64,000 bases of DNA, taken from the NCBI GenBank assembly GCA_028695965.1, contig JAQVHZ010000005.1, forward strand, positions 1 through 64,000, given 5' to 3'. Positions 1-64,000 of the stretch are shown piece by piece (position 1 is the stretch's first letter; every line of letters starts with the position of its first letter). Below the pieces are notes generated by a model. The model saw nothing but the letters and a program-made list of their open reading frames with translations. It was not told where the DNA came from and searched no databases. The stretch is from Thermoguttaceae bacterium (GTDB lineage: Bacteria; Planctomycetota; Planctomycetia; Pirellulales; Thermoguttaceae). The position numbers and the translations under genes are program-made.

Positions 1-179
1 GCCCTCTTGTTCTTTTGACCGTACAAGCGACAGGCATGGCATCGCGTCTTGTCGGGCTGTAAAACGCGGCATTAACAGCGTCGTCATTATATTATAGACG
101 ATCGCGTCGGAGGCGTCGAGTTTTTGAATAGGTTACGCTGGTTTTGCGGATATTTTTTTGCAGCCGCGCCGCTTTTTTC

Positions 180-208
180 TTGTATTGTTTTGCGTCCGAG
201 TCTATAAT
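180..208 (+). promoter_or_regulatory. putative sigma70-like promoter upstream of the first CDS (TTGTAT-17 bp-TATAAT)
   Basis: Perfect TATAAT at 203-208, weak -35 TTGTAT at 180-185, 17-bp spacer. Confidence 0.4.
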
Positions 209-278
209 AGGGACGCGAGCGGAGAGCGCGCCGCAGAGCTAGTGAATTGCAGGAGAATAGAGAAAGAGGCCGTCGACA

Positions 279-2222
279 ATGAGTGAAGTTGGAGCAGACC
301 GCGCGGAAACTCGAACGGCGTTAGCGCGCAACAGCGCGTATGCGGCGTTTTTTCTTTTTTTGGTCTTCTTTTTTGGGGTTCGATACGGCGATTATCTTCG
401 CGTCGTGAGCGCCTATTCGCTCTTTCCGCCGACGGTTAGCGAATTATCTTTTGTCTTTGATCCGGGCGGCGCGCTGGAATTTCTGGCGCTCCTGACGGCG
501 TCGACCTTTTCGCTGCCGCCGCTTGGCGGCTCGGTCTTGGCGGCTTTGGCGCTTGCGGTCGCGCGAACGGCGTTTCTGCTTTGGCGCTTGCCGGACGGGA
601 AATCGCTTTGGTTCTTTTGCCTGTCGTTTCTTCCGGGCGCCTTGGCTTCGGCGCTCTTTATCGGGGTCGGGCTCAACGCGTTTGAATCGACGCACGGGGT
701 CTTTTTTCTTTCGCAGACGTACGGCGTTCTGCTAGCGCTCTTGGGGGCGCTTGCGCTTCGCGGCTTCACGAGCAGGACGGCGGTCGTTCTGGTCTATTTC
801 TGGGCCTATCCGCTCATTGGCGCGCATTCTTTCGCTATGTGCGCGGCGCACCTCTTGGCGCTTTGGGCGCGCGCGGTCGGCGAACGGAAGGATCGGGCGC
901 CCGCGCGTTCGGACGTCTCTGCGGCGCTTCTTGCGTTGGCGGTCTGCGTCGCGGCGCCGCTGTTTTGGAACGTTTCGGACCGTTCGCTGCGCGCGGTCTG
1001 CCTGGCGGGGCTCGTCGAAGAGACGACCGTTTCTATCGCGCCGCCAACGTTGCTGCGGCTGAATATTCTCATGGCGCTCCTGGGCGCGGCTATTCTGGTC
1101 GGGGGCGCCGCCTCGGCGATCGCTTGCGTTTTGCGCGATCGGAAGTCGAATCCAGCTCAAACGAAGAAGAAGGGGCGCCGAGCGAAGGGGTCGAAAGGTC
1201 CGGCGGACCAAGCGCCCGCGGCGAAGCCGAAGCGCCTCGACGATTCGGCGGCGGTATTTGCCGCGCTCGTTATTTTGGCGCTTGCGCTTTGGCATACGGC
1301 GCCTAAGGACGCGAGCTTTTTCGCAACGACGGGCGTTGCAAAACATTTGCGCAGCGGGAATTGGGACGGCGTCTTAGAGGCTGAGGCGCGCGTTCCCCGA
1401 CCGAAAGACGCGTTGATTTCCGCGCGATTCCTAGCGCTCTATAAAAAGGGCGAATTGGGCGAACGACTCTTCGAACGTCCGGTCGTTTCCGGAGAAAAGC
1501 TCTGGTTTGAAATTCCTCCTCATCGAACTTTTGCGGGCGCCGTCCTTGAACATTGGGGCTTCTATAATTTAGCGGCTCGGACGGCGACGAATAATTACGT
1601 TGCGACTCGGGGCCGCTCGATTCCGGCGACGAAGACGCTTGCAGTCTGCGCGTTGGCTAACGGGGACGAGGCGTTGGCGCGGCGCTATCTTTTGCGCTTA
1701 GAGCGTTCGATCTCGACGCGCGGGCGCGACTGGTCCGCGGAGCTGCGTTCTCAGGTCGACGCGACGGCGCCTATTCTGACCGGGGAAGATTATATTGCGA
1801 CGCGGATAGATTATGTCGATGAAATTGTCGCCGACGGCCTGGCGCTCCGCGCGGACTTTGTCGAATCGGGCGGCGCGGACGAGCTGAACGTTTGGGAGGC
1901 GCGGCTGGCGTTTGCCCTTTTACGGGGCGATTTCGAGACGTTTTCTTCGGAGTTGGAGCCGTATTGGACCGCTTCGGGCAAGGGCGCGCTTCCTCGGGCG
2001 TTTCAGGAGAGCGCGCTCTTTTTGGAGCGGCTCAATCAATTGGACGCCTCCAACTTTGGGATCGAACAGGCGCTGCGCGACCGGTTCAGCGAATTTGTCA
2101 AGTATGTCGAACTTTATGATAAGACGCGCGACCAAGCGCTCCTGGAGGGTATGAGCGCCGAATTTGGCGATACCGCGTGGTTCTATTTCCTATTTGTGTC
2201 CGGTACGGGCGGGGATTTGTGA
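279..2222 (+). CDS. multi-pass membrane protein, probable DUF6057-like family
   Basis: 647-aa ORF, many hydrophobic N-terminal segments, soluble C-terminal half; adjacent to a PD40/CXXCH protein, an arrangement I recall for DUF6057 proteins. Confidence 0.65.
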   Translation: MSEVGADRAETRTALARNSAYAAFFLFLVFFFGVRYGDYLRVVSAYSLFPPTVSELSFVFDPGGALEFLALLTASTFSLPPLGGSVLAALALAVARTAFLLWRLPDGKSLWFFCLSFLPGALASALFIGVGLNAFESTHGVFFLSQTYGVLLALLGALALRGFTSRTAVVLVYFWAYPLIGAHSFAMCAAHLLALWARAVGERKDRAPARSDVSAALLALAVCVAAPLFWNVSDRSLRAVCLAGLVEETTVSIAPPTLLRLNILMALLGAAILVGGAASAIACVLRDRKSNPAQTKKKGRRAKGSKGPADQAPAAKPKRLDDSAAVFAALVILALALWHTAPKDASFFATTGVAKHLRSGNWDGVLEAEARVPRPKDALISARFLALYKKGELGERLFERPVVSGEKLWFEIPPHRTFAGAVLEHWGFYNLAARTATNNYVATRGRSIPATKTLAVCALANGDEALARRYLLRLERSISTRGRDWSAELRSQVDATAPILTGEDYIATRIDYVDEIVADGLALRADFVESGGADELNVWEARLAFALLRGDFETFSSELEPYWTASGKGALPRAFQESALFLERLNQLDASNFGIEQALRDRFSEFVKYVELYDKTRDQALLEGMSAEFGDTAWFYFLFVSGTGGDL

Positions 2223-2231
2223 GGGCGCTGC

Positions 2232-3851
2232 ATGATGAAGAAATTTGGATCTGGCTCGACCGCTCGACCTTTTCGGAGCCCCCGGGCTTTGCGGTTCTGG
2301 GGGACTTTTCTTGCCGCCTGTTTGGTCGGCAGCGCTGCGTGGCTGTTCGTTCACGCGCCGAAAGATCTGGACAAGCTCGAGGCGAGCGGCCAAGTTGTCG
2401 AGACGGACGAAGCGCCGAGGCTCTATCCGGATTACGCGGGCGTCGTCGTTCCGCCTAATATCGCGCCGCTGAATTTTGAGATTCAAGAGGACGGGCAGGA
2501 ATATTTGACGCGCTTTTCTATCGACGAGGGCTATTCTTTCGTCGCCGCGGGCCAGAAGACGGACGTCCGCCGGAAGGCGTGGCGCCGGCTTTTGGAAGGG
2601 GCGAAGGGGAAGAGGATCAAGGTCGAGGTTTTTGCACGCGCCGATAAGAAGAGTTGGAAGGCGTTTGCGCCGGTCTTTATCGACGTTGCGGAAGAGCCGA
2701 TCGACCGCTGGCTTCATTACCGGTTAATCGAGCCGGGGTACGAGTATTTCAGCCGCGTCGTTCTGGCGCAGCGCGATCTTGAATCGTTCGACGAACAGGT
2801 TTGGTTCAACGCGCGCATGGTCGACAGCAGGACGTGCGTCAATTGCCATACGTTCCAGGACCATAAGACGGATAATTTCCTTGTCCATATGCGCCGCGTC
2901 CACGCCGGAACGCTCCTCTGCGCCGACGGCGAGCTCGCTAAGCTCGATCCGAAAATACCGAGCGATCCTTTGGGCGTCGCGTACGCCGCTTGGCATCCTC
3001 GCGAGCCTCTCGTCGCGTTCTCGTCGAATTCGACGTTCCAGATGTTCCACGCGACGTCTCCAGATCGTATCGAAGTCTTGGACGCCGCGTCGGACCTCGT
3101 GCTCTTCGACGTCGAGAAACGAGCGAGCGCGCCCATTTGCTTGACCGACGAGCTCTTTGAGACGTTCCCCGCGTGGTCGCCCGACGGAACCGCGCTTTAT
3201 TACTGCGTTGCAAAATCCCCTTATTCCGCTCAAGAGGAAGAATCGGACCTGTCGCCAACGGGCGGAACCGACGCTTTCGGCAACCCGAAACTTGCCGAAT
3301 TTGATCGCCGCAAGGTCGAAGCGCTCGGCGTCTATTCAGATTTCCATTACAGCTTGGCGCGCCGTTCGTTCGACCCGGCGGGACGCGCGTTCGGGGAGCC
3401 GGAGACGCTCGTCGACGCCGAGGCGCTCGGCAAGAGCGTCGCGCATCCTCGCGTGTCGCCCGACGGTAAGACGCTCGTTTATACCCTTTCGAAATACGGA
3501 ACCTTTCCTATCTGGCGCCGGGACGCGGATCTTTGGTCGCTCGACTTGTCGACGGGCGAAACGCGCGCGCTTGAGGAGCTTAACAGCGGCGAGTCGGAGA
3601 GTTGGCACGAATGGGATTCGTCCGGCCGCTGGCTCTTTTTCAGCTCGCGCCGGGACGACGGCGCGTATACTCGCGTCTATATCGCGCATTATTCGGAGGA
3701 CGGGAAATGGTCGAAGCCGTTTCTGCTTCCGCAGCGCGACCCAGAACAGAATATCGAGCTGATGAAATCGTATAATTTGCCGACCCCGACGTCCGAACCG
3801 ATGAAAATTAAGCCTCGAAAAATAGTTCGCGCCGGTCGGCGCCCTTGTTAA
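2232..3851 (+). CDS. PD40/TolB-like beta-propeller protein with a single c-type heme motif (CVNCH)
   Basis: N-terminal TM/signal anchor, motif DSRTCVNCHTFQ, repeated WSPDG/VSPDGKTL propeller motifs. Confidence 0.75.
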   Translation: MMKKFGSGSTARPFRSPRALRFWGTFLAACLVGSAAWLFVHAPKDLDKLEASGQVVETDEAPRLYPDYAGVVVPPNIAPLNFEIQEDGQEYLTRFSIDEGYSFVAAGQKTDVRRKAWRRLLEGAKGKRIKVEVFARADKKSWKAFAPVFIDVAEEPIDRWLHYRLIEPGYEYFSRVVLAQRDLESFDEQVWFNARMVDSRTCVNCHTFQDHKTDNFLVHMRRVHAGTLLCADGELAKLDPKIPSDPLGVAYAAWHPREPLVAFSSNSTFQMFHATSPDRIEVLDAASDLVLFDVEKRASAPICLTDELFETFPAWSPDGTALYYCVAKSPYSAQEEESDLSPTGGTDAFGNPKLAEFDRRKVEALGVYSDFHYSLARRSFDPAGRAFGEPETLVDAEALGKSVAHPRVSPDGKTLVYTLSKYGTFPIWRRDADLWSLDLSTGETRALEELNSGESESWHEWDSSGRWLFFSSRRDDGAYTRVYIAHYSEDGKWSKPFLLPQRDPEQNIELMKSYNLPTPTSEPMKIKPRKIVRAGRRPC

Positions 3852-3994
3852 ATTGAGCTTAACGCCTTACAATATCTGGAGGCGCCCTTTCGTTTTGCCT
3901 ATCGAGAGGGCGTTCTTCACGGCGTTTTTGCCCCATATGCGCGGCATAAACTCCTTTTAACACCATTGCTCACGAATAAAAGAAATATAATCCT

Positions 3995-5497
3995 ATGAAT
4001 AACGCCGAAACGGAAAGTTCTTCTCTTGCAAGCCGCTTCTCAGACGCATACGACGTCGTCGTCGTCGGTTCAGGCCTTGCGGGCATGACGGCCGCGAACG
4101 TCTTGGGTCGGGGCGGTCATAAGGTCCTTTTGCTGGAACGCCACTATAAACTTGGCGGTCTTGCGACGTGGTTCAGACGCGAAAAGGGCGAGCATATTTT
4201 CGACGTTTCCCTGCACGGTTTTCCGGTCGGCATGATCAAGAGCTGCCGCCGTTACTGGAACCAAGAGATTGCGGATCGCATCGTCCAACTTCCTCGGATC
4301 AAATTTGACAATCCTCAATTCACGCTGACGACGACGTTCAATCGCGAAGATTTCACGCGCTTGCTCGTCGAGCGTTTCGGACTAGCCCCGGAGACGGTCA
4401 AGGCGTTCTTTGACGAAGCGCGCAATCAGACGCATTACGACGACCAAACGAAGACGACGCGCGAACTTTTCGACCAGTTCTTCCCGGGCCGTCCCGACGT
4501 CGCGCGGCTCCTGATGGAGCCGATCACCTATGCGAACGGCTCGACGCTCGAAGACCCCGCGCTGACTTACGGGATTGTCTTCTCGAACTTTATGTCGAAG
4601 GGCGTCTTCACGTTCCAAGGGGGCACGGATCTCCTGGTGAAGATGATGCGCGAAGAGCTCGTCAAGAATGGCGTCGATATTGCGCTTAACTCTCCTGTTG
4701 AGAAGATTATTATCGAACATGGCGCCGTTGCGGGCGTTAAGGTTGCGGACGGACCAATGACGGTCGAGTCTCCTGAAATCGGGGGCGTTCCGAAAACCGT
4801 TTCGCCCCTTGCCGGTAAGACGATTAAGACGCGCTCGGTTCTTTCGAACGCCAATTTGAAGGGCACGATCTTCAACTTGGTCGGCCGCGAATATTTCGAG
4901 CCGGAATTTGTCGCGGAAGCGGAGGCGGTCCGGCTGAATAATTCGAGCGTTCAGGTCTATATTGCGCTGAAAGAAGGCGAGACGCTCGACGAAGAACGAT
5001 GCGGCGACCTGCTCTTTACGTCGGTTGCGCCCGAATTCCGCGCCGATTGGCTCCTTAGCCGCAATATTACGAGCCGCACCTATTCGTTCTACTATCCGAA
5101 GACGCGCCCGGGCACGGATCGATATTACGTCGTCGCGAGCTCGAACGCGCGATACGAAGATTGGGCGAATTTGAGCGACGAAGCGTACGAAGAGAGCAAA
5201 AAAGACCTCATCGAAACGACGCTCGACGCGCTCGACAAGTACGTGCCCGGCATACGCGAGAAGGCCGCGTACGTCGAAGCGGCGACCCCGAAGACGTTTC
5301 GAGATTATACCGACCACTGGCTCGGCGCGAGCTTCGGCACGAAATACGAAGGTCTTGCGGTCAGCCGCGCGCTGGGCTCGAAGATCCCCGGCTTGTATCA
5401 CGCGGGCAGCGTCGGAATCATTATGTCCGGCTGGCTCGGCGCGGTCAACTACGGCGTCATCGCCGCAAACGACGTCGACCAATTCTTGATGACTTGA
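3995..5497 (+). CDS. phytoene desaturase/CrtISO-like NAD(P)/FAD-dependent oxidoreductase
   Basis: Rossmann motif [35 protein letters not shown] and a CrtI-like C-terminus ([22 protein letters not shown]). Confidence 0.85.
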
Positions 5498-5509
5498 CGA
5501 GGTGATATT

Positions 5510-5998
5510 GTGTCTGATCATTTGACGAACAACGAATCGAGCGCCGATTCCCGCGCCGTGATTTTGGCGGCGATTCCGCATCGCGCCCCGTTCCTTTTTG
5601 TCGACGAGATTTTGACGTGGACGGACGAGGAAATTGTTTGCGCGTATCGGTTTAAAGAAGACGAGTTCTTCTTTGCGGGCCATTATCCTAATTCGCCGAT
5701 CGTTCCCGGCGTCGTCTTGTGCGAATCGGCGATGCAGGCGGGCGCGGTCTATATGACGCGTTTTTTCAGCGAGGCGGACGGCGAGTCGGGCAAGGTCCCG
5801 GTCGTCGGGCGCATGAACGACGTGAAGTTCCGCCAGCTCGTTCAGCCGGGGGACCGCGTCGAACAGCGCGTCTCTCTCAAAGAGAAGATTGCCGGCGTCT
5901 ATATGCTCCGCGCAAAAGTAACTTGCGAAGGGAAGACGGTCGTTACGTTCGACTTCGCCGTTACGATGACGGATCAGCCTTCCAAAGACGCAGTGTGA
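5510..5998 (+). CDS. FabZ/FabA-like beta-hydroxyacyl-ACP dehydratase (hotdog fold), GTG start
   Basis: IPHRAPFLFVDEI ... FAGHYPNSPIVPGVVLCESAMQAG matches the FabZ signature. Confidence 0.85.
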   Translation: MSDHLTNNESSADSRAVILAAIPHRAPFLFVDEILTWTDEEIVCAYRFKEDEFFFAGHYPNSPIVPGVVLCESAMQAGAVYMTRFFSEADGESGKVPVVGRMNDVKFRQLVQPGDRVEQRVSLKEKIAGVYMLRAKVTCEGKTVVTFDFAVTMTDQPSKDAV

Positions 5999-6003
5999 TT
6001 GAG

Positions 6004-6044
6004 ACGCCTCGCTCGCGCGTCTGTATTCGGCGAGGCGTTTTTTG
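6004..6044 (+). terminator. Rho-independent terminator
   Basis: CGCCTCGC / GCGAGGCG stem followed by TTTTTT. Confidence 0.7.
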
Positions 6045-6107
6045 TTCATCGCTTAGTTAAAGAAGAGCGTTATCGCTTCTTTTGCACCTTATTATAAGGA
6101 TATTCTC

Positions 6108-9100
6108 ATGACGATTAGAGTTTGCCTCTTCGTACTTGCTTTGCTCTCCTTTGCCGCAGCGCCGACTTTTGGCGAGTACGCCGACTGGAAATTTGACGCC
6201 GAGCAGTTTGAGGCGCGTCTCTTTGACGATTGGCTTATGCAAGACGTCCCTAACGCCGAGGAGCGCGCGGCGCTCTTTGCGGACGCCTCTTTTGCCGAAG
6301 AAGCGAGCCTTGTCGAAGGCGTCGTCGACAGCTTGGAGACGGATGCCGACGCGCTGCGCGAGCGGCTCGAACAGCTTGTCGCCGACAGCGTTTCCGGGGA
6401 TTCTAGCGCGTGGCGCGAACTCTATGCGGACGCCTGCCGCGCTCGACGCGCGGAACGGTTGGAACTGGCGGTCGAGCTTGCGCCTCAATTCGTCTACACG
6501 AAGCATTACGTGATGGGCGCGAGCCATTACGCGTACACCGAAGACGTAACGGACGAGGCGTTTTTTGACACGAGCGCCGATCTTCAGCCGGGCAGTCAGC
6601 TGTGTATGGCGACCTTTATGCCGGACGGCACGATCGCGCACGAGGTCCTTGTGGAGACGCCGACCGGCACGATCCGCGATCCGGACGTCTCTTGGGACGG
6701 TACGAGAGTCCTTTTCGCAATGCGAACGAGCCTCGACAAAGACGATTTTCATCTCTACGAATACGACGTTGCGACGCGAGAGACGCGTCAACTGACGTTT
6801 GGGCTCGGCGTGTGCGATATGGAGCCGTGCTACCTTCCGAACGGGGACTTGCTCTTTATTTCGACGCGCTGCGGTCAGATCACCGACTGCTGGTGGACGG
6901 AAGTTTCCAACCTCTATACCTGCGACGGGGACGGACGCTTTCTGCGCCGCGTTTCCGTCGACCAAGTAACGGTCAATTACCCGACGGTCCTTGACGACGG
7001 GCGCGTTATCTATACGCGTTGGGACTACAACGACCGCGGCCATATCTACGTTCAGCCTCTTTTCCAGATGAACGCGGACGGCACGGCGCAGACGGAATTT
7101 TACGGAAACAACTCGTATTTTCCGACCGCTTTTCTGCACTCTCGCGGAATCCCCGGCTCTGATAAAGTCGTTTCGATTCTCGGCGGTCATCATGCGTATC
7201 AACACGGCAAACTTGGCCTTGTCGACCGGTCGAAAGGAACGCAAGGGAATTCCGGCGTGCAGCTCCTCGCGCCCGTGAGGGTTCCGGAAGAAGTGATTGT
7301 CGACCGGTATGGACAAGAAGGCGAGCTGTTCCAATATCCTTATCCGCTCGACGAGGACACGCTTTTCGTCGCGTATCTTCCAGAAGGCTCGAACGAACGT
7401 ACGTACAAGCCCACGTTCGGCGTCTATTGGTTCGATCATGACGGGAATCGCGAATTGTTGTGCTACGACCCCGCGATCAGCTGCGGACAGCCGATTCCGT
7501 TTGTCGAACGGGACGTCCCGACGATGCGCCCGAGTCAAGTCGACCTGACGAAGAAGGCGGGACAATTTTATGTCCAGGACGTTTACAAAGGGCCCGGCCT
7601 TACTGGAATCGAGCGAGGGACTGTTAAAGCGCTGCGGGTCGTCGCGCTCGAATACCGCCCGATCGGAGTCGGTTGGAACTGGCATTCGGGCGAGGCGGGC
7701 GACTCGATGGTCTCGACGCCCTGCTCGATCGGGAGCGGCACGTGGGACGTCAAGCGCGTCTTGGGCGAAGTTCCGGTCGAAGAGGACGGCTCGGCGTTCT
7801 TTGAAGTTCCCGCGCTGACTCCGGTCTACTTCCAACTTCTGGACCGCAACGGGGACGTCGTTCAGACGATGCGCAGCTGGTCGACGCTGCAGCCGGGCGA
7901 AACCTTCGCGTGCGTCGGCTGTCACGAGCCGAAAGGGGCGTCTATTGGGAACGTAACGACGGCGAGCGGTTCGACGACAATGGCGCTTCGCAAGGGCGTC
8001 GCGCAGCTCGCGCCGGTTCTCTTCCCGGGCGAAGGCTATATGCAAGACGCGGGGTTCAGCTACTTGCGCGACGTCCAGCCGATTTTGGATAAATATTGCG
8101 TTTCGTGCCATTCGGGCGGCGAAGACGCCGACGGCGAGAAGCGACCGTTCAGCCTGATGGCGAACGATATGGCGCGACCCGATCCGACCGACGAGTATGT
8201 AAAGATCTACGACGAGCAGAAGCGTATTTTTGCCGACTCGTACGTGAAATTGACGCATCGCGGCAATAATAAGAACGACTATATCCGCTGGCTGGGGATC
8301 CAAGATCGGCCGTCGATGCTGCCGCCCTATTATTCGGGCGCGGCGCTGAGCCCGATGATCGCGATGCTTCGCGGTAAGGAGCATATGGCAAAGGACGCGG
8401 ATCTTCCTAAACGGCCGACAGTTTCCGACGAGCTGTACGAGGCGCATAAGGACGTCAATATCGACGAACAATCGCTGAAAACGATCGCAATGTGGATCGA
8501 CCTGCTCGTGCCCTACTGCGGCGACTATCTCGAAGCGAACCGATGGTCGCGCGGCGAACGCGCCTGGTACGAATATTATCTTGCGAAACGCGAGCGCAAC
8601 GCGGAGATTGTCGCCGACAACGTCGCGAAGAAGATTGAAGCGGACGCCGAGGGGACGGAGTTCCAGCTTGCCGATTTCCAACAATTCGACGCCGGCGGCC
8701 TTGAGTATCGCGAAGAGTTTGTCAAGGCGTGGCTTGAACGTCAACTTCCGACCCGATGCGCTAAGTCGGGCGCCGAGAACGTCTATCGCAATTTGGCGCT
8801 GAATCCGGACGATATTCAAGGGGACGGGGAGATGCAGACCGAGTATCCGCACGCCGTCTCCAACAGCGAATATGCGTACCTTGCCGCCGCGGCGGCGAAA
8901 AACGCGATCGACGGGGATCCGGAAACGTCGTGGACCCCGAATTTGCGAACCGACGCGTGGCTGAACGTCGATTTCGGGCACGAAGTTGAGATCGATAAGA
9001 TTGTCGTTCAGTTTGCTGAAGGCGTCGACAAAGAATCGAGCGCAAGAACGACGACCGTCGAGTTCTCCGACGGCTCGACCGAGACGATCAAGCTCATGCC

Positions 9101-9239
9101 GACGTCGGAACCGCAAGCCTTTACGTTCGACAAACGGCGCGTCGTTCGCGTTCGGCTTGTCGGCTTCGTGGAGGAAGAACTGCCGCCGACGTCGTTCAGC
9201 GTCGCGGAACTTGAAGTTTGGGGCGTCTCTGTAGAGTAG
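6108..9239 (+). CDS. HzsA-related (hydrazine synthase alpha-like) secreted beta-propeller di-heme protein with C-terminal discoidin-like domain, paralog 1
   Basis: Signal peptide; HYAYTEDVTDE, GTIRDPDVSWDG, CGQITDCWWTEVSN; two CXXCH (CVGCHEPKG, CVSCHSGG); C-terminal F5/8-type C-like sandwich (NAIDGDPETSWTPNLRTDAWLNVDFG). Confidence 0.8.
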   Translation: MTIRVCLFVLALLSFAAAPTFGEYADWKFDAEQFEARLFDDWLMQDVPNAEERAALFADASFAEEASLVEGVVDSLETDADALRERLEQLVADSVSGDSSAWRELYADACRARRAERLELAVELAPQFVYTKHYVMGASHYAYTEDVTDEAFFDTSADLQPGSQLCMATFMPDGTIAHEVLVETPTGTIRDPDVSWDGTRVLFAMRTSLDKDDFHLYEYDVATRETRQLTFGLGVCDMEPCYLPNGDLLFISTRCGQITDCWWTEVSNLYTCDGDGRFLRRVSVDQVTVNYPTVLDDGRVIYTRWDYNDRGHIYVQPLFQMNADGTAQTEFYGNNSYFPTAFLHSRGIPGSDKVVSILGGHHAYQHGKLGLVDRSKGTQGNSGVQLLAPVRVPEEVIVDRYGQEGELFQYPYPLDEDTLFVAYLPEGSNERTYKPTFGVYWFDHDGNRELLCYDPAISCGQPIPFVERDVPTMRPSQVDLTKKAGQFYVQDVYKGPGLTGIERGTVKALRVVALEYRPIGVGWNWHSGEAGDSMVSTPCSIGSGTWDVKRVLGEVPVEEDGSAFFEVPALTPVYFQLLDRNGDVVQTMRSWSTLQPGETFACVGCHEPKGASIGNVTTASGSTTMALRKGVAQLAPVLFPGEGYMQDAGFSYLRDVQPILDKYCVSCHSGGEDADGEKRPFSLMANDMARPDPTDEYVKIYDEQKRIFADSYVKLTHRGNNKNDYIRWLGIQDRPSMLPPYYSGAALSPMIAMLRGKEHMAKDADLPKRPTVSDELYEAHKDVNIDEQSLKTIAMWIDLLVPYCGDYLEANRWSRGERAWYEYYLAKRERNAEIVADNVAKKIEADAEGTEFQLADFQQFDAGGLEYREEFVKAWLERQLPTRCAKSGAENVYRNLALNPDDIQGDGEMQTEYPHAVSNSEYAYLAAAAAKNAIDGDPETSWTPNLRTDAWLNVDFGHEVEIDKIVVQFAEGVDKESSARTTTVEFSDGSTETIKLMPTSEPQAFTFDKRRVVRVRLVGFVEEELPPTSFSVAELEVWGVSVE

Positions 9240-9278
9240 AATAACGTCCTCATATTGCAGCCTTAATCAATCCGGTTA

Positions 9279-9338
9279 ACACAAAGAGCTCGGGCTTCCC
9301 AGCCTTCCAGTTTGGGGAGCCCGAGCTCTTTGTGTTTT
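9279..9338 (+). terminator. strong Rho-independent terminator
   Basis: ACACAAAGAGCTCGGGCTtCCC / GGGAGCCCGAGCTCTTTGTGT stem then TTTTT. Confidence 0.85.
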
Positions 9339-9943
9339 TGTCGGAAGGAGTAACAAAGCGCCTATAGCTGAACAATACTGTCGACAACGTAAAGGGCGTT
9401 TGCCCACGCCGCGCGGCGGCGAGCGCGCTATCAGCTCTTCGTCAAAGGCGGCGGACTGACTCTAATAAAACGAGCCTCATATTGTCGCGTGTAAATTTTT
9501 CTGACGATTGCAACAGCGGTTTAGGAAAAAATTTTGACTTTTTTCGAATAGGGGCTTGACTCTGCAGACGTCCGCGTCGCATTTGGTTATAATGGACAGG
9601 CGAAGGAGTTTTAAGAAGACTCAAAACGGAACGGGGTTCATCGTTACGTTTGCCTCATATTGCAGCCTGAGTCAAACCAGCAACCGATAGACTCCGTTAT
9701 TTTTGAACCTTCCGAATCGGGAATGCAAAGTTTTGCTCGAAACACAACTCAAGATTGAAGGCGTATTATTCTCGCCTGTTGGTAAAGTCTTGGCAATTAT
9801 CGCAAACTAATTTGGTTGCAACATGAGTATGTTACAAAACTAGCGTCAACACGTCCTAGAACTCCCTGCACGCACGCTTTGTCGTCTGCGCAGGGAATTT
9901 AAAAGCATATAGGAACTAATATAACGCTGTGAGGCGAGTCATT

Positions 9944-10612
9944 ATGAAAAGTTTTAAGAAAGTTGCGATTATTCTCTGTTCGGTTTTCCTTTTGCTTGCT
10001 GCCCTTGTTGCTTATGTATACAGAACTGACATACACAACAAGTATATTCTAAGCAGGGCTGTCAAAGCCTACAGTTCTTTTAATGTAGAGAATTATGAAT
10101 ATCGTTGTAATCAAGAAGCGTTACAATCTAGCACAAGCAAGAGCATAGAAATTCCGAAGATTACATTTGTTGCTCTCGCTCCGACTACGCTTGTTCCAAA
10201 AGAAGCGACAGAACAAGAAAAACAAGCAGTGAAAACCGCTGTTTTTATAGATTATATTTGTAAAGAGCCGTTAGCGGACGGCTTATCGATTTTTGTTGAC
10301 GACCAAAGGTATGATTATCCTCTAGATAACTCCCAATCATTATACGACGAGTTTTTTGGTCGCTATTTGATAACCTATGGATTTGTCTTTGTAGTAGACG
10401 AAAGCATTTTTACTGCATTCAAAAGAGACGAGGAAAGCTCGGTCGTTAAATTGGTTCTTACACAAGGAGGCAAGGCGGTTTCATCAATGGTCGAGTTAAA
10501 TAAAACGACACACCTACTTTCCGAAAATAGAGAATCAAGCCAATATGTCTATCCATGGAAAGGCGAATTTTTTTCACTAGACCCTAGGGTTCTAGAAACT
10601 ATAAACAAGTAA
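9944..10612 (+). CDS. hypothetical protein with N-terminal TM/signal anchor
   Basis: ORF in AT-rich region; MKSFKKVAIILCSVFLLLAALVAYVY. Confidence 0.6.
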   Translation: MKSFKKVAIILCSVFLLLAALVAYVYRTDIHNKYILSRAVKAYSSFNVENYEYRCNQEALQSSTSKSIEIPKITFVALAPTTLVPKEATEQEKQAVKTAVFIDYICKEPLADGLSIFVDDQRYDYPLDNSQSLYDEFFGRYLITYGFVFVVDESIFTAFKRDEESSVVKLVLTQGGKAVSSMVELNKTTHLLSENRESSQYVYPWKGEFFSLDPRVLETINK

Positions 10613-10955
10613 ACGGCCCGAGGAGCGCCGATTGGCGATAATGGAGCATTGCAGCAAAATTGAATTTGCCCCGAACGGAAGGGTCGGAGTCATGAAGCGC
10701 GTTACTGATTGCATTGAGTGGGACGGCTCCTGGCGGGGGTTGACCAAATGGACCCAAATGGTAATCGTTGAAAATTTCGAAGGCGGTTTTATGACGTGCA
10801 GACGTTTCGTCTGCGCGGCTGTTTCAGTTGGCAAGCAGGAACTATGATATTTGCCAAACGCCAATTCAAAACGTTTAAATGTTTCGATGCTTACGCTTAG
10901 CTAAACGTCGTTGTTAAGGTTCGCTATAAAGTTTTTGACGAGGCAATGAGTTCGT

Positions 10956-11408
10956 ATGAATACTAAACCTTCAATTATAAATTCGTTATTATCTGCTCTG
11001 TCGGAAATTGCTCTTTTTGTTCTTGTTTTTGTTCTTGTTGTCGCGCCGATTGTGTATTTCTTTGCAATATTACTTTGTTCGCTGGCCATTTACGCTCCGC
11101 GTTACTTTTTCTTTTACCCCTGTTTACTCGTAGATACAGCAGCGTTGGTATACGCTTATCGAAAAAAAGAAGAACCTTTGCACTGTGTAAAAGCGTCTTT
11201 AGCAGCTTTTGTCCTTTATGCCGTTTTTTCAATTTTCTTTTGCGCTTTCTGCCCGGAGTTGACAAATTTTAAACTGTCTGTATTCATTGTTCAATTTATT
11301 GTTAATATAATAAACTCCATTTTCTTTGTACTCTGGTGTAGTTCTGCTTTTTACTTTTTGAAGCGGGTGGCGCCCGAGAATCCTAAGCAAGAACCAGAGG
11401 AATCCTAA
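10956..11408 (+). CDS. hypothetical small multi-pass membrane protein
   Basis: 150-aa hydrophobic ORF in AT-rich region. Confidence 0.5.
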   Translation: MNTKPSIINSLLSALSEIALFVLVFVLVVAPIVYFFAILLCSLAIYAPRYFFFYPCLLVDTAALVYAYRKKEEPLHCVKASLAAFVLYAVFSIFFCAFCPELTNFKLSVFIVQFIVNIINSIFFVLWCSSAFYFLKRVAPENPKQEPEES

Positions 11409-11424
11409 GCAAGAAATTGACGGC

Positions 11425-11703
11425 ATGAAGACCAAAACTTTCGTCTTACTTCTGTTGTCGTTTCTGTATATGCTGTCGCAGTTGCTATTGACTCAGTATC
11501 CTTATCTCGTTCGGGGTATACTGTCGGAGCTGCTATTTACTTGGATTCCTGACGCCGTACGCTATGACGTCGCTTTGCGAGCAGCGCCGACACGCCCCGG
11601 AAAAGTTTTAACGTTCACGTACGCGAGGGTTTCAGCCCGCTTGAACGTTTTTTCCCTTCGACTCATGTTGCAGCCAAATTATTGCGAGCCAAATTTGTCG
11701 TGA
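11425..11703 (+). CDS. hypothetical short protein
   Basis: 92-aa ORF directly downstream of the previous CDS; weak support. Confidence 0.3.
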   Translation: MKTKTFVLLLLSFLYMLSQLLLTQYPYLVRGILSELLFTWIPDAVRYDVALRAAPTRPGKVLTFTYARVSARLNVFSLRLMLQPNYCEPNLS

Positions 11704-11724
11704 TGCGAAAACGTCCTGCGAAAA

Positions 11725-11768
11725 GACGTCCCGAACCTTTGGAGAATTTCAGGAGGGTTTGGGACGTC
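11725..11768 (+). terminator. hairpin, probable terminator of the AT-rich block
   Basis: GACGTCCCgAACC / GGTTtGGGACGTC stem. Confidence 0.45.
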
Positions 11769-11942
11769 GTTATTTCTTGACGTCCGAAATCGCCAGCTTC
11801 TTTTGTGCGAGTTTTTCTTTTTCGGGAAATTTCTCCGGAATTTTACAAAGCGGCTCGTTTATGTTATTATATTTTTGTTGAACTGTCCCGTTCTGGCGTT
11901 ATTTTTAGAGATAGAGAGCCGCAAGTTCCGATTGGAGAAATT

Positions 11943-14900
11943 ATGTCCGCACCTCTGCGTCGATTTGCAGCGTTTGGTTTTGCGCTGGCGTTAGCGTCGC
12001 TCTTGGCGTCGCCGTGCCGTTCCAACGAGCGTCAATGGTCCTTTAGTCCGGAGAATTTTGAGAAGCGTCTTTTTGACGATTGGCTGATGCAGGACGAGCC
12101 AGACGCGGCGCTTCGAGGCGCGTATTTCACGTCGAACGCTGATTTTGACGCTCAGCGGGACCTTATCGCGCGCGTTCTGGCCAGCTTGGCGGACGACGGC
12201 GAATTTGAATCGGAATATGGTTCGGAGGCGTTGCCTTACGCGACGGCTCGCGGCGCTGAAGGAGAATTTTCTGCCGACGCCGATTTCGATCCGACGAGCG
12301 CGGGCGTCGACGCGTTGAACGCGCGGTTCATGACGCTGACGAGCGCGCGCGAGCCGGTCGATTCTGCGCAGTGGCGCGACCTCTATCGCTCCGCGTGCCT
12401 TATCCGCCGAGCGCGTCGTCTGGCAGACGCGGCGGAGTACGCGCCGCAGATCGTCTACACAAAGCATTATGTGATCGGCGCGAGCCATTATGCGTACACC
12501 GAGGACGTGACGGACGAAGCGTATCTCGATTTCAGCCGCGACCGTCGGCCGGGCGGTCAGCTCTGTCTTGCGACTTTTATGCCGGACGGAACGATTAAAA
12601 ACGAGGTCCTTGTCAGTTCTCCGACTGGAACGATTCGCGACCCCGACGTCTCTTGGGACGGCAAGAAGATTCTTTTCTCTATGCGTAAGAGCTTCGACAA
12701 AGACGATTTCCATATCTACGAATATGACGTCGAGGAGAAGACGACCCGGCAAATTACCTTTGGACTTGGCGTTGCGGATATTGAGCCGATCTACTTTCCT
12801 AACGGCGATATCCTTTTCGGCTCGACGCGCTGCGGTCAGATCACCGACTGCTGGTGGACGGAAGTCAGCAATTTCTACACGTGCGATCTTGAAGGTCGCT
12901 ATCTGCGCCGCGTTTCCGTCGACCAGGTAACGGTGAATTATCCGAAACTTCTCGACGACGGACGCATTGTCTACACGCGCTGGGATTACAACGATCGCGG
13001 TCAGATCTTTCCTCAGCCCCTTTTCCAGATGAACGCGGACGGGACGGCGCAGACGGAATTTTATGGGAACAACTCGTATTTCCCGACGACGCTTCTCCAC
13101 GCGCGCGGAATTCCAGGCAGTTCGCAAGTCGTCGCTATTGCGACGGGGCACCATACGTATCAAAACGGCAAGTTGATTCTGATTGATCGAAGCAAAGGAA
13201 CGCAGGAGAATACCGGCGCGACGCTGATTGCGCCGTTCCGCGAAACGCCCGCCGAGAGGATCGATCAGTATGGTCAGCAAGGCGAATTGTTCCAGTATCC
13301 CTATCCGCTCGACGACACGACCCTTTTGTGCGCGTATCTTCCGGAAGGGGGCGCGTGGAGCTATCAGATCCCCTTTGGGCTCTATTGGTTCGATTTTGAC
13401 GGCAGCCGCGAGTTGCTGGCGTACGACCCCGTAATCAGCTGCGGACAGCCGATCCCGTTGACTGAACGGGACAAGCCGACGACGCGACCGAGCCAAGTCG
13501 ATCTGACGAAAGAGACGGGCGAATATTACGTGCAGGACGTCTATGAAGGTCCAGGGTTGGCTGGGATCGAACGCGGGACGATTAAAGAGCTGCGCGTCGT
13601 CGCCATAGAGTTCCGGGGCGCGGGCGTGCGTTCGAACTCGAACGGCGGTCCGTCGGGCGCCGCGATGGTCTCGACGCCGATCTCCGTCGGCGGGGGCACG
13701 TGGGACGTGAAGCGCGTCTTGGGCGCGGTTCCGGTCGAAGAGGACGGCTCGGCGTATTTTGAAGTTCCGGCGCTTACGCCCGTCTATTTCCAGCTGCTCG
13801 ATAAGAACGGCGACTGCGTTCAGACGATGCGGAGCTGGTCGACGCTGCAGCCGGGCGAGACGTTCGGGTGCGTCGGGTGTCACGAGCCGAAAGGGAGCGT
13901 TATTGAAAATGTCGCGACGACGAGCGGGCCGACGACGCTCGCGCTGCAAAAAGGGGTCGCGAAGTTGACGCCGGAACTTCAGCCGGGTCCCGGCAGGTTC
14001 CAAAAGGCGGGGTTCAGCTTTACGCGCGACGTTCAGCCGATCCTCGACGCGCATTGCGTAAGTTGCCATACGGGCAAGGCGGAGGACGGAACTCCGGCGC
14101 CTTTCAGCTTGCTCGGGAACCTTGACGTATCGCCTAAGGGCTTGGCAATTTGCGAGAAATCAGGTCGGACGTTCAGCGAGGCGTACCTGAACTTGACGCA
14201 CTACGGGTCAAACGCCCAGGACGAAGCTACCTTTAACGCGAACGCAGGTCCTCGCGCGCGCTGGATCAACGTTCAAGAGGGTCCGGAGATGCTTCCGCCC
14301 TATAAGGAAGGCGCGGCGACTAGCCCGTTGATTAAGATGTTCCGCGACGCCGACGGGAACGCGGGCGGTCAAGACGAGAACCACAAAGACGTCAAGATTG
14401 ACGAGCGTTCGCTGCGCGTCCTGGCTATGTGGATGGACCTGCTCGTTCCGTATTGCGGCGACTATACCGAAGAAAATAACTGGACGCCTGAGGAAAACGC
14501 GCATTACGTCTATTATCTGACGAAACGCGCCAATTCGGAACGTATTGTCGCGCAGAACGTCGCGATGTTGATTCAAGCTCAAAAGACGGGCGTCGATTTC
14601 GAATTCAGTCAGTTCGAACAACTTACGTTTGGCGGTCTTGAGGATCGCGAAGCGTTCATGAAGGAGTATCCAAACCGTTATATTCCGTCGATCGCGCGCC
14701 GCGAGGGTAATTTGAACGTCTATAGAAACGTGGCGTTGAATCCAAAGGACGCGCAGGGCGATCGCTATACGGTTTGGCTCTATCCTCACGCGACGTCGAA
14801 CAGCGAATACGGGTTCCTGGACGAATTTGCCGCGAAAAATGCGATCGACGGCAAGAAAGAGAATCAAGGGCGCGGGCCCGAGTTCCCGTCGTGGGGCCCG

Positions 14901-15197
14901 AATCTCCGAACCGATTTGTGGCTGAACGTCGATTTCGGCTGTGAAGTGGAGATCGACAAGGCGGTGATTTACGCGCGCGCCGATTTCCCGCGCGACGACG
15001 TCTGGAAGAGCGCGACGCTCGAATTCTCCGACGGCTCGCGGGAAAAGATCGAGTTGGAAGCGACGGCGGAACCGCAGACGTTTACGTTCGATAAGCGCCG
15101 CGTCAGGAGCGTGAAGCTGACCGATCTTGAGACGTCCTATCCGCTCAAATGGCATGGAATTACCGAGATTGAGTACTGGGGAACGTCCGTCGAATGA
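11943..15197 (+). CDS. HzsA-related secreted beta-propeller di-heme protein with C-terminal discoidin-like domain, paralog 2
   Basis: Strong similarity to the 6108-9239 product along its length; CVGCHEPKG and CVSCHTGK; start set at the signal peptide MSAPLRRFAAFGFALALASLLA. Confidence 0.8.
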   Translation: MSAPLRRFAAFGFALALASLLASPCRSNERQWSFSPENFEKRLFDDWLMQDEPDAALRGAYFTSNADFDAQRDLIARVLASLADDGEFESEYGSEALPYATARGAEGEFSADADFDPTSAGVDALNARFMTLTSAREPVDSAQWRDLYRSACLIRRARRLADAAEYAPQIVYTKHYVIGASHYAYTEDVTDEAYLDFSRDRRPGGQLCLATFMPDGTIKNEVLVSSPTGTIRDPDVSWDGKKILFSMRKSFDKDDFHIYEYDVEEKTTRQITFGLGVADIEPIYFPNGDILFGSTRCGQITDCWWTEVSNFYTCDLEGRYLRRVSVDQVTVNYPKLLDDGRIVYTRWDYNDRGQIFPQPLFQMNADGTAQTEFYGNNSYFPTTLLHARGIPGSSQVVAIATGHHTYQNGKLILIDRSKGTQENTGATLIAPFRETPAERIDQYGQQGELFQYPYPLDDTTLLCAYLPEGGAWSYQIPFGLYWFDFDGSRELLAYDPVISCGQPIPLTERDKPTTRPSQVDLTKETGEYYVQDVYEGPGLAGIERGTIKELRVVAIEFRGAGVRSNSNGGPSGAAMVSTPISVGGGTWDVKRVLGAVPVEEDGSAYFEVPALTPVYFQLLDKNGDCVQTMRSWSTLQPGETFGCVGCHEPKGSVIENVATTSGPTTLALQKGVAKLTPELQPGPGRFQKAGFSFTRDVQPILDAHCVSCHTGKAEDGTPAPFSLLGNLDVSPKGLAICEKSGRTFSEAYLNLTHYGSNAQDEATFNANAGPRARWINVQEGPEMLPPYKEGAATSPLIKMFRDADGNAGGQDENHKDVKIDERSLRVLAMWMDLLVPYCGDYTEENNWTPEENAHYVYYLTKRANSERIVAQNVAMLIQAQKTGVDFEFSQFEQLTFGGLEDREAFMKEYPNRYIPSIARREGNLNVYRNVALNPKDAQGDRYTVWLYPHATSNSEYGFLDEFAAKNAIDGKKENQGRGPEFPSWGPNLRTDLWLNVDFGCEVEIDKAVIYARADFPRDDVWKSATLEFSDGSREKIELEATAEPQTFTFDKRRVRSVKLTDLETSYPLKWHGITEIEYWGTSVE

Positions 15198-15369
15198 GCT
15201 TGCGAGGCAGCCGGGTGAATTCGAGTTCCAAGCGCTTTTTCAATGAACGGAATAGGATAAGTTGCTGGAACTATAGGATTTCTTTTAATTTGTCGTACGC
15301 TTGGAACGATGAGTCGTTTGTAGACTCTTTACTGAAAAGAGCAGTTTCTTGGTAAATTTTCTCCCACGA

Positions 15370-15398
15370 CTGGCACGATGGCGTCAAAAACGTATAAT
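15370..15398 (+). promoter_or_regulatory. putative sigma70-like promoter of the caspase-like gene (CTGGCA-17 bp-TATAAT)
   Basis: -35 at 15370-15375, perfect -10 at 15393-15398. Confidence 0.45.
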
Positions 15399-15461
15399 GG
15401 GGGAGAATGCGGTTGCGCGCCGTGTTTTTATGTGAATCCGGACCCACGAAAGCAAACTGAT

Positions 15462-16445
15462 ATGTCAAAATTTGCCTTGCTAATAAGCGCCGACGATCCG
15501 TCCATTGAAGGCGGCGGTTCCGCCTATCCTGACGCCATGGCTTTCAGCCGAGCCTTGAAAAAGTTTTGGAGCTTTGACGACTCGGAGATCGTCGTGCTGT
15601 CTTCGCGAGGCAGAGGAGATCGTCTTGCGACGCGCCCCAACGTCGAGACGCATTTCGAAGCGGTACGCTCGCTCGAAGATCTGGAAACGCTTATCATCGG
15701 CGTCTGGGGGCAGGGGATTATTTCTCCCCATGACAATAAACGCCGCTATTGTCTTGCGGATTACGACGTGGCGAATCTTCGCGGCACGACGGTGTCGCTC
15801 GGCTCGCTCCTTGGCGCCATGCTGCGGCTCAGCGCTAAGAACTCCTGTTTTATCTGCGACTGCCGTTCTTTTGGGCTCGACGGCAGTCCTTGGAACGCCG
15901 ACGATCAAGACTGCAAGACGCTTCATCGGTATGCGCGCAAGACGGAGCCGGGGCGTCGGTTGGCCGCGTTGACGGCGTGTTCGGTCGGCGAGCGTCCGAT
16001 CGACTTGATCGAGGGGGCTCGAGGGCTTTTTACGTCGCATCTTATCGACGGAATGTTCGATTCGGCGAAGCGTTATCAAGGTTCGTTCGATTCGGTCGCC
16101 GGTTATGCGATCCAACATACGGCGCGCGCGTCTCAGGAAAAAGGGCAGCGTCAATTTCCGTACCTAGCGAACGCGGGGGACGGGGACGTTCGATTTAACG
16201 TAACGCCCGGCTTTCGTCCCGACGAGCCGTTTGACGCTTACGCGCCGGACGGTGAAGAGGCGGACGTTCCGGACCCGTTGGACGACGCAGAACTCGACGC
16301 GCCTTCGACCGATTCTGAAGAAGGCGCTGCGAAAAACCTTCGCGAGCGTCTTCCCGATCGGCTTCCTTTGACGCTTGGGATCGCTTCCGGCGTTATGCTT
16401 GCCACCGCGGCGGCTTACGCAATTTATTTTTATTTCTTTCGGTAA
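15462..16445 (+). CDS. caspase-like (peptidase C14 fold) protein with C-terminal TM anchor; catalytic His position appears to be Gln
   Basis: MSKFALLISADDP...YPDAMAFSRALKKFWSFDDSEIVVLSSRG; LIIGVWGQGIISP in place of FSGHG; SCFICDCRSFG at the Cys region; terminal LGIASGVMLATAAAYAIYFYFFR. Confidence 0.65.
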   Translation: MSKFALLISADDPSIEGGGSAYPDAMAFSRALKKFWSFDDSEIVVLSSRGRGDRLATRPNVETHFEAVRSLEDLETLIIGVWGQGIISPHDNKRRYCLADYDVANLRGTTVSLGSLLGAMLRLSAKNSCFICDCRSFGLDGSPWNADDQDCKTLHRYARKTEPGRRLAALTACSVGERPIDLIEGARGLFTSHLIDGMFDSAKRYQGSFDSVAGYAIQHTARASQEKGQRQFPYLANAGDGDVRFNVTPGFRPDEPFDAYAPDGEEADVPDPLDDAELDAPSTDSEEGAAKNLRERLPDRLPLTLGIASGVMLATAAAYAIYFYFFR

Positions 16446-16532
16446 TGCATAGCGCGTTTCTGGTCCGCTTGGCCGGGGCGAGCGGTCCTAGAGGACGTCA
16501 ATTTCCCCGGCGTGCTTACCTGGGAATTGGCT

Positions 16533-19500
16533 ATGAGAATTTATCGCTTCTTTTCGTCCCTTGCCTGCTGCGCCGCTTTGGTACTTCCGCCCCTTTCTTT
16601 GGGTCATGCGAGCGAGACGTTTCGGGTCGATTCTATCCCGTCCTTCGATTGGGTTCTGGAGACGACGTCGGAAGAGGCGGCTGCGGCTATTCGATATGAG
16701 GCGATGACGTATCGCGAAGGCGCGGAGCCTTGGTACGAATCGACGTTTTTCGGCGGCGACGAGCATTGGGTTCGCGTCGGGCGCGATTGGCAGCACCCCG
16801 GCGAACGCGCGTCGTCGATTCGAGCCTTTACGGCGCCCCGTTCCGGCGAGATTGCGATCTCGGGTCGCGCGTCTAAGGCGCATATTGACGCGGGGACAGA
16901 CGGCGTCGACGTTGCGATTCGTCTCAACGACGAGACGCTTCTCACGGAGTATATCGAAGGGGACGACGCCAAAGGGATCTTGTTTTACATACGGCGCCGG
17001 GTCGAGCAGGGCGACGTCGTTCGGTTTGTCGTCTCTCGGCACAATAATTACGCGTGCGACACGACCCGATTCGATCCTAAGATTACTTATCAAGACGGCG
17101 CTGGCGAATCGTTCTCGGCGTCGGCTGGCTTCGACGCGCGCGACGCCGACGAAGGGAAGGTTTGGACTTACGAATATCTGTTGGACGAACGGCCCTACGA
17201 ACGCGCCTACCCTGAGAATTACGCGCAAGATTTCGGCGCGACGATTCAGTACGAATGGCTCCGCGAAGATAAAATTCTTCCGAACGACAGCGGAGGTTAT
17301 CTTCCTAACGCGGTCAAACATCTGAAATTAGCGCGGGCGCTGCTCGAGGATCTTGAGGAGACGCTTGACGAGCCGATCGTTTCGGAACTCGACGCCGCGC
17401 TGGCGAAGTTCGAAAGCGCGCAGACGGACGATTTTACGCCGGTCGACGCAGAAAAGTATTACGCGGCCGTTCGCGGTCTCAAACGGAAGATCGTCTTTTC
17501 CAACGAGCTCTATCGCGAAGCGCCGCTGCTCTTCGTCAAGCAGGTCCCGACAAGCTATAACCATTTGGTCATGCAGTATTTCGGTTGGCGCGCGCAAAAG
17601 GGCGGCGGGATCTTTCTGCTCGACAAGCCGGGCGAATCGCTCGAGCATCGGGATATATTCGACGGCAAATTGGCGCAAGGGTGCGTCTTGGAACCTCGGC
17701 TCTCTTACGACGCCAAAAAGATCGTCTTTTCGTGGGTCGACCTTTCGGCAAATAAGACGTACGATCCGCATCAGGTTCATTTCACCGATCCTGACGACGG
17801 CTTCTATCACGTCTGGACGGCGAACGTCGACGGTTCCGAGCTCAAGCAGATAACGTCCGGTTCGTTCGACGACATAACCCCAACCTTCCTTCCGGACGGC
17901 AGCGTCGCGTTTTCGTCGACGCGTCGGCGTGGACACGCGCGCTGTTTCTGGTGGGGATTCGGCAAGCGTTGGCAAGTCTATACGCTCCATAGGATGAACG
18001 CGGACGGCTCGAATATCCAGACCCTTTCGTGGCACGACACGAACGAATGGTTCCCCGAAGTTACGAACGACGGCAGGATCGTTTACGCGCGCTGGGACTA
18101 CATCGACCGGGACGCCGTCACGCATCAGAACCTCTGGACGACGCGTCCCGACGGCACGAACCCCGCCGCGCTTTGGGGCAACGCGACGCCGAGTCCGCAT
18201 TGCTCGTTCCAAGCGCGCGCGATTCCGAACAGTTGCAAGTACGTCTTCACGGCGTCGGCGCACCATTCGTGTACGGCGGGTTCGATCGTGCTCGTCGATC
18301 CTTCCGTTGCGCTGGACGGCGAAGAAGCGCTCGCGCGGGTAACGCCGGAGGTGAAATTCCCCGAGGCGGAATCGCGCGATATTCCGGAATACTATTCTTC
18401 TCCTTTTCCATTGTCGGAAAAGTATTTCTACGTCTCCTATTCGCCGAAACGGCTTCGTTGGGAAGGCGAACCGCCGCAAGACGCCGACGCTTTGGGGATC
18501 TATACGCTCGATATTTTTGGGAACCGCGAACTGGTCTTCCGAGACGCGTCGATCGGCGCCGTTTGCGCGACGCCCCTTTTGGAGCGCGAGACGCCCACGG
18601 TTTGGTCGAGCCAGCTGCCGGAAAACGCGCCGAACGAAGGGTATATGTCGGTCGTCGACGTCTACAAGGGCTTAGGGGATAAGGTTGAGCGCGGCTCGAT
18701 CAAAGAGATTCGCGTCGTTCAGCTCTTCCCAAAGACGACGCGGGACGCCGATAATCCTCCGATCGGTAAAGCGCGAGAAGAAAATGGACGCGCGATACTG
18801 GGCACGGCCCCGGTCGAGGAAGACGGCAGCGCCTATTTCCGCGTCCCGGCGCGCGTGCCGTTCTACCTGCAAGCGCTCGACGAGGCGGGCAACGCCTATC
18901 AGACGATGCGGTCGCTGACCTATTTGCAGCCGGGCGAGAAGATTTCGTGCGTCGGCTGTCACGAGCAGGTCGACTCCGGGGACGCGTCGGGCTTAGAAGC
19001 GTATTCTGCGGACGCGTCGCATACTATTGCGGCGAACCGCGAGCCGTCGACGCTCGCGCCCGGTCCCTTTGGCGGCCGACCCTTTGCGTATCCGCACGAT
19101 ATTCAGCCGATCCTTGACGCAAAATGCGTTTCATGCCATAACGAGACGCAAACGGACGGCGGAATCGATCTTACCGGGGTGATTGAAGGCGCGGACTCCA
19201 ACGCGTTCACTCGGTCGTACATGACGCTGATGAACGACCGGGATTTCTGGGGCGAGGGCACGAATCCGAAAAACGCCGCCGAAGCGCTCGTGCCTCGATT
19301 TGGCGGGCGCAATCAGATCCAAGTAACGGAGCCGGGCGGAATGTACGGGGCGCTGGGCAGCCGATTGATGAAGCTGCTGCGCGACGGGCACGAAGGCGTG
19401 GAGACGACGGACGCGGAACTGCGCGCGTTGGCGACGTGGATCGACTTGAACGGGATCTTTTACGGAGTCGACAACGAAGAAGGGCAGAAGCTCATCCGCG

Positions 19501-19535
19501 AAGGCGGGTTGGCGCCTATGCCGGAAATCCAGTAG
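16533..19535 (+). CDS. HzsA-related secreted beta-propeller di-heme protein, paralog 3 (N-terminal extension, no discoidin domain)
   Basis: Signal peptide MRIYRFFSSLACCAALVLPPLSLGHAS; CVGCHEQVD and CVSCHNET; RMNADGSNIQTLSWHDTNEWFPEVTNDGRIVYARWDYIDRD. Confidence 0.8.
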   Translation: MRIYRFFSSLACCAALVLPPLSLGHASETFRVDSIPSFDWVLETTSEEAAAAIRYEAMTYREGAEPWYESTFFGGDEHWVRVGRDWQHPGERASSIRAFTAPRSGEIAISGRASKAHIDAGTDGVDVAIRLNDETLLTEYIEGDDAKGILFYIRRRVEQGDVVRFVVSRHNNYACDTTRFDPKITYQDGAGESFSASAGFDARDADEGKVWTYEYLLDERPYERAYPENYAQDFGATIQYEWLREDKILPNDSGGYLPNAVKHLKLARALLEDLEETLDEPIVSELDAALAKFESAQTDDFTPVDAEKYYAAVRGLKRKIVFSNELYREAPLLFVKQVPTSYNHLVMQYFGWRAQKGGGIFLLDKPGESLEHRDIFDGKLAQGCVLEPRLSYDAKKIVFSWVDLSANKTYDPHQVHFTDPDDGFYHVWTANVDGSELKQITSGSFDDITPTFLPDGSVAFSSTRRRGHARCFWWGFGKRWQVYTLHRMNADGSNIQTLSWHDTNEWFPEVTNDGRIVYARWDYIDRDAVTHQNLWTTRPDGTNPAALWGNATPSPHCSFQARAIPNSCKYVFTASAHHSCTAGSIVLVDPSVALDGEEALARVTPEVKFPEAESRDIPEYYSSPFPLSEKYFYVSYSPKRLRWEGEPPQDADALGIYTLDIFGNRELVFRDASIGAVCATPLLERETPTVWSSQLPENAPNEGYMSVVDVYKGLGDKVERGSIKEIRVVQLFPKTTRDADNPPIGKAREENGRAILGTAPVEEDGSAYFRVPARVPFYLQALDEAGNAYQTMRSLTYLQPGEKISCVGCHEQVDSGDASGLEAYSADASHTIAANREPSTLAPGPFGGRPFAYPHDIQPILDAKCVSCHNETQTDGGIDLTGVIEGADSNAFTRSYMTLMNDRDFWGEGTNPKNAAEALVPRFGGRNQIQVTEPGGMYGALGSRLMKLLRDGHEGVETTDAELRALATWIDLNGIFYGVDNEEGQKLIREGGLAPMPEIQ

Positions 19536-19561
19536 AAATCAGCGATTAGCGTTAGAAAATA

Positions 19562-19601
19562 ACAACGGCGTCGGAACGAAGGGGTTCCGGCGCCGTTTAC
19601 T
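19562..19601. terminator. bidirectional terminator between convergent genes
   Basis: AACGGCGtCGGAAC / GTTCCGgCGCCGTT stem. Confidence 0.65.
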
Positions 19602-19625
19602 ATTTATCGTCGACGCGTCGTTCGA

Positions 19626-21971
19626 CTATTTCGCGTCGAGATTTTCAATGATATCGAGGCAGGAGACAACCTTTTCGACCAGGTCGACCGGGACGAACCA
19701 ATATTGATTCGTCGATTCGAACCCGATGCAGGAGTCTTCCAGAGTCGCGCGTCGGAGCCGTTTGGCGAGCTCGATTTCGCTTTGCGCATACTTGGTCATC
19801 TCCTTGGCGAGCGCTTGAACGCGCGCTTCTTTGTCGGGGTCGGCGCCATTTTGGGCGAGGTCTTGGAGCAGGGCGTTTCTTTCGTCGCGCAGAACGATGA
19901 AGTTCGTCTGGTTGGCGACGCTCAGGTAATTGACGCCGATAACTTCCGCGTATCGAGCGAGGTTCTGCGCCTCGACGCGCTTGGCGTCCGGCGAGAATTT
20001 GGCCGCTTCTTTAAGTTTTTCGGAGCCGACGAGGAACCCTTGTCCGCATTTCAGCATTTGGCTGGCGAAGACGTCCTCCGGGTAGGGTATGCGCCACGAG
20101 TAGAGGTCGTCGTAGGGGATACCGACCATCGTCGCGGGCATATTCGTGCGTTTTTCTCGCAGGAGATTCGCCGGGCCGATTTGAGTCGGCGCGCAGTACA
20201 TGACGACTCCGCTGTAAGGGAATTCTTCGAAAGAATCGGAGATATTCTTCCAGGCTTCGCGCGCAAGGGACGCGCCTTCGCCATAGTACTCTTGCGCGAG
20301 TTCGTCTAGGACGCCGTCGATCGTCGCGTCGGGATTGGTCGCAAACGCGTTGACAATCTCCAAGTTGATCGTCGGATAACCGCCGAGAGACCAGCCCGCC
20401 ATGACGCCGTCGACGCCGGCGCGCGAGAGGTTGTGCGCATGACGCGCTACAAGTTCAAGCGCGGGAATCGACGGTACTGAGGCGATTTCCCACGTCGAGT
20501 TGAATTGGCATTTTGCGATCGTTTTCAGGCCCGCCTCTTTTGCCGCCGCCCAGTGCGCGGTTGCGCGAGGACCGGGACCGACAACTGAAATGGAATACTC
20601 GCCGACAACGGCGGGAACTCCCCCGCGATTGATCGGAATCGACCATTCGCTGACCGATTGAAGCCAGACGTTTTTCGGCAGTTTCTCGACGATATCGGTC
20701 GCAATGGCGTGTCCTCGCCAGCCCCAGTCCCACACGATGACTTTTGCGTCGGGCGCGGCGCGGTGAACGCCCTCTTCAACGGCGGCGTTCAGGTCGACGA
20801 TGAGGTCGACGTCGGAGAATTGCGAGCAGCGCGGGCAGTCCTTGAACTTGCCGTGCGAGACGCACGTCGTGAGGTTTTCGGAGCCGGAGATCGTGAAGAC
20901 GCCGCCCAGCCCCGGCGTTTCTCGGAAGAGGAATTCGAGCGACTCGATCAGCCATTTCTTGACTTTTGGCGCCGAGAAACACATTGCGGCGTAAGTTCCC
21001 TCGACGACGCCTTTTTCCTCCGGATGGTTTTCGAAGAAGGAGACGGGCATGGCGCGCGGTTCGTTCATATAGAGATAGACGTCGATACCGTATTTTTTGG
21101 CGCGGTCGACTAAGTTGCGCAGATTGGCGCGTCGGATTTCCGATTTATCTCCGAATTCAGGAAAATCCTCGGTCGGGGGCGTCAGGTCGCGAAGGAGCGA
21201 GTGTAGCCATGCGCCGTTCACGCCTCGCGCTTGGAGCTTTTCCAGCAATTTGTCCGGATAGAGAAGGGAGCTGTCCTGAAGGAGCGGGTCGCCGAAAACG
21301 GCAAAGTAAGAATGCAGGTAGCAGATCTCGAATTGAGAAGGCGCTTTGTTGGGCGCGTTTTCGTCAGCCGCCGGGGTCGATTCGCCGTCGAATTCTTCTA
21401 GAAACGCGAACCGTTCCACTTCGGGCAGTTCAAGGTCAGTACCCAGAACGTCGCGGACGTCTTGGGCAATTTTGCGCATTTGAGCAAATTCTTCTTCGGT
21501 CGGCTTGGCGTAGAGCAGCGGTTCGCAGAATGGTTTGACGCCCAGTTTGACGGAGAGAAAGTCGTCTTCTCGCAATTTTTCGGCAAATTCTTTTGGTTCG
21601 AAGCGCAGGAGGGTCAGAAGCTGATCGTAGGGCAGCAGGGACCAGTTTTTTCGGACGATCGTGATGTAGAAACGACCAGGATCCCAGCTTGGCGCCTGGT
21701 ATTCGGGCAGTCCGAGCGCCTGTGCAATCTCTTTCAGCTGTTCCGGTTCAGCGCCGACCGTTTCGGTCATGCGCTCGAGTTCCGTCAGGTTCCAGTTTCG
21801 CCACACGAACGCGGCTAATCTGCTTGGGAAATGGGGCGTCGGTTCGGCAGGGACGGCGCTGACCGCCGGCAGGACCGATAAATCTAGCGGCTCTTGCGCT
21901 CGCGCTTGCGAAAATAAAGGCAAGCACGCGACTATCGCCGCGACGAGGATTTTTATTCGAAAGTTCGTCAT
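19626..21971 (-). CDS. conserved secreted protein, possibly glycoside hydrolase-like (TIM-barrel core)
   Basis: Signal peptide MTNFRIKILVAAIVACLPLFSQARAQ; WRNWNLTELERM and YITIVRKNWSLLPYDQLLTLL motifs; WDWGWRGH barrel-like segment. Confidence 0.6.
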   Translation of the reverse strand: MTNFRIKILVAAIVACLPLFSQARAQEPLDLSVLPAVSAVPAEPTPHFPSRLAAFVWRNWNLTELERMTETVGAEPEQLKEIAQALGLPEYQAPSWDPGRFYITIVRKNWSLLPYDQLLTLLRFEPKEFAEKLREDDFLSVKLGVKPFCEPLLYAKPTEEEFAQMRKIAQDVRDVLGTDLELPEVERFAFLEEFDGESTPAADENAPNKAPSQFEICYLHSYFAVFGDPLLQDSSLLYPDKLLEKLQARGVNGAWLHSLLRDLTPPTEDFPEFGDKSEIRRANLRNLVDRAKKYGIDVYLYMNEPRAMPVSFFENHPEEKGVVEGTYAAMCFSAPKVKKWLIESLEFLFRETPGLGGVFTISGSENLTTCVSHGKFKDCPRCSQFSDVDLIVDLNAAVEEGVHRAAPDAKVIVWDWGWRGHAIATDIVEKLPKNVWLQSVSEWSIPINRGGVPAVVGEYSISVVGPGPRATAHWAAAKEAGLKTIAKCQFNSTWEIASVPSIPALELVARHAHNLSRAGVDGVMAGWSLGGYPTINLEIVNAFATNPDATIDGVLDELAQEYYGEGASLAREAWKNISDSFEEFPYSGVVMYCAPTQIGPANLLREKRTNMPATMVGIPYDDLYSWRIPYPEDVFASQMLKCGQGFLVGSEKLKEAAKFSPDAKRVEAQNLARYAEVIGVNYLSVANQTNFIVLRDERNALLQDLAQNGADPDKEARVQALAKEMTKYAQSEIELAKRLRRATLEDSCIGFESTNQYWFVPVDLVEKVVSCLDIIENLDAK

Positions 21972-22170
21972 TGGGAGGCTCTCTTTTGGGTTGTTTCGGA
22001 TCGCCAAACCGGGCGTTCTGCGCCGGCGTTTTGGCGGTTCAGGAAAATTGAACGGACACGCGGCTAATTATAACAGATTGCAAGCGAAGAAACAAATAAA
22101 AAAACGCGCGATCGACATTGGGTCTGATCGCGCGTTCAATTAGCATAAATCGAAACGACGGATTCTCGAT

Positions 22171-23850
22171 TTAGAAGTCTCCGCCAAAGGGATCGTCTTC
22201 GTCAAGGAAACCGAAGGGGTCGTCGTCTTCTTCTTCGGCAGGTTCGGCAGGCGTTGCCGGGGTTGCGGGCGTGGCAGGCGCGGCGAAGGCGTCGTCTTCA
22301 TCGTCAAAATCGCCGAAGGGGTCGTCGTCAGGATCGACGACGTCGAAGTCGTCTTCCACTTCTTCAACGACTGCGGGTTGTCGTCTTACCTCCGGCTTCG
22401 GCGCGTCGTCTGCAGATTCCGCCATAATGCGGTTGTAAATTTCCTGGCAGGATTCGCGATGTTTAATCGGCTCTTCAAGGAGCGTTTCATGGAGGCATTG
22501 AACGACGCCGTCTTTCGAAACGAGATAGATGCGGTCGTTTTCGCGATTGAAGACTTTATAGTCGACGAGCCCGACGTTCAGGACTTTATCGCGATTGCCG
22601 TTAGCGCGGTCGATAGAGACGACGCGCCCGAGCGTGTCGGCGACATAGAGCCGATTATCGGACGCGGCGATCATCTTGGCGACGTTTTTGGTGTTCCAGT
22701 TTTCGTACCCCGTCTCCACGTTGACGCTGAAGAAATCGCCCGATTCGGTCGGGATATAGACGCTTTTTCCGAACGCGGCGATTCTTTCGGAGACGCCTGT
22801 TCTCGTCAGGTAGGTCCAGCGCAGTTCGCCGGTAACGTCGTTCAAAGCGTAGACGTATCCGGATTCGGAACCGATAATGAACAAACCGCCCTGCCGATTT
22901 TCGGGCCTAACCGCCATATTTTGAATGGATAGATCTTGCGCCATGAAGAATGGGGAGGACTGAACGTCGTCGCGCGGAATCAAGACTTTGTTTCCGATCC
23001 GCGATTCGTTGACATAGGAGAAGTTCGGACGAACTTGGAATTTGACGTAAAGGCTAAACGGGTTGTTGGCGGCGTTGCGAACCATTTTGCCAAAGACTAG
23101 CCAACCATTGTTGGTCGACCAACCGATATAATCGTTTGAATAGGACTGGGTGCCGACAATAGGCGCGACCAGCGGAATGCCGAACGCCGCGCAGGGATAG
23201 GGACGGCGGTCGTCGAGGTCCTTGATGGCATAAGAGGATTTCGCGAGGTTGTCGCGCTGCTCTTGGAATTTCTGCGCCCAATATCCCGCGGCGTTTCCGA
23301 GCCCTTCAGATTGACTGACCATAGAATTGACCGTTGTAGAAAGCCTGTCGAACTCTTGGTCTTCCGGGAGGATCTGATAGGCGAGGACGCGTTCGGAGAA
23401 GCAGGGCACGTAGATTTCACGTTCGCTCATTGTCGGCGCCGCAGACGGGTTGCCGTAGAGACGAGTCTCTTCGAGTTTCTTGCCCGTAAAACGATCATAG
23501 ACGATAAGGTTCGTGCCGCAAATCGCCGCGACCAACTTGCTGTTGACGGCTGGTTGGAGCAACAGCCCTGAGCCGACGTTGACGCTCCAAAGGGTGTTGC
23601 CCGTCTCGCCGTCGAACGCTTGGAGCCTTCCGCCGTCGGTCGTAACAAAGAGGACGCCGTCTTGGAACGTTGCGCTCGTAACCCATTCGCGTCCTTGGAC
23701 CAAAGTCGTTTGCGCAAACCAGGCGCGAGTCAGACCGGCGGCGTTAGCGTCCGCCTCTGGAACGAGTTTGCCTGGCGCGGCGCCAAGAGCCGACGCGCAC
23801 AACGCGCAGATAGACAGAAAGGCAAAACTAATCGCGAAATGTCGTTTCAT
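22171..23850 (-). CDS. PQQ-like (BamB-type) beta-propeller protein with acidic C-terminal tail
   Basis: Signal peptide; VTTDGGRLQAFDGETGNTLWSVNVG and GYVYALNDVTGELRWTYLT repeats; D/E-rich tail with DDPFG repeats. Confidence 0.8.
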   Translation of the reverse strand: MKRHFAISFAFLSICALCASALGAAPGKLVPEADANAAGLTRAWFAQTTLVQGREWVTSATFQDGVLFVTTDGGRLQAFDGETGNTLWSVNVGSGLLLQPAVNSKLVAAICGTNLIVYDRFTGKKLEETRLYGNPSAAPTMSEREIYVPCFSERVLAYQILPEDQEFDRLSTTVNSMVSQSEGLGNAAGYWAQKFQEQRDNLAKSSYAIKDLDDRRPYPCAAFGIPLVAPIVGTQSYSNDYIGWSTNNGWLVFGKMVRNAANNPFSLYVKFQVRPNFSYVNESRIGNKVLIPRDDVQSSPFFMAQDLSIQNMAVRPENRQGGLFIIGSESGYVYALNDVTGELRWTYLTRTGVSERIAAFGKSVYIPTESGDFFSVNVETGYENWNTKNVAKMIAASDNRLYVADTLGRVVSIDRANGNRDKVLNVGLVDYKVFNRENDRIYLVSKDGVVQCLHETLLEEPIKHRESCQEIYNRIMAESADDAPKPEVRRQPAVVEEVEDDFDVVDPDDDPFGDFDDEDDAFAAPATPATPATPAEPAEEEDDDPFGFLDEDDPFGGDF

Positions 23851-24429
23851 TCGAAAAAACCTCTTTAAATATGCTTGGCCGCCGAGCGCCGACGCAATGC
23901 TGAAATCGGCGCGCCATGCGTATTTTATAAATCAATAACCGCAACGCCGCCGCGTGAAATCAGGCGGCTTGGCGCGTTCGAGCCGATCGTCTGCAGCTTT
24001 GCGTATCACGCATAACGCTGAAACGACTCTGACTCTATTCTTATATGATAATATGAAAGGCGCTTAATTGGAACTGTTCCGCGCCATTTTTTTCAGTTTT
24101 TTTTTATGTCTTGGGTACTTGAGCGGATTCTATCGGTTGAGACGGTTTCTACGGTTGGTGCATTTTGAAGCTTAAGACGGACGTTCTGTTTTTCAATATC
24201 TTGGTCTTTATTGAAAATCGTCTAAACCTCGCGATTGTGCGGGTCGCATGAGCTTGAATTACGCTATAAACCGTACAAACGACGGTAATAGAACTATCGG
24301 AAAAAAAGCGCCGGAGAAGTTTTTATTGCAATTTCCAAAAACAGGAGACGATTTTCTTACAAGGCGTTTCTTCTGGGAACGCTTTTTTAGAGCATCGAGG
24401 AAATTACTAACAGACGGACGCAGAGCCCT

Positions 24430-25353
24430 ATGTATTCGAAACCAACCGGCGACGAAGGCCTTTACAACTTCCTAGCGACTAAGTCAGCGTTTGATCCTAA
24501 TGAAACGCCCTTTGTTGGCAGCCTCCCCGAGACGCTTCGCGTTTTTCGGGGAACGGTAGGTTATGACCTTCGATTTATCCGCGCGTGTTCGTCTGAGATT
24601 ACAACGCTGATGGACGAGCCTTTTGGCGTACGGCGCGCCGTCTTTAAGGTTGGAGACGAAGGGGTTAAAGTCTACGGCTTTTTGGTTCTCGAACGCGCTT
24701 CGGACGTTCTGCCGCAGCTCGATTGGGATTCCGCTTGTAAACTTGCGTCCTGTCTGGCGTCGAATCTAGGCGAGAATTACCGTTGGCGATTGGAAACGGA
24801 AATTTGCAAGGGCGCGTTGGCGGTCGCCGCCATTAGCCATATTGCGCCGAGCTCCTGCACGCGCTCTTCTTTTTCTCTTCGATTGCGCAGCATCCTACGC
24901 GCTGGCGCTTCGGCGCTCGGCGAATTTGACGCCGCCGCGCTCTACTTGCTGGACGACGAGACGACGAGCCTTTCTCCCCGGGCGCTCTGGGGCCTGCCCG
25001 ACGAGCGCTTTCTTGAAGAGCCCCGATCGCTTCGGACGGCTCGCGCAGAAGTTGAAGCGCTTCTGGGGAACGCCGTCGTTGTTAATGAAGACTGTTTAGC
25101 GGAAGAGTGGAACGTCCCCGAGGATTTTGTCTGTTCGATCTGCGTTCCTGTTGTTTCGGATACGACGATCTTGGGGGTTATTTGGTGTTTTGCCAATAAA
25201 AAGCAAAGCGTAGGGCCTCGCGAGCTTGCAACGCTCAACTTAGTTTCCGGTCGAATCGTCGACGTTTTAGAAAAAGAAGCGCTCGTTCAGCGCGGACGCT
25301 GCATCGTTCGCGAGCCGGAAGACGACTTGGACGACGAGACGTTTTGGCGTTGA
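24430..25353 (+). CDS. GAF domain-containing protein
   Basis: C-terminal half resembles GAF (AALYLLDDETTSLSPRALWGLPDE...SICVPVVSDTTILGVIWCFANKKQSVGPRELATLNLVSGRI). Confidence 0.6.
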   Translation: MYSKPTGDEGLYNFLATKSAFDPNETPFVGSLPETLRVFRGTVGYDLRFIRACSSEITTLMDEPFGVRRAVFKVGDEGVKVYGFLVLERASDVLPQLDWDSACKLASCLASNLGENYRWRLETEICKGALAVAAISHIAPSSCTRSSFSLRLRSILRAGASALGEFDAAALYLLDDETTSLSPRALWGLPDERFLEEPRSLRTARAEVEALLGNAVVVNEDCLAEEWNVPEDFVCSICVPVVSDTTILGVIWCFANKKQSVGPRELATLNLVSGRIVDVLEKEALVQRGRCIVREPEDDLDDETFWR

Positions 25354-25585
25354 GTCTTTCCGAGCGCTTGACGATTTAGCCAATTCGATAATTTCAGGAT
25401 GATAATGAGAAGGAACGGCGCGAGGCGTTTTGGGCTTCGCGCCTTTGTTTTTGGTTCTTCTCGTCGATATTCGCCCGTCCGAGGCGCGTCTTTTTCACAT
25501 AAGCGTTCTACCGTCAATTCTTGCGGACGTTTCCTATTTTGAGCGGGTTTTATTGAAAAAAACTGGCGAAAAACGACCGTCCCCC

Positions 25586-25613
25586 TTGCGATATAGAACG
25601 CGTCGATTATAAT
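25586..25613 (+). promoter_or_regulatory. putative sigma70-like promoter of rpsR (TTGCGA-16 bp-TATAAT)
   Basis: -35 at 25586-25591, perfect -10 at 25608-25613. Confidence 0.5.
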
Positions 25614-25770
25614 AACGACTCATATAACCGACCTAGCGAATCTGCCCTCGACTCAAACCAAGCGAACAGTTTGAGCGCTGCAATTGGGGCGGAAGGGCTG
25701 GGCGCCTAATAGCGTTCGCGCAATGTAGGCGTATATAGAATAACAACTGATAGAGAATTTTGGTAGAATT

Positions 25771-26052
25771 ATGTCCAAACCTCCGGCATTCAAAAAAAGT
25801 CGTATCAATCGCAGACGTTCCAAGACTAAGATCGCCAGCAAGAAACGCGATCCGTTGATGGTTGACGGCGAACGTCCACGCCCGATGTATGTCGATTACA
25901 AAGACGTCGAGCTTCTCAAGAAGCTCACCAGCCGCCAAGGCAAGATCATCAGCCGCCGCAAGACCGGTTGCTCCGCGGTCAGCCAACACGCTGTCGCCGC
26001 GGCCGTCAAACGCGCTCGTTTCATGGCGTTGATGCCGTACGTTGGCGACTGA
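25771..26052 (+). CDS. rpsR: 30S ribosomal protein bS18
   Basis: [51 protein letters not shown]. Confidence 0.95.
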
Positions 26053-26284
26053 GCCGCCACAGGCCCCTTGGCGTTGCGGAGCGGCGTTCGTCCAGTTCTG
26101 TAGCGCGAACAGATAGCCGCTCGATACTACAGGTTTTGTGCATTATCGCGTTTCACAACGACGCGTTAAGACGCAAAACCTTTGTTTATTTTAACGCCGG
26201 CAGAGAACCGGCGTCATTGGAAATGTTTCATGCTTTTCAGCATGAGGCATATTGCTCTTTGAGGCGTTGGCAGTGTGCGAATAT

Positions 26285-27184
26285 ATGACACAAATGGCTA
26301 GTGAAAAAGCGGACGTTTTAATCGAAGCGATGAGATGGATTCGCGAGCATCGCGGCAAGATAACCGTCGTCAAGTTGGGCGGGAGTCTTATGGAAGACGA
26401 GGTCGCGATGATGCATCTCATGACCGACCTTATCTTCATGGAGACGGTCGGGATGAAGCCTGTCGTTGTTCACGGCGGGGGCGCGGCGATTACTCAAGCC
26501 ATGACAGAGGCGGGAATCGCTCCTCAGTTTGTCCAAGGCCGCCGTTATACGGACGACGCCACGTTGGAGGTCGTGCGGGAGGTTCTTGCGAAGCGCATCG
26601 CGGAGAATCTTGTCAAGGAGCTTGAGTTTTTCGGCGGTTCAGCCGTTGCGCTTTCCGAGCCGCTCGGCACAAACGTTTTGTACGGTCAGAAAGCGACGGT
26701 AATCGACGATTCGGGGGCCGAGGTCGATCTTGGCTGGGTAGGCGAAGTTACTCGCGTCGACGTCGAAACGATCCTCAATTACTGCAACAAAGGGGTCATA
26801 CCGGTTATTCCGTCTTATACGCTCATTGACGACGGAGGCTGCCAAGGCTTGAACGTCAACGCGGACGTCGCAGCCACGGAGGTTGCCAAGCAGCTGAAGG
26901 CGAACAAGTTGGTCTTCGTCAGCGAAGTCAACGGGGTCCGCACCGACCCGAACGACCCCGCGTCGATGATTAATTCGCTCACCGCGGAAGAAACGCGCAA
27001 GCTGCTCGCTTCCGGCGCGATCGTCGGCGGCATGATCCCGAAGATTCAGTCCTGTTTGAAGACGATCGAACGGGGCGTCGAAAAGATCCACATCATTAAC
27101 GGCAGGCTCCGGCACGCGATTCTATTAGAAATTTTCACGAGTCAGGGCGTCGGTACGGAAATCGTCGATCAACGCGCTCAATGA
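26285..27184 (+). CDS. argB: acetylglutamate kinase
   Basis: [53 protein letters not shown]. Confidence 0.93.
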
Positions 27185-27270
27185 GCGTTTCGATTCTCTC
27201 GTTTTTGCCGAGAGAGTCGACCAGTCAGCAAGAGTCCATGAGGGACGTCGCTCAGCGACGCTAAAAGAAA

Positions 27271-28458
27271 ATGGCTAGAAGTTCTCAGGAGATTATTTCG
27301 CTTTTCGACCAGTATGTAATCCCGAATTACACGCGTTATCCGGTCGCACTTGTCCGGGGCGACGGACCGTTCGTTTGGGACGCGGAAGGCGTTCGTTACA
27401 TCGACTTCTTCCCCGGCTGGGGCTGCAATATGTTCGGCCATTGTCCGAAACCGGTCGTTAAAGCGCTTCAAGAGCAAGTGGAACGTCTTTTGCACGTTCC
27501 GAACACGTGGTATATGGAAGAGCAGGGCCTTTGGGCCAAGATGTTGTCGGAACGCAGTTTTGGCGGCAAAGCGTTCTTCTGCAATTCCGGCGCTGAAGCG
27601 AACGAAGCGGCGATCAAGTTGACGCGTCTTCATACCCCGAAAGGCAAGTATAAGATCATCACGTTCTACAACGCGTTCCACGGCCGCACGATGGCGACGG
27701 TAACGGCGACGGCTCAGCAGAAGTACCACGAAGGGCTTGAGCCGCTGCTTCCTGGTTTTGTCTACTGCAACTACGGAGATTTAGCGGGCGTAGAAGCTGC
27801 GATCGACGACGAAACAGCCGGTATCATGCTCGAGCCGATCCAAGGCGAAGGCGGGGTCAATATTCCGTCGCTTGAATTTCTTCAAGGTCTTCGCGCGCTT
27901 TGCGACAAACACGGTCTCGTTTTAGTCTTTGACGAAGTGCAGACGGGCTGCGGTCGTACCGGCGAGTGGTTCGCGTATCAATATTTCAACGTCGTTCCGG
28001 ACGTCATGACGTTGGCGAAGACGCTTTGCAGCGGGGTCGCGGCGGGCGCTATGCTGTGCAGGCAAGAGCTTGCGCCGAGCCTCCGCAAGGGCATGCACGC
28101 CTCCACCTTTGGCGGCAATCCGATCGCGGCGTCGGCTGGTATTGCGACAATCAAGATGGTCGAGGACGAAGGGCTGCTCGACCGCGCAAAAGAGATCGGA
28201 AAGCGCGCTAAAGAACGTATGACGAAATGGGCGGCCGAGATGGATATTATCCAGAACGTCCGCGGCGTTGGCGCTATGATCGGTCTCGAACTTAAAATAG
28301 ACGGCTCCTGCTTCGTTCAACGGTGCATGGAAGATCATTTGCTTATCAATTGCACGCACGGCAACGTCATTCGATTGCTGCCTGCGGTCAATACCCCGTT
28401 CGAGGTCTTTGACGAGGGTCTGGATATCCTCGAAGCCGCCTTGAAGAAAGGAGCGTGA
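27271..28458 (+). CDS. argD: acetylornithine aminotransferase
   Basis: Class III aminotransferase signature (FCNSGAEANEAAIK, LVFDEVQTGCGRTG); between argB and argF. Confidence 0.92.
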   Translation: MARSSQEIISLFDQYVIPNYTRYPVALVRGDGPFVWDAEGVRYIDFFPGWGCNMFGHCPKPVVKALQEQVERLLHVPNTWYMEEQGLWAKMLSERSFGGKAFFCNSGAEANEAAIKLTRLHTPKGKYKIITFYNAFHGRTMATVTATAQQKYHEGLEPLLPGFVYCNYGDLAGVEAAIDDETAGIMLEPIQGEGGVNIPSLEFLQGLRALCDKHGLVLVFDEVQTGCGRTGEWFAYQYFNVVPDVMTLAKTLCSGVAAGAMLCRQELAPSLRKGMHASTFGGNPIAASAGIATIKMVEDEGLLDRAKEIGKRAKERMTKWAAEMDIIQNVRGVGAMIGLELKIDGSCFVQRCMEDHLLINCTHGNVIRLLPAVNTPFEVFDEGLDILEAALKKGA

Positions 28459-28461
28459 TAG

Positions 28462-29388
28462 ATGAAACCTTTACGCCACTTTTTAACCCTTGCCGACGTC
28501 GACGTCGACGAGTTGAAATTAATCCTTGCTCGCGCTGAAGAAATCAAAGCGGACTTTAAGAAAGGCGCGCGGGTCCAGCGCCTTGAAGGCAAAATCCTCG
28601 GCATGATCTTCGAAAAGATGTCGCTTCGTACGCGCGTCAGTTTCGAAGCTGGGATGACGCACCTTGGCGGCAGCTCGATGCTCCTCGAAGAGAAGCATAT
28701 TGGACTAGGCACGCGCGAATCGGTCCCGGACGTTTCCCGCGTCTTGAGCTCGATGGTCGACTGCATTACTTTTCGCGCGTACAAACACGAAACGGTTCAA
28801 GAGTTCGCGAAGTATTCGTCCGTTCCAGTTATCAACGCGCTTACGGACAAGGCGCACCCTTGCCAAGCGCTTGCGGATATGTTCACCGTCAAAGAGGAGT
28901 TCGGTTCTTTTAACGACGTCCAAATCACGTGGGTTGGCGATTCGAACAACGTCGCGGCGAGTTTGATTGAGACGTGCGCGATGCTCGGCTGCAAGATCGT
29001 TATTTCGTCTCCGAAAGGTTATCAGTTCAGCGCGCAAGAGCTCGCCGAGTTGACGGCGCAGCGTCAACCTGGGTTTGAACTTGAGTTGATCGACGACCCT
29101 AAAGAAGCGGTACTCGACGCTCGCGTCGTCTACACCGACGTTTGGGTCAGCATGGGGGACGAGAAGGAAGAAGGGGAACGCGTTGCGACGTTCAAGCCGT
29201 ATCAGGTGAACGCAGAGCTCATGAGCTTGGCGCGCCCGGACGCGATTTTCCTGCACTGCCTCCCCGCTCGGCGCGGTCTTGAAGTTACGGACGAGGTGAT
29301 AGATTCTCCTCAGAGCCGCGTTATCGAAGAGGCTGCGAATCGTATGCACGCCCAAAAGGGCTTGCTCGTTTGGCTCTTTGAAGGTTGA
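28462..29388 (+). CDS. argF: ornithine carbamoyltransferase
   Basis: FEKMSLRTRVSFEAGM (STRT-like), HPCQALADMFT, FLHCLPARRGLEVTDEV. Confidence 0.94.
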   Translation: MKPLRHFLTLADVDVDELKLILARAEEIKADFKKGARVQRLEGKILGMIFEKMSLRTRVSFEAGMTHLGGSSMLLEEKHIGLGTRESVPDVSRVLSSMVDCITFRAYKHETVQEFAKYSSVPVINALTDKAHPCQALADMFTVKEEFGSFNDVQITWVGDSNNVAASLIETCAMLGCKIVISSPKGYQFSAQELAELTAQRQPGFELELIDDPKEAVLDARVVYTDVWVSMGDEKEEGERVATFKPYQVNAELMSLARPDAIFLHCLPARRGLEVTDEVIDSPQSRVIEEAANRMHAQKGLLVWLFEG

Positions 29389-29403
29389 TATTTGAATTCA
29401 CGG

Positions 29404-29428
29404 AAGAGTCGGGTCGAGCTCGACTCTT
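29404..29428 (+). terminator. weak hairpin after argF
   Basis: AAGAGTCG / CGACTCTT stem. Confidence 0.4.
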
Positions 29429-29531
29429 TGCGGCGTCGCGGCGCGCCTTGTTAACGTTTCTCGTTGGCGCCGCGCGACAGTATTTTCCGTTCTGCGGAAC
29501 GTTTGCGTAACAGCGTAATAATGAGGTCGTT

Positions 29532-31967
29532 ATGTACATTTCTCTAGACTGGATTTCTGATTTCGTCGATATTTCGGACGTCGATCCGCAGGTCGTTGCG
29601 GACAAGCTGACGATGGCGACGGCGGAAGTCGAAAGCATATCAACAATTACGCGTTACGTCGACGGCGTCGTTGTCGGCGAGATTATTTCCGCGCAGCCTT
29701 TTGAGACTCCCGACGGCAAGACGCGCGCGCTCTGCGAGGTGAACTGCGGCGCTAAGACGTATACGACGGTCTGCGGCGCTAAGAACGCGCGCGTCGGCTT
29801 GAAAGCGCCCTTTGCGCCCGCCGGAACGGCGCTTGGCGCTAAAGTAATTGAGAAATCGGAAGTTTACGGTCATGCGAGCGAAGGTATTTTGTGCAGCGCC
29901 GGCGAACTTGGCATGAGCTCTTGGCACGAAATTCTCCTTGAATGCCCCGCAGACACGCCGGTTGGCGCGACCCTTTCCGACTATATCCCCGCGACCGACG
30001 TGCTCGTTGAAATTGATAATAAGAGCCTGACGCACCGCCCCGACCTCTGGGGGCACTACGGCTTCGCGCGCGAACTTGCGGCGATCTTCCATCGCGAACT
30101 CAAGCCCTATCCGCTTCACGACGTCGATCAGTACGACGATCTTCCTCGGTTCCCGGTTGCGATCGAGGACGAGAACTGCGTCTGCTATTCTGGTATCGTC
30201 TTCAAGATCGAGGAGAACTTGACGAGCGTTCCTTCGCCCCTTAAGATGCAGCGCCGTCTGCACGCGCTTGGGCAAAAGACGATCGATCTGCTCGTCGACT
30301 TAACGAACTACGTCAGCTTGGAACTCGGTCAGCCGACGCACGCGTTTGACGCCGATCTCGTTTCGAATATCCGGGTCGCTCCGATGGGCAAAGAAGGCGT
30401 TTTCAAAACGCTTGACGGCGTCGAGCGCAAGATGATTCCGGAAGACATGATGATCTGCGACGGCGATAAACCTGTCGCGGTCGCTGGCGTTATGGGCGGT
30501 CTTGAAACGGAAATTACCGGAACGACGACGCGGGTCGTGCTCGAGTCGGCCAACTTTCGCTCCGAACGGATTCGTAAGACGGCAGGGCGGCTCAATCTTC
30601 GCACGGACGCCTCGCAGCGTTACGAGAAGTCGCAGCCGCCGGCGAACACGAAGGTCGGCGCGGAACGCATTTTGAAGCTGCTCGAAGAGTCGGGAACCCC
30701 TTTCAAGGTCGAGACGAGCTTCTCTCTTGCTGGCGATCTTCATGACGAAACGCGCTATATTGAACTTGCGCCGGGCCGTATGAACACTTTAGTCGGAGTT
30801 GATTTTCCGGAAGATAAGACGCTGGAAATCCTTCGCTCCATTCAATTTGAGGCGGAGTTCCTCGAGGACGGGACCCTTCGCGTCGGCGTTCCTCCTTTCC
30901 GCAGCAAAAAAGATATTTCGATCGAAGAAGATATCGTCGAAGAAGTTACCCGTATTTTCGGGTTCGACAATATCGAGCCCGTCTTGCCGACGGCGCCGGT
31001 CGAGCCGCTCTTTGTAGAAGAATACATTAGGCTGGAACATCGTATGCGCCGTATGTTGGCCGCCGGTTACGGGTTCCTCGAGATCCATAACTACGGCTGG
31101 TTCAACGACAACTGGATCGCCAAACTCGGATTCGATCCGGGCGCAACCCTTGAGCTCCTGAATCCGGTCGCTCCCTACGAGGCGAGGATGCGCACGACGC
31201 TCATCCCGAATATGCTCGCGCTTGTCGGCAAGAATCGAGCGTCGCACGACACGTTCCGGATCTTCGAGCTCGGACGCGTTTATTTCCTCAAAGGAGCGGT
31301 CGACGACCAACGCAAGCCGATCGACAGCGCGGAGAAGTGTCGAGAAGAACGCCGTCTGGCAGGCGTGAGTTTCGTCCAATCGGGCGTCTCGTTGGAAGAT
31401 CATTATCTTGAGATTAAAGCGGCGCTCGAAGACGTCGCTAAAATTCATACGCAAGGTTCCTCGGAACTGAAATTCGTTGCGACGAAAGAAAATAAGACGC
31501 CTTGGCAAAAGGTTGATTACTCGGTCGAGATTTTCAGCGACGGCGTCAACATCGGGGCGCTTGGCGTTCTCGACAAACAAACGCTCGCGGTCGTTTCTCC
31601 GGAAGGGGGTCAAGTCGTCTGGTTCGAAATTGAGCTCGATAAGTTCCCCGGCTCGCTTTACCCGACGTACAGTTTCGTCGAACCGTTGAAGTTCCCCGGC
31701 TCTTGGCAAGATTTCTCGCTCGTTTGGCCGCTGGCGTCAGGCTACGAAGGTCTGGCGGCGAAACTTGACGAATTCACGCATCCGCTTCTTCTTAAACGCT
31801 CCTTCGTCACCTCCTATAAGGGCAAGGGGATGGAAAAAGGGATGGGCAGCTTTTCGTTCCGTTATGAAATTGGCGCGCCCGACCATACGCTTTCCGGCGA
31901 GGAAATTGAAGACTTCCACGAGAAGTTCCTCGAGTTCCTTAAGGCGAATGAAATAGCGCTTCGCTGA
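29532..31967 (+). CDS. pheT: phenylalanine-tRNA ligase beta subunit
   Basis: N-terminal EMAP-like tRNA-binding domain, B3/B4 and B5 domains, C-terminal ferredoxin-fold anticodon-binding domain. Confidence 0.94.
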   Translation: MYISLDWISDFVDISDVDPQVVADKLTMATAEVESISTITRYVDGVVVGEIISAQPFETPDGKTRALCEVNCGAKTYTTVCGAKNARVGLKAPFAPAGTALGAKVIEKSEVYGHASEGILCSAGELGMSSWHEILLECPADTPVGATLSDYIPATDVLVEIDNKSLTHRPDLWGHYGFARELAAIFHRELKPYPLHDVDQYDDLPRFPVAIEDENCVCYSGIVFKIEENLTSVPSPLKMQRRLHALGQKTIDLLVDLTNYVSLELGQPTHAFDADLVSNIRVAPMGKEGVFKTLDGVERKMIPEDMMICDGDKPVAVAGVMGGLETEITGTTTRVVLESANFRSERIRKTAGRLNLRTDASQRYEKSQPPANTKVGAERILKLLEESGTPFKVETSFSLAGDLHDETRYIELAPGRMNTLVGVDFPEDKTLEILRSIQFEAEFLEDGTLRVGVPPFRSKKDISIEEDIVEEVTRIFGFDNIEPVLPTAPVEPLFVEEYIRLEHRMRRMLAAGYGFLEIHNYGWFNDNWIAKLGFDPGATLELLNPVAPYEARMRTTLIPNMLALVGKNRASHDTFRIFELGRVYFLKGAVDDQRKPIDSAEKCREERRLAGVSFVQSGVSLEDHYLEIKAALEDVAKIHTQGSSELKFVATKENKTPWQKVDYSVEIFSDGVNIGALGVLDKQTLAVVSPEGGQVVWFEIELDKFPGSLYPTYSFVEPLKFPGSWQDFSLVWPLASGYEGLAAKLDEFTHPLLLKRSFVTSYKGKGMEKGMGSFSFRYEIGAPDHTLSGEEIEDFHEKFLEFLKANEIALR

Positions 31968-32000
31968 GTCGCTGAGCTTGCTTTGAGCGCGTAAAATAAA

Positions 32001-32042
32001 GACGCGGACGATTTCCGAATTTGGAAGCCGTCCGCTTTTTTA
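32001..32042 (+). terminator. Rho-independent terminator after pheT
   Basis: GCGGACG...CGTCCGC stem followed by TTTTTT. Confidence 0.75.
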
Positions 32043-32088
32043 GCGCCTGACGAGAAAGGAACCGTCGCGCCGCGCCTTGGGAGACGCG

Positions 32089-34233
32089 CTAGCGCGGGTA
32101 GGTCAGAGCGCGTTCTGCGCGTTCGATAACGTCGTTGATCGAAAAGGCGGTACTGCCGGCGTCGAGCGTTTCGTTCGTGCTAATCCACCCGTCGACTTTT
32201 TTCTGCGCGGCGAGCACGGCGCTGTGTTTTCTGCCGCCAAAGTACTGGCCGATTTCTGCGAGCGTGAAGCGCGTGTGTTTGCGCGCGAGCCACATGGCGA
32301 CAGCGCGAGGGTCGGCGCATCGTTTTGCGCGGGACGACGATTTCAGCGCGTTCGACTCGAGCCCGAAGATTTCTAGGACGACGCGTTCGACGTCCTCTAA
32401 TTTGACGTTCCGAACATTTGCGGCGGCAAGGTCGGCGAGCGCGTCGTGAGCGAGTTCCAAGGTGATCGGCATACCGGTCGTGAGTTGGGCCGCTAAGAGC
32501 CGATTGAGGGCTCCGGAGAGTTGACGCGCATGGGTGGCGAAGCGCGAGACCACGTATCGACAGACGTCTTCTCCGACGATCATGTTCCTTTCGAGCGCCA
32601 TTTGCCGCAATATTCTCGCAAGCGTTTCTCTTTCGGGGTTGTCAATTTTGCAGACGACGCCGCTTTCGATACGGGTCGTCAGTTCCCCTCTCAGCTTCGA
32701 CAGCTCGTTCAAGGGCCGATTCGCAGAAAAGACCATCTGAACGCGTCTTGCGCGTAAGAAGTCGACGACGTTCAGCAGCTCCGTCTGGGTCGACGTCTTT
32801 CCTTCGAGGAAATGGACGTCGTCGAGCGCGAATAGGGAGATGTTTCTGAATCGTTCTCGAAACGCGCCCCCTCCGCGAAGGCTCTGAATGAACGCGGACG
32901 TGAACTGTTCGGACGTCATATAAAGGGGCGGCTTCACATTGGGCAGGCGCGTGTATGCGTCGCAGATCCCTTCGAGGAGATGCGTTTTGCCGACGCTGGT
33001 CGGACCGCAAATGAAGATCGGGCTCATCGCTCCGGGCTCGGTGATAGCGACGTCGGCGACGCGGCGCGCCAATCTGTTCGAGAAGCCTTCAATGAACGTG
33101 TTCAACGACGCGAATCTTACGGCGCGGTCTTCGGCTCGGACTCGGGCGGGTTCTTTCGGACGCGTTACGACGTTGAACCCCCTTTCGTCGCGCAAGACGC
33201 CTTCGTCGTCGTCCGCGGCGACAATTGAAAGGAGGTCGCGCTTCGGCTCGGCCGGTTTGCGCGTCGTCGAGCCTTTAGGTCGTCCGCGGCGCTTGGGTTC
33301 AGGGGGCTGGTATTCCGGCTCTTGCGTTGTCGGCGCAACGTTGAATTGGAACGCCGAGGGACGCGGCGGCGCCGTTTCTTTTTGTTCGTTGACGCCGAAA
33401 TCGCCGACCGCCCACGCGACGCGCTCGGATTCGGACAGATCGACGCCGCCCGGCGCAGCGTAAAGGGACTCAGGCGCGCTGAGGCTATGACGCCGCTGCG
33501 CCGTTTGATAAACGTCGAAAAGGGAAGGCGGCGCGGCGTCCGAAGGGGTGGAAATTGCAGTTGGATAAAGAGGGGGCTGCTGGACGTTCGTCGGTTCCGG
33601 TTCGGGTTTTTTTCGAGGTCTTCCGCGTTTGCGCTTCGGGGGTTCCTGGACGGGCTCGGCATAAGGAACGCTGGACCACTCCGGAACGCGCCGCTCGGCG
33701 TTTAGAACGTCCGCGGTTGTCGAGGGGAGATTGAAGAGCGCGTCTTGCGGCGGCTCGGCGTCGACGGTGATAGCGCTCTGGACAGGGCGTTCCGTCGTCG
33801 CAGGCGGATTTTTCCGGGGTCTTCCGCGCTTGCGCTTTGGGGGCTCGGGAGTTGAAACGGCTTGAACTAGAAGCGGAGAATCGTACGGCGCGTTGCTGAG
33901 GGCAGGCGAGGAAACCTGCGCGACAGGTTGACGCGTCAGCGCAGAAGGGGTGGAAATGGACGCAGAAGAACCTACGGACTCTTTGAGCGAGACTTTTACT
34001 TTAATCTCTGCGGCAAAGAGCTCGACGCCAATCTTTTCGAAAGTATGAACGTATCCGGATCCGACAATCCAGTCGGCGATAAAAGGCTCGTCGACTTCGA
34101 CGGTCAACACATCGCCTTCGAAGAGGAACCTAACGCCGGCGGCAAACCATAATTGGTATCTATTGTCGCCAATATCCTTGCGTAACGCCTCTCGAAAAAG
34201 GTTTTCAAGATCCGCTTGTTGTCTTCTGACCAT
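32089..34233 (-). CDS. dnaA: chromosomal replication initiator DnaA with long linker containing AT-hook-like motifs
   Basis: Domain I at N-terminus; Walker A GPTSVGKTH; Walker B LFALDDVHFLEGK; C-terminal HTH GGRKHSAVLAAQKKV; linker KRKRGRPRKNP, KRKRGRPRKKP, KRRGRPKGS. Confidence 0.9.
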   Translation of the reverse strand: MVRRQQADLENLFREALRKDIGDNRYQLWFAAGVRFLFEGDVLTVEVDEPFIADWIVGSGYVHTFEKIGVELFAAEIKVKVSLKESVGSSASISTPSALTRQPVAQVSSPALSNAPYDSPLLVQAVSTPEPPKRKRGRPRKNPPATTERPVQSAITVDAEPPQDALFNLPSTTADVLNAERRVPEWSSVPYAEPVQEPPKRKRGRPRKKPEPEPTNVQQPPLYPTAISTPSDAAPPSLFDVYQTAQRRHSLSAPESLYAAPGGVDLSESERVAWAVGDFGVNEQKETAPPRPSAFQFNVAPTTQEPEYQPPEPKRRGRPKGSTTRKPAEPKRDLLSIVAADDDEGVLRDERGFNVVTRPKEPARVRAEDRAVRFASLNTFIEGFSNRLARRVADVAITEPGAMSPIFICGPTSVGKTHLLEGICDAYTRLPNVKPPLYMTSEQFTSAFIQSLRGGGAFRERFRNISLFALDDVHFLEGKTSTQTELLNVVDFLRARRVQMVFSANRPLNELSKLRGELTTRIESGVVCKIDNPERETLARILRQMALERNMIVGEDVCRYVVSRFATHARQLSGALNRLLAAQLTTGMPITLELAHDALADLAAANVRNVKLEDVERVVLEIFGLESNALKSSSRAKRCADPRAVAMWLARKHTRFTLAEIGQYFGGRKHSAVLAAQKKVDGWISTNETLDAGSTAFSINDVIERAERALTYPR

Positions 34234-34781
34234 TGAGTAACGTCAATCCTAGGGGAGGAATGATTTCTGGCGCGTTGTGGATTAGTTGTTAATAAGACGT
34301 CGTTAACTTTGTGCCAAAAGCTCAAAGCGCAGACGGATAATCGACAAACGCCATGCGAGCGTTTGGATGGAAAGGGAGCCGAAAGATTGCGCCGAAGCCG
34401 CGTATTCTCCTATTTTTGACGCTTTTGCGCGTTGTTCCGATTTTGCTAAATTTTGCGAGGCAAAAAGATAGCGCGTCGAGATCGCGGCTCTTTCCATTTT
34501 TTCGCTCAACGAACCTCATTCTACAATTCCATGTTCGTTTGTCAAATAAATCTTTTGGTCGGTCTATCCTTTTTGTATACATTTTTAACCGGGATAACCG
34601 TAATTACCCGAGCGAAAAAGCAACTTTCTATGAAAAAATTTTATTTTTGTACTAAAGTTTTACAAATGAGGCACAAGTTTTCAACCTGTTTTAAGCCCTT
34701 AAAAAAGCCGGCAATCGGGCAAAAAGCGTCTCTTCTTTGCCGATTCCCGGCGTTGAACTTTGCTTGGCGTCTAGCGCTGCA

Positions 34782-36185
34782 TCAGGGGAGCGCTCTCGGA
34801 CAAAGGTAATATCCCCTTGGAACGGAGACTGTATTGACGACTTTGTCGAGAGGATCGTCTTTAACTGTTTTAGGCATAAGTTCGTCAAAAAGGCCTTTTT
34901 CTTCTTCGTAACGAACGACATGGACGTTCGAGTCAGAGAGACCGGTCATTTCGATCGCGGCGGCAACAGCGTCGTCTAGGAACCCGATTTCATCGATGAG
35001 GTACAGTTCCTTTGCTTCTTTTGCGGAGTAGATTCGGCCGTCCGCTAATTGACGCAGTTCCGCTTCGCGCTGCGCTTTGAGAACGAGCTGGTCTTCGTGC
35101 GCGTCTTCTTCTGCGCCTTCCTCTTGAACGAGCGTTTCTCCTTCAGGAGCGTCTTGTTCGGCGTGCGCCGTTTCATCAGAAGCAGGTTCGGCAGTTTGTT
35201 CTTCGTCGGGCGCGTCAGCCTCTTGAGAGGGTTCTTCCTGGACCGGTTCTTCGGAGTCGGCTGTTTTGTCAATAGTTTTGACTCTGACGCCGGCGAGTTT
35301 TTCGTGTGTTGGTCTGGTTATTTCAACGTCTTCTTCGGCGCGATAATATGCGCGTCCGCTCATAATGACGTCGAGGAATTGCTCGTAGCTTTCGTCGACG
35401 CTCTTTTGCCAGATCGCCGTTTCTTCGGGCGTGGGTTCTTTCATAAAATCGCCCATGCCTTTCATTGCGCCGCTCGTAATCGCGTTGGAACGGACGCCGA
35501 TTTTTTTGCAGAGTTCCGCCGCGTTATACATCGGAATGATAACGCCGATGGAGCCGGTCATGGTCGAGCGTTCGGCGAAGATTTTGTCGGCGGCGGTGGA
35601 GACGTAATAGCCGCCGCTCGCAGCAAGGTCGCCCATGCTGACGACGACAGGTATTTCAAGGTCCGCCTTGAGCTTTTTCAGGAGATGCAGATAATAATCG
35701 CTTCCGGCGATCGTGCCGCCCGGGGAGTTGACGCGCAAGACGACCGCGCGAACGCGATTATCCTCTCGAATAGCGTTAATCGCTTTGGGGATGAACCCCG
35801 TTTCGTCCGTTTGAATGATTCCTTCGATCGGCAGAATCACGATTTTTCCGGCGCTGCGTTCGTTTCCTTTAATTGTTGTTTCGGTAACCTCGTAATTTGC
35901 GGAACTGGGCTGGCTCAGCGCTGTTGCTAAGACGCCAATGGCTCCGAAAAAGAGCGAGAAGGAAAGGACGCAGAAAAGCGTAACGCCAACGATCGTCGCG
36001 GCGAGGTCCTTCAGGACGATTTGCCAGAATCTTGGCGGCTGGGGACGGAATGGAGGTCGAAAAGGCGGTTGATTTGGTTTGTTATGAGGAATATTAGGCC
36101 CGTGAGGGGGGGTAGGGGCGTTGGGACTGTTGGGAACGTTTGGATTTTCGGAATTGTTGGGGTCGTTGGGATAGTTCATTGCCAT
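34782..36185 (-). CDS. sppA: signal peptide peptidase SppA-like S49 serine protease with proline-rich N-terminus and acidic insertion
   Basis: VVLRVNSPGGTIAGSDYYLHLLKK, MGDLAASGGYYVSTAADKIFAERSTMTGSIGVI, ADGRIYSAKEAKELYLIDEIG. Confidence 0.85.
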   Translation of the reverse strand: MAMNYPNDPNNSENPNVPNSPNAPTPPHGPNIPHNKPNQPPFRPPFRPQPPRFWQIVLKDLAATIVGVTLFCVLSFSLFFGAIGVLATALSQPSSANYEVTETTIKGNERSAGKIVILPIEGIIQTDETGFIPKAINAIREDNRVRAVVLRVNSPGGTIAGSDYYLHLLKKLKADLEIPVVVSMGDLAASGGYYVSTAADKIFAERSTMTGSIGVIIPMYNAAELCKKIGVRSNAITSGAMKGMGDFMKEPTPEETAIWQKSVDESYEQFLDVIMSGRAYYRAEEDVEITRPTHEKLAGVRVKTIDKTADSEEPVQEEPSQEADAPDEEQTAEPASDETAHAEQDAPEGETLVQEEGAEEDAHEDQLVLKAQREAELRQLADGRIYSAKEAKELYLIDEIGFLDDAVAAAIEMTGLSDSNVHVVRYEEEKGLFDELMPKTVKDDPLDKVVNTVSVPRGYYLCPRALP

Positions 36186-36281
36186 GCGCTTCTATTATTG
36201 AAAACGTGAGGGCGTTCCTGGAAACTGACTGCGCGTTTTCCAGGAACGCTTGCTCGTTAAAGAGGAGAAAAGCACGCGCGC

Positions 36282-37685
36282 TCAGTCGCGAGAGATCTCG
36301 AAACCTTTGCGCTGTTCGCGCGCCCAGAACGAGGCGGCGAGTTCGTCGCCAACGATTCTTTCGGCGTTGACGTCCCACTGGATTTCGCGATTGAGCCGCG
36401 CCGCGACGGAGCAGAGGTGGCAGCAGTGCATCGCTTGGACGTGGGACCAGACGTCGGAAACCGGCTTGCCGCCTTCGCGGATGCAGCGGATGAAGTTTAC
36501 TTTGTGATCTTCGAACGGCTTGCCGTTGTAGAGCGCGTCGAAATCTTCTTGGGAGAACGCGTCGGGCGGAAGTTCTTCAATAACCTTTCCCTTGCATCGT
36601 CCTCGGCTGACGTGCATACGTCCGTTGGTTCCTTCAAAGAGAATGCCGTTTCCGTCGGGCGAACTGCTGACGACGTGCATTTCGCAGCCGTTAGTGAGCT
36701 TCAAGACGATATCAAATTCGTGGCTTGTGTTGTAGCGGTTGTCAACGGTCGGGTACCCGTCTTCGAAGGGGACGGGGTGCTTGGCGTTTGTTCCGTCGAC
36801 GCTTGTCGGGCCCGTCCCGAATTTATCGAGCCCCATCGCCCAAAGAGCGCAGTCGATGTGGTGCGCGCCCCAGTCGGTGAATTTACCGCCGGAATATTCG
36901 TACCACCAGCGGAATTCGTAGTGGCAGCGCGTGCGTCCGAACCGATTGTCGTTGTTGTTGGAGCCGAGGAAATCGCCGTCGCCGAGGAAATCGGTATAGG
37001 GCGCTTGACCGAGGTATGTGTCCCAATCGAAATTGGCGGGCGGATCCATTTTCGGTATGTCTTCATTGCAGACGGGCGAGCCGCCGATGTCGCAGACTAC
37101 CTTGGTAATATCGCCAAGCATCCCGGCGCGAACGATGAGGGTCGCGAGCGCGAATTGATCGCGCTGCGAACGTTGCTGCGTGCCGACTTGGAAGATCTTG
37201 CCGTATTTTTCGACGGCGTTCCGAATGATTAGGTTCTCTTCGAGGGTCAGGGTCAGCGGCTTCTGGCAGAAGACGTGCTTGCCCGCTTGAAGCGCTTCGA
37301 CCGCGATTTTGACGTGCCAGTGGTCTGGCGTAACGATCGAAACGACGTCGATATCGTCTCGTTCAAGGACGCGGCGGTAGTCTTTGTAGGTATCGGGCTG
37401 AATCACTTGCCCTTGCTCGTCCTTTTTGCCGATTCCGGAATTGATTGTACGAGCGAGTCCGTAGTCTTCGTCAAGGTCGCAGAGCGCGACGATATCGCAT
37501 TGCCAATTGAATCCGTGCGCGTCGCCTCGGCCCATGCTGCCGACGCCGATGCAACCCATGCGGAGACGGTCGCTTGGGTCTTGCGCCCAGACGGGCTTGA
37601 TAATTTGAGACGTCGGGAAGACGGTCGCGGCGGCGGCGAGCGCGGACGATTTCAAAAAGGCGCGTCTATTAAGCGTAGTCGTCAT
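36282..37685 (-). CDS. Gfo/Idh/MocA family oxidoreductase with Tat-type signal
   Basis: MTTTLNRRAFLKSSALAAAATVF; MGCIGVGSMGRG; VTPDHWHVKIAVEALQAGKHVFCQKPLTLT. Confidence 0.92.
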   Translation of the reverse strand: MTTTLNRRAFLKSSALAAAATVFPTSQIIKPVWAQDPSDRLRMGCIGVGSMGRGDAHGFNWQCDIVALCDLDEDYGLARTINSGIGKKDEQGQVIQPDTYKDYRRVLERDDIDVVSIVTPDHWHVKIAVEALQAGKHVFCQKPLTLTLEENLIIRNAVEKYGKIFQVGTQQRSQRDQFALATLIVRAGMLGDITKVVCDIGGSPVCNEDIPKMDPPANFDWDTYLGQAPYTDFLGDGDFLGSNNNDNRFGRTRCHYEFRWWYEYSGGKFTDWGAHHIDCALWAMGLDKFGTGPTSVDGTNAKHPVPFEDGYPTVDNRYNTSHEFDIVLKLTNGCEMHVVSSSPDGNGILFEGTNGRMHVSRGRCKGKVIEELPPDAFSQEDFDALYNGKPFEDHKVNFIRCIREGGKPVSDVWSHVQAMHCCHLCSVAARLNREIQWDVNAERIVGDELAASFWAREQRKGFEISRD

Positions 37686-38061
37686 AGAACAGTCCTCTAA
37701 TAAAAACAATACTTTAGGAATAGTCGATTCAAAACGAGCAGGGGGACCTGCGCGACCGGCTCAAACTTTAAAATCGACAGTTTGGGTAAAATCTACCGTC
37801 CTTGATTATACAGAATTTTCACACTATCCGTCAACTGTTTTTCACATTTTCAATAAGAGTTAATAAAAACATTGTGCTTTTTACCGGTTTTGTCGGTTAT
37901 GCGCGGCGTTCTTCTTTTTGGGGTATTGCTAGAAGTACAGGGATCGTTAAAAAACTTGCGTCCTTCTTCTTGTGTCTTCAGAAGAAAAAAGAAAATTTTA
38001 GAGACGTCCCCTTGAAGAAGAGGAATTTCGAATTACAATTCTAGATTGACGTCTTATGCGT

Positions 38062-38215
38062 TTTATATCCGACTCCGTCGTCGCGCGCGTTGCGCGACTC
38101 GTCGAGTCGGCTTTATACCGGCATAGAGCGTGTTTTTCGTATGCGTCGCTTGACGAGCGCGCAAGGCTGTCCCGACGGGAATCGGGCGCCGCGAAAGGCA
38201 TACGCCGGATATAAA
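38062..38215 (+). ncRNA. candidate structured RNA/leader element upstream of rpmB
   Basis: TTTATATCCG / CGGATATAAA closing pair around nested CCGACTC/GAGTCGG + GTCGCGC/GCGCGAC hairpin, GCATA/TATGC and CCCGA/TCGGG hairpins; not folded by software. Confidence 0.35.
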
Positions 38216-38406
38216 CCTTTATTGAGGCTGAAAGCGCGCGCGAGTGATGAGCGCGGCGTGCAGTTCCCCTCCTAAAGTTGACGACGCGGCGTCTTTCAGA
38301 GCGTCGGAAACGAATAGGTTTCCGTAAAATCCGAGCTTTGAGCGTCGTTGAGACGCGAAGTTCACTTTACGACGTTTCCCCCATAAGGTAAGAAATAGGA
38401 ATTGTC

Positions 38407-38676
38407 ATGTCTCGAGTTTGTGAAATTTGCCACAAAGGCCCAATCTTTGGTAATCACGTTACGACTCGCGGTCGCGCGAAGCGCCTGAAGGGCGTTGGTA
38501 CGAAAGTTACCGGTATCGCTCGTCGTACCTTCAAGCCGAACCTTCAACGGGTCCGCGTTACTCTTCCGAACGGCGGTACCAAAGTCATGCGCGTCTGCAC
38601 CCAGTGCCTGCGCTGCGACGCCGTTGTCAAACGCGTCGCCCAAAAGCCGTTCCAATTCAAAACCCCTGCTAACTGA
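38407..38676 (+). CDS. rpmB: 50S ribosomal protein bL28 (Cys-rich type)
   Basis: MSRVCEICHKGPIFGNHVTTRGRAKR...PNLQRVRV...MRVCTQCLRC. Confidence 0.94.
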   Translation: MSRVCEICHKGPIFGNHVTTRGRAKRLKGVGTKVTGIARRTFKPNLQRVRVTLPNGGTKVMRVCTQCLRCDAVVKRVAQKPFQFKTPAN

Positions 38677-38713
38677 GATTGCGTTAGCGTTCGGGTTTCA
38701 GAACGCATCATTT

Positions 38714-38757
38714 AAAAAAAGCGAAGACAGCCGATTTTTTGCGTCTTCGCTTTTTTT
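38714..38757 (+). terminator. Rho-independent terminator after rpmB
   Basis: AAAAAAAGCGAAGAC / GTCTTCGCTTTTTTT. Confidence 0.85.
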
Positions 38758-39074
38758 GTTTCTTGGTTGGAGAGGAAACTCTCTGAACAGACGGTTGCGG
38801 AGATTTATTTCTGAAATTTTTTTGAATCGGCTCTTGCGTTGTTGAAAACTGCGTTGCGTTTTTGAACAGAACTTTGCTTTTCCATACTGGACGGTTCAGA
38901 AATATCGGAGCCTAATCTTTGCCGGAATGATTTAGACTGCAATATGAATTGGAAGAATTGAACTAGCCGAGCCTCGTTGAGAGGCTCGAAGAAGTAATTT
39001 TATTTAGCCGCCGGAAGGGAGAAGCGTTTCTCGATTCCGGCGGGACAGTCTAATTTTAGATTAGCGCCTTCGGT

Positions 39075-42000
39075 TCAATCTAAGTCGGCGTTTTTCATGA
39101 CGGGCGCCCAAATCAAGTTGGGATTGAGCTTCGCAGCCGCGTCAAACGCTTGCGCCGCTCCGTCGCGATCGCCTTTTAGCCTGGCGGCTAACCCCTGTTG
39201 GAAGAAAGAATTAGCGCTTCTTTGCGCGCTCGTTCCCTCTTCGCCGAATTTCGAGAACTCGTCGATCGTCGGGGTCCTTGCCGCTTCGTCGGCGACCTGT
39301 TTTGCAAATTCGTCGCTCAGTTTCGCGGCTTCGTCGTCTTTTCCGAGTTTTCTCATGCCTAAGACGCGGTAGTAAGTCGGCTCGGAGCGTAGCGAATTCG
39401 GCGCGTTTTTCGGGTCGGCGCACGCTTCGTACGCTTGTCTTGCGGCGTCTTCGTCGCCTTGTTTGTCAAACGCGAGCGCGATTAAGTAGTAGATTTTGGC
39501 GTTTTGTCCTCCTCCGATCGGCGGCGCGGCTTCGAAGTTTTTCGGATAGGTCGCGGCTTTTTGGAAGTCGTCGACGGCTCCGGCGTAATCTTTTTCTTCG
39601 AGCCGCTTCATACCGCGCAGGAGGGCGGCGTCAACGAAGAGCGAATGGACGTCGCGCCCGCCTTCCCAGACGTGGAAGTGGCGATTCGCCAAGACGTCGA
39701 GCGATTTGTCGTAATTGCCTGCAGCGTTGTACAGCTCGACGAGTCGGGCGACGCAGTCGTCATATTGGAAGACGGCGTCGGCGTACGGCTCCATGTCGGC
39801 GAGCCGTTCGGCGGCGGTGCGGCCCGCGCTCGCGGCGAGTTGGTCGTATTCGTAGATGAAGCGCGGGTCGTCTGGAATCAGCGCCAACGCGGTTCGGTAT
39901 GCGTCGAGCGCGGCGTCGTAATTGCGTTTTTGTCCTTCGGCGAACCCGATATTTCTCCAGACACGTCCAAAATTCGGGCGCAGCCTCGCTGATTCTCGCC
40001 ATTGCTCGAGCGCTTCTTCTTTGTCGTTGAAGTAATAGAGGAGCATCCCGTATTCGTATCGCGCTTGCGGGTCGTTCGGAACGACGTCAAGAACTGCGTC
40101 GAAGAGGGCGCGTTCCTCAGTTCGGAAAGCGAAAACATATTCGTTCGAAAGGGTCGCTGCGCGTTGAAACGCTTCTTGCGCCATGCCGCGGTTGCCGGTC
40201 TTATTGAGGAGCGCCCAGCCTTTGTAGTACCAAATCGTCGAGATGTTCGCAAAGGGTTTGCCGAAATCGAGCGCGGCGTCAAGCAGAGACGACGCTTCGT
40301 CCCACGCGCCGCGATTGGCGTATTCGACGACCGTTTCGAGCAGTTCCTGTTGACGTATCGTCGCGGAATCCGGACGATCGTTGACGACGCCGCGCGACTT
40401 TTCGACTTCTGCAAACGCTTTTTCGGGCTCTCCGTTCAGGAACCCGAGTTCGAGCGCCGCGGCGTAGTCGAGCGGATTGCGCATGACGGCGCTTTCGAGC
40501 AGTTCCTTGGCGACGTTTTTGTCGACGTCGGCGGTCTGATAGAGCCGATTGCCTGCGACGAGCCGCGTTTGGTCCTCTGCGGCGGAACCTGACTCGAGGA
40601 TTTTGCGAATAGTCCACGCCTTAAAGACGATTGCTTTGGCGTCGTCGGTATTGACGGCGAGGGACCGGTCGATCAGCTCGAGCGCTTCGGCGTACTTGGC
40701 TTGTTTAGCGGCAAGTTCGGCGAGTTGGTAGAACGCGGCGGCTTGATAACCGGTCGTCCACGCGGCTTTCCAGAACTGGTCTTCGGCGTCTTGGTCGTGG
40801 CCGAGTCCGCGATAGGCGAGCGCGAGATAGTAGTGCGGCTCGCCGTCTTTGACGCGCGTGTATCCTTTTTCGAGCCGTTGGAGCGCCGTTTCAAGATATT
40901 CTGCGGCTTGGGCGAATTTCCCTTCGCGCAGTACTCTGACGCCGACGGCGGTGTTGACGCGCGCGTCGCCGGGATCTCTGGCGAGCGCCTCGTTGTAGAA
41001 TTCCATCGGGTCGCGTTGACCGTTGTGGAACTGTTCGAGCCGGAGGCCCGCTAGGTAGAGTTCTTCGTTCGTTTTGTAGTCTTTTGGATCGCCGAACGGG
41101 GCGACAGGTTCAGGCAAATCTTCTTCTTCGAGGACGACGGGCGTGTAGGCGATCAGTTCGTCGCCGTCGGCGTCCTTGACGGAGAAGGTGAATTCCGAGT
41201 CGGCGCGTTTGGCGTCGTCTTCGCTCAGAGCGACGTCAGCGACAAAGGAGTTTCCGGGCGCGACGTCGACGATTTGGGACCAGATTTCTCCGTCGCCCGC
41301 GGAGAGAGTAAGGCGCGCCTGGGAATAGGCTTCGGTCGGGCTGAACCCGAGGAAGAATTCGGAATCGGAGGTTCGTTCCAGGTTGACGGCGCCGTTTAGG
41401 TTGGCGTTTTTGACGTGTTTGATCTTGGAGATTGGGAACCAGTAGTGCTTGTAGCGCCTCGTTTCGTTGGGACCGATCCAGCTGTAATCGGGCTGGTTGT
41501 CGGACCAGCCGCCGACCATGAGTTCAAGGTAAGGTCCGTCGTCGTCAGTGAGCGCTTCGTCCCACACTTGGGCGCGAGGATGATTGCCCCACAAGAAGAA
41601 TTTCTTGCCCCCGACGACGTGCCGATTCCCGACGTGGGTCGTTCCGGCGTCGGCGCCGAAGTCGTAGCCCGCGAGGAAATCAGACTCGAAATCCCACGCA
41701 AAGACGGAGCGCGAATGTTGATTGTGGTTCGTCCACATACTGATATCGACGCCGTTGTCGATCGGCCAGCGGTTGAAATCGATTTTGGAATGGCCCGTCC
41801 CGAATTGAACGCTTGGCGCGAAGATTACTTGATAATCGTCGTTACAATGAACGGAAACGTTCGCCCAGCTGAGGATCGACTGCGCGAACGGCGAGCGGTT
41901 CTCGACGGTAATTTCCGCTTCGACAAGGGATTTGCCCGGGTAGAGTTTGAGCGCGGCGTTCCAGCGCATACGGTGTCGAATTTCGGTCTCGCCGACGTAG

Positions 42001-42530
42001 ACGACTTTCGAGCCGTCTTCATTTTCGCCGGTCGCCCAGTCGATCGACATGAGGGAGGAGGGGCGGTGGTGGTGCGGCACGTTCCATTCGACGCCGCCGG
42101 AGATCCACGCGCCAAGCATCCCGATGAGCGCGGGCTTCACGACGTGTTGCCGGTAGAAAAATTCGTAGCCGCTCGTTTTGTCGGTCGCTTGGAAGATACG
42201 GCCCCCTAAGTCGGGCGCAATTCCTAATTTGACATATTCGTTTTCGAGGTAGAGCAGTCGGTAGAGTTCGTCTTGTTTTTCATTGCTCAGGATATCGCGC
42301 ATTGCGTACGGGTAGACGTGCCCTTGCGCTCCTTGATAGACGCGGCCGGTGTAGAAAATGGGATTTTTGTCGGCGAGTCCGAAGGGGTAGGTCGGAACCG
42401 CTTCAATTTTTTCGGCGAGTTCGACCGGTTCCTGCGCCCAGAGCAAGTTGTTCTGCGAACAGTCGAGAAACGCCGCCATTAAGAGGAACGGCGACGCAAA
42501 TAACGCTAATTGAGGAAGGATGGATTTCAT
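39075..42530 (-). CDS. DUF5107 domain-containing TPR protein
   Basis: Signal peptide; DLGGRIFQATDKTSGYEFFYRQHVVKPALIGMLGAWISGGVEWNVPHHHRPSS; C-terminal TPR repeats. Confidence 0.85.
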   Translation of the reverse strand: MKSILPQLALFASPFLLMAAFLDCSQNNLLWAQEPVELAEKIEAVPTYPFGLADKNPIFYTGRVYQGAQGHVYPYAMRDILSNEKQDELYRLLYLENEYVKLGIAPDLGGRIFQATDKTSGYEFFYRQHVVKPALIGMLGAWISGGVEWNVPHHHRPSSLMSIDWATGENEDGSKVVYVGETEIRHRMRWNAALKLYPGKSLVEAEITVENRSPFAQSILSWANVSVHCNDDYQVIFAPSVQFGTGHSKIDFNRWPIDNGVDISMWTNHNQHSRSVFAWDFESDFLAGYDFGADAGTTHVGNRHVVGGKKFFLWGNHPRAQVWDEALTDDDGPYLELMVGGWSDNQPDYSWIGPNETRRYKHYWFPISKIKHVKNANLNGAVNLERTSDSEFFLGFSPTEAYSQARLTLSAGDGEIWSQIVDVAPGNSFVADVALSEDDAKRADSEFTFSVKDADGDELIAYTPVVLEEEDLPEPVAPFGDPKDYKTNEELYLAGLRLEQFHNGQRDPMEFYNEALARDPGDARVNTAVGVRVLREGKFAQAAEYLETALQRLEKGYTRVKDGEPHYYLALAYRGLGHDQDAEDQFWKAAWTTGYQAAAFYQLAELAAKQAKYAEALELIDRSLAVNTDDAKAIVFKAWTIRKILESGSAAEDQTRLVAGNRLYQTADVDKNVAKELLESAVMRNPLDYAAALELGFLNGEPEKAFAEVEKSRGVVNDRPDSATIRQQELLETVVEYANRGAWDEASSLLDAALDFGKPFANISTIWYYKGWALLNKTGNRGMAQEAFQRAATLSNEYVFAFRTEERALFDAVLDVVPNDPQARYEYGMLLYYFNDKEEALEQWRESARLRPNFGRVWRNIGFAEGQKRNYDAALDAYRTALALIPDDPRFIYEYDQLAASAGRTAAERLADMEPYADAVFQYDDCVARLVELYNAAGNYDKSLDVLANRHFHVWEGGRDVHSLFVDAALLRGMKRLEEKDYAGAVDDFQKAATYPKNFEAAPPIGGGQNAKIYYLIALAFDKQGDEDAARQAYEACADPKNAPNSLRSEPTYYRVLGMRKLGKDDEAAKLSDEFAKQVADEAARTPTIDEFSKFGEEGTSAQRSANSFFQQGLAARLKGDRDGAAQAFDAAAKLNPNLIWAPVMKNADLD

Positions 42531-42675
42531 TGCATTTGTCCTTAGAGAATTGACGTTGAATTGACAGAACGCCGCGCGCGATTCTGTTCGTCTCCAATTA
42601 TAAAGGTCGGGATAGTCAAAGTCAAGTTTTTGAAGCTTTTTGCGATTAATCGCCTAGGTTGGGATTTTCTCAATC

Positions 42676-42704
42676 TTGAACGCCCGTTTCGATTGGGGTA
42701 TAAT
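42676..42704 (+). promoter_or_regulatory. putative sigma70-like promoter of ispD (TTGAAC-17 bp-TATAAT)
   Basis: -35 at 42676-42681, -10 at 42699-42704. Confidence 0.55.
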
Positions 42705-42822
42705 TTAGGGACCGCGCAGGGCGGACGTTTCCAACGAACAAAGGAGCGCCGCTAACAGCGCGGGAATAGGCGAGTTGTGTTGGCGTTCCCTAGGAAAGGA
42801 CAAAGAAGAAGGGAGAGATTCG

Positions 42823-43623
42823 ATGGCGAAATACGCAGTCGTCATTGCGGCGGCGGGACGGAGTCGGCGTTTTACAGCGGGCCGCGCTCTTATGGGTTCG
42901 GAGCTGTTGCAGAAGAAACCTTTTACGCCCCTTAAAGGCCGCGCCGTTTGGCTTTATAGCGCTGAACTCTTTGCGCGCCGCAAAGACGTCGTTCAGAAGA
43001 TTTTGGTCGTCTCCCCGGAAGACCGCGTTGACGTGGAACGTCATTTCTCGGTCGATATTGCGTTTTATGGCGTGCGGCTTGTCGAAGGGGGCGCCGAGCG
43101 GTTCCTTTCGGTCGAGAACGCGCTGAAAGTCGTTTCTGAAGAAGCGGATTACGTCGCGGTCCACGACGCGTCGCGTCCTTGCGTTACAGCCGCGGAGGTC
43201 GACCGCGTCTTTGCAGAAGCGGCGCGCGCGCAGGCGGCGATTCTTGCGACGCCGGTAGTCGGGTCGTTGAAGCGGTCGCGAAAAGTCGAGACGCCCGAGA
43301 GCTTGCGGGAACAACTCAGCGCGGTTCCTGGAGAGGCCGATCGGATTGTCGTTGCGGAATCGGCGCCGCGCGAGAATCTTTGGGAAGCGCAGACGCCGCA
43401 AGTCTTCGAAAAAGAGCTTTTAAAGCGCGCGTATCGGGAGCGTCCGGCGTCGTTCGAGCCGACTGACGATTGCGGACTTGTCGAAGCGCTCGGTCAGAAC
43501 GTTTCGATCGTGGAAGGCTCGCGTTGCAATATCAAGATAACGACCGCGGAGGATCTAGCGATCGCCGACAAATTTTTGGAAATTGTCGGCAGGCGGAGCA
43601 GGAAAAACACATCATTCTTCTGA
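42823..43623 (+). CDS. ispD: 2-C-methyl-D-erythritol 4-phosphate cytidylyltransferase (IspD-like)
   Basis: VVIAAAGRSRRF, VAVHDASRPCV, WEAQTPQVFEKELLKRAY, TTAEDLAIAD. Confidence 0.82.
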   Translation: MAKYAVVIAAAGRSRRFTAGRALMGSELLQKKPFTPLKGRAVWLYSAELFARRKDVVQKILVVSPEDRVDVERHFSVDIAFYGVRLVEGGAERFLSVENALKVVSEEADYVAVHDASRPCVTAAEVDRVFAEAARAQAAILATPVVGSLKRSRKVETPESLREQLSAVPGEADRIVVAESAPRENLWEAQTPQVFEKELLKRAYRERPASFEPTDDCGLVEALGQNVSIVEGSRCNIKITTAEDLAIADKFLEIVGRRSRKNTSFF

Positions 43624-43632
43624 GGAGGCGTC

Positions 43633-44088
43633 ATGCGCGCTTTAACACGAAAAGTCTTGTGCGTCGGCATAGCGGTCGCGGCGCTGTCGTGCGCCGTTGC
43701 GACGGCTCAGGATACGACAAGAGACAGGGAGACGCCGACGACCGCGCGGCGACCGAGTTACTTGGCGATCGAACGCGCGGCGCGCGCGAAATTTCCCGAC
43801 GCCTATAAGAACTTGAAACGCGCGCGCAGTTTCACGAGACGGCTTCCGACTTATTGGGGCGAACTTGGGCTTTCGGAGCGTCAGACGTCGACGGTCTACG
43901 CGATCCAAGAAGATTACTTCGAGGAGATCGCCGACTTAGAAGCGCGAATCGCAAGACTCGAGAAGGAACGGGACGCAAAGACGCGCGCCGTCCTTACGGA
44001 AAGACAACGCGACGTTCTGGACGCGAAACGCGCCGCCGCGGAGAAGGCGCGCAAGGCAAAGAGCGGCTCGAGGACGAAGCGGCAGTGA
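43633..44088 (+). CDS. small secreted coiled-coil protein, Spy/LTXXQ-like
   Basis: Signal peptide; LSERQTSTVYAIQEDYFEEIADL and LTERQRDVLDAKR. Confidence 0.5.
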   Translation: MRALTRKVLCVGIAVAALSCAVATAQDTTRDRETPTTARRPSYLAIERAARAKFPDAYKNLKRARSFTRRLPTYWGELGLSERQTSTVYAIQEDYFEEIADLEARIARLEKERDAKTRAVLTERQRDVLDAKRAAAEKARKAKSGSRTKRQ

Positions 44089-44206
44089 ATCGTTTACGCG
44101 GAACCGGGACGCAGGTTCACGTCTTGCCGCAGCTAAAAGAAAACGCCGGACGGTTCTCCAAGGAGAGCGGTCCGGCGCGCTTTATTCGGGCGTCCTTTTC
44201 AGAGGA

Positions 44207-46396
44207 TTACCAGACGCTTTTCACCGTCCAGACGTCGCAGGACTCGATACAGTCTCTGGAGACTTTCAAGACGGGCGCGTCGTTTTCATCTTCGGGGACA
44301 AAGCATTTAGCGATTTGCGAACGACCTTCGTTTGCGAAGATTTCGAGCGAGGCGACGTCGAGCACGAGCCGCAGCTGAACTTTCGAGTCGACGACGGCCA
44401 GCGGCGCGACGACGTCGGCGTGTTTCATCGTTTTCTCTTTGAAGTTCAGTTCGATTTTTTGACCGTGCAGTTCGAGGGCGAGCGTTTCCAAGTCGCCAGG
44501 AACGAGCGTGATTTCGACGTCGAGCAGATTGCAGTCTGCAGAGTCGCCGTCGACAGGCGCGAATTCTTTGGCGCCGTCGTCGGCGTCGCGCGCTTGCAGT
44601 TCGAGCTTTTGATCGCGGATTGATTCGAGTTCAACGACCGGATAAGTGTAGAGCCGGACGCCTTCGGGCGTCGAACGGAGCGAGAGTTCGCGCGGAACGG
44701 TGAATTGCTGGTTGAAGGGCATGCCGGGGTACTCTCCTCCGTTCATCCAGGAGAATTGGATTCTTCTTCCGGGCGTGTCGGAATAAGTCTGCGCGGCGTA
44801 ATCGTTTCCGCCCCATTTGGCGTTGAGGGGTTCGGACAATTTTTTGTAGTTCGTTCCGTCAAATTCGCCAAGCAGATATTTGCCGTTACCGCCCCAGAAG
44901 ACCCAGAGCTGGTTCGATTCGTCGCCGTCGACAGGCAGTTGGAAGATATCGGGGCATTCGGAACAACCGAGCCTTTCGATCGAGCAGAGCTGCTCCCATT
45001 CTTTCAGGTCTTTTGAGCCGAACAGGGCGTAGTCTTCGGCGTCAAGATAGAGCGCGGCGACCCAGCGTTGGGTTTCGTCGTGCCAGAAGATTTTAGGGTC
45101 GCGGTTGCCGCCGATGATGTGAGGAATCGTCGGGTTGCCCGGGTACTTGATTAGGGTCTTGCCCCCGTCAAGGGAGTAGGCGAGGCATTGCGAAGCGGGT
45201 TCGCCGTAACGCATATTCGGACCGTTTTGGGTGAACATGAAGACGAGCGGCGGGGGACCGTTCGGATCGGTTTGGAAACCGGTAGTGTTGTTGACGTCGA
45301 CGGCGCCGCTTCCGGAGAAGATCGTGCCGAGCCTGTCGGGATAGATCGCGTCCCCGTGTTCCGTCCAGTGGAACAGGTCAGGGCTGGTCGCGTGTCCCCA
45401 GGTCATGTTGCCCCATTTTGTGCCGAAGGGGTTGTGTTGGAAGAAGAATTGGTAGGTTCCGTCGTGATAGACGAGCCCGTTAGGGTCGTTCGTCCATCCG
45501 GTACGTGGTGAGAAGTGGAACTGCGGGCGGTATTTTTCGTTGTATGCCGGTTTGTCGTCAAAGGCAAGGTCGGAGAAAGTCAGCTCGGCGTATTTGGCGT
45601 CTTCGTCGGCTTTTTCGACGATAATCTTCATCTTCTTACCGACCCAGGGCGCAAGGTCGATATGCGCGTTGAAGTCGGCGCTCGACATTTCGTCCCCTTC
45701 AAAGGCCAGGCTGGCTTCGAATTCGCGTTCGGTCGCGCCGTCGATTTCGATGCGAACCCAGTGTTGCGGATTCGTTTGCTTGATCGGCAAGACGAGGTAG
45801 GGACGCTCGATTACAAGTTCGCGCGCGTTTGCCATGCCGAGCTTCTGTTTGGCGCTGAAAGTGATTTCGTCGACATTGATATGCCCCCATCCGCCAGTTT
45901 CTTCGTCGATGATACGGATATGCGCCTTTTTACCGATCAAGGCGGCGACGTCCCAAGAGGACCAGTCGAGCTTTTCGGAGCCGCCAGGATGAATGTTTGG
46001 ACCGCGCGCAATACGCGCGACCTCGCCGTCGACGACAAGTTCCATCCGAACGCCCGGATGACCGCCGCCTCCAACGAGGAAGTTGATATACGGCTTTGCG
46101 ATCTCAAATTCGGGGGACGTCAATTTGCCGACGGTCGAGTCGCCTTTGAAAAAGGTGTTGACGAGCCCTTTTCCGAGATAACCGGAAACGTCCATTTGTC
46201 CTTCGAGCGTACCTTGCGCAGGTCCTTTTCCGAAAGCTTCTCCTTCTGCCGTCCAGTCGCCGTAATCGGCGCCTTCGAAGTCGGCGAAGACGACGTCGCC
46301 TTCAGCGGCGGTTGCTGGAGCAGGCGCAGCGACGCCAAAGGACAGAGCGCAAAGTATGCCGAGCGCGGACGCTGCGATTTTATGTGAAAATTGCAT
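44207..46396 (-). CDS. glycoside hydrolase family 32 protein (levanase/invertase-like) with N-terminal beta-sandwich extension
   Basis: FHFSPRTGWTNDPNGLVYHDGTYQFFFQHNPFG (WMNDPNG box), NRDPKIFW, ECPDIFQLP. Confidence 0.92.
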   Translation of the reverse strand: MQFSHKIAASALGILCALSFGVAAPAPATAAEGDVVFADFEGADYGDWTAEGEAFGKGPAQGTLEGQMDVSGYLGKGLVNTFFKGDSTVGKLTSPEFEIAKPYINFLVGGGGHPGVRMELVVDGEVARIARGPNIHPGGSEKLDWSSWDVAALIGKKAHIRIIDEETGGWGHINVDEITFSAKQKLGMANARELVIERPYLVLPIKQTNPQHWVRIEIDGATEREFEASLAFEGDEMSSADFNAHIDLAPWVGKKMKIIVEKADEDAKYAELTFSDLAFDDKPAYNEKYRPQFHFSPRTGWTNDPNGLVYHDGTYQFFFQHNPFGTKWGNMTWGHATSPDLFHWTEHGDAIYPDRLGTIFSGSGAVDVNNTTGFQTDPNGPPPLVFMFTQNGPNMRYGEPASQCLAYSLDGGKTLIKYPGNPTIPHIIGGNRDPKIFWHDETQRWVAALYLDAEDYALFGSKDLKEWEQLCSIERLGCSECPDIFQLPVDGDESNQLWVFWGGNGKYLLGEFDGTNYKKLSEPLNAKWGGNDYAAQTYSDTPGRRIQFSWMNGGEYPGMPFNQQFTVPRELSLRSTPEGVRLYTYPVVELESIRDQKLELQARDADDGAKEFAPVDGDSADCNLLDVEITLVPGDLETLALELHGQKIELNFKEKTMKHADVVAPLAVVDSKVQLRLVLDVASLEIFANEGRSQIAKCFVPEDENDAPVLKVSRDCIESCDVWTVKSVW

Positions 46397-46519
46397 ATAA
46401 TCCTCGTGGGGTTGAATGATGAAAGTGAACATAAAGTTGACAATCAGTTGACGATTTAGTATGACGCCGAGTATACCTAAAGGCTCTTTGAAAATCAAGG
46501 AGCGAGCGTTTTTTCGAGT

Positions 46520-47617
46520 TTATTCGTCTTCAAGTTCCACGTCGACGATCGGATCGACGCCTATTTTTGCGGTGAATTTTCCGAACATGAAGTCGGAAAG
46601 AAGGTTGCGGCTCAAAATCGACCTGATTTCCGGGCACGGCGACGTTGACGCGTAAAGAACATATTGTTCTCGTCCAAGTTGGATTTTGCGACCGACGGCT
46701 GAATCTTCGTCGACGGCCTCCATATTTTCTCCGACGGTCAAGGGCCGCCACGAGCAACGCCGACTAGCGCGGCGCGCGTTGAGATCGACGAGCAGGGCCG
46801 AGGTTACGACGCCCCCTTCGCGCTTGGCGGTCAGTTGGAGCCCTGGCGGCCGTTTTCTCACGCGGAGATCTCCTTGCGACTTGTCTTTTTTCCACTCGGG
46901 CAGCGTGAATGGGAAGATTCTCGCAAGAATTTCGAAAATTTCCGATTCGATTGGGTCGGCAGAATAGAGTTCTTCCATAAGCAGTTCTTCTTCGGAGAGG
47001 ATCTTGCCTTGCTTCTTGGTTTGTTTGGCGCTTTTGGAGGCGACGTCCTGAATGGGCGCGATTTGGCGTCGGAGGATGATTTCGCGCGCTTCGGGGTCTT
47101 CGAGCAGGTCGACGTCGGGGTCGAGCGGAAAAAAGGTTTGATAGTTCCAGAGGGGCGCGTCTTCTCGATCGGCAGAATTTCCGGAAAATTCGTCGAAAAG
47201 GAGCAGGAGCGATTCGTTGTACGAGAAAAAGAGCCGCCGCGACACACGCCGGTTGCCGACGAGCGGAATCGAGCGTTCGCAGAAGGCGTACGAGTCGTTG
47301 AAGTCGTCGCAAAGCGTTTCCCACGGACCGGTCGGCGCGAGCGTTTCGTCGTCAAGCGTCGCAGACGTCTTCCATGTTCCGTCAAATATTTTGCGCCTTT
47401 TGGAGTAGAACGCGACGGGCAGGTTGAGGGAACGCGGCGTTTCGGCGTCCGTTGGAAATTCGACGAAGAATTCGGAGCCTTTGGCGTCGTCTGGCGCGTC
47501 CGAGAGGAGAAGGAATTGGCCCGAGCGGGACAGAATAGAGAAGACGGCGCCGTCTTGCGGTTCGGAGCTTAGCGCGTCTAAGGCGCGCGCTTTTAACGAT
47601 TGATTTGCGGAAGTCAT
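46520..47617 (-). CDS. hypothetical protein
   Basis: Long ORF with the same codon style as neighbours; start set at MTSANQSLKARAL. Confidence 0.6.
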   Translation of the reverse strand: MTSANQSLKARALDALSSEPQDGAVFSILSRSGQFLLLSDAPDDAKGSEFFVEFPTDAETPRSLNLPVAFYSKRRKIFDGTWKTSATLDDETLAPTGPWETLCDDFNDSYAFCERSIPLVGNRRVSRRLFFSYNESLLLLFDEFSGNSADREDAPLWNYQTFFPLDPDVDLLEDPEAREIILRRQIAPIQDVASKSAKQTKKQGKILSEEELLMEELYSADPIESEIFEILARIFPFTLPEWKKDKSQGDLRVRKRPPGLQLTAKREGGVVTSALLVDLNARRASRRCSWRPLTVGENMEAVDEDSAVGRKIQLGREQYVLYASTSPCPEIRSILSRNLLSDFMFGKFTAKIGVDPIVDVELEDE

Positions 47618-47754
47618 AGGTTTAAAATGTTGTTTGTATAGGTGTTGCGCTTTACGCTTCTGCTTTTGGAGGACGAGCAGTTTCACGACGGGGAGAGCCG
47701 TTCCCCTATTGTAATCAGTTTTTCTTCCTTTGAAACGGGCAAGGAGACTGGCGC

Positions 47755-47783
47755 TTGAGAATTTGCGCTGCACGCGTTATACT
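47755..47783 (+). promoter_or_regulatory. putative sigma70-like promoter of hemL (TTGAGA-17 bp-TATACT)
   Basis: -35 at 47755-47760, -10 at 47778-47783. Confidence 0.55.
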
Positions 47784-47871
47784 ATAGACCTTGAAAATAG
47801 ACCGCAAAAACAGGCTTGTTGCGACGCCTCGCGGAAGTAACAGCCACAAATAACGGATTGGAACGAACATC

Positions 47872-49167
47872 ATGAATCGCGAAAAAAGCCGACAGATTTT
47901 CGAACAGGCGACGACCTTGATCCCCGGGGGCGTGAACAGCCCCGCGCGCGCCTTTGGCGGCGTTGGAGGTTCGCCCGTCGTCTTTGAGCGCGCGAAAGGC
48001 GCATATATGTACGACGTCGACGGCAATCGCTATATCGATTACGTCTTATCTTGGGGCCCGATGATTCTTGGTCATGCGGATCCGCGCGTTTGCGACGCTT
48101 TGCATGAGGCGGTTTCGCGCGGAACAAGCTTCGGAGCGCCGACCCTTGCGGAAAACACGCTCGCCGAACTAATCGTGAAAATGGTTCCTTCGATCGAGAA
48201 GGTCCGGCTCGTGAACTCCGGCTCGGAAGCGACGATGAGCGCGATTCGGTTGGCTCGCGGTTATACGGGCCGCAATAAGATTATCAAGTTCATCGGCTGT
48301 TACCACGGTCATGTCGACAGTCTTCTGGTCGCAGCAGGGAGCGCCGCGGCTACGCTTGCCGTGCCGGATTCGCCTGGAGTTACGCCGGGGTGCGCCGCCG
48401 ATACGATTCTGGTTCAATATAACGACGTCGCCGCAGTCTGCGAGACGTTTGCGCAGTATGGCGCGGAGATAGCGGGCGTCATTGTCGAGCCGGTCGGCGG
48501 GAATATGGGCTGCGTGCCGGGCTCGCGCGAGTTCTTGCAGACGCTTCGCGACGAGACGGTCAAAGCCGGATCGCTCTTAATTTTTGACGAAGTGATGACG
48601 GGGTTCCGGGTCGCTAAGGGCGGCGCGCAGGAATACTACGGGATCATGCCAGATATTACCACGCTCGGCAAAGTCGTTGGCGGCGGCCTTCCTGTTGGCG
48701 CCTATGCGGGCCGTAAAGAGATTATGGACGCGATTTCGCCGGTCGGGAAAGTCTATCAGGCGGGCACGCTGAGCGGCAATCCGCTCGCAACGGCAGCAGG
48801 GATCGCGACCCTGACCGCGATCGACGAGGACCCGGATTTCTATGCAAAGATCGATCGCGCGACGACTCGACTCGCCGAGGGGATTGCGGCGCTGGCGGCG
48901 GAGTCGGGCGTCAAAGTTGCGGTTCCGCATATAGGCGGCATGGCGACGGTTTTCTTCCTATCGGAAGAGGACGACGCGGTCGTCGATTGGCCGAGCTCTT
49001 CGCGCTGCGATAAAGCGCGTTTTGCTAAGTTCTTCTGGAACCTGCTCGATCAAGGGGTTTATCTGCCTTGCAGTCAATTTGAAACGATGTTCACGAGCGT
49101 CGCGCATACGGACGCGATCGTCGACGAAACGCTCGAATGTGTTGGTAAAGCGTTTAAGGCGCTTTGA
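47872..49167 (+). CDS. hemL: glutamate-1-semialdehyde 2,1-aminomutase
   Basis: PGGVNSPARAFGGVGGSPV, MVNSGSEATMSAIRLARGYTGRNKI-like region, LLIFDEVMTGFRV, YQAGTLSGNPLATAAG. Confidence 0.95.
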   Translation: MNREKSRQIFEQATTLIPGGVNSPARAFGGVGGSPVVFERAKGAYMYDVDGNRYIDYVLSWGPMILGHADPRVCDALHEAVSRGTSFGAPTLAENTLAELIVKMVPSIEKVRLVNSGSEATMSAIRLARGYTGRNKIIKFIGCYHGHVDSLLVAAGSAAATLAVPDSPGVTPGCAADTILVQYNDVAAVCETFAQYGAEIAGVIVEPVGGNMGCVPGSREFLQTLRDETVKAGSLLIFDEVMTGFRVAKGGAQEYYGIMPDITTLGKVVGGGLPVGAYAGRKEIMDAISPVGKVYQAGTLSGNPLATAAGIATLTAIDEDPDFYAKIDRATTRLAEGIAALAAESGVKVAVPHIGGMATVFFLSEEDDAVVDWPSSSRCDKARFAKFFWNLLDQGVYLPCSQFETMFTSVAHTDAIVDETLECVGKAFKAL

Positions 49168-49203
49168 TCGAGTTGTCGCCTGTGCTTGCTATGGGAAATT
49201 ATC

Positions 49204-49953
49204 ATGACCGACAAAATAAGTCAAGCCGCCGAACCGTCTTCGCATCAGTTGCGGGACGGTCTAATCTTGCTCTTTGCCTTGTTCTTTCCGACCCTGTTGA
49301 CGTGGGCTTATTTCGTCTACGGCAAAGGGCTTGATCCCGCCGTTTCGAAGAATATCTTCGCGCTTGGCAAGACGCTGCAGTTTGCCTTTCCTTTGGCGAT
49401 AACCGCGTTCGTCTTGAAGACGCGTTGGCTTGTTCGCAAGCCGAACAGGCGCGGGCTTTTTGTCGGCGGTCTCTTTGGCTTGGTCGTCGGCGCGGCGATA
49501 TTCTTTCTCGGCAGATACGGACTTGCGTCCGAGGGGGCGCTCAAGCCTCTATTCGACCAATTGCGCGTAGAATTGCTTGCTCGCCTTGAACCGCTAGGAT
49601 TTGCGAATCGAGGCGCGTTTTTGGCTCTCTGCGTCTTCTATTCGGTTTGTCATTCCGGCTTGGAAGAGTATTACTGGCGTTGGTTTGTGTTTGGGCGCGT
49701 TTCGCAGAAACTCTCGTTTGTCCCCGCCGCGTTGGTAACGAACGCGGCGTTTACGCTGCACCATATCATATTGCTCGGCGTCTATTTTGGTTATACGAAC
49801 TGGCTGACTTGGCTCAGCGCTTTCGGCGTTTTTGTCGGCGGTCTTGTGTGGCAGGCGCTTTATCGGCGAACCGATTCTATTTACGGCGCTTGGCTTAGCC
49901 ACGGCTTTGTCGACGCGGGCATATTCGCCGTTGGTTTTTTGATGTTGCCTTGA
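49204..49953 (+). CDS. CPBP family intramembrane metalloprotease
   Basis: EEYYWRWFVFGR (EEXXXR), FTLHHIILL, GAWLSHGFVDAGIF. Confidence 0.8.
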   Translation: MTDKISQAAEPSSHQLRDGLILLFALFFPTLLTWAYFVYGKGLDPAVSKNIFALGKTLQFAFPLAITAFVLKTRWLVRKPNRRGLFVGGLFGLVVGAAIFFLGRYGLASEGALKPLFDQLRVELLARLEPLGFANRGAFLALCVFYSVCHSGLEEYYWRWFVFGRVSQKLSFVPAALVTNAAFTLHHIILLGVYFGYTNWLTWLSAFGVFVGGLVWQALYRRTDSIYGAWLSHGFVDAGIFAVGFLMLP

Positions 49954-49968
49954 TAGGTTACGGAGAAG

Positions 49969-52029
49969 ATGATGAGCGACAGACTCGACAACGAGGTTTC
50001 CACGCGCCGCGTTACGTTTCGCAGCGTTGTGGCGGCGCTGTTGGAAATAGCGCTGATCTTTGGCGTTTTTGCCGCCTATGGCGCGTGGCCCGTCCCTGAC
50101 GTGAACGAGCAGTATTACGTTGGCAAAGCGATCCATTTCTGGAATAACGACTGGCTTGGACACGATCCTTTTCTCAACACGCCCGATTCGCACTGGCTTT
50201 TCTACGCCGTCTTCGGGCTACTTTCGCTAGTTTTCAAGCAGAACGCGCTCGTTTGGGTCGGGCGCTCGGTCGTTTGGCTCGCGACGGCGATCGCTTGGCG
50301 CAGGTTGAGCCGCGCTTTTTTCCCTCAGCGCTGGGTCGCCGTCTTGACGGCGGCGGCGTTTGCGTTCTACTTGGAATCGTTCCATTTGGCGGGCGAGTGG
50401 ATCATCGGCGGGGTCGAGGGCAAGGGGCTTGCGTTTCCGTTTGTCTTCTGGGGTCTGGCGTGCTTCATTGAAGGGAAATACAATCGCGCGTGGATTCTGT
50501 ATGGTATCGGCGCGGCGTTTCACGTGCTTGTCGGCGGCTGGGCCGTCCTGGCGTCCCTTTTCGTCTGGGCGCTCGACGCCTTGAGAAGGCCGCAGAATCT
50601 TTCGTCCGGCGAGGCATATTCGCGCTTTAAGACCTTCTGGCGCAAATTGTTGGAGACTGCGTCCGGCTTGTTAATAGGGGGCGCAATTTCGCTCTTAGGA
50701 GTTGTTCCTGCGCTCAAGCTCGACGTCGGCGCGACCGCTGCGGAAATCGTGCAGTCGCGTCAGATTTACGTCTTCGAACGGCTTTCGCACCACCTTGTGG
50801 CGTCGTCGCTTCCTTGGACCTTTCTCGTTCGTTTTGGCGGACTGGTCTTGGCGTTTGGGATAGCGTGGCTTATCTCCGCTATGTTGGCGCGATTGGCGCT
50901 CGGCTCAAACGACGCGCCGGGCGCTCTCGAGGATCGGCGCTATTTTCGCTTAAAGGCGTTTGTTGTCGTCTCTTTGCTCTTTGCCTGCGCAGGGCTTGTC
51001 GTCGACTGGGGTTCGATTTACCTTGAAAAGATAGGCAAGATTGCAGACCACAAATTATCGGCTGGGATACTGCGATACTACTGGTATCGTCTTTCCGACT
51101 GGGCGGTTCCGTTCGGGCTCGTCTTCTTGTTGGGTCGTTCCGTCTTCGATTTGACGACCTATCTGCGCGCGCGCCGCCAGAGTTCTGCTGAGACGTCGTC
51201 GACGCTTGTCGGTCAGGCGCTTGTCTGGCTCGCTTGCGGGTGCGGCGTCTATTGGGGCCTGCGCTCGTTTTTCTGCCGAATAGCTCGGCGCGTCGCGGCT
51301 TCGAGCGCGGTCGACGGGCTGATTCCGCTCCCCAAGCCGACAGAAGCGGTTTCGTTTATCACGTCGATCGGCGTTTTAGGGTGCGCGCTCCTTATTTTGC
51401 TCGTTTTCCTAGCAATTCGAAGCCGGAAAACGAAAGAGCTTCAGGCGCCGACCTGGATAACGACCGGACTTGCCGTCTGGCTGGCGGTCTTAGCGCTTTT
51501 CGCGCCGTGCTGGCGCCTCGCGACGTTTGTCGACCTGCGCGGCACAAAAGTCATCCCGCGCAGCGCGCCTCCGAAAGAGTCGATCGCCGACGGCTGGATC
51601 GACGTATGCCATTGGTGCCGAGACAATACTCCGGAAAAGGCGATTTTCCTCGTGCCGAGGGGTTGCGACTCGTTCAAATGGGAAGCGCAGCGCGCCGAAG
51701 CGGGAAGTTGGAAAGAGATTCCACAAGACGCCAAGTCGATGATGCTTTGGTATAAAAAGATGAAACAATTCTACGCGAATCCCGGCGCCGATCCGAAATC
51801 GCCGAACTATTGGAATCAGCCTCTTGTCGGCGTCTTCATCAACAAGGGGCGCGACGCCGTCTTGCAGGAAGCGAAGGAGTACGGGTATCAGTATGCGATC
51901 GTGGAGGCTCCCCCGTACGTTGTCGCGACGATTCCAGAAGCGCTCAAACGCTGGAACGAGTTTGACGAGAACGATAAAGTCTATCAGAACGATCAGTTCG
52001 TTGTGCTGAAATTCGATCAAGCGCCGTAA
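49969..52029 (+). CDS. multi-pass membrane protein, possibly DUF6798-like
   Basis: Many TM segments; C-terminal WIDVCHWCRDNTPEKAIFLVPRGCDSFKWEAQRAE. Confidence 0.6.
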   Translation: MMSDRLDNEVSTRRVTFRSVVAALLEIALIFGVFAAYGAWPVPDVNEQYYVGKAIHFWNNDWLGHDPFLNTPDSHWLFYAVFGLLSLVFKQNALVWVGRSVVWLATAIAWRRLSRAFFPQRWVAVLTAAAFAFYLESFHLAGEWIIGGVEGKGLAFPFVFWGLACFIEGKYNRAWILYGIGAAFHVLVGGWAVLASLFVWALDALRRPQNLSSGEAYSRFKTFWRKLLETASGLLIGGAISLLGVVPALKLDVGATAAEIVQSRQIYVFERLSHHLVASSLPWTFLVRFGGLVLAFGIAWLISAMLARLALGSNDAPGALEDRRYFRLKAFVVVSLLFACAGLVVDWGSIYLEKIGKIADHKLSAGILRYYWYRLSDWAVPFGLVFLLGRSVFDLTTYLRARRQSSAETSSTLVGQALVWLACGCGVYWGLRSFFCRIARRVAASSAVDGLIPLPKPTEAVSFITSIGVLGCALLILLVFLAIRSRKTKELQAPTWITTGLAVWLAVLALFAPCWRLATFVDLRGTKVIPRSAPPKESIADGWIDVCHWCRDNTPEKAIFLVPRGCDSFKWEAQRAEAGSWKEIPQDAKSMMLWYKKMKQFYANPGADPKSPNYWNQPLVGVFINKGRDAVLQEAKEYGYQYAIVEAPPYVVATIPEALKRWNEFDENDKVYQNDQFVVLKFDQAP

Positions 52030-52035
52030 AGTTGC

Positions 52036-52080
52036 AAAAAAGCCGCAAGTCCTCATAGAAAAAGACTTGCGGCTTTTTTA
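52036..52080. terminator. bidirectional terminator
   Basis: AAAAAAGCCGCAAGTC / GACTTGCGGCTTTTTT. Confidence 0.85.
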
Positions 52081-52100
52081 TGGAGCGGCGGACCGGACGA

Positions 52101-54332
52101 TTAGAGCGGTCGTTTGAATCCTTCCCATTTCACGGTCCAGCCCTCAGGGAAGCCCGGGGCGGAATCGCCGGATTTGGGCATATTGGCGTTTGTCGCGTCG
52201 TCGTTGGCGTCTTCGTCGAACCCGGCGCACATACCGGCGATCGCGTAGAGGAGCCCGCCGTTACCGGGCAGGTACGGACCTTTGCCGCCGCGAGTCGACG
52301 GGCCGCCGAGATTCATGCCCGACTCGTCGTAGATATTGCAGACGGAATCGTGCAGGAGCATATCGACAGCCAGATCGGGGCGGCCTAGTCTTGAGGCGGC
52401 CATAGCGGTCCACGGGAAATCCCAGCCCCAGCATCGGTCCCATTGCCATTCGGGCACGACGCGTTCGAGCGTTTTTTTGGCGATATCGGGGTCGACTCCG
52501 TCGATCAGCGGGAGCATACCGCAAACTCCGATGAGGTCGGGGTGTTCCCAGTTGCGTTCAGTAAAGGAATTTCGCCATTCTGTCGAGTGGACGTAGACGC
52601 CGTCTTCAACGGGCAGGGGCTGCAGATTGGCGCGCACTTCATCCCAGAAGGCGTCGCGTTCTTTTCCAAGCCGTTCTCGCCAGGTATTTGCGGCGTCCAA
52701 TCCCCATCGCCAATAGGCGAGGTCAAAGACGTCGTCGCGGGTTATGCCCTGTTCGCTCGGGGGCATTGCCGGAGCTAAATGATAGACGCCCGACTCGTCT
52801 TTTGTCGCGTAATCAGCCATATGGACGGCGGTTTGTTCGACGATTTCCGCCCACTTGTCAAGAGTTTCCCGCGTCGGACTGCGTCGATAGTCCATTTCGG
52901 CAAAGAAGATCGGATGCGGCTGTTTCCAGAGCAGGACAAGGTTCCCGACCCAAGGAGCGGTTCGTCCGTCGGGCGCGATTTCCTTTTGCCATTTGAATCC
53001 TTTGTATCCGAGTTGTTCGGCAAGGAGCCGCGCGTTGTCTTGAACTTTCGGATAGATCGAGACAGCGTCGTCGGCAAGCTCAGCGCGATCCCACGCCCAC
53101 CAGTGGACGAGATGCCACCAGACCATCTCCATATGGAACCGCCCGCTCCAAGGACAGATCGTGACGAGCCCGGATTCTCCGCAAGGCCAGTCGCCTGCGG
53201 AGTTCGTGCGAAGTTGGAATTGCGATAAGACGACGCGCCGTTCGAGTTCTTTCCAGCGCGGGTCGGCGCTTTCGGAGAGGTCGACGGCGGCGCCCGACGT
53301 CCAGAAAGTTTCCCAACGCGCTTGTGAAATCTCTTGCGCTTCGTCAAAAGAGACCGGCGCAGACGTCAAGACGGAGTCGTCTGTTGGGAAGCTTGAATAG
53401 TCGCCTCCGTCGAACGTGATCGCCAGGTCAAGCGTATCGGCGTCGAGACCAGTTACGCGAATCGCCGACGTTTCGCCGACTTGCTCGACTTTTCCGCCGA
53501 CCGCGTCGACGCGCGCCGAGTAGGAGTAGTCGCCGACAACGCCTTGCGCGTATTCGTTTTGCAGCAAGCGCTTGACGACGAGCGCCTTATCGTCGTCGAC
53601 TCTTTGGATTTCGAACGGCGTCGATTGCGCGTCGTTAAAGGAGCCGACCCACGGTCCGGGCGTAAGGTCGGGATTCGGGAAATCGATTTGGACGACTAGT
53701 TCGCCCGAGCGGACGAGTTCCGATTCGATACGAACGGCGACGGTAGTATCAAGGAGCGCGTCGTCGGTAACGCAGGTTGTTACGTTGACTGTTTTACCGC
53801 CGAGCGTAAAGGTCGTCTGGTGAACGCCTGACCAGAGGTCGAGTTCGCGTTCGAGTAGGTCGACGTCTTGCGGATTGATAGGCGCGCCGTCTTTTTTGAC
53901 GAACCGGACGCGCGCTAAGTTCATACAGCGCGGGTTATTGCGCACCCAGTGGTAAAGGGGCGCTTTGTCGCTCGGCCAGGGATCGCCGCCGGTCAGACGC
54001 CCTTGCGCGTAGGTTCCGCAGGGCGGGACGTCCGCCCAAGTAAACTCGGCGGGCAACGGGTCGGAGTACCAGCCCCAGTGAGACAGGGTGTTCCCGCCAA
54101 AGGTTTGCAGACCGGTTCCGTCGACATTGAAGCAGAAGTTGCCGTTGCCGATCGGGAGAGTCGATTCAAGGTGAGCGCCTTTGACGTTATGGCGCGTTAC
54201 GATAGCGTGTCGGTCGAGCGGCTCTTTTAGTTCCGCGCCGACGCAGCTGTTTGCGAGCGCCGCTGAGGCGACTAACGCGAGCGCGGCAGCCGCTTTCAGG
54301 GCGTTTTGCAGTGTTAACGGTAGTGTTGGCAT
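52101..54332 (-). CDS. secreted (alpha/alpha)6-toroid glycosidase-like protein
   Basis: LPIGNGNFCFNVDGTGLQTF, WPCGESGLVTICPWSGRFHMEMVWWHLVHWWAW, HPIFFAEMDYRRSPTRETLDKWAEIV. Confidence 0.65.
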   Translation of the reverse strand: MPTLPLTLQNALKAAAALALVASAALANSCVGAELKEPLDRHAIVTRHNVKGAHLESTLPIGNGNFCFNVDGTGLQTFGGNTLSHWGWYSDPLPAEFTWADVPPCGTYAQGRLTGGDPWPSDKAPLYHWVRNNPRCMNLARVRFVKKDGAPINPQDVDLLERELDLWSGVHQTTFTLGGKTVNVTTCVTDDALLDTTVAVRIESELVRSGELVVQIDFPNPDLTPGPWVGSFNDAQSTPFEIQRVDDDKALVVKRLLQNEYAQGVVGDYSYSARVDAVGGKVEQVGETSAIRVTGLDADTLDLAITFDGGDYSSFPTDDSVLTSAPVSFDEAQEISQARWETFWTSGAAVDLSESADPRWKELERRVVLSQFQLRTNSAGDWPCGESGLVTICPWSGRFHMEMVWWHLVHWWAWDRAELADDAVSIYPKVQDNARLLAEQLGYKGFKWQKEIAPDGRTAPWVGNLVLLWKQPHPIFFAEMDYRRSPTRETLDKWAEIVEQTAVHMADYATKDESGVYHLAPAMPPSEQGITRDDVFDLAYWRWGLDAANTWRERLGKERDAFWDEVRANLQPLPVEDGVYVHSTEWRNSFTERNWEHPDLIGVCGMLPLIDGVDPDIAKKTLERVVPEWQWDRCWGWDFPWTAMAASRLGRPDLAVDMLLHDSVCNIYDESGMNLGGPSTRGGKGPYLPGNGGLLYAIAGMCAGFDEDANDDATNANMPKSGDSAPGFPEGWTVKWEGFKRPL

Positions 54333-54359
54333 ATTGTCGCTTTATATACAATTGTCAGG

Positions 54360-55616
54360 CTATTTGTTAGAGGAAACCCAAGTCGGCGCGTCGTCCGCGC
54401 GGGTTAGGTCTCGGAAGTTTTCGAGGCGGAAGAAGGTGAAGTAGTTGGCGTCATGGCAGTTATGCGCGCCTTCCCATGCGAGTCGGCAGACGCAGACGAG
54501 GTCGTCCCCTTCGAATCGCCAGTCGACATATTGGAACCCGATCGCCAAGTCGGCGTGCCGATAGATAATGACGCGGATCTCCCATGTTTTCAGGTCGTCT
54601 GAACATACGAGCGCGGAAGTGTTGCGCGCGCGTTCTTTATCGGGCGCGTCGACGTCGTCCGGATGGATCCAGTTCACGATCGACCAGTATTTTTGCGTTT
54701 GGTCGTCGTATTTAATGACGAATTTCTTACACCCGCCGGGCATTTCGACGAATCCGGTCTCAGGATCCCACGTCGCGACTTTTCCATCGTCGGAGAGTTG
54801 GATTTGGGCGCCTTTGCCGTCGTTGACGGCGTCGTCAACGCGCATTTGGATGATCATCTTGCCTTCAGGCGTGCAGAGCACGTTGCCTTCGGCCCAGCCG
54901 TGCGCGTGGTCTTGGACGACCCATGGGATCGAATTGCTGAAGGTCCAGTTGGACGCGTCGAGCAGGTCGGAGTCGATAGGCGCGCTTGCACACATCGGGT
55001 TATATTGGGTCATGTACCATCGCGGCTTTGAGTTGAAGTTGAAGTCGCCGATTTTTTCGACCTCTTTCCAGACTCGTCCGTTGTGAATCAAAACGGGCGC
55101 GGGGTCGCAAAAGACGCTCAGTTCTTTGGTTCCGCCGATGAGACGGCCCGTCTTGGAGTCGTTTGGAATCGTCCAGGTGTGTCCGCCGTCAGTCGACTTG
55201 CTGATAGTAACTGCGCATTGCGAGTCTTTTGTCGCGTCCGTGAACCCTCTGCCGGGCGCCCATCCGATCGCGTATAACGCGTCGTTCAGATAGAAAAGAT
55301 AAGACGCGCGCTGGTTGGGAATCTTCGCAATCAGCGCCCATGTTTCCCCTTTGTCTTTCGATTCGAAGACGTGGGTTCGCAAGTCGAGGTTGTCGACGCG
55401 TCCGAAATAATCGTGCGAGGCAATATAGGTTCCGTCGGGCAGGATCTCGATACTTGGAGAACCGAGGTAAATCCTCTCGAAATCAGAGCTTTTGTTGATA
55501 ACGACGCCCGGCGGCTGTTCCGGCGCCGGCGCTTCGACAGCGAGGGTATGTCGAGCGGCTGGCAGAAGGACGCATATTGCGGCAATTAGCGTGAAAAACG
55601 CATAGAATTTTTTCAT
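54360..55616 (-). CDS. sialidase-like beta-propeller protein
   Basis: Signal peptide MKKFYAFFTLIAAICVLLPAARHTLA; Asp-box-like SKDKGETWALIA and STDGGHTWTI. Confidence 0.75.
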   Translation of the reverse strand: MKKFYAFFTLIAAICVLLPAARHTLAVEAPAPEQPPGVVINKSSDFERIYLGSPSIEILPDGTYIASHDYFGRVDNLDLRTHVFESKDKGETWALIAKIPNQRASYLFYLNDALYAIGWAPGRGFTDATKDSQCAVTISKSTDGGHTWTIPNDSKTGRLIGGTKELSVFCDPAPVLIHNGRVWKEVEKIGDFNFNSKPRWYMTQYNPMCASAPIDSDLLDASNWTFSNSIPWVVQDHAHGWAEGNVLCTPEGKMIIQMRVDDAVNDGKGAQIQLSDDGKVATWDPETGFVEMPGGCKKFVIKYDDQTQKYWSIVNWIHPDDVDAPDKERARNTSALVCSDDLKTWEIRVIIYRHADLAIGFQYVDWRFEGDDLVCVCRLAWEGAHNCHDANYFTFFRLENFRDLTRADDAPTWVSSNK

Positions 55617-55626
55617 GAGTTTGCTC

Positions 55627-56757
55627 CTAAGCGTTAATTGGTTTTGACGTAGCGAGCGCGATGCAGCGACCTTGGTCGCCGACCGCGTTGTAGAAGTGAT
55701 AAACGACGCCGTCGTGCTTGACGACCCACGGCTTATGCGCGAAAGTCGAGTCAAACGGTTCGGACGGCTGAACGAGGTGGGGACCTTCCCATTTGCGCCA
55801 ATGAACAAGGTTGCGCGAGACGGCAAAAGTTTCAAAGGCTTGCGGTTTCCAGAACGCTCCAAAGTAGAACATGACCCATAAGTCGCCGATGCGCGCGATT
55901 TGCGGGTCGCCGGAGATGCCCGAGCCGTTGTCGATAACCGGACCGTTGCCGTATCGGCGCCATTTCATGAGGTCGTTTGAAACGGCTATGCCGATTCTTT
56001 CCGTCGAGCGGCCGTCGGTGATTTGTTTTGCGTTATAGAAACAGACGAATTGGTATCCCAAACGTTTTTCTTTGTCCCAAATGACGCTTGTTTTGTACAT
56101 CGTGTCCTTTTCGAAGGGTCTTGCGTCAGGGTCTTCGGGCGCCATGATCGGTTTGTCGAATCTTTTCCATTCTTTGGCGGAGGACGGGTCGTCGGTATAG
56201 GCGAGCCCAATTTTTAACGGGTCGGGCTCGTAGCCTTTGCCCTCGCCGCCCAGGTAGGTGAACCAGTATTTTCCTTCAAATTGCTGAATAGCGGCGGATC
56301 CGCCCCATGTGTAATCGACAAGCGCGGCGGACGGCGAGCATTGCCACGCGTCCCAGCCCGATTCGCGGAAAGGCACGACCGTTCCGAGCGATTTCCAGTG
56401 GAGCAGGTCGTCGCTCTTGGCGATTTTGGCGACGTAGCCCGTCTTGTGGAGAAAACGAAGGTAGATCATGTACCAGACGCCGTCGATGCGAAAGAGGTTG
56501 GGACTGTCGACCGGATCGCCGTCTTCTTGCGGAAGGACGACGCCGTATTTGTAGGGCGTCTTGATTTCTTCGTAGATCGCGTTCATTTCGTCGTCGGTAA
56601 CGTCCGAAGGGGTCGACAGGTCGACGTCGATGGGACGCTGCGGCTCTTCGGCAAAGAGATTTTTCGGGAGCGCGCAGGCGGCGACGCCTGTTGCCGAGCA
56701 GGTCAGGTATTTGAGAAAATCGCGTCGATTATGCGCGCTGCATACGTTTGATTTCAT
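55627..56757 (-). CDS. GH43/GH130-like five-bladed beta-propeller protein with Tat signal
   Basis: NRRDFLKYLTCSATGVAACALP; DSPNLFRIDGVWYMIYLRF, AKSDDLLHWKSLG, SGISGDPQIARIGDLWVMFYFG. Confidence 0.75.
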   Translation of the reverse strand: MKSNVCSAHNRRDFLKYLTCSATGVAACALPKNLFAEEPQRPIDVDLSTPSDVTDDEMNAIYEEIKTPYKYGVVLPQEDGDPVDSPNLFRIDGVWYMIYLRFLHKTGYVAKIAKSDDLLHWKSLGTVVPFRESGWDAWQCSPSAALVDYTWGGSAAIQQFEGKYWFTYLGGEGKGYEPDPLKIGLAYTDDPSSAKEWKRFDKPIMAPEDPDARPFEKDTMYKTSVIWDKEKRLGYQFVCFYNAKQITDGRSTERIGIAVSNDLMKWRRYGNGPVIDNGSGISGDPQIARIGDLWVMFYFGAFWKPQAFETFAVSRNLVHWRKWEGPHLVQPSEPFDSTFAHKPWVVKHDGVVYHFYNAVGDQGRCIALATSKPINA

Positions 56758-57120
56758 GATTTGCTCTCATTTTTGTTGGTTCTTGGAAGCGCGCTAACGA
56801 GTCTTTTGGTCGATTCGTGAATATAGCGCGCTCGTGCCATTTCTACTGATTATACGTAAACGACCTCTTTAAATCAAGAAAAATGGAATTTTTTGTAAGT
56901 AAAATCCAAGGAACGGGGCGCTGAAGATTGGAGCGGCGACGATTTTGCGCTGTGAAAGTGCAAAAGAATCGCCTTTTTGGTCAATAACGGGAAGATTGAC
57001 TTGAAAAATGGGGTAAAGTAAGAGGGCGTTTTTATTTCTCCCCCTTGCAGGAAATGAAATAATAGTTATTATGTCGAGGTTAAAGGGCGCTTCTTTTGTT
57101 CGTTGTCGCTACGCTTGCGC

Positions 57121-57229
57121 AAGAGCGCGTTTTTCGAGCGGGTCGTCAGCGAAAACAGGCGTCGAGCGCTCTTAGTCAACATACTTTTTCTAACGACCGC
57201 GCGGCGACGTCGCTGCGTAAGCGTTAGAA
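57121..57229 (+). promoter_or_regulatory. hairpin-rich leader upstream of tpiA
   Basis: AAGAGCGC/GCGCTCTT (57121-57173) and TTCTAACG/CGTTAGAA (57188-57229) enclosing GCGACGTCGC. Confidence 0.35.
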
Positions 57230-57263
57230 TAACGAGTTAATTTCGAACCAGAAGAGGACAAAA

Positions 57264-58019
57264 ATGCGTCGTCTCTTGATTGCCGGCAACTGGAAAATGA
57301 ACTTGAAATTGGATTCGGCGAAAGCCCTGGCCCAAGGTCTCAAAGACGCGGCCGCCGGCGTTGCCGAAGTTGATATTGCGGTTTGCCCGCCGAGCATTTA
57401 CGTTCAACCGGTCTGCGAAATCCTGAACGGCTCGAACATTGGCGTTGGCGCTCAAAACGCCTATTTTGAACCCGCCGGCGCTTTCACAGGCGAGCTCGAA
57501 ATGGCGATGTTGACGGACGTCGGCTGCCAATATGTTATCCTTGGGCACAGCGAACGCCGCCACATTATGGGCGAATCGAGCGAACAAGTCAATCTTAAGG
57601 TCCGCGCCGCTTTGGCGGCTGGCCTTTGTCCGATCGTTTGCATCGGCGAACTGCTGAAAGAACGCGAAGCCGGCGTTACTAACGACGTCAATCGCCGTCA
57701 ACTGGACGGTTCTTTCTCCGGCGTTACCGCTGAAGAAATGAAGAAGTGCGTCATTGCTTACGAACCGGTCTGGGCGATCGGCACGGGCAAGGTCGCTACT
57801 CCCGAACAAGCACAAGAAGTTCACGCCGACGTTCGCGCTTGGATTGCCGAACGCTACGGCAAAGACGTTGCCGACGTTGTCCGCATTCAGTACGGCGGCA
57901 GCGTGAAGGGCAGCAACGCGAAAGAAATCCTCAGCAAGCCCGACGTCGACGGCGCGCTCGTCGGCGGCGCTTCCTTGAAGGTTGACGCGTTCATGGAAAT
58001 TATCAACAACGTTCGTTGA
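57264..58019 (+). CDS. tpiA: triosephosphate isomerase
   Basis: AGNWKMN, VILGHSERRH, YEPVWAIGTGK, IQYGGSVKGSNA. Confidence 0.97.
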   Translation: MRRLLIAGNWKMNLKLDSAKALAQGLKDAAAGVAEVDIAVCPPSIYVQPVCEILNGSNIGVGAQNAYFEPAGAFTGELEMAMLTDVGCQYVILGHSERRHIMGESSEQVNLKVRAALAAGLCPIVCIGELLKEREAGVTNDVNRRQLDGSFSGVTAEEMKKCVIAYEPVWAIGTGKVATPEQAQEVHADVRAWIAERYGKDVADVVRIQYGGSVKGSNAKEILSKPDVDGALVGGASLKVDAFMEIINNVR

Positions 58020-58048
58020 GAATAGAGCGAACGACGTTGCGAAATCAA

Positions 58049-58088
58049 GGCGTCCGCCGGTTAAATTCGACCGGCGGCGCCGATTTTT
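58049..58088 (+). terminator. Rho-independent terminator after tpiA
   Basis: CCGCCGGT / ACCGGCGG stem followed by TTTTT. Confidence 0.65.
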
Positions 58089-58273
58089 AGACATGATTCT
58101 CGAAAGAATCGCAGCTTGTCGCGCGTTATATCGCGCGCGGTTTAATTAGTTTGCCAGGGTTTCGCGCCGTCGGACGGAACGTTGGTTTGGCGTTTTAAAG
58201 AACACGATTATTAAGGCGCCTGTAAAGAGAGCGAGCGTCTTTCTCTTTGCCTGAGCGTTAGGATTTAGAAGAT

Positions 58274-58648
58274 ATGTTTGTCGCTATTTTAAAAGGACTC
58301 CTCTTCCTGTTTATGGTCCTGCTGTCTCTGTTCCTCATTTTGATCATCTTGCTGCAGCGCGGCAAGGGCGGGGGACTTGTCGGCGCTTTCGGCGGAGCTG
58401 GCGGTAGCAGCGCGTTTGGCGCCAAGACTAGCGACGTCTTCTTGAAAATCACCATTTGGACCGCAATTATCTGGTTCGTTACCTGCATTGGCGCTCGTTT
58501 CGTGCTCGATATTAAAACAGCGGATATGATCGACCAAGTAACGGGCGGCGTTGCGACGACAGCTCCGGCTCTTCCCGCTGGCGACGCAGCTCCTGCTGAA
58601 ATTCCCGCCCTTCCTGCCGAGGCCCCGGCTGAAACGCCTGTGAACTGA
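58274..58648 (+). CDS. secG: preprotein translocase subunit SecG
   Basis: [40 protein letters not shown]. Confidence 0.92.
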
Positions 58649-58859
58649 GCGGCGATAAACGGTATCGGTCCCCCTCTCGTGGAGATTCACACAACCGACG
58701 AAACGCATAACGACGCGTTGGCGCTTGTCGGTTTGTGTTGATTAAGCGGTTGTTGCGCGCGCGGCGTACAGCGTCGTTACTGCGCGCAATTTTAGCTCGG
58801 CGCCAGGCTCGATTTTTAAGAGCGACGTCGTTTGACGCAAGTTAATTTAAGGCTTACTT

Positions 58860-59762
58860 ATGTTGATCAGCATGACGGGATTCGGGTCGGCGTCGACTCA
58901 TGAGAATGGATTCCTTATTTCGTCGGAGATTAAAGCGGTAAACAACCGTTTTTTGAAAACAACGATTAAGCTGCCAGAAGGATTTGCGTCGCTTGAAACG
59001 AAGATTGACGAGTTGCTGCACGCTCAAATTGCTCGCGGTTCCGTTAATTTTTCTTTGAAACTCGACCGAGATTCAGCAGAAAACGATTTTGAACTTAATT
59101 TTGACGCGTTGAAGCGTTATATTTCCGAAGCGCGCCGTTTCGTCGATCAAAATCCCGGTTTTGCACAATTTGATCGGCTCGGTCCTTTCGTCGATTTTCT
59201 TCGCCTGCCGGGCGTGATTCAAGATCATTCGAGCTCGACGCGGGAGAATTTGCCGGATCTTCTTTGGGACGCTATTGCGAACAACGTCAATATGGCGCTC
59301 GAAAGACTGCAGGCGATGCGGCGCGTCGAAGGCGCTTCCACAGCGACTTATTTGGCGGGCAATATCGATCTTCTTCGCGCGTCGATAGACGAAGTTAAGG
59401 CGCTTGCCCCAAATTCAGTCGAGGCGTATCGCGAGCGGCTTACCGAACGCGTTTCCAAGGCGTTGTCGGACAATGGCGTTGAGCTAGACCCCGTCGACAT
59501 TGTGCGGGAGATCGCAATTTATACCGACAAAGTTGATATTTCCGAAGAGATTGCGCGATTCTATTCTCACTTGGACCAATTCGAGTCGACGATGAAAGTC
59601 GGAACCGCGTGCGGCAAGAAACTTGATTTTCTGACGCAAGAGATGTTCCGAGAATCGAATACGATCGGCTCGAAATCAAGCTCGCCGGAAATTCTCCAAC
59701 ACGTCGTTGAAATGAAATCGACGATCGAGCGCATTCGCGAGATGGTCCAAAACGTCGAATGA
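58860..59762 (+). CDS. YicC family protein (endoribonuclease-like)
   Basis: MLISMTGFGSAS...SSEIKAVNNRFLKTTIKLPEGF...GKKLDFLTQEMFRESNTIGSKSSSPEI. Confidence 0.93.
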   Translation: MLISMTGFGSASTHENGFLISSEIKAVNNRFLKTTIKLPEGFASLETKIDELLHAQIARGSVNFSLKLDRDSAENDFELNFDALKRYISEARRFVDQNPGFAQFDRLGPFVDFLRLPGVIQDHSSSTRENLPDLLWDAIANNVNMALERLQAMRRVEGASTATYLAGNIDLLRASIDEVKALAPNSVEAYRERLTERVSKALSDNGVELDPVDIVREIAIYTDKVDISEEIARFYSHLDQFESTMKVGTACGKKLDFLTQEMFRESNTIGSKSSSPEILQHVVEMKSTIERIREMVQNVE

Positions 59763-59815
59763 TCGACGCCCAACTTTACGGTATATTCAGTTAAAGATTC
59801 GAACGGTCAGCCGGT

Positions 59816-60412
59816 ATGGCAGAATTAACGGAACAAGCGGCGTCGAAGCAAGGGCGCGTCCTTATTTTTTCGGGACCTTCGGGCGTCGGAAAAGGCACGT
59901 TGCTCAAGCTGCTCTTTGACAAAGGCGCGTTCCCGCTGACGATGAGCGTGTCGGCGACGACGCGAGCGCCCCGACCGGGCGAAATTGACGGCGTTCATTA
60001 TTATTTTTTGACCCGTGAAGAATTTTTGTCGCGACAGGCGCGCGGCGATTTTTTGGAATCTTTTGAAGTCTACGCCGGCGGCGCTTGGTACGGCACGCTT
60101 CGCGAAACTGTCGAACAGGCCGTGGCGGAAGGGAAATGGATCGTTTTGGAGATCGACGTCAAGGGCGCGAAAAGCGTCGTTGACAAGATTCCAGAAGCGG
60201 TTACCTTTTTTATTGCGCCTCCGACGATCGACGATTTGCGCAAGCGGCTCGAGTCGCGCGGTTCGGAAACGACCGAAGAGTTAGCTAAGCGAGTCGCGCA
60301 AGCGCAGACAGAAATCGACTCCAGCGATTTTTATCGTTATCATATTGTCAACGACCGTTTAGAAGACTCGTTGGCGGAAATAGTAGAGATTTTACAACGA
60401 GACGTTGCGTAA
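59816..60412 (+). CDS. gmk: guanylate kinase
   Basis: IFSGPSGVGKGTLLK, SVSATTRAPRPGEIDGVHYYFLTREEF. Confidence 0.95.
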   Translation: MAELTEQAASKQGRVLIFSGPSGVGKGTLLKLLFDKGAFPLTMSVSATTRAPRPGEIDGVHYYFLTREEFLSRQARGDFLESFEVYAGGAWYGTLRETVEQAVAEGKWIVLEIDVKGAKSVVDKIPEAVTFFIAPPTIDDLRKRLESRGSETTEELAKRVAQAQTEIDSSDFYRYHIVNDRLEDSLAEIVEILQRDVA

Positions 60413-60512
60413 CGCATTTGTTCTAGGGCGTTCAACGCGCTTTTTGAATAACTGCGTTTCATAAGGAACGAAATGAGCGATCGCAAGGTTGCGCGTTTTG
60501 AAAGAGAAAAAA

Positions 60513-60746
60513 ATGATTGAAGAGCTCAAAGAAGAAGAATTGATTGAAAAGTGCGGCGGACGTTTCAAGCTTTCTGTGCTTATTCAGAAACGGCTTGTCA
60601 ACTTGAATCGCGGCGGTAAGCCTTTTGTCATGCCTCGCGAAGGAGAATCGACGCTGCAGATTGTCATTCGTGAAATCTTGGAAGATAAGATCTTCTTGAA
60701 TTTGGACGGCGAAAGTTCGGAAAACGCTTTCGGCAATTCGTTTTAA
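60513..60746 (+). CDS. rpoZ: DNA-directed RNA polymerase subunit omega-like
   Basis: Short ORF between gmk and coaC; GGRFKLSVLIQKRLVNLNRGGKPFV. Confidence 0.75.
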   Translation: MIEELKEEELIEKCGGRFKLSVLIQKRLVNLNRGGKPFVMPREGESTLQIVIREILEDKIFLNLDGESSENAFGNSF

Positions 60747-60803
60747 CTAAAATTCGAGTATAGGCGGAAAAGTTTTTCGCACGTAGCACACGACGAGAAT
60801 TGA

Positions 60804-60833
60804 AAACGCTCTGCCTATGCAGGGCGTTTTTCA
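60804..60833 (+). terminator. terminator-like hairpin
   Basis: AACGCTCTGC / GCAGGGCGTT followed by TTT. Confidence 0.55.
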
Positions 60834-60937
60834 TTAGAGGTATGGCAAATCGACGAAAAGACGACGAGACGAGTTGGGAGACGCAAGACGCTCTCGGCAA
60901 GTTGCATATATAGATAATTGAGCAGGCGGACGAAAAA

Positions 60938-61486
60938 ATGACGACCTCATCATTGACAGGCAAAGAAGTTTTATTAGGCGTTTGCGGAGGGATTGCCGCT
61001 TATAAAGCCGCTTCTCTTACTAGTTTTCTGGCGAAGTCTGGAGCGGGAGTAACGGTCCTTATGACGGAGTCGGCGACGAAACTTGTCGGACCGAAGACTT
61101 TTGAAGCGTTGACGAGGCGTCCAGTCGCGACGACTATGTGGGAAACGAATCTTGTTCATCCGCATATAGAGCTTGCGCGTCAAGCGGACGTCTTCTGCAT
61201 TGCGCCCGCTACTGCTAATATCATGGCGAAGGCGGCTTGGGGCGTTGCAGACGACCTGATGAGCTCGACGATTCTCGCGTTCAGCGGAAAATTACTGATG
61301 GCGCCCGCGATGAACACGGTTATGTGGGAAAAGCCGGCGACGCAGCGGAATTTTAAGACGCTTCAAGAGGACGGGGTGATTATGCTTGGACCTGAATCGG
61401 GGCGTCTGAGCTGCGGAGAGGCGGGTTCCGGACGAATGATTTCTCCTGAGGCAATCTTTGATGCGATCGTCGCCGCGTTAGGCTAA
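60938..61486 (+). CDS. coaC: flavoprotein, phosphopantothenoylcysteine decarboxylase domain (CoaC-like), no CoaB domain
   Basis: LLGVCGGIAAYKA, FCIAPATANIMAKAAWGVADDLMSSTIL, APAMNTVMWEKPATQRNFKTL. Confidence 0.85.
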   Translation: MTTSSLTGKEVLLGVCGGIAAYKAASLTSFLAKSGAGVTVLMTESATKLVGPKTFEALTRRPVATTMWETNLVHPHIELARQADVFCIAPATANIMAKAAWGVADDLMSSTILAFSGKLLMAPAMNTVMWEKPATQRNFKTLQEDGVIMLGPESGRLSCGEAGSGRMISPEAIFDAIVAALG

Positions 61487-61742
61487 AACTCAACTATCGA
61501 GAGAAAATTTTTTCTTTTGAAGGGGAATTTTCTCAACGAAGGGAAGGAGAACGGAGACAAGCCGAGCGAACTTTTTTCATTTTGAAATTCGATTTATTGA
61601 GAAATTAAAGCTCTTTTTATTAAAATTTGTAAAATTTCTGAAAAACTCACTTGTCTATCTCGAAATCCCTGTTACATTGTTCTGAACGTTACAAATTACC
61701 GACGGCAAAGAACGTTGATACGCGCCAATTGAAGTTCTTATC

Positions 61743-61880
61743 GTTCAAAGCGCAACAAAGTCGCTCTCAGATGGAGAGCCCCGGCGACGGTTAGAAAACT
61801 TTCCCGGTTGAACTTTGAATCAGCGTTAGTTGTAAAGAAACCTGAGTCAGTACCCCGAGGTTAACGTAAGTCGGCGACTG
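61743..61880 (+). ncRNA. candidate structured 5' leader of the S10 ribosomal protein operon
   Basis: TTCAAAG/CTTTGAA around GTCG-CTCTC/GAGAG-CGAC; then CGTTA-AACCT/AGGTT-AACG; then AGTCGGCGACT; manual pairing only. Confidence 0.35.
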
Positions 61881-62066
61881 TAACTGTAATCACTTCAAAA
61901 GAAATCTTCGAGTAATCAAGCGCAGGAAGCTCTGAAGCGACCTTGCGCGATTTGAGAAGTAAGTTTAAAAAAGCGTCACGTTACGCGTCTTGTGGCAAAT
62001 CCCGAGACGACTGTCAGACGGCAAATGATATTTGTCAACTAGGTTACGAAAGTACGGAGAATTACA

Positions 62067-62396
62067 GTGTCGACTTCCGGCAACGATATTATCAGAATTA
62101 GAATGGAAGCCTACGATTACGCCGCTCTCGATCAAAGCGCGATGGAAATCGTTGAAACCGCCAAACGCACCGGCTCGATCGTTCGAGGGCCGATTCCCCT
62201 TCCGACCCGCAGAGAAATTTACACCATCCTTTCGAGCCCTCACGTTGATAAAAAAGCTCGTCAACAATACGAAATTCGCACGCACAAGCGCGTTATCGAT
62301 ATCGTGCAAGCGACGGCCAAGACGATCGACGCTCTCAATAAGCTGAGTCTTCCCGCCGGCGTTGATATTAAAATCAAAGCTACTGGCGCTCGTTGA
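62067..62396 (+). CDS. rpsJ: 30S ribosomal protein uS10
   Basis: [71 protein letters not shown]. Confidence 0.96.
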
Positions 62397-62495
62397 TCGA
62401 CATAATCATTAATCGTACCGGTCTTCACGAATAAAACGGACCGCAATGCGAATTAGGTATCTGTCTGAATAAGACAAATAAAGGAATCAAAAGAT

Positions 62496-63215
62496 ATGGG
62501 TATCGGTTTACTTGGACAAAAACTCGGAATGAGCCAATTATACACCGAACAGGGAGAAGTGATCCCTGTTACCGTAATTCAAGCCGGGCCGTGCTGCGTT
62601 CTTCAAGTGAAAACGCTTGAGCGCGACGGATACGAAGCGGTGCAACTTGGTTTCAAAGACAAGCCGCGTCGTCTCGCTCGCCGCAGCGAACGCGGTCATG
62701 TCGCCAACATCGACAGCAAGCGTCAAAAGGCCGCGATCGCGTCCGGCGCGGCAGCTGCGAAGAAGGCTGAATGCGAACCGAAACGTTTTGTTCGCGAATT
62801 CCGCGGCAGCGTTGAAGGCGTTGAAGTTGGTCAAAACTTCGACGTTGAACTTTTCAACGACGTTCTTGCGGTCGACGTTACGGCGACCAGCAAGGGGCGC
62901 GGTACTTCTGGCGTTATGAAGCGTCATAATTTTGCTGGACAACACGCTACGCACGGCGTCAAGAAATGCCACCGTCACCTTGGCGGCACCGGCTGCAGCT
63001 CGTCTCCGGGCCGCACGCCGAAAGGCAAGAAGATGCCCGGACGTTACGGAAACGCTCGCTGCACAGTTCGTAATCAAAAAGTAGTCGTTGTCGATAAAGA
63101 AAATAATTTGCTTGTTATTCGTGGGGCTGTTCCTGGACCGACCGGCGCTTTTGTCTCGATTCGTCCGACCAATAAGTTGCCGGCGCCAAAGCATAACAAG
63201 TGGCGTCTTGCCTGA
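62496..63215 (+). CDS. rplC: 50S ribosomal protein uL3
   Basis: GLLGQKLGMSQLYTEQGEVIPVTVIQAGPC...GTSGVMKRHNFAGQHATHGVKKCHRHLGGTG. Confidence 0.96.
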   Translation: MGIGLLGQKLGMSQLYTEQGEVIPVTVIQAGPCCVLQVKTLERDGYEAVQLGFKDKPRRLARRSERGHVANIDSKRQKAAIASGAAAAKKAECEPKRFVREFRGSVEGVEVGQNFDVELFNDVLAVDVTATSKGRGTSGVMKRHNFAGQHATHGVKKCHRHLGGTGCSSSPGRTPKGKKMPGRYGNARCTVRNQKVVVVDKENNLLVIRGAVPGPTGAFVSIRPTNKLPAPKHNKWRLA

Positions 63216-63281
63216 TCGTAGGTCAGGGGATATCGTTTCGTTTACGATAACAATCAAACATACAACAGTATTGACAATAAA

Positions 63282-63911
63282 ATGACTAATTTACCGATTT
63301 ACGACAAGACCGGCGCACAAGTTGGCGAGTATGTGATCGACCTCGAAGCTCTTGCTCCGAAGATCAGCAAGCAGCTCCTGCACGACGCCGTTGTTATGTA
63401 TCAAACGAACCTTCGTCAAGGTTCGGCTAAAACGAAGTCTCGCGCGGAAGTCGCCGGCACGAGAAAAAAGATGTACCGTCAGAAGGGCACGGGCAACGCT
63501 CGCGCCGGTCATAAGCGCAGCGGCGTTCGCCGCGGCGGCGGACATATCTTCGCCAAGGCTCCGAAAGACTGGACCTACCGTATGCCTCGCAAGGCTTTGA
63601 AAGCCGCCACGCGTATGGCTATGGCAGAAAAGGTTCGCGGCGACTATGTTAAGTTAATCGACGCTTTCGAAATGGACGCTCCTAAGACCAAGGAAGCCGC
63701 TGCGATTCTCGCTAATATGAAGTTTGATCGCACCGTCCTGCTCGTCGTTGGCGATTACGATAAGAACGTCTATCTGAGCGTTCGGAACATTCCCAAGGTT
63801 CAGGTTCTTCCTGTTTCCGATTTGAACGCTTACGAAATTCTTCGTCCGAAAAATCTCTTGGTAACCAAGTCGGCGATGGAAAAGTTTATTGAAACTCGCG
63901 TTTCCAAGTGA
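63282..63911 (+). CDS. rplD: 50S ribosomal protein uL4
   Basis: KTKSRAEVAGTRKKMYRQKGTGNARAGHKRSGVRRGGGHIFAKAPKDW. Confidence 0.96.
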   Translation: MTNLPIYDKTGAQVGEYVIDLEALAPKISKQLLHDAVVMYQTNLRQGSAKTKSRAEVAGTRKKMYRQKGTGNARAGHKRSGVRRGGGHIFAKAPKDWTYRMPRKALKAATRMAMAEKVRGDYVKLIDAFEMDAPKTKEAAAILANMKFDRTVLLVVGDYDKNVYLSVRNIPKVQVLPVSDLNAYEILRPKNLLVTKSAMEKFIETRVSK

Positions 63912-63963
63912 GTTGGCTTACGTGAAGGTTTGATAAACAAGAGAAGAAGGTAAGGATAGTAAA

Positions 63964-64000
63964 ATGCCTCAATGCAAAGACGTTACCGATACGAAGCTCG
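63964..64000 (+). CDS. partial CDS running off the window, probably uL23 by S10-operon order
   Basis: ATG at 63964 with upstream purine-rich sequence; only about 12 codons visible; call rests on synteny. Confidence 0.4.
   Translation, partial: MPQCKDVTDTKL

Follow-up and report, generated by a model that had tools for sequence, protein, structure and literature searches.

AT-hook motifs in the long domain II linker of a DnaA orthologue, conserved within one genus of Thermoguttaceae

What would an array of AT-hooks do in the linker of a bacterial DnaA? The question is raised by dnaA1, a gene on the minus strand of the window (the whole 64,000-nucleotide stretch of DNA that was analysed; all of its features described below lie on this strand), which occupies positions 32089 to 34233 and encodes a 714-residue protein composed of domain I, a long linker bearing AT-hook motifs, the AAA+ domain III and domain IV. 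The linker corresponds to domain II of DnaA, which is regarded as variable and unstructured and about whose possible functional motifs there is little information (2017 review of DnaA N-terminal domains, PMC5448010). Conserved AT-hooks would give this domain, which in E. coli accepts an inserted GFP, a concrete, testable function.

Judged by its domain content, as read from the sequence and a structural model, DnaA1 belongs to DnaA. Bac_DnaA (PF00308) matches residues 377-528 well over the Pfam cut-off (E = 4.7e-30, 105 bits) and Bac_DnaA_C (PF08299) matches residues 613-680, also over its cut-off (E = 8.3e-20, 71 bits); DnaA_N (PF11638) gives a weak match under the cut-off at residues 13-56 (E = 5.5e-4). 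NCBIfam TIGR00362 is by far the top family (E = 1e-88), with 298 bits against an equivalog cut-off of 343.9, and the solved structure nearest in sequence is a DnaA (PDB 8btg; E = 1e-56, best stretch residues 376-690). AlphaFold2, run with an alignment of 26 orthologues, predicts confident folds for domain I and for domains III-IV. Domain I spans residues 2-83 (33985 to 34230), with predicted elements from H2 to E83 and a block pLDDT of about 70-94; the AAA+ domain III and its lid (32434 to 33105) carry a Walker A motif GPTSVGKT, a Walker B motif LFALDD and the conserved arginines R521 and R570; and in the helix-turn-helix domain IV (32164 to 32397) GGRKHSAVLAA replaces GGRDHTTVxHA, so that the GRDHTT motif is absent and the protein reads GGRKHSA at this place. 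All three domains are shared with the bacterial DnaA of 8btg, from which DnaA1 differs in its hooked linker of ~283 residues and in having lysine for the Asp of GRDHTT. The loss of GRDHTT is variation within DnaA orthologues and does not exclude DnaA1 from DnaA.

The linker extends from about residue 88 to residue 370 (~283 residues; 33124 to 33972) and is predicted to be mostly disordered, with two short helices and AlphaFold2 pLDDT values under 50 over most of its length. Length by itself is unexceptional, since domain II of Streptomyces DnaA is also very long (~250 residues; PMC5448010). In S. coelicolor, however, the extra stretch is described as predominantly acidic and AT-hooks have not been described in it (PMC5448010), whereas the DnaA1 linker contains three copies of an RGRP core with basic flanks. 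These are AT-hook 1, KRKRGRPRKNP (residues 133-143; 33805 to 33837), AT-hook 2, KRKRGRPRKKP (residues 200-210; 33604 to 33636), and AT-hook 3, KRRGRPKGSTTRK (residues 314-326; 33256 to 33294, with the core, residues 314-324, at 33294-33262). The original prediction of three AT-hook motifs in the extended DnaA linker was essentially correct as to their sequences, and its coordinates lay within a few bases of these. Core and flanks agree with those of structurally characterised AT-hooks, and RGRPKGS, found in hook 3, is also given as the core of HMGA1's second AT-hook (PMC11354804). Against the Pfam AT_hook model (PF02178), the best of the three scores 15.6 bits, with a cut-off of 17.4; the model matches DnaA in 20 of 20 genomes of the genus and exceeds the curated cut-off in six.

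A linker rich in P, A, S and R invites the reading that the motifs are functionless low-complexity sequence that arose by chance. A strict hook motif was defined as [KR]GRP[KR], and among 200,000 shuffles of the linker composition it occurred at least once in 528, twice in one and three times in none, a test that is conservative because the shuffled composition contains the hooks themselves. At the DNA level, a loose hook pattern is found genome-wide as often as expected by chance (75 matches versus 77 in a reversed control), which counts in favour of the chance reading, and the case therefore rests on the clustering of the hooks and on their conservation. That hooks are simply abundant throughout the genome was rejected: Pfam AT_hook, taken up to an E-value of 10, gives four sites in three frames, which include DnaA and one WYL-type regulator. 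The latter, recognised by eye as a helix-turn-helix and WYL-type regulator-like protein (G000:C3:25945-26028), carries a tandem pair of AT-hooks, KRGRGRPRKYPK...KRPRGRPRK, in the tail at its C-terminus, and hooked regulators of this type are present in four or more species of the genus.

The named members of the genus (Thermoguttaceae, Planctomycetota) come from rumen and omasum metagenomes. All 20 of its genomes examined, the source genome included, encode a long DnaA with hooks: 11 have three strict hooks, eight have two, and a single copy, cut by a contig end, has one. Absence of the motifs from close relatives, which would have spoken against the original prediction, was looked for and is not what these genomes contain. 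Hook 1 is kept in every congener whose contig extends that far, and the RGRPRK of hook 2 in 20 of 20. Pairwise amino-acid identity within the genus is 83%, 90% and 62% for hooks 1, 2 and 3, respectively, and 29.5% for the linker outside the hooks, which is laden with indels; the values for domain I, the AAA+ domain and domain IV are 41%, 68% and 78%. In a sliding scan, hooks 1 and 2 are the most highly conserved 9-mers of the linker, hook 2 being the top one, and are followed by hook 3, LSESERVAW and VLRDERGFNVV. Hook 3 has decayed to RGRKPKT-like sequences or worse in one sub-clade. At identical hook residues the codons differ in 54-59% of pairs, 55-59% for hooks 1 and 2, slightly above the 43-47% seen elsewhere; because the amino acids are kept while the codons differ, it is the peptide that is conserved and not the DNA, and a DNA-level repeat or codon artefact was rejected as the origin of the hooks. 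These comparisons indicate that the hooks are under purifying selection at the protein level. Their retention in all 20 congeners despite synonymous turnover and massive divergence of the linker, taken with the shuffle null, led us to reject a chance origin, and we consider functionless low-complexity sequence scarcely credible.

Two conserved islands of the linker are not hooks: LSESERVAWAVGDF (residues 266-279; 33397 to 33438), which is helical in the AlphaFold2 model and stands out in the conservation scan, and VLRDERGFNVV (residues 346-356; 33166 to 33198), which lies just N-terminal of the AAA+ domain. Both are possible partner-binding motifs. Conserved non-hook islands (LSESERVAW and VLRDxxGFNVV) suggest that the linker is more than a DNA tether, and some AT-hooks are known to bind RNA (PMC11354804), so that the basic islands might serve RNA, melted single-stranded DNA or a protein partner, with the match to GRP being incidental. 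We judge this quite improbable: a generic basic patch would be expected to drift between K and R and to lose GRP, yet hooks 1 and 2 keep the whole RGRP core together with both basic flanks, and hook 3 shares RGRPKGS with HMGA1.

How widely are hooks distributed among DnaA proteins? The strict motif was found N-terminal to the AAA+ core in none of 120 other Planctomycetota DnaAs (75 from other genera of the family, and 45 from elsewhere in the order, class and phylum); GRGRPC in one family member was not counted, as no basic residue follows GRP. Hooks as a trait of all Planctomycetota DnaAs were rejected on this count. Scanning DnaAs across PVC bacteria for GRP cores had been proposed, and the hooks are present in all 20 members of the genus but are not PVC-typical, being confined in the DnaAs sampled to this one genus. 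In a tree of DnaA sequences the members of the genus group together in a single clade (SH-aLRT 100), and one change, placed at the genus root, accounts for the trait, so that on this tree the hooks were gained once at the base of the genus. No other hooked DnaA was present among the Pfam AT_hook matches in 294 Planctomycetota genomes (E <= 0.12; matches compared by coordinates with the listed places of DnaA), and none among those in 300 genomes of a Clostridiales phylum (E <= 0.08), although both scans miss weaker hooks, and a hook of DnaA1 itself barely passed the first (0.117). Hooked DnaA is unique in this sample, its uniqueness beyond the sample being unproven. A full-text search of an open-access collection, which leaves out most subscription papers, gave no report of AT-hooks in DnaA, the papers returned being judged by title or abstract. 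The hook array adds a new variation to DnaA.

The AT-hooked initiator otherwise best known is Orc4, the origin-binding protein of fission yeast. In Schizosaccharomyces pombe it is through the AT-hooks of Orc4 that ORC binds at origins (PMC11354804, PMC7574548), and several of them are located N-terminal to the AAA+ core of the initiator, as in DnaA1 (PMC11354804, PMC7574548, PMC6742236). Orc4 is a subunit of the eukaryotic ORC and its DNA binding is proven, whereas DNA binding by the hooks of DnaA1 is predicted; because the gain of hooks in DnaA is a genus-level event, we infer that the two hook regions are convergent. That AT-hooks can function in a bacterium is established by the HMGA-like region of Myxococcus xanthus CarD (PMC4374960), an RNA-polymerase-associated transcription regulator whose hooks, unlike those of DnaA1, are in a C-terminal tail. 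The DnaA1 linker is predicted to be mostly disordered, as in HMGA and CarD.

By analogy with these proteins, we lean with modest confidence towards the hooks being an added, low-specificity minor-groove tether that would steer or hold DnaA on A/T tracts. On this reading, the disordered linker of a DnaA orthologue gained its AT-hook array in a single event at the root of the genus. Each hook would place its RGRP core in the minor groove at a short A/T tract, and a flexible linker of ~283 residues would let several hooks reach A/T-rich DNA near sites bound by domain IV. In this way the hooks would raise the avidity of DnaA for A/T-rich DNA, for example the origin unwinding region or the dnaA promoter, as auxiliary contacts that help to steer or hold it there. 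The analysis shows the identity and position of the motifs, the predicted disorder around them, their purifying selection and their single gain; DNA binding by the hooks is inferred, and the origin as its target more weakly so. Should the hooks guide DnaA to A/T tracts, the same DNA-binding peptide has been added to initiators independently in bacteria and in fission yeast, which would bear on how strictly initiators require sequence-specific origin sites.

Several observations count against the proposed steering of DnaA by its hooks. No sign change in GC skew was found around dnaA in its own 92-kb contig, nor in most of a 329-kb contig of a congener, and because the sign is constant the origin is not evidently beside dnaA; the decay of hook 3 in one sub-clade and the scores of DnaA1's own hooks under the Pfam cut-off weigh in the same direction. 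The region upstream of dnaA is A/T-rich (41% versus 55% GC), but this is unspecific to hooked species and is no evidence for hook action, because unhooked relatives are A/T-rich there too. The main rival is that the hooks bind A/T tracts chromosome-wide and not at the origin, tethering or titrating DnaA on the nucleoid and so setting the concentration of free DnaA, or serving DnaA in its role as a transcription regulator. It agrees with the skew and with the low sequence specificity of AT-hooks, those of EBNA1 being known tethers (PMC11354804), and the hooks of CarD probably mediate its nucleoid localisation (PMC4374960). The present evidence, however, fits tether and origin models alike, and the strict conservation of two hooks suggests a role in an essential process without locating it. 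We hold chromosome-wide binding to be a tentative possibility, bearing in mind that the confidence given to the rivals overlaps in part with that given to the preferred explanation.

A different kind of rival comes from domain IV and from a second DnaA-like gene. The Asp of GRDHTT is D433 in the established numbering of E. coli DnaA; the DnaA1 residue aligned with it is mostly S across the order and K or R in the genus, and the suggestion that the domain IV change might be lineage-typical is borne out to this extent. To judge from the sequences, its replacement may have altered box specificity. The second gene, dnaA2 (G000:C126:14340-15200), encodes a 463-residue protein in which domain I is not detectable; the paralogue occurs order-wide, again with no detectable domain I, and in 21 genomes from the genus, family and order it mostly keeps (G)RDHTT or RDHST. 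Within the genus, its Walker B motif is IEN/LEN or IED, not DD. The two proteins therefore show reverse patterns, DnaA1 having intact ATPase motifs and an altered reader and DnaA2 a canonical reader and a changed ATPase motif.

It could be that in this group DnaA1 no longer serves as the main initiator: DnaA2 would mark the origin, and DnaA1 would have specialised as a regulator or a helicase loader, its hooks replacing box specificity. The canonical motif and the undetected domain I of DnaA2 would fit such a division of labour, as would the order-wide loss of the Asp from DnaA1. GC skew was sampled coarsely, at 20 points each, in two complete genomes of the order, and in one of them (G030:C1) the minimum lies closer to dnaA2 (0 Mb) than to dnaA1 (3.13 Mb), which also counts against steering of DnaA1 to the origin by its hooks; the sampled skew of the other (G029) is uninformative as to the origin and gives this alternative no second instance. 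Its weak points are the Walker B motif of the genus DnaA2 proteins and the retention by DnaA1 of Walker A, Walker B and the conserved arginines, and we consider it unlikely. A version in which the reading of A/T tracts by the hooks partly replaces the reading of DnaA boxes, with DnaA2 keeping the canonical reader, would amount to a convergent, Orc4-like selection of origins; it strikes us as doubtful, if a little less so.

Two further features lie upstream of dnaA1. Candidate tandem near-DnaA boxes, TTATTAACA and TAATCCACA, are spaced 11 bp apart at 34276 to 34295, some 50-60 bp ahead of where dnaA starts, and can be aligned by eye in some close congeners; their placement raises the possibility of autoregulation. 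Beyond them, at 34782-36185, is a gene for what appears by eye to be an SppA-like signal peptide peptidase with a long internal acidic insertion rich in E, D and Q.
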